In this document: piece after piece, positions 1 through 18,965 of the stretch
Layout of the letters: the number at the start of each line of letters is the position of its first letter
How positions within the stretch are numbered: the stretch's first letter is position 1
Assembly: GCA_016209155.1 (NCBI GenBank)
Contig: JACQWU010000091.1
Span: 1 to 18,965, forward strand
Length of the DNA stretch: 18,965 nt
Direction of reading: 5' to 3'
Source of the DNA: Candidatus Desantisiibacteriota bacterium
GTDB lineage: Bacteria > JACRDZ01
Made by a program: the position numbers and the translations under genes
The notes under the pieces: model-generated
Told to the model about the DNA's origin: nothing
Databases searched by the model: none
What the model saw: only the letters and a program-made list of their open reading frames with translations

Positions 1-1
1 A

Positions 2-427
2 ATTTTGGAACAAAAGAATTCCGCGCTTAAGGAAATTTTAGAACAAATTGAGATAGAAAAAAAGAGAGTAAAAAATGATATATATGCTAATATAGATAAA
101 TTAGTATTCCCTGCTTTAAAAAAACTTAGAAAAAAAACATCGCCGGCCTCAGTTAAATTCTTCGATATAATACAAAATAATCTGGAATCATTAACATCGT
201 CATTTGGATATAAAATAACTGAAAAAAAAATTAATCTGACACCAAGAGAAATTGAGATATGCAATATGATAAATGCCGGTCTTACAAATAAAGAAATGTC
301 CGAACTGTTAAATATTTCAGTTCATACAATAGAAAGCCATCGTATTAGAATAAGAAAAAAATTCGGTATTATTCACCAAAACATAAATTTATTCACCTAC
401 CTCCAGTATTTAAATGAATCAGATTAA
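2..427 (+). CDS. LuxR-type HTH regulator, C-terminal part (5' end outside window)
   Basis: The frame is open from the first base, so the visible 140 or so residues are the C-terminal part of a longer protein. The start is not in the window; the TTG at position 5 has no ribosome site visible. It begins with a Lys/Glu-rich helical stretch of coiled-coil type and ends with a LuxR/GerE-type helix-turn-helix (LTPREIEICNMINAGLTNKE, then a recognition helix with VHTIESHR). The response regulator at 5650-6534 carries the same coiled-coil plus HTH unit, with clear residue-level similarity, including NxALxE and ITEKxxxLxxREIExCN. The missing N-terminus is therefore probably a receiver or PAS-type sensor domain, but that is inference. 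The protein presumably binds DNA. Its position just upstream of a palindrome and promoter-like site at 512-570 makes control of the next operon plausible. Confidence 0.85.
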   Translation: MLEQKNSALKEILEQIEIEKKRVKNDIYANIDKLVFPALKKLRKKTSPASVKFFDIIQNNLESLTSSFGYKITEKKINLTPREIEICNMINAGLTNKEMSELLNISVHTIESHRIRIRKKFGIIHQNINLFTYLQYLNESD

Positions 428-457
428 TACCTGAATCTTGCACTTCAGATTCAGGTA
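428..457 (+). terminator. Hairpin after the LuxR gene, probable terminator
   Basis: Starting just after the TAA stop there is a perfect 11-bp inverted repeat (TACCTGAATCT / AGATTCAGGTA) with an 8-base loop. The downstream stretch is A/T-rich (ACAAAATTTTATATAAT) but is not a clean U tract. A factor-independent terminator is therefore likely rather than certain. Confidence 0.6.
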
Positions 458-511
458 ATACAAAATTTTATATAATCCTTATATTTTTATTTTAATCCAC
501 TATGTAATTTT

Positions 512-528
512 TGTACATAGTATGTACA
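512..528. promoter_or_regulatory. Operator-like palindrome TGTACATA-G-TATGTACA
   Basis: Two 8-base arms are perfectly inverted around one central base. The right arm continues to ATA, giving the self-complementary TATGTACATA at 521-530. It lies about 14 bases upstream of a -35-like hexamer, where an activator or repressor of the synthase operon could bind. Candidate binders by position are the two LuxR-type regulators in this window. This is inference; an AT-rich palindrome of this size could also be chance. Confidence 0.35.
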
Positions 529-541
529 TATTTTTGCAATA

Positions 542-570
542 TTGATTTGCGATTTCATATATTGGATAAT
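542..570 (+). promoter_or_regulatory. Sigma70-like promoter for the synthase operon
   Basis: TTGATT (542-547) and GATAAT (565-570) are separated by 17 bases, close to the TTGACA-17-TATAAT consensus. Transcription would start near 577, about 30 bases before the ATG at 608. An alternative pair, TTGCAA (534-539) with TATATT (558-563), has an 18-base spacer. In AT-rich DNA such matches are common, so the position after a hairpin and before a strong ribosome site is the main support. Confidence 0.4.
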
Positions 571-594
571 ACCTCCCGGCTAATAATTTTTTAA

Positions 595-601
595 AGGAGG
601 T
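595..601 (+). promoter_or_regulatory. Strong Shine-Dalgarno site fixing the synthase start
   Basis: AGGAGGT stands 6 bases before the ATG at 608. The in-frame GTG at 602 touches the Shine-Dalgarno directly and cannot be the start. Confidence 0.8.
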
Positions 602-607
602 GTGTAT

Positions 608-1915
608 ATGAATACAAATACCATTAATACTGAAACTATTATTAGAAAACACAAAATTAACTCTGATGATTATACTCTGGCTGATTTTATTGAATACCGT
701 GATAAAAATATCTTTAGTAAAGCTAACCTTTGTTTTGAATTTTGTCAGGATTGGAAAAATAAGGGCACATACCAATATATGCGGTCTCTTACTTCCGCCT
801 GTCAAAACAGGGTCATGATGTTTGATGAAAAATCAGGAATACAGCGGGAGATGATTATGATGGCATCAAATAATTATCTCGGTTTGTCCACTCACCCTAA
901 AATAATATCCGCGGCGGAAAAAGCGCTGAAAAAATATGGTACCGGAGTTTCAAGCGCTCCAATGTTAAGCGGCACCCTGGACATAACAAAAAAACTGGAA
1001 AAAAAATTAGCGCAATTTAAAGGATGTGAAGATGCTATTTTATTCACTACAGGATATTCCGCAAATGTGGGAGCGATTTCTGCCCTGGTAAGAGAAGGTG
1101 ATGCAGTTATTATTGATAGATTAGATCATGCAAGTATTATTGACGGCTGTAGATTGTCGGATGGCAATATAAGGACTTTCAAGCATAATGATATGGATAG
1201 TTTAAAAAAACAACTGGAGATATGCGATAGAGAATTTAATGGTAAATTAATTGTAATAGACGGTGTTTATAGCATGGATGGTGATATTGCCCGGCTCCCG
1301 GAAATACTGGAATTAGCCCGTCGATATAACGCTAAAGTAATGGTTGATGACGCTCATGCTTCAGGAGTTATAGGTAAACACGGCGGCGGGACTTCTGATT
1401 ATTTTAACTTAAACAATAAAGTGGATTTAATCATGGGAACTTTTAGTAAAACATTTGCGGCAACAGGCGGATTTGTTGCCTCCACCAAAGAAGTGGTGAA
1501 TTATTTACGCTGCTATGCCCGTTCTTATATGTTTTCCGCTGCGCCTGCACCATCAGTTATTGCTACTGTGCTTGCCGGATTGAAGACTTTAGAGGAAGAA
1601 CCTGAACTTAGAAAAAAATTATGGAAAAACATATACTATATGCATAATAATTTGCAGTCTCTTGGATATCGGATATCCCCTTCTCCCCCTGAATCAGCGA
1701 TTATTTCAGTTCAAATCGGTTCAGAAGTAACATTAAGAAAAATGAGTAAAAAAATACATGAATTAGGCATTTATGCAAATGCCATACCGTTTCCTGCCGT
1801 TCCAAAAAACCAATCCCGGTTCAGATTAAGTTTAATGGCGACTCATACCCTTGATGATCTGGATATAGCACTGGATGTTTTTGATAAAACCGGCAGGGAA
1901 TACGGGATTATTTAA
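608..1915 (+). CDS. PLP-dependent alpha-oxoamine synthase, serine palmitoyltransferase-like
   Basis: This 435-residue enzyme belongs to the family that condenses an amino acid with an acyl-CoA or acyl-ACP and releases CO2 (serine palmitoyltransferase, BioF, KBL, CqsA/LqsA). Visible marks are ASNNYLGL (86-93), YGTG (110-113), TTGYSANVG (147-155), a stacking-type His in DRLDHAS (H174), VDDAH (246-250) and the PLP lysine in GTFSKTFAATGG (K281). All expected catalytic positions are present. The N-terminal 65 residues or so, with KGTYQYMRSL before the core, resemble serine palmitoyltransferases more than the shorter BioF or KBL enzymes. I infer a sphingoid-type or alpha-aminoketone product. The exact acyl and amino substrates cannot be read from sequence. 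It is the first gene of an apparent operon with an acyltransferase, sensor kinase, FkbM methyltransferase and response regulator. Confidence 0.85.
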   Translation: MNTNTINTETIIRKHKINSDDYTLADFIEYRDKNIFSKANLCFEFCQDWKNKGTYQYMRSLTSACQNRVMMFDEKSGIQREMIMMASNNYLGLSTHPKIISAAEKALKKYGTGVSSAPMLSGTLDITKKLEKKLAQFKGCEDAILFTTGYSANVGAISALVREGDAVIIDRLDHASIIDGCRLSDGNIRTFKHNDMDSLKKQLEICDREFNGKLIVIDGVYSMDGDIARLPEILELARRYNAKVMVDDAHASGVIGKHGGGTSDYFNLNNKVDLIMGTFSKTFAATGGFVASTKEVVNYLRCYARSYMFSAAPAPSVIATVLAGLKTLEEEPELRKKLWKNIYYMHNNLQSLGYRISPSPPESAIISVQIGSEVTLRKMSKKIHELGIYANAIPFPAVPKNQSRFRLSLMATHTLDDLDIALDVFDKTGREYGII

Positions 1916-1924
1916 GGAGATGAG

Positions 1925-1960
1925 ATGATTTGGAATTTCAAATCTCAAATCTCAAATTAG
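1925..1960 (+). CDS. Possible 11-codon leader ORF across the heptamer repeat
   Basis: AAGGAG (1914-1919), overlapping the synthase stop, lies 5 bases before an ATG that opens an 11-codon frame (MIWNFKSQISN, then TAG). Most of it is encoded by the CAAATCT repeat. It may be translated and affect initiation of the acyltransferase at 1974, or it may be only the original start region displaced by a repeat insertion. No homology supports it as a gene. Confidence 0.2.
   Translation: MIWNFKSQISN
1939..1959 (+). repeat. Tandem heptamer CAAATCT (three units, last degenerate)
   Basis: The units are CAAATCT (1939-1945), CAAATCT (1946-1952) and CAAATTA (1953-1959). The array sits between two near-copies of AGGAGATGA (1915-1923 and 1964-1972), each of which is a ribosome site plus start region. 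The direct repeats are exactly 49 bases apart. Confidence 0.75.
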
Positions 1961-1973
1961 CATAGGAGATGAT

Positions 1974-3113
1974 ATGAAAGTAATATTACATAAAAGTATT
2001 TCCGAAATTGATGAGAGTAAGTGGAATTCGATTGTTGCCAAAAACCATCTGATTTGCACATATAAATATCTGGAGTCAGTAGAAAAATCAGAAATTAATG
2101 ATTGCCGCTATTATTATCCTGTTGTATATGAAGGAAATGAGATTATTGCTCATACATCTGTTTATTTTATAACTACTGAACTTGATACATTTGCTCAGGG
2201 CTTTATAAAAAAAATAATTATCGATATCAGAAAAAAATGGAAAAATTTTCTTATATTGCGTTCCCTTGAATGTGGAACTCCTGTAGCCCTGGGAACAACT
2301 ATTTCATTTAAAAATGGTATAAATCGTGTAAATGCGTTGAATCTGATATGTCAAAACATAGAACATTTAGCAAAAGAGCTTCATATCCCTGTATTGCTTT
2401 TTCGAGATTTTTACAATGAAGAATTAGAGTTATTTGACCATTTGACTGAATTAGGATATACTGGAATACATAATCTGCCGGGTACTAAAATTGAAGTCCG
2501 ATGGAAAAGTTTTAATGAATATTTAAATTCAATACGCAGCCATTATAAATGGAAAATAATCGAAAGAATAAAAAAATGTCAAAGAGACAATATTTCTATC
2601 GAGATATTGAATGATTATTCCCGTTATTACGATGATCTTGAAAAATTATGGATGAATGTTTATAACAATGCTAAAGAATATAGACGCGAAATATTAAAAT
2701 CTGTTTTTTTTAAACAAACGAAGGAGTATCTTGGAGATAAGTCATCTATTATTTTAATTAAAAAAGACAATATCCCAATCGGTTTTACCCTTCTTTGGTT
2801 TGATGACGAAACTTTAATACCGATATTTTCCGGACTGGATTACAATTATAATGATGAATATGGTATTTATTTCAATCTTCTTTATAAAATCGTTGAGGTT
2901 GCTATTGATAAAGGAAAAAAAGATATAGATCTTGGCATTACAACACTCATACCTAAAAAAGAAATGGGTGCTGAGACAGTTACATTAAACATGTACATGA
3001 AACACTTAAATCCGCTTTTGAATAAAATTGTACCATGGTTGTTTGAAACAATGACTCCTCAGGATAATGCGGGGGAGAGAAAAGTTTTCAAGTCTAAATT
3101 AAACGTTTTATAG
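1974..3113 (+). CDS. GNAT/FemAB-like acyltransferase
   Basis: This 379-residue soluble protein has its start fixed by AGGAG (1964-1968) 5 bases before the ATG. The N-terminal half has the pattern of FemAB-like or BioF2-type double-GNAT proteins: a Trp near the start (SKWNSIV), then CTYKYLESVE, then PVVYEGNEIIAHTSVYF. The C-terminal half has a basic helix (SHYKWKIIERIKKC) and a GNAT-like core with IILIKKDNIPIGFTLLW and YGIYFNLLYKIVEVAIDKGKKDIDLG. The family transfers aminoacyl or acyl groups to amines. Following a serine-palmitoyltransferase-like gene, the most attractive role is N-acylation of its long-chain amine product. Known bacterial ceramide synthases are GNAT-fold proteins, but equating this gene with them is inference. 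Peptidoglycan or polysaccharide acylation is the alternative. Confidence 0.65.
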   Translation: MKVILHKSISEIDESKWNSIVAKNHLICTYKYLESVEKSEINDCRYYYPVVYEGNEIIAHTSVYFITTELDTFAQGFIKKIIIDIRKKWKNFLILRSLECGTPVALGTTISFKNGINRVNALNLICQNIEHLAKELHIPVLLFRDFYNEELELFDHLTELGYTGIHNLPGTKIEVRWKSFNEYLNSIRSHYKWKIIERIKKCQRDNISIEILNDYSRYYDDLEKLWMNVYNNAKEYRREILKSVFFKQTKEYLGDKSSIILIKKDNIPIGFTLLWFDDETLIPIFSGLDYNYNDEYGIYFNLLYKIVEVAIDKGKKDIDLGITTLIPKKEMGAETVTLNMYMKHLNPLLNKIVPWLFETMTPQDNAGERKVFKSKLNVL

Positions 3114-3193
3114 ATTTGATGCTGTTTTTGTACTTGTCCCAAACTTTCCGGACAGCACCATTAATGTCACTTTCAAGATAAAGGCGTTAAAAA

Positions 3194-4810
3194 ATGGAAA
3201 CCAGAAAAATATATCCAATATCAAAAGTGGATCATGAGGATACAAAAATAGAGCTTAGCTGCAGAAATATTAAACCTATCTTTTTATATTTTAACGAAAA
3301 ATATGGATATGAAGCATTAGAAGAATTCATCTATGATACTAAAATGAATCTGGATTTTCTTGAAGATTCGCATAATTGGGTAAGCTTTGATTATTATTGC
3401 AGGTTACTGGCAAAACTTGTGGAATATACCGGTGATCCTAATGTGCCTTTCATTGTTGGGACATATGCTGCTAAAAAACAATGTTATGGAGCTATTGAAA
3501 ATATAGTTAAAAGACTGGCTTCACCGCAAAGTATATATAAAATTGTCGTTGAAATAACCCCCAGATACAGCAAGATAGGTGAAATAGGGATATCGGATTT
3601 AAAAAAAAATAGTTGTATTATTACTGTGCGCTATTTTGATAAATACAAGCAGGATAAAAATAATTGCCTTAACTTTCAGGGAATATTTGCTTCATTCCCC
3701 ACTTTATGGGGTCTTCCTTTAGCTGGCATAGAACATACCCTGTGTGCTGTAAACAAAGGGAATACATGCATATATAAAATTTCATGGAACAACAGACCAA
3801 AATATTTATTTGAGTTATATGGTATTATATCGGGTATTTTTATTTTATGTATTTTAAAATTTATCATCTGGAAAACAGCAAATCTTTTTGTATTAAGCAT
3901 GATTCCTCTAGTAGGATATTTAATTGGTATAATAAAAAATTATAAAACGGATATTCGATACTTTAAGGAAATAAATGAAAAAGAAACTAAAAACTTACTC
4001 GAATCAATGGAAACAATAGAAAAAATGAATATTGATCTGCAGAATAAAATTGAACAAAGAACTGAAGAATTAAAAGATAGTAATAAAAAATTACATGAAG
4101 CAATGGAAGAAATAAAACAAAGTCAAAATAAATTACTGCAATCGGAAAAGATGGCCTCTGTTGGACGTCTGGCAGCCGGAATGGCGCATGAATTTAATAA
4201 TCCTATGGGTGCAGTGCGAAATTATATTCAGGATATATTAGAAGATACTCCTGCTGAAGATCCAAGATGGGAACGTCTAAAAAAAGCTGAAAAAGCTACA
4301 GGACGCTGCAAAAACATAGTAAATGATCTCCTGTCTTTTGCCAGGGAAAGTAAAGATATAAAGATGGTAGACATTAATAATATTATTGAAACCGCTATTT
4401 TAAATGCAAATGAAGACATAACAAACCAAAACATTAAAATATTAAAATTTCTGGCGCCTGATTTACCTGAAATTAAAATTGACGAAATGCAGATGCGTCA
4501 GGTAATCATGAATATCCTGATGAATGCTTGTGATGCTATAAAAAAAGAAGGTCGAATAATTATTAAAACTCTTAGTTCACCGGAAAATATTTTTATTGAA
4601 ATCTCTGATACAGGTGAAGGTATTCCTGAAGATATAAAGAATAAAATATTCGATCCTTTTTTTACAACAAAATCTCCGGGGAAAGGAATCGGACTCGGAC
4701 TTGCAATCAGTTATAATATTATTAAACGATTAAATGGTGATATACATGTGGAAAGCAGCGAAAATAAAGGTACCACTTTTAAAATTATTTTACCGTTAAA
4801 TACAAAATGA
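3194..4810 (+). CDS. Membrane sensor histidine kinase with V4R/AraC-N-like input domain
   Basis: The 538-residue kinase has, in order, an N-terminal input domain (about 20-200), two close hydrophobic helices (about 205-225 and 230-247), a coiled coil (255-318), a HisKA domain with phospho-accepting H332 in GMAHEFNNP, and an HATPase domain. The HATPase has an N box ([12 protein letters not shown]), G1 DTGEGIP (472-478), F box FDPFF and G2 GKGIGLGL. All kinase motifs are intact. The input domain resembles the helical segment seen in some AraC N-termini ([28 protein letters not shown]) and ends in a V4R-like [15 protein letters not shown]. It may bind a small lipophilic ligand, but the ligand is unknown. 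There is no N-terminal signal, so the input domain is probably cytoplasmic. A likely partner is the response regulator at 5650. An AAAGG at about 3180 precedes the ATG. Confidence 0.88.
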
Positions 4811-4820
4811 AGGATTTAAA

Positions 4821-5603
4821 ATGAATACTAAATACGGTTCATCCGGATCAAATAAAATCATAAAACTGCCGAATAACCTTGAATTTCATGTACCTTCGCG
4901 TGAAATGCGCATATCAGCATGGTTTCTTATATGGGAAATATTTAAACTGCAGCGTTATAATATAAAAGGATTTGAGATTAAATCAACTGATACAATAATT
5001 GATATAGGTGCAAATATGGGATTATTTGTAATGTGGGCATCTCCTCAGGCATCGAAAGGTAAAATTATTGCAATTGAACCAACTGAAAGTATTGATATAT
5101 TAGCTTTGAATTTACAAAAAAATAATTTAAATAATGTAAAAATAATTAAAGCCGCAATCGGATTAGATGAAAAGCATATTGATTTAATTACATATCCCGG
5201 TTTCAATGTGATTAACCACCAGATAGATCAAAAACCAACCTTATGTACCAGAATTCTGGTTAAACTGCTTACAAGTCAATTAAAATTTAAAAAAGTCACT
5301 AAAAGAGTCAATACTATATCACTTGACAGAATTATTGATGATAATAATTTAAGTAAAATTGATTTGCTTAAAATAGATGGAGAAGGCTGCGAATATGAAA
5401 TATTCAGAAATCTTTCAAATAAACATTTTGATAAAATTGAAAAAATTATAATGGAATTTCATGAATATCATCCGGATAATAAACATCAGGAACTAATATC
5501 TATCCTTAAGTTCAAAGGATACGAAGTAAATTTAGTTAAACCTTTTTTTGATTATTATTTAGTTGGTAAATGCGGTTTCATTTGGGCAAAGAGAAACAAA
5601 TAA
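4821..5603 (+). CDS. FkbM family SAM-dependent methyltransferase
   Basis: This 260-residue protein starts 10 bases after the kinase stop, with AAGGA just upstream, so it is translationally linked. SAM-binding motif I is IIDIGANMGLF (59-69). The acidic ribose-binding residue lies in AIEP (E86). The FkbM signature VNTISLDRIID followed by IDLLKIDGEGCEYEIF is present in the C-terminal half, with IIMEFHEYHP after it. FkbM proteins O-methylate sugars, polyketides or lipids. In this operon the substrate could be the head group or hydroxyl of the product made by the synthase and acyltransferase, but this is not shown by sequence. Confidence 0.85.
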   Translation: MNTKYGSSGSNKIIKLPNNLEFHVPSREMRISAWFLIWEIFKLQRYNIKGFEIKSTDTIIDIGANMGLFVMWASPQASKGKIIAIEPTESIDILALNLQKNNLNNVKIIKAAIGLDEKHIDLITYPGFNVINHQIDQKPTLCTRILVKLLTSQLKFKKVTKRVNTISLDRIIDDNNLSKIDLLKIDGEGCEYEIFRNLSNKHFDKIEKIIMEFHEYHPDNKHQELISILKFKGYEVNLVKPFFDYYLVGKCGFIWAKRNK

Positions 5604-5634
5604 TGAAAATTCGATTGATTCAACCGACCCGATT

Positions 5635-5641
5635 AAAGGAG
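5635..5641 (+). promoter_or_regulatory. Ribosome site fixing the response regulator start
   Basis: AAAGGAG stands 8 bases before the ATG at 5650. The longer in-frame opening from 5563 runs inside the methyltransferase gene and has no ribosome site. Confidence 0.75.
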
Positions 5642-5649
5642 AAATCATA

Positions 5650-6534
5650 ATGGATAAAGAGTTTAATCCGGCAATAAAATTGCTTTTAGTAGAGGATGAT
5701 GAAGATTTCAGATCTTCTCTATGGGCAAGACTGGTTAAAAGAAATATTGAAGTTTTTGAAGCTGTCTCAGCAGAAGAGGGATTAAATAAAATTAAAGAAA
5801 TTAATTTTGATATAGTAGTTTCTGATATTAAATTACAGGGAATGGATGGTATGGAATTTTTAGCTAAAGTGAAAGAAATTAATAATTCTATGCCGGTTAT
5901 TCTGTTAACCGGATATGCCAGTCTGGAATCAGCCAGAAAAGCGGTTAAGCTAAAAGCCAGCGATTATATATTAAAACCGCTTGATAATATTGAAGACCTT
6001 TTAAATCCTATAAATAGTTCTGTTCAAAGCTATAAATTATTAAAAGAAAATAAAAATTTATTAAACGAACTGGAAATTAAAATTAGTGAATTGGAAAAGT
6101 CAAGACTGAAGTTAGGAGAACAGAATTCAAATCTTGAGAAAAAAAATATTGCTTTAGAAGAAGGAGTCGTAAGGATTGAAACTGAAAAAGATAAACTAAA
6201 GAACAATGTAATCACTAACATAGAGGATATATTATTACCTATTATAGATAAACTTGAAAAAAAAGAAGGATCAAATAAACAGATAAAATCAATCAAACAG
6301 TGCCTGGAAGAAATATCTGTTTTACTTAAGGGTAAAATAACAGAAAAAAATGCCCGTCTTTCGCTCCGGGAAATAGAATTATGTAATGTTATTAAAAATG
6401 GATTAACAAATAAAGAAATATCTATATTATTTAATATTACTTTAGAAACAGTTGAAAAACACCGTAAAAATATAAGGCATAAATTAGGTATAAAAAGTAA
6501 AAGTATCAATTTGAATTCATATCTGCAGCAGTAA
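5650..6534 (+). CDS. Response regulator: receiver, coiled coil, LuxR-type HTH
   Basis: The 294-residue protein has a complete CheY-like receiver: acidic pair in LLVEDDED (16-17), phospho-accepting D59 in VVSDIKL, T87 in LLTGY and K109 in ILKPLD. A long coiled coil (about 120-190) and a helical linker follow, then a C-terminal LuxR/GerE HTH (about 237-294: LSLREIELCNVIKNGLTNKE and VEKHRKNI). The coiled coil between receiver and HTH is much longer than in the compact NarL type. The C-terminal half is paralogous to the gene truncated at the left edge. It is probably phosphorylated by the kinase at 3194 and acts as a transcription factor. Its last 29 bases overlap, tail to tail, the end of the giant gene on the other strand. 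Confidence 0.9.
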   Translation: MDKEFNPAIKLLLVEDDEDFRSSLWARLVKRNIEVFEAVSAEEGLNKIKEINFDIVVSDIKLQGMDGMEFLAKVKEINNSMPVILLTGYASLESARKAVKLKASDYILKPLDNIEDLLNPINSSVQSYKLLKENKNLLNELEIKISELEKSRLKLGEQNSNLEKKNIALEEGVVRIETEKDKLKNNVITNIEDILLPIIDKLEKKEGSNKQIKSIKQCLEEISVLLKGKITEKNARLSLREIELCNVIKNGLTNKEISILFNITLETVEKHRKNIRHKLGIKSKSINLNSYLQQ

Positions 6535-9500
6535 GTACCTCATATCCCCTTAACACCTGATCCATTTCATGTCTTACCGGTGTTATATCTATACTCATTT
6601 TGCGTAATTGTTTTATGCAATATAGAATATCTTTTATATTATGCTCTAAATCGTCTTGATTATCTTGCGATCTTGAATATATTCTATTTAATTTATTAAT
6701 AATCTTCCCTCTTTGCGCTCTATCATTATCATTACTTAATTGCCATGTATTTATTTCTACCAATATATTTTGTATTTGCTGTTTTAAACTTGCGGTTACT
6801 TCAAGTGTTAATATTTCTTTTTTCCATAATTCCCATGTATCATTTGTTTTAAATTTTATTTCCGTTTCTGTATTATAAGTGCCGCTTTTATCCGGCAGTC
6901 GCAGAGCATATTTTAGTTCTACGGGTATACTTGTATCAAATATTTGTTCATTCCATGTTATTGTATGATCTGTACTGTTTCCATTTGTATTTAGTAAATT
7001 TAAAAAGTAGTCATAACTTTCTGTTATCATTAAGCGGCATGGATTATCTGCTTTAATCTTTGTGTGTATTGGTACTGTATTAAGCGCATATTGTTCTATT
7101 TCTTCCGGCATAACATATTTTACAGCCTTTGTAAGTATTGCTGTTATTATATCTTTTTGTACCACTTTATCGGGTCTAAATGTTATTAACACTGTTTTTC
7201 CCCGCCCGTATGTGTTTATTACGATTGCTGAAAAAATTTTTTGACTGGTATTTTCAATTTCTTCAAAATCTATTTCCATTACTGTGAAATTACCTATTTT
7301 TGTTTCTTCTTCTAAACTTTCAGTAATATTTATTGTTTGATTATATGTAACATTTTCCCCATTGGTTATTGTAACTATAAATTTTCTATTTCCTTTTAGA
7401 TCATTTACCCGTTTATTTAAGCTGAATATTACTTCATCATCTGAAATTTTTTCTATTATCAGATTACCGTTATTATTGCCTGTGTTTTTGTCTATTTCTG
7501 TTCTTTCATATCCGCCGGTTATGTTCACTGTTTCATAATCAATATTTTCCGCTTCAACTCGCACAAAATAATTTACATTTTCCACAAATTCATAATCACA
7601 AAGAAGAGCAATTTTTCTGCAATTTTCTTTTTTTATTTTTTTATCATCGGTTTGAGCTGCTATGGTTCCTGTTTTTGCATTTGCCTTTAAAAGCTCTGAT
7701 ATAACCTGGATGTTTGTTGTATCGCTTATACTGCTATTACCAACATTTATTGTCCGGGTTTTTTCCTCACTATGACCTTTAAATTTAGTCCCGGTAAGGT
7801 CTTCGAATAATCTCTTATTGCCGTTTTGCTGCGTTTTTATTAATATGAGTCCATCCCCGTGATTTATTGTTTCAGCAAATTCTTTTTGTATTAAATGATT
7901 ATTTAATATTCTGTCTTCTGTATTCTGACTTCTGTCTTCTGTTATCACATATGTATTATATCCATGACTTCTGAATTGATTTAAAAATTCTTCATTTGCA
8001 TTGACTATTTTGTATTCTGCATTTGAATTGTTAAATATATTTGTGAGTATTGTTGTGTCAAAATCCGAAGCTCCATCTATATATACGAGTACTCTTGATA
8101 ATGGGGTATTGATTTCTTTATTTACTATAAGTGATAGTGATGGTTTTGGTGTTGCTTCAACCGGTTCAGATAGCGCGCTCTCATTGTCCACTCTATCTAC
8201 TGCGCTTACCCAATATGTGTATACAGCATAGTTGATAAGCCCTGTATCCATATAATTTGTTGTTGTAATAATTGCTTCATTTATTTTCCTTCTGTCTTCT
8301 GGATTCTGACTTCTGACTTCACTATATATGTTGTATCCAACTGTATCTCCGCTTTGCGCAAGCCATGATACATCTATTTGTTTATCTCCGGGTTGCGCGG
8401 TAATACCGATTGGTGGTGAAGGCGGAATTGTATCGAGTGTTATTGTTCCACTATTGGATATTACACTTGAATTGCCTTGCGAATCTGTTGCAATAACGAG
8501 TATTACATTATCTCCTTCTGTAAGAGATATCTCATAGCTAAACTCTCCGTTTTCACTTGCAGTTACATTTCCCGCTTTTATACCATTTTTATAGATATCT
8601 ATGCTTGCATTGGCAAATGAAGTGCCTGATATTGCTGTATCATTGTTTGTTATGGTTACTGGAGTATTTAAAAGAGGCGCGGATAGTATTTTTGTTGATT
8701 GTAATAATATATTGTTTGTTTCGTCATATTCTTTTATTATATTTTGTGGATCAACTTTTACATATATTGTCTGTGTTCCTTCAAGTCCTGTGATGTTCCA
8801 GTTTATTATAGCTTCGCCTGTTGATCCATCATCAATGAGCTCGGGGATGGTTTGCTGCCCTATAAGTATTCCTCCTGCTTCAGGATTACCGCTGTATATT
8901 TCAACCAATATGTTATCAGCTTGATTTTTTCGCTGTTTAACTATTACTGCCTTTATTTGTTTTGTATTATCCGGATTTGTGCTTCCAATTGTTATGCTCG
9001 CAACTTGTAAATCAGGCAAATTTGTTCCATATGTAAATGCGGCTATTTTTTCGCTTGTTAATGATCCTGCAGAAAGATGCGATGTTACTTGATGCGTTCC
9101 GGGCGGATTGATTTGAGATGACTCTATTATGGTAGTATCTATTGTAAATCCTGATGCCGATACTGTTTTACTTATTATGTTTGTGCTATCAAGTTTTATC
9201 TCCAGACTTCCCTCAGCTCCTGTGCCATATATTGTTGTGTATATTTTCATCTGTTCCGTTCCATCGGGATAATCTGTTTTGTCAGTTTCCGCTCCAACAA
9301 TATTTATATCTCCCACATCAAACGCTTCCTGCCCGCCAGCCATTACCTGCGCTGTGTTATCATATATACTATATATTAATTTATGTATCCCGCTTTTATT
9401 TGTAATTATATTCCCTGTTAAATTAACCTCTGTCTGACCTGTTATAAATGATGCTGGAGATTCTATTACAGAATTATCTTCATCATCAGGTGTATTTATC

Positions 9501-12226
9501 CATGCCCGCAGTATGCCATCTTTGTTGTAGTTGCTTTCCACTATCATTTTTGCTGTAAATGTATCACCCGGTATATATTTCCCCTTATTCATATTAAATT
9601 CAACAATTTTTAGCTTTATTCCATTCACATCAAAGTTATGTGTCCCGGTGATTGGCGGTAGTAGGACAGGCATTCTGCCTGTCATGTTAAACGTATAGCT
9701 GATATTATACGTCCCCCCTTGCGTATTTTCCGGAATCGTAAATCGTTGAGTAAGACTGCCGCTTGTTATGTCGCCATCATAATTATATCCACCCGGTCCC
9801 GATATTTTTAGATTACCGTCTTGCGCTGTTTCAATTGTCACAAATACTATTTCTCCGGGTATATACACCTCCCTATCTGTTGTTACATTTATTATGTCCT
9901 TTTGTTCGTACAAATAGATTGTATTTAAATGTATGCTTCTTCCGTCTTTATGATATATCCCATAAAATACTTTCTCACCCGTGAATCTTGCGATTGGAAT
10001 ATTAAAATTTAATTGTGTATTCCCGTTTAATGAAAAATTTTGGGCAATGGATGTTGTATCATAATTCACTTTTGCAAATAATTCAGGCGCTGTTCCTGCA
10101 TTATTATTGGTAATATTAAGTGTCAGTCTGGCAGTCTCTCCAACTATATATGCCGGTTTATCAAAATTTGCCTGTACACTTAAATCTATTCCTCGAATTG
10201 TAAATGGTATTTCTAAAACATTCCCATTTAAATATACTTTTGCCGTGTATGATTTTGCTTCCATATCATTAGGAATGCTGAAATTAAAATCAAAATTTTG
10301 TATGCCGGCAGGTGAAATAAAAGCCTCTTTTTCACCACTTTCTATATCCAATACTTCAAGTTTAACTTTTGCCATACCGGTTCTTTGTCCTGTATTTCTA
10401 ACTTGAAAGTTCATTGTGACAAACTCGCTTAGGTTGTAAACAGGAGAACCCGGTATAGAGGTAAATTCAAAAGTCGGGGCTATGACTTCAAGGTTATAAA
10501 TTTGCTCCGTTATGGCATTGCCGTTATATAAAACAGATACTGTCAGAGGATATGTTCCGCCTGATACTGCGGCAGGATTGATATTAAATGTATAGGTATT
10601 TGAATTCCCGCTTAATACACTGCACTCTCTTTGTTCTGTATAGAATGATGCTGATATATGTATGCTCCCTGAAAAATCATCAAACCCATTATTTGCAATA
10701 TTCACTGCAACAGGAATAAGCCCATTGGTGATATTGCCGGCAGTTATATCTGTTATCTGCATGTTAATATGTTTTTTTACGTCAAAAAATACACTCCTCG
10801 AATCAAATATTTTGTTAGGCACATTTGCTACGTCGTGCATTATGTAGGGCAAAGCTTCAGCTTTGCTTATTATCTCATAGTTCCCTGTTCCAAGCACAAA
10901 GTTTACTTTATCGCTGTAATTTCCACCTTTTGGTATATATATTGTTTTCTCCCTTCTGACTTCTGAACTCTGCCTTCTGACTTCAAAAACACAATTTGCC
11001 TCCACATCCAGCAGTCCTGTATTCGTAAAAATATATGGAATTGAAATCTCCCCTTCAGGATATACTGAATTTGCATTAACCATCAGTGTCCCGCTTTCAC
11101 TATAGGTAACAGTTTTAATTATTGTTGTATCATAGTCTCCTGATATATTTATCCTTATTGTGGTATCAAATGTTGTTGTAAAATTCCTGTTTATTAAACA
11201 CGTTGTCCCTTCATATATCGTTGTATCAAAGCTTTCTACAGCAAAGTTAATATTAAGTGATACGGGCACATTAGCAGGGTTTGTTAATCTAAGTGATACG
11301 TCAAATGGCTTTGCCCCAACAATTTCAGGGCAATTTAGTTCTGCGGTTATTTGTGGTTTTATTACGTTAATTGTATCTTTTATTTCAACAAGCACAGTAT
11401 TATTCGTATTTTTTACTTTGCCTATGAGTGTATATACACCGTCACTTTCATATATTCTATTTATTGTGAAGGGATAATTTCCATGAGAAGGCGCATCAAA
11501 TGCGGTTGTATAAAATTCCTGAGTGTTATTATTATGTTTTTCCGCAAAAACGAGTGATAAATTTGAGGCATCAATATCGGATAAGTTTTTTATTTCACCG
11601 CTTATTGTAACTAATTCATTTTCTTTATAATTCTTTTTATCAGTTCCAAATTGTAAGTATATATTGCCGTTTGCTCTATAGAAAGGATAAAAGTCCTCTG
11701 AAGCTATCTGTCCAATGTCAGAATATAACGTGCTTACAACAAATAATTTACCTGATATGTTATTTAGTAAACCTATATCTGTTGTGATTTCTGTTGTACC
11801 GGTTATATCGCATGGAATATTCTTCTCCATAATAACTTGAGCTTCAACCAGGTCCTGTGGATAAATTTCTATATCATCTTGAATTATAATAGGAGGGTTA
11901 AGCATACTATCCGCAAATTTACTTATGTCTGTATAATTCCCTGTATTATCAGAATACCAGAATATTTTTGCTGTACTTTCCGGGCTGCTGCTAAAGTCTA
12001 ATATTTTGTCGTAAGCATAAGTTCCTTCTTTATTACGACAGAAGTATGTTACTACATCTTTTGCAACAACGCCAAAAATAGTATTTATTTCAGGAATACG
12101 ATATGCAATATATTTTGGCTGTATATCCGAGCTATAATATGTTACCCATGATCCGCTGTTCATAAATTTTTCATCTCTATTTCCAGCTTTAACATAACTA
12201 AACTGAAATAATATACATGATTCCAT
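6506..12226 (-). CDS. Giant beta-sandwich surface protein, C-terminal section (CARDB, Ig-like, fn3, amidotransferase-fold)
   Basis: This is a 1906-residue open frame without a signal peptide. The ATG at 12226 touches GAGGA with no spacer, so it is probably not a real start. The text is best read as the continuation of 12160-15450 after a one-base frame change. It holds repeated sandwich domains that open with a (T)DKxxYxxGE-type phrase (for example FDKPAYIVGE, TDREVYIPGE, TDKTDYPDGT). A clear CARDB domain follows (about 1070-1175, LPDLQVASITIG to IKEYDETNNIL), then an Ig-like domain (about 1186-1262) and an fn3 domain (about 1266-1360, ending YTYWVSAVDRVDNES). Next comes an amidotransferase-fold-like region (VLVYIDGASDFD, HGDGLILIK, NTYGRGKTVLITF) and a helical C-terminus with no LPxTG, PEP-CTERM or membrane anchor visible. 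Three heptamer arrays lie inside it. It is probably exported, structural or adhesive; its role is unknown. Confidence 0.8.
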   Translation of the reverse strand: MESCILFQFSYVKAGNRDEKFMNSGSWVTYYSSDIQPKYIAYRIPEINTIFGVVAKDVVTYFCRNKEGTYAYDKILDFSSSPESTAKIFWYSDNTGNYTDISKFADSMLNPPIIIQDDIEIYPQDLVEAQVIMEKNIPCDITGTTEITTDIGLLNNISGKLFVVSTLYSDIGQIASEDFYPFYRANGNIYLQFGTDKKNYKENELVTISGEIKNLSDIDASNLSLVFAEKHNNNTQEFYTTAFDAPSHGNYPFTINRIYESDGVYTLIGKVKNTNNTVLVEIKDTINVIKPQITAELNCPEIVGAKPFDVSLRLTNPANVPVSLNINFAVESFDTTIYEGTTCLINRNFTTTFDTTIRINISGDYDTTIIKTVTYSESGTLMVNANSVYPEGEISIPYIFTNTGLLDVEANCVFEVRRQSSEVRREKTIYIPKGGNYSDKVNFVLGTGNYEIISKAEALPYIMHDVANVPNKIFDSRSVFFDVKKHINMQITDITAGNITNGLIPVAVNIANNGFDDFSGSIHISASFYTEQRECSVLSGNSNTYTFNINPAAVSGGTYPLTVSVLYNGNAITEQIYNLEVIAPTFEFTSIPGSPVYNLSEFVTMNFQVRNTGQRTGMAKVKLEVLDIESGEKEAFISPAGIQNFDFNFSIPNDMEAKSYTAKVYLNGNVLEIPFTIRGIDLSVQANFDKPAYIVGETARLTLNITNNNAGTAPELFAKVNYDTTSIAQNFSLNGNTQLNFNIPIARFTGEKVFYGIYHKDGRSIHLNTIYLYEQKDIINVTTDREVYIPGEIVFVTIETAQDGNLKISGPGGYNYDGDITSGSLTQRFTIPENTQGGTYNISYTFNMTGRMPVLLPPITGTHNFDVNGIKLKIVEFNMNKGKYIPGDTFTAKMIVESNYNKDGILRAWINTPDDEDNSVIESPASFITGQTEVNLTGNIITNKSGIHKLIYSIYDNTAQVMAGGQEAFDVGDINIVGAETDKTDYPDGTEQMKIYTTIYGTGAEGSLEIKLDSTNIISKTVSASGFTIDTTIIESSQINPPGTHQVTSHLSAGSLTSEKIAAFTYGTNLPDLQVASITIGSTNPDNTKQIKAVIVKQRKNQADNILVEIYSGNPEAGGILIGQQTIPELIDDGSTGEAIINWNITGLEGTQTIYVKVDPQNIIKEYDETNNILLQSTKILSAPLLNTPVTITNNDTAISGTSFANASIDIYKNGIKAGNVTASENGEFSYEISLTEGDNVILVIATDSQGNSSVISNSGTITLDTIPPSPPIGITAQPGDKQIDVSWLAQSGDTVGYNIYSEVRSQNPEDRRKINEAIITTTNYMDTGLINYAVYTYWVSAVDRVDNESALSEPVEATPKPSLSLIVNKEINTPLSRVLVYIDGASDFDTTILTNIFNNSNAEYKIVNANEEFLNQFRSHGYNTYVITEDRSQNTEDRILNNHLIQKEFAETINHGDGLILIKTQQNGNKRLFEDLTGTKFKGHSEEKTRTINVGNSSISDTTNIQVISELLKANAKTGTIAAQTDDKKIKKENCRKIALLCDYEFVENVNYFVRVEAENIDYETVNITGGYERTEIDKNTGNNNGNLIIEKISDDEVIFSLNKRVNDLKGNRKFIVTITNGENVTYNQTINITESLEEETKIGNFTVMEIDFEEIENTSQKIFSAIVINTYGRGKTVLITFRPDKVVQKDIITAILTKAVKYVMPEEIEQYALNTVPIHTKIKADNPCRLMITESYDYFLNLLNTNGNSTDHTITWNEQIFDTSIPVELKYALRLPDKSGTYNTETEIKFKTNDTWELWKKEILTLEVTASLKQQIQNILVEINTWQLSNDNDRAQRGKIINKLNRIYSRSQDNQDDLEHNIKDILYCIKQLRKMSIDITPVRHEMDQVLRGYEVLTAADMNSN
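7909..7943 (-). repeat. Heptamer array 1 (five units) inside the giant gene
   Basis: On the + strand the units are TTCTGTC, TTCTGTA, TTCTGAC, TTCTGTC and TTCTGTT. They are translated on the - strand as TEDRSQNTEDR. The array falls between YNTYVI and the helix leading to HGDGLILIK, apparently a loop of the C-terminal amidotransferase-like domain. Confidence 0.85.
8290..8320 (-). repeat. Heptamer array 2 (4.4 units) inside the fn3 domain
   Basis: On the + strand the units are TTCTGTC, TTCTGGA, TTCTGAC, TTCTGAC and a partial TTC. They encode SEVRSQNPEDRR. The array interrupts an otherwise ordinary fn3 domain between VGYNIY and INEAIITTTNYMD. Confidence 0.88.
10954..10984 (-). repeat. Heptamer array 3 (4.4 units) inside a beta-sandwich domain
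   Basis: On the + strand the units are TTCTGAC, TTCTGAA, CTCTGCC, TTCTGAC and a partial TTC. They encode EVRRQSSEVRRE. The array lies in a hairpin position between ANCVF and KTIYIPKGGNY. Confidence 0.85.
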
Positions 12227-15200
12227 TCCTCATTCTGTATTCTATCAAGATCATCATCCGGATTATTGTTGTTATTATCATCAAATCTAAAATCAGTTAT
12301 GATGTCCGCCCCATATCCCAGACACCCGTTTCCACCCCATTTTATACGCACACCTGAAGTTTTAAAATATTTGTTTGTATTATCTAAAACAGCAGATATA
12401 ACTCCATAGTCAGGTATTTCTTTAGCGCCATTTTCCAATATATCAAAATATAATACATAATGTCTTGTTACTCCGATAGGAGTTATTCCATCCATTATCC
12501 ATACTGCTTCTATTCCGGCATTTATTACTGCGTTATAGTCAGTTACTTTATTAAACTGGTATGGAATTTCTTTTATGATATTACCTATTGAATCATATTC
12601 AATAATCCTTATAGAATTTTCATCAAATGTTCCTGTTTTACCAATATTATTCAAAATTTCAGTAAAGCTTATATTCATTTCTATAGGTGAATCTTTCCGC
12701 TCATAATTACCGGACTCAATTTTTATTGGAATTCTATAGTACCAATCCGGATTCCACCATGTATATTTTTTAATAATTTGTTCCGGGACTGTGGCTAAAA
12801 CTTTTACATTTAAATTACCATTTAATATTTGTCCGCTATTCGCTGTGAAGCTTGTTGTTGCATTTATAGATTCGTTTGAAAAGTATATATCCTTATCGGT
12901 TTCAACTGCCAAAGATATTGAGTTACCGATCACTTCTGTTTCTTTGATAAAATAACTACTTTTATTTGTCTTAACATCAAGACATGACGCATGAACATAA
13001 TATTTTCCTGTTCTGGCACTATTTGGAATTGGCAGTTCAAGCAGAATAGTTGAATCGCTTTTGACAGCAGTTGTTCCGGTAACATTTGCAAATTTAAAAT
13101 TTCTTAAGTCATATAATTCAATGATGTAATTTACATCTGTATCCACCCCGCCTGTGTTTTCTATATTTAATCCTATGTTATTTCCTGATGAATATGTAGT
13201 ATTTGCAAGTCCAACAATGTTTATATTTGATTCAGGAATGGTAAATATAAAATTTTGAGTAAGTGTATTACCTGAAGAAGTCAATTGAACTTCTATATTA
13301 TGATTTCCATTTAACATTGTCTCCGGGATTACAGAGGTATAATTTAATATTATCTCAGTATCAGCAGAAAGTGTAATATCTTTTGTATCAATATATCCTG
13401 CATCAGGAACTTGCAATTTTACCTCCACATTTCCCATATTAAACTTACCAATGTTTTTTAAACTGAGCGATAAATTTGCCGTATCTCTAATTTTGTAAAA
13501 TGGTTTATCAAATGAAAGATTAGTTGCAATACTGCTTGGAATTTGTATTTTATATATTTCACCGGTATTTGTTTCATCAGATTGGATATATGATAATATA
13601 TAATTTCCGGATTTGAATAATGGTATGGGAACATCAAAATCCAATGCCATATTTCCTCCTGTTATAAGGGAAAATGATTTATTTTCTAGGAAGATTTCGC
13701 TTCCATCAGGATCTTTCAAACTAACACTTAAATTCCCATTTGATGTGTTTACTTTACCTGTGTTGGATAAGTTAAACGAGATATTGTTTGTACCGAAAAT
13801 AAAAGAAGATGGTAAATTAGGTGTTGTTTTTGTTTGACACCGCAGATGTTCAAAATAGATGGAAGCGTTACCTATTATTTTACCTTCGGTGTCATTTACT
13901 TCAACAATCGCTATGTAATATCCAAACTCCGAAACAGCAGGTAATGTGTAAGTATCATTTAAATTTAACACTGCATTGGATATAAAATTACATGCAAAAC
14001 TTTTTTCATAAATTTTAGCATTTTTAGGATCTAAAACTTTTAGTATAGTAGTTGAGGGAAATGAAATATTTTGCATATTATTTAGTGTTATATTTACATT
14101 AACTGTTTCATTTACTCCATAAAATGATTTATCCGTATTTACACCTGCTTGAATATTCGGCTGATATACATTAATTGCTCTTGAAGCTTCTCCAACTTTA
14201 TTACCATTCTCATCATAAAAATATGCCCAGAGTCTGTCGAGTGTACTCACGTTATTCAACGTATGCATAAAACTTGTCGAGCTATTCGGTGGTATAATCA
14301 TTGTTTTGGTGAGCTGTAGTTCCGGCTTCCACCAATCCCCGCCGTATTGATAATCTCGAGTAGTCCAAAAGTGATGAGGGAAAAAATATTTGCATGTAAT
14401 ATTTCTTTCCTCATTACTCCTGTTCCATGTGATTACAGTAAACACAGGATTGCTTCCTATCGCATAATTCTCTGCGTCAGATTGAACTGAAAAACTCAAA
14501 TCTGGGGAAGGTTGGATTACTGCCGGCGGGTCGGATACAACAAAATTCCCAGCAGATGATTCTTTTTGTATTTCTATACCTGATGAATCTAACAAAGCAT
14601 AAATTATACGCCAAATCCCAAGCTCATTTCCCGCTGTACCGGTATAATTTGTTGTAATTGATTTCCATGGTTCTATTCTGCCTTCTGAATTCTGTCTTCT
14701 GACTTCTTTTATTTCTCCATCCGGCGTCAATACACTGACACTTGCACTTACACTCTCTTTGTCTGTTTTATTTGTAATCGTAATCGGTAAACTTATGGAA
14801 GCTCCCGGACGATATTCCGACATCTCAACCGGATACTTTGAAAAAGCAATTATATCTCTAATTAAATTTTTCCCTGACTGGCTTGCTTGCCCAACACTTG
14901 TAGCATAATCCGTATAAATCGTTGTTGCCAATACATAACCTTTGCCATAAGGATAAAGGATCATACACGGTTGTCCATTTTTGGATCTTCTGAGCAAAAC
15001 TTTTGCATTACCTGGCCATTCAGTAAAAAATCCGTCAACTGGCTCTGATATTGTTGCTTGAGATTGCCCTGAAAGAATATTATGCCAATCCTGTATTTCG
15101 CAGGAATTAGACCAGCATGACATGTCTTCTCTCCACATGTAACCTGAAAGTACTTCGCCTTCTGGTACAGGAATGCATTGCAGATCACTGCTATGTTGTG

Positions 15201-15450
15201 TTGACATGACAACAAGAAAACCACCGGCAGATACATATTGTTCAAGTAATGCTTTAAATTGTGGTGATGAGTCATTACCTACGAGTGAACCCGTGGGGCA
15301 GACTAAGACTCTGGAAAAATTAAGCAAATCTTGTGGAGTTGTATTTATATCCGTCAGGATGCTACCATATTTAAAATTGCTGATTAAACTCTGCATTTGA
15401 AGAATTTTCTGAAGCATAAGCTGCTTTTTCCCAATTACATCTATTAGCAA
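12160..15450 (-). CDS. Giant surface protein, middle section (amidotransferase-fold domain plus CARDB/macroglobulin-like repeats, DUF2341-like end)
   Basis: This 1096-residue frame has only a TTG with no ribosome site at its 5' end. It overlaps the previous frame by 80 bases and the next by 67, so I read it as the middle of one frameshifted gene. Residues about 20-205 form a class I amidotransferase-fold domain paralogous to that in 17073-18416: QYVSAGGFLVVMSTQHS, the shared REDMSC..EIQDWHxxLSGQ segment, and YGKGYVLATTIYTDYA. No cysteine stands at the usual nucleophile elbow, so it is probably not catalytic. CARDB-like sandwiches follow, opening with phrases such as VNTDKSFYGVNETV, FDKPFYKIRDTANL and ETDKDIYFSNESI. 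The last 200 residues contain YTWWNPDWYYRIPIKI, typical of the DUF2341 start. Heptamer array 4 lies at residues 249-259. Confidence 0.8.
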   Translation of the reverse strand: MLIDVIGKKQLMLQKILQMQSLISNFKYGSILTDINTTPQDLLNFSRVLVCPTGSLVGNDSSPQFKALLEQYVSAGGFLVVMSTQHSSDLQCIPVPEGEVLSGYMWREDMSCWSNSCEIQDWHNILSGQSQATISEPVDGFFTEWPGNAKVLLRRSKNGQPCMILYPYGKGYVLATTIYTDYATSVGQASQSGKNLIRDIIAFSKYPVEMSEYRPGASISLPITITNKTDKESVSASVSVLTPDGEIKEVRRQNSEGRIEPWKSITTNYTGTAGNELGIWRIIYALLDSSGIEIQKESSAGNFVVSDPPAVIQPSPDLSFSVQSDAENYAIGSNPVFTVITWNRSNEERNITCKYFFPHHFWTTRDYQYGGDWWKPELQLTKTMIIPPNSSTSFMHTLNNVSTLDRLWAYFYDENGNKVGEASRAINVYQPNIQAGVNTDKSFYGVNETVNVNITLNNMQNISFPSTTILKVLDPKNAKIYEKSFACNFISNAVLNLNDTYTLPAVSEFGYYIAIVEVNDTEGKIIGNASIYFEHLRCQTKTTPNLPSSFIFGTNNISFNLSNTGKVNTSNGNLSVSLKDPDGSEIFLENKSFSLITGGNMALDFDVPIPLFKSGNYILSYIQSDETNTGEIYKIQIPSSIATNLSFDKPFYKIRDTANLSLSLKNIGKFNMGNVEVKLQVPDAGYIDTKDITLSADTEIILNYTSVIPETMLNGNHNIEVQLTSSGNTLTQNFIFTIPESNINIVGLANTTYSSGNNIGLNIENTGGVDTDVNYIIELYDLRNFKFANVTGTTAVKSDSTILLELPIPNSARTGKYYVHASCLDVKTNKSSYFIKETEVIGNSISLAVETDKDIYFSNESINATTSFTANSGQILNGNLNVKVLATVPEQIIKKYTWWNPDWYYRIPIKIESGNYERKDSPIEMNISFTEILNNIGKTGTFDENSIRIIEYDSIGNIIKEIPYQFNKVTDYNAVINAGIEAVWIMDGITPIGVTRHYVLYFDILENGAKEIPDYGVISAVLDNTNKYFKTSGVRIKWGGNGCLGYGADIITDFRFDDNNNNNPDDDLDRIQNEEWNHVYYFSLVMLKLEIEMKNL
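14671..14819 (-). repeat. Near-identical block shared with 17081-17236, copy A
   Basis: The 117 bases at 14703-14819 match 17120-17236 without gaps, with about eight differences by eye. They encode EYRPGAS..PITIxNKTDKESVSAS and onward. The rest of the two paralogous domains is far less alike, and the match ends at the outer edge of the heptamer array (TTCTATTCTG is shared, bases beyond are not). Confidence 0.85.
14676..14706 (-). repeat. Heptamer array 4 (4.4 units), open frame
   Basis: On the + strand the units are TTCTGCC, TTCTGAA, TTCTGTC, TTCTGAC and a partial TTC. They encode EVRRQNSEGR. In this copy the frame continues into EPWKSITTNYTG and the rest of the giant protein. One more unit would lead to a TGA about 20 codons later. 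Confidence 0.88.
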
Positions 15451-16978
15451 TTATCATAGCATTATATCGATCTATAGTTGTATAATTACTACAATTTCCT
15501 ATTTGCCCTACATGCTTATTTTCATGCACTTCAACAATTGGATAAAATTCAGAATTCTTTGGGCAATTGATTCTTGGTATGGGAGGACCATTTGTAAAAG
15601 GAAATGTACAAACAGTTACACCATCACATGGGATGTTTGGCTCTCCACAACTATCAGCAGGATCCATTGCAGGATTTTCTAAGCAATTTACATTACTTAT
15701 GCAGCTTTCTACACGTTTTCTTTCTTCGCAAATTATATTACATATTTCTAAATCACCTTCTCTAATAAACATTGGGCTATTGCATTTTTCATTAAAGCCC
15801 AATCGAAGAATTGATTCAGCAATAGCTTTATCTTCAATAAAAATTAACTCTTTTTGTTTAATATTGTTTGGAGTAATCTCTATTATTTCTGGATATTCAT
15901 ATACTTTAAATCCTGGTTCCATTTCTTTTTTACCAGTTTTAGTTCCTCTTCTTTTAATTTCCACTTCTATCATTACTAGTTTCCTCAATACAATATTATA
16001 TATTCCTGGTAATATACCTTTAAAAGATACTCTTCCATATTCATCTGATTGGTTTGCTATAGTATTATCAATATATCCCAAATTATTTTTATGAATTAAA
16101 GTTATATCTATATCTTTTAGGGCAGTATGTGTAGTATCAAAAATAGTAGCAAAAAAACCTGTAGTAGTATCAAATATAGGGTAAATCATAATACTTTTTA
16201 CATCTTTTGCCCCTCGTGTATCTACTGTGTGAGGATACTTATATTGAGCCATAAATGGATGATCTTCACCTCTATAATTATAATAAATGATTAAATTCCA
16301 ATTATTAGAATCCTCTAAGTGATTTAATACAAAATTCCCATTTTCGTCTGTAAGTTCACCAGGTCTAGCCCATCCATAAGTTATATTATCAATAATAGCA
16401 TTTCCACCTATAAAAGCTTCTTTTTTCCCATACGGGGTACCATCTTGATGCATTATTTTTCCAGAAATTGTTCCATAAACTTTCTTTATCTTAATATCTA
16501 ATCCAGTAATATTTTCTCCTGCTTGCAAATTAATTGGTAATTCATAGTTTCCCTGGTATTTATAAACATAATCATTCACAGACTTCTTCCCCATAAATAA
16601 TCTATATTTCTCACAATCAATACTTGTGTATAAAGAAGCTAATTTACCCATGCTTGTATCATAATAATAATGCCTATATTCTGTAGTAAAATCATTTAAT
16701 GATATTTTATATTCCCCTGGTGGTACTTTTTTAAACACATAATTCCCATTATCATCTGTCTTTTTATAGCTGTCGTATCCACAGGATAATGGCTTACACA
16801 ATTTTGGATCTAAGACATCTATGCTTACACCAATCCCTTTTACCGGTTCTCCGGTATCAACATTAATCACTTTTCCAGATATACTCCCATAAACTTCCGC
16901 ATAAATATTTCGTGATGCATTGAAAATAAAACATAGGAACATTAAAATTAATAATAATATTTTATTTGCTCTATTCAT
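15371..16978 (-). CDS. Exported carboxypeptidase-regulatory-like protein with HExxHVGQ motif (N-terminal section of giant protein?)
   Basis: The start is ATG at 16978 (MNRANKILLLI), because GAAAGGGGG lies 6 bases upstream; the in-frame ATG at 16999 would sit before that site. The protein is 535 residues. A signal peptide spans about 1-27 with a cleavage site at NIYA-EV. Two carboxypeptidase-regulatory-like domains follow (YGSISGKVINVDTGEPVKGI and YGTISGKIMHQDGTP, each with DxNGNxVxxxxxxG/E) and a third weaker one. The Cys-rich C-terminal part has HENKHVGQ (H485-H489) and then CNWEKAAYASE, a zincin-like metal-site pattern with a possible third ligand at E517. The frame ends at TAA inside the next frame. 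The paralog at 17073 carries the same motif followed by the amidotransferase-fold domain in one frame, so the stop here probably reflects a frameshift or an out-of-frame deletion. Confidence 0.8.
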   Translation of the reverse strand: MNRANKILLLILMFLCFIFNASRNIYAEVYGSISGKVINVDTGEPVKGIGVSIDVLDPKLCKPLSCGYDSYKKTDDNGNYVFKKVPPGEYKISLNDFTTEYRHYYYDTSMGKLASLYTSIDCEKYRLFMGKKSVNDYVYKYQGNYELPINLQAGENITGLDIKIKKVYGTISGKIMHQDGTPYGKKEAFIGGNAIIDNITYGWARPGELTDENGNFVLNHLEDSNNWNLIIYYNYRGEDHPFMAQYKYPHTVDTRGAKDVKSIMIYPIFDTTTGFFATIFDTTHTALKDIDITLIHKNNLGYIDNTIANQSDEYGRVSFKGILPGIYNIVLRKLVMIEVEIKRRGTKTGKKEMEPGFKVYEYPEIIEITPNNIKQKELIFIEDKAIAESILRLGFNEKCNSPMFIREGDLEICNIICEERKRVESCISNVNCLENPAMDPADSCGEPNIPCDGVTVCTFPFTNGPPIPRINCPKNSEFYPIVEVHENKHVGQIGNCSNYTTIDRYNAMIIANRCNWEKAAYASENSSNAEFNQQF

Positions 16979-16984
16979 AAATAT

Positions 16985-16993
16985 CCCCCTTTC
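16985..16993 (-). promoter_or_regulatory. Purine-rich ribosome site fixing the start at 16978
   Basis: GAAAGGGGG on the - strand stands 6 bases before the ATG at 16978. The matching N-terminus of the neighbouring paralog (MNSAKKILLII) supports the same start. Confidence 0.7.
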
Positions 16994-17072
16994 AATCAAA
17001 TCTTAAATTTTTCATAATTTCATCTGTCGCATCTTATTTCCTTGATATATTTCCCAACCTTAAATCCTTTGC

Positions 17073-18416
17073 TCACACCTTTCTATTCTGCCTTCTGAAT
17101 TCTGACTTCTGACTTCTGACTTCTTTTACCTCTCTATCCGGCGTCAATACACTGACACTTGCACTTACACTCTCTTTGTCTGTTTTATTTATAATCGTAA
17201 TCGGTATAATTACAGAAGCTCCCGGACGATATTCCGGCAGTATATCATTTGCATCAGGATTACTTGTTATATATTTTGCATAAGTAAGAATATCGCGTAT
17301 AAGCGCGCGTCCTGACTTTGTGCTTTGATTTATTGTATATGCGTAATCTTCATAAGTACATAATACAAAAACATATCCGGCACCAACTTTATACATAATT
17401 CCGGCAGGCTGTCCATTTTTCGTTCTGCGAAATAATATTTTTGCGCTCTCCGGCCAGGATGTCAAATACCCATCAGTATTGACGTCAAGAATAGCCTGTA
17501 ATTGACCTGATAAAACTTGATGCCAATCCTGTATCTCTATCCCTTTTATTTGGCACGACATGTCTTCACGATACCCATATCCTGAAACTTTATCTTCTCC
17601 TTCCGGAACTGGAAGCGCAGACCATTCATAACCATGCTGTTGTGAAAGGCATATTATTACACCGCCTGAAGTAACATATTCTTTTAATGTTGCTTTAAAA
17701 GTATCAGAATTTTCTAAACCAAAAATACCTGATTCCGGGATTAATAAAATAGAAGTATATGTTTTAAGTTTAATTGGATCAAAACTTATATCTGTAAATA
17801 TATTGGAACGTTTAAAGCTTCCGATTAAAGCTGAAAAACCTGTACTTTTACCATTTCTCAAAATAGCAACATCTGGAGTCTGTGAATAATATATTGTATT
17901 TGGATAAGTGGAGCTTGAAACGGAAAATGACTCATCTCCACCGTCGTTGTTATCATCTTCTTTTTTTTGAGCCTCACCCAGACAATCTAATTCCGCAATA
18001 TATGCTTGTGCATTAACTTCACAATTTAAACGAAAATAACCAGGTGTTTTATCCTGACCAACATGTATTCTTTCATGTAAAGTAGCACATGTTTTCACAT
18101 CAGCATCTTGATTCTCAGAATAATATCTTTTTAAATAAGTAATTCTAACTAAAGGAGTTCCATCCTCTTTTTCCGCATACATTCCTGTGTTTGCAAACTC
18201 ACCTGAACACACTGTATCACGTTGTGTATCATCTTCTCCAGCTCCACCCACTATGCATCTAGGCTCAGTTGGCCATCTAGATCTAGCACCAATCTCGCCT
18301 ATTCTTTGTTTCTTATTAACTTCATAACAACCCCCCACCAACAGACTTTGATGAAAAATTGATATATAAACTAAATTCATCAATATTATTAATAATATCT
18401 TTTTTGCGCTATTCAT
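17073..18416 (-). CDS. Exported or lipidated HExxHVGQ plus amidotransferase-fold protein, truncated at a heptamer array
   Basis: The start is ATG at 18416, with AAAGGAT 5 bases upstream and the previous gene's stop 13 bases away, so it is likely one operon. The 447 residues begin with a signal peptide (h-region about 7-25) and a possible lipobox LVGG-C30; ordinary cleavage is also possible. HERIH (114-118) in a HERIHVGQ motif is followed by NCEVNAQAYIAELDC (131-145), a zincin-like pattern with E133 or E142 as candidate third ligand. Peptidase activity is not proven. A Gly/Asp-rich linker (153-163) leads to an amidotransferase-fold domain (about 185-382: EYVTSGGVIICLSQQHG, REDMSC, EIQDWH, VGAGYVFVLCTYEDYA), then only the first 50 residues of a CARDB-like domain. 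The protein stops six codons past the array, so it is a short relative of the giant protein. Confidence 0.85.
   Translation of the reverse strand: MNSAKKILLIILMNLVYISIFHQSLLVGGCYEVNKKQRIGEIGARSRWPTEPRCIVGGAGEDDTQRDTVCSGEFANTGMYAEKEDGTPLVRITYLKRYYSENQDADVKTCATLHERIHVGQDKTPGYFRLNCEVNAQAYIAELDCLGEAQKKEDDNNDGGDESFSVSSSTYPNTIYYSQTPDVAILRNGKSTGFSALIGSFKRSNIFTDISFDPIKLKTYTSILLIPESGIFGLENSDTFKATLKEYVTSGGVIICLSQQHGYEWSALPVPEGEDKVSGYGYREDMSCQIKGIEIQDWHQVLSGQLQAILDVNTDGYLTSWPESAKILFRRTKNGQPAGIMYKVGAGYVFVLCTYEDYAYTINQSTKSGRALIRDILTYAKYITSNPDANDILPEYRPGASVIIPITIINKTDKESVSASVSVLTPDREVKEVRSQKSEFRRQNRKV
17081..17236 (-). repeat. Near-identical block shared with 14671-14819, copy B
   Basis: This is the partner of the block in the giant gene, seven bases longer because of one extra heptamer unit. 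Bases left of 17081 (CTCACACC) have no counterpart at 14663-14670, so the duplicated segment ends at the array. Confidence 0.85.
17086..17123 (-). repeat. Heptamer array 5 (5.4 units), frame closed
   Basis: On the + strand the units are TTCTGCC, TTCTGAA, TTCTGAC three times, then a partial TTC. They encode EVRSQKSEFRRQN, ending at KV-stop. This is exactly one unit more than array 4 with the same outer units. Confidence 0.9.
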
Positions 18417-18429
18417 TGATTATCCTTTT

Positions 18430-18963
18430 TTAATATGTTTCTCTCCAATATTTTGTTCTACCTTTTTCCGTTCCAGTATATATAATATCTTTTTTAATTT
18501 GACCTGTTTCATATATCATTAATGTTTCATAATCTATATCTTGTTGACGTCCTGTTGTGGTATCTAGTACATAAATTGATATTTTATATTTATCCGTTGG
18601 CAAACCATACATCGAATAATTTCTATTTTTGTCTGTCCTAGTTGATATAAAAAAAGCATAATTATTTATTGATTCTACCATTATAGGATTTGATTTCGTC
18701 ATTAATTTTTTATTCTTATCTATTAATGTACCATAAATGTTTGGTGGATTTTTGGATTTTTTTACTATAATTTTTATTCCAGTAACATTTTGAGCATTTT
18801 TTATGCTTATTGGTGTATTATCAATATATAACTGATTTCCGAATGATACTGCTAAGTTCCATGAGTCATAATCTTCTAAAGATGAACAGAAAAAATCTCC
18901 ATTTCCCTTAATCCAATTAAAAATTGATGGCATTATAGGTTCCTTAGGTCCATTAATATTAAA
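18430..18963 (-). CDS. Carboxypeptidase-regulatory-like protein, C-terminal part (5' end outside window)
   Basis: The frame is open from the right edge of the window through an internal ATG at 18933, so the true start lies outside. The visible 178 or so residues resemble the repeat section of the protein at 15371-16978: KGNGDFFCSSLEDYDSWNLAV here against DENGNFVLNHLEDSNNWNLII there. A second unit begins at PPNIYGTLIDKNKK with DKNRNYSMYGLPTDKYKISIYVLDTTTG. These domains are small beta sandwiches of exported proteins. The gene ends at TAA, and the next gene begins 13 bases later. In this copy the regulatory-like repeats and the HExxH protein are separate genes, while at 15371-16978 they are fused. 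Function is not known. Confidence 0.75.
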   Translation of the reverse strand, partial: FNINGPKEPIMPSIFNWIKGNGDFFCSSLEDYDSWNLAVSFGNQLYIDNTPISIKNAQNVTGIKIIVKKSKNPPNIYGTLIDKNKKLMTKSNPIMVESINNYAFFISTRTDKNRNYSMYGLPTDKYKISIYVLDTTTGRQQDIDYETLMIYETGQIKKDIIYTGTEKGRTKYWRETY

Positions 18964-18965
18964 AG

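Follow-up and report, generated by a model that had tools for sequence, protein, structure and literature searches.

Heptamer arrays of the window and their host ORFs

We analysed a window of 18,965 nt from a fragmented draft genome (3.08 Mb, 352 contigs, 79% complete). Genes were taken from ORF calls only, and exported status was predicted from signal-peptide-like starts read by eye from the translations. The features are listed below by position in the window, with the basis of each in brackets.

1928..1957, no strand: heptamer array of another family (AAATTTC/AATCTCA), intergenic between plus-strand genes (TRF, contig scan)
6506..12226, minus: ORF of a giant exported-type protein, 1906 aa, with CARDB, Big_6 and fn3-like regions and three arrays (ORF call, Pfam, alignment)
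7909..7942, minus: heptamer array, 4.9 units, coding TEDRSQNTEDRI, in the 1906-aa ORF, at a place where the loop differs in paralogs (TRF, ORF translation, paralog alignment)
8289..8320, minus: heptamer array, 4.6 units, coding EVRSQNPEDRR, in an fn3-like hairpin of the 1906-aa ORF (TRF, ORF translation, fn3 alignment)
10840..10870, minus: small palindrome (GTAGGGCAAAGCTTCAGCTTTGC), in frame (SKAEALPY), part of an insertion that three paralogs lack (paralog alignment, repeat scan)
10947..10984 (TRF 10953-10984), minus: heptamer array coding EVRRQSSEVRREK, in a modelled beta-hairpin turn of the 1906-aa ORF (TRF, paralog alignment, structure model)
12160..15450, minus: ORF of 1096 aa (MG2-like), carrying the 14676 array and overlapping the 1906-aa ORF in another frame (ORF call, Pfam)
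14671..14822, minus: conversion-like tract, first copy, ending at the array, with up to 98% identity to 17081-17239 (sequence comparison)
14676..14707, minus: heptamer array, 4.6 units, coding KEVRRQNSEGRI, in the 1096-aa ORF (TRF, ORF translation)
17073..18416, minus: ORF of 447 aa with the 17086 array, a paralog of the N-terminal part of the 1096-aa ORF (51% aa identity) (ORF call, protein comparison)
17081..17239, minus: conversion-like tract, second copy, with homology extending only slightly beyond the array (sequence comparison)
17086..17124, minus: heptamer array in the 447-aa ORF (TRF, ORF translation)

As the original prediction had claimed, the window holds five TTCTGAC/GTCAGAA period-7 arrays in coding sequence; TRF, applied to all 18,965 nt, gave 4.6-5.6 units each with 76-90% matches, and all five lie wholly and in frame within minus-strand ORFs of 1906, 1096 and 447 aa. 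It was also confirmed that the plus-strand genes carry no TTCTGAC-type array, the AAATTTC/AATCTCA array being located between them. A two-unit pattern allowing up to two mismatches had 14 matches in the window, all on the plus strand, against 0.09 expected, and no shuffle of the window reached this number, which puts the tandem enrichment far above chance. The five arrays are not all independent: those at 14676 and 17086 have a stretch of about 150 bp in common. The fragmentation and incompleteness of the draft could suggest an assembly artefact or a chance pattern. However, the arrays are degenerate and, at 30-40 bp, shorter than a read, long ORFs remain open through them, and chance is already refuted by shuffles that give about none, so that we regard this explanation as extremely unlikely.

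Pfam domains found in the giant exported-type family were CARDB, Big_5, Big_6, FG-GAP and MG2. At 12160-12226 the ORFs of 1096 and 1906 aa overlap, each in its own frame. Since the paralogs are single longer proteins, one gene may be split here by a frameshift, either real or due to sequencing error. At 423-465 of the window lies a palindromic intergenic element (ACCTGAATCTTGCACTTCAGATTCAGGT), similar copies of which occur in six sampled contigs.

In cyanobacterial STRRs, heptanucleotide units are the commonest. The window arrays, in which head-to-tail 7-bp units occur above chance, are heptameric simple tandem repeats of this LSSR/STRR kind, a class carried by many bacteria. Among long SSRs of 5-11 bp in prokaryotes, as far as the account of Mrazek 2007 cited in PMC4679880 goes, heptanucleotides are the commonest long unit and coding long SSRs are said to be mostly multiples of three; unlike the latter, the repeats described here are 7-mers within coding sequence. 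Heptamer direct repeats of the word TAACTGA, known from Beggiatoaceae, cyanobacteria and Bacteroidetes, have stops in all frames one way and the peptide cycle LSVISYQ the other way, with 11 ORFs carrying the open orientation; they are mostly intergenic and just upstream of start codons, with a few coding cases at protein edges (MacGregor 2015, PMC4679880). The present arrays share with them the seven-base tandem structure, the patchy occurrence over distant phyla and the logic of orientation. However, the word here is TTCTGAC with variants and not TAACTGA, the units are degenerate, and none of the five window arrays has the location upstream of a start codon; all five are internal to ORFs, in loops, and such arrays are concentrated in one giant exported-type family. 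The GGGNATC heptamers of Xanthomonas and Nostoc are G-rich, prefer four units, form G-quadruplexes and are under-represented in coding regions (Rehm 2015, PMC4692102). They are also short tandem heptamers dispersed in one genome, but their G-richness, quadruplex formation and coding scarcity distinguish them from the window arrays.

Distribution in the genome and across phyla

Many dispersed copies of heptameric tandem repeats were present in the genome, and TTCTGAC-type arrays were also found on contigs C285, C287, C99, C16 and C349. In a lag-7 scan of sampled contigs, period 7 dominated the tandem repeats and the words included AAGTCAG, AAGACAG, AAGGCAG, AAGGCTG, AATGAGC, AAATTTC and others, indicating a class of repeats and not one element. 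A reversed-word control could not serve as a clean null, since CAGTCTT also forms a heptamer family in this genome. The CAGTCTT heptamer recurs within intergenic palindromic elements (~70-100 bp, with AGGTnTTTAG-like ends) that often lie immediately upstream of genes (L016-L031).

Paralogs of the 1906-aa ORF were located by protein search on contigs C287, C196, C349, C285, C288, C313 and C99. These seven contigs, picked by that search and not by repeat content, formed together with the window the giant-family set, comprising 79.8 kb of ORF. The background consisted of 54 contigs chosen by index (417 kb; 364 kb of ORF and 53 kb non-coding). In the giant-family contigs, 24 of 25 arrays were coding, corresponding to 30 per 100 kb of ORF. 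On the other hand, background ORFs carried only 3 arrays (0.8 per 100 kb), and 11 of the 14 background arrays were outside ORFs, at 20.7 per 100 kb of non-coding DNA. Thus, the mostly intergenic location seen in the background is reversed in the giant-gene contigs, and coding arrays are enriched ~37-fold in one exported-type family relative to background ORFs. When the window was removed and duplicated domains were counted once, the contrast was 18 vs 3 arrays (binomial p = 6e-13). Background ORFs of at least 600 aa had 2 arrays in 86.6 kb, indicating that gene length is not the cause of the enrichment. Within the family the content varies: paralog C196 (2844 aa) has no arrays, and a 4514-aa homolog in the related genome G001 has one array only. 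Note that same-phylum relatives offered few homologs, with an array content too small for empty-site comparison.

The same word occurs far beyond this genome. The exact 21-mer (TTCTGAC)3 was found in at least 118 contigs from cyanobacteria, Acidobacteria, Nitrospirae, Bacteroidota, Verrucomicrobia and others, and in 50 viral contigs, where three permuted words were found in 11, 0 and 0. Across phyla, 45 of 126 arrays of the TTCTGAC word lay in ORFs of at least 150 aa. Of 20 array-bearing proteins tested, 18 had a Pfam domain, and the array lay within the domain in several of them, namely chorismate synthase, a BioA-type aminotransferase, RmlD, TrpF, a BioD-like AAA_26 protein and a radical SAM protein. 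Comparison with solved structures showed that the array adds 16 aa to chorismate synthase (vs 1q1l) and ~19 aa to BioA (vs 3dod), and is closer to a replacement than to an insertion in RmlD and TrpF. The original prediction had called the coding use of such repeats unusual. This holds within the genome, where other coding DNA is nearly array-free, but not across phyla, where more than a third of the arrays are in ORFs, several of them within conserved enzyme domains. One chorismate synthase (L079:289-1557) has a further repeat-like peptide, GEVRSQKPEARSQKG, in place of a loop of nearly equal length in 1q1l.

Arrays in variable loops of the giant exported-type proteins

One orientation of TTCTGAC is stop-free in every frame and the other has TGA in every frame, as originally stated and as verified on the word itself. 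The open orientation of all five window arrays had been offered as evidence in its own right. This is not supported, because the open TTCTGAC orientation is compulsory within an ORF, so that 5/5 is uninformative on targeting, and other words do occur closed. In fact, 10 of the 29 in-gene arrays of the giant genes, made of other words, had the closed orientation and carried sense codons in place of the periodic stop (TTA, GGA, AGA, CGA or CGT for TGA; TAT for TAG); five of these ten are copies of one duplicated domain. The open orientation reflects survivorship under purifying selection. Arrays are no sparser in the giant genes than in intergenic DNA, although for many words the loss of one orientation would be expected; targeting or selection could be behind this.

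The arrays sit in variable loops of the giant exported-type family, and two of them are beta hairpins. Specifically, the 10947 array runs from the end of one strand through a turn into the next strand in a structure model (mean pLDDT 84), and the alignment of the 8289 array to an fn3 hairpin leaves the length almost unchanged. Note that a model of residues 1176-1470 was of low quality (pLDDT 45.8) and was not drawn upon. The homologous loops of sister proteins hold another heptamer array, a GTAG palindrome or, at similar length, an ordinary loop. In the alignment of the 8289 site, a heptamer array was also present in paralog C285 and none in C287. At the 10947 site, C285 has a heptamer array, C287 a GTAG palindrome (peptide VETQNFASVQ), and C349 and C196 ordinary loops that are about as long. 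At a further site, between WAN/WAG and RIKLK, related repeat peptides that differ in length are present in four paralogs. Because the paralogs vary exactly at these places, the comparison, along with the hairpin-turn model and the fn3 alignment, supports the earlier suggestion that the arrays are tolerated as flexible loops. From the paralogs, the repeats seem to replace loops as much as they add to them.

Palindromes with GTAG feet are likewise in frame in the giant genes (6 in the 79.8 kb of ORF) and intergenic elsewhere; the other ORFs (364 kb) gave 3 inverted repeats, unrelated to them. These counts came from a general inverted-repeat scan, since mutated feet hide most in-gene copies from a strict search for GTAG palindromes. 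The palindrome at 10840-10870 is related to those of the giant genes. The heptamer arrays themselves are direct repeats, and no palindrome with a GTAG foot was found in them. Rickettsia palindromic elements (RPEs) and intragenic GTAG REPs are known (PMC10969869, PMC3733652), and the arrays resemble them as small dispersed DNA that unrelated genes keep in frame, probably where the protein forms loops or linkers; in-frame arrays occurred across phyla in unrelated protein genes, for example in chorismate synthase, BioA, RmlD and TrpF. However, RPEs and GTAG REPs are palindromes, some linked to a transposase, whereas the arrays have neither palindrome nor fixed ends, and instead of an RPE-type palindrome of ~150 bp with its own conserved peptide we found mostly degenerate tandem arrays of 30-52 bp. 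An IS200-like Y1 transposase (RAYT-like) is located just 3' of the C349 giant gene (L167:17852-18433), with GTAG-type palindromes around it.

Spread of the arrays and possible explanations

The 14676 and 17086 arrays lie at a tract of ~150 bp that is 90-98% identical within paralogs otherwise ~55% identical. The tract looks like the product of conversion or duplication with an endpoint at the array. Within it, the 17086 array has one unit more than the 14676 array, and this single difference between paralog arrays suggests slippage. In C287, duplicated Big_5 domains carry near-identical copies of one array. The repeat had originally been described as mobile or slipping; the one-unit difference agrees with slipping, whereas the evidence on array ends does not favour mobility as a unit. 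In a first count, GAAG appeared as a fixed sequence at array starts and ends, a signal that came from Okeania copies and the search pattern. After deduplication to one array of at least 28 nt per genus-like group, start phases across phyla were uniform (p = 0.80) and ends weakly biased (p = 0.016), which speaks against transposition as a unit. An array copied as a unit by a transposase, as are REPs with RAYT, would fit the same word in many phyla and in viral contigs, the GTAG palindromes in the same genes and the Y1 transposase beside one of them. However, besides the unfixed ends, no terminal hairpin or target duplication was seen at the heptamer arrays, and many different heptamer words behave alike, making such a mobile element improbable.

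Contingency repeats are usually longer and near perfect. The present arrays are like contingency loci with simple repeats, as in Haemophilus influenzae (PMC2651432), in having frame-shifting units in surface-protein genes. Seven is not a multiple of three, so gain or loss of one unit would shift the frame and could switch a surface protein off, and the one-unit difference described above would agree with such phase variation. But the arrays, unlike contingency repeats, are short (fewer than six units) and degenerate, which damps slippage, several occur per gene, and the one-unit difference lies between paralogs, one of which is truncated there anyway. We therefore consider phase variation very unlikely.

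Taken together, we think it probable that slippage or duplication recurrently gives rise to the arrays, that conversion and domain duplication spread them, and that they are kept in tolerant loops. Arrays would arise often and anywhere, through slippage or illegitimate tandem duplication, and most of those in genes would be lost by breaking the frame, bringing in stops or disturbing the fold. Long, loop-rich exported proteins may tolerate them; conversion from paralog to paralog and domain duplication would then spread some, and array length would be trimmed back to what the hairpin accepts. A dedicated function of the arrays would be unnecessary. Against this explanation by slippage and tolerance stand the period of seven and the preference for particular words, as among the viral contigs, neither of which it accounts for, and an array density in the giant genes that is no lower than the intergenic one. 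We also considered that exposed hairpins gain from fast change, with repeats as raw material that is kept or favoured. The coding enrichment in one exported family, the repeated replacement of the same loops by different repeats and the conversion-like tract at arrays would all agree with such adaptive diversification. Mere tolerance gives the same pattern, though, and the array-poor G001 homolog and the array-free paralog C196 argue against it, so that we find it rather unlikely. Similarly doubtful is the fuller proposal that surface hairpins are overwritten recurrently by unrelated short repeats (heptamers, octamers and GTAG palindromes), spread by paralog conversion and under selection.

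Heptamer repeats themselves are known; what looks new is their in-frame concentration in one giant exported family, together with loops that are overwritten repeatedly. Genes would be expected to lose repeats with a unit not divisible by three, yet such repeats reach intergenic-level density in one gene family. The same hairpins have been taken over independently, and elsewhere arrays lie within core enzymes, providing a testable case for non-coding repeat DNA turning into protein loop sequence. For annotation, SEVRSQK-like peptides should be read as translated repeat DNA and not as homology.

Other repeats were observed in the giant genes. The C285 gene is broken near a 15-bp tandem repeat at 1814-1858 (L163:1788-1882), with an overlapping ORF in another frame. 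The giant ORF of L164 (86-10684, minus strand) contains in-frame octamer-type repeats (INSSTQQPINSSTQ, SVRESESQS) and a SPQSSPTRGEEG peptide, which we take to resemble a widespread dispersed repeat.
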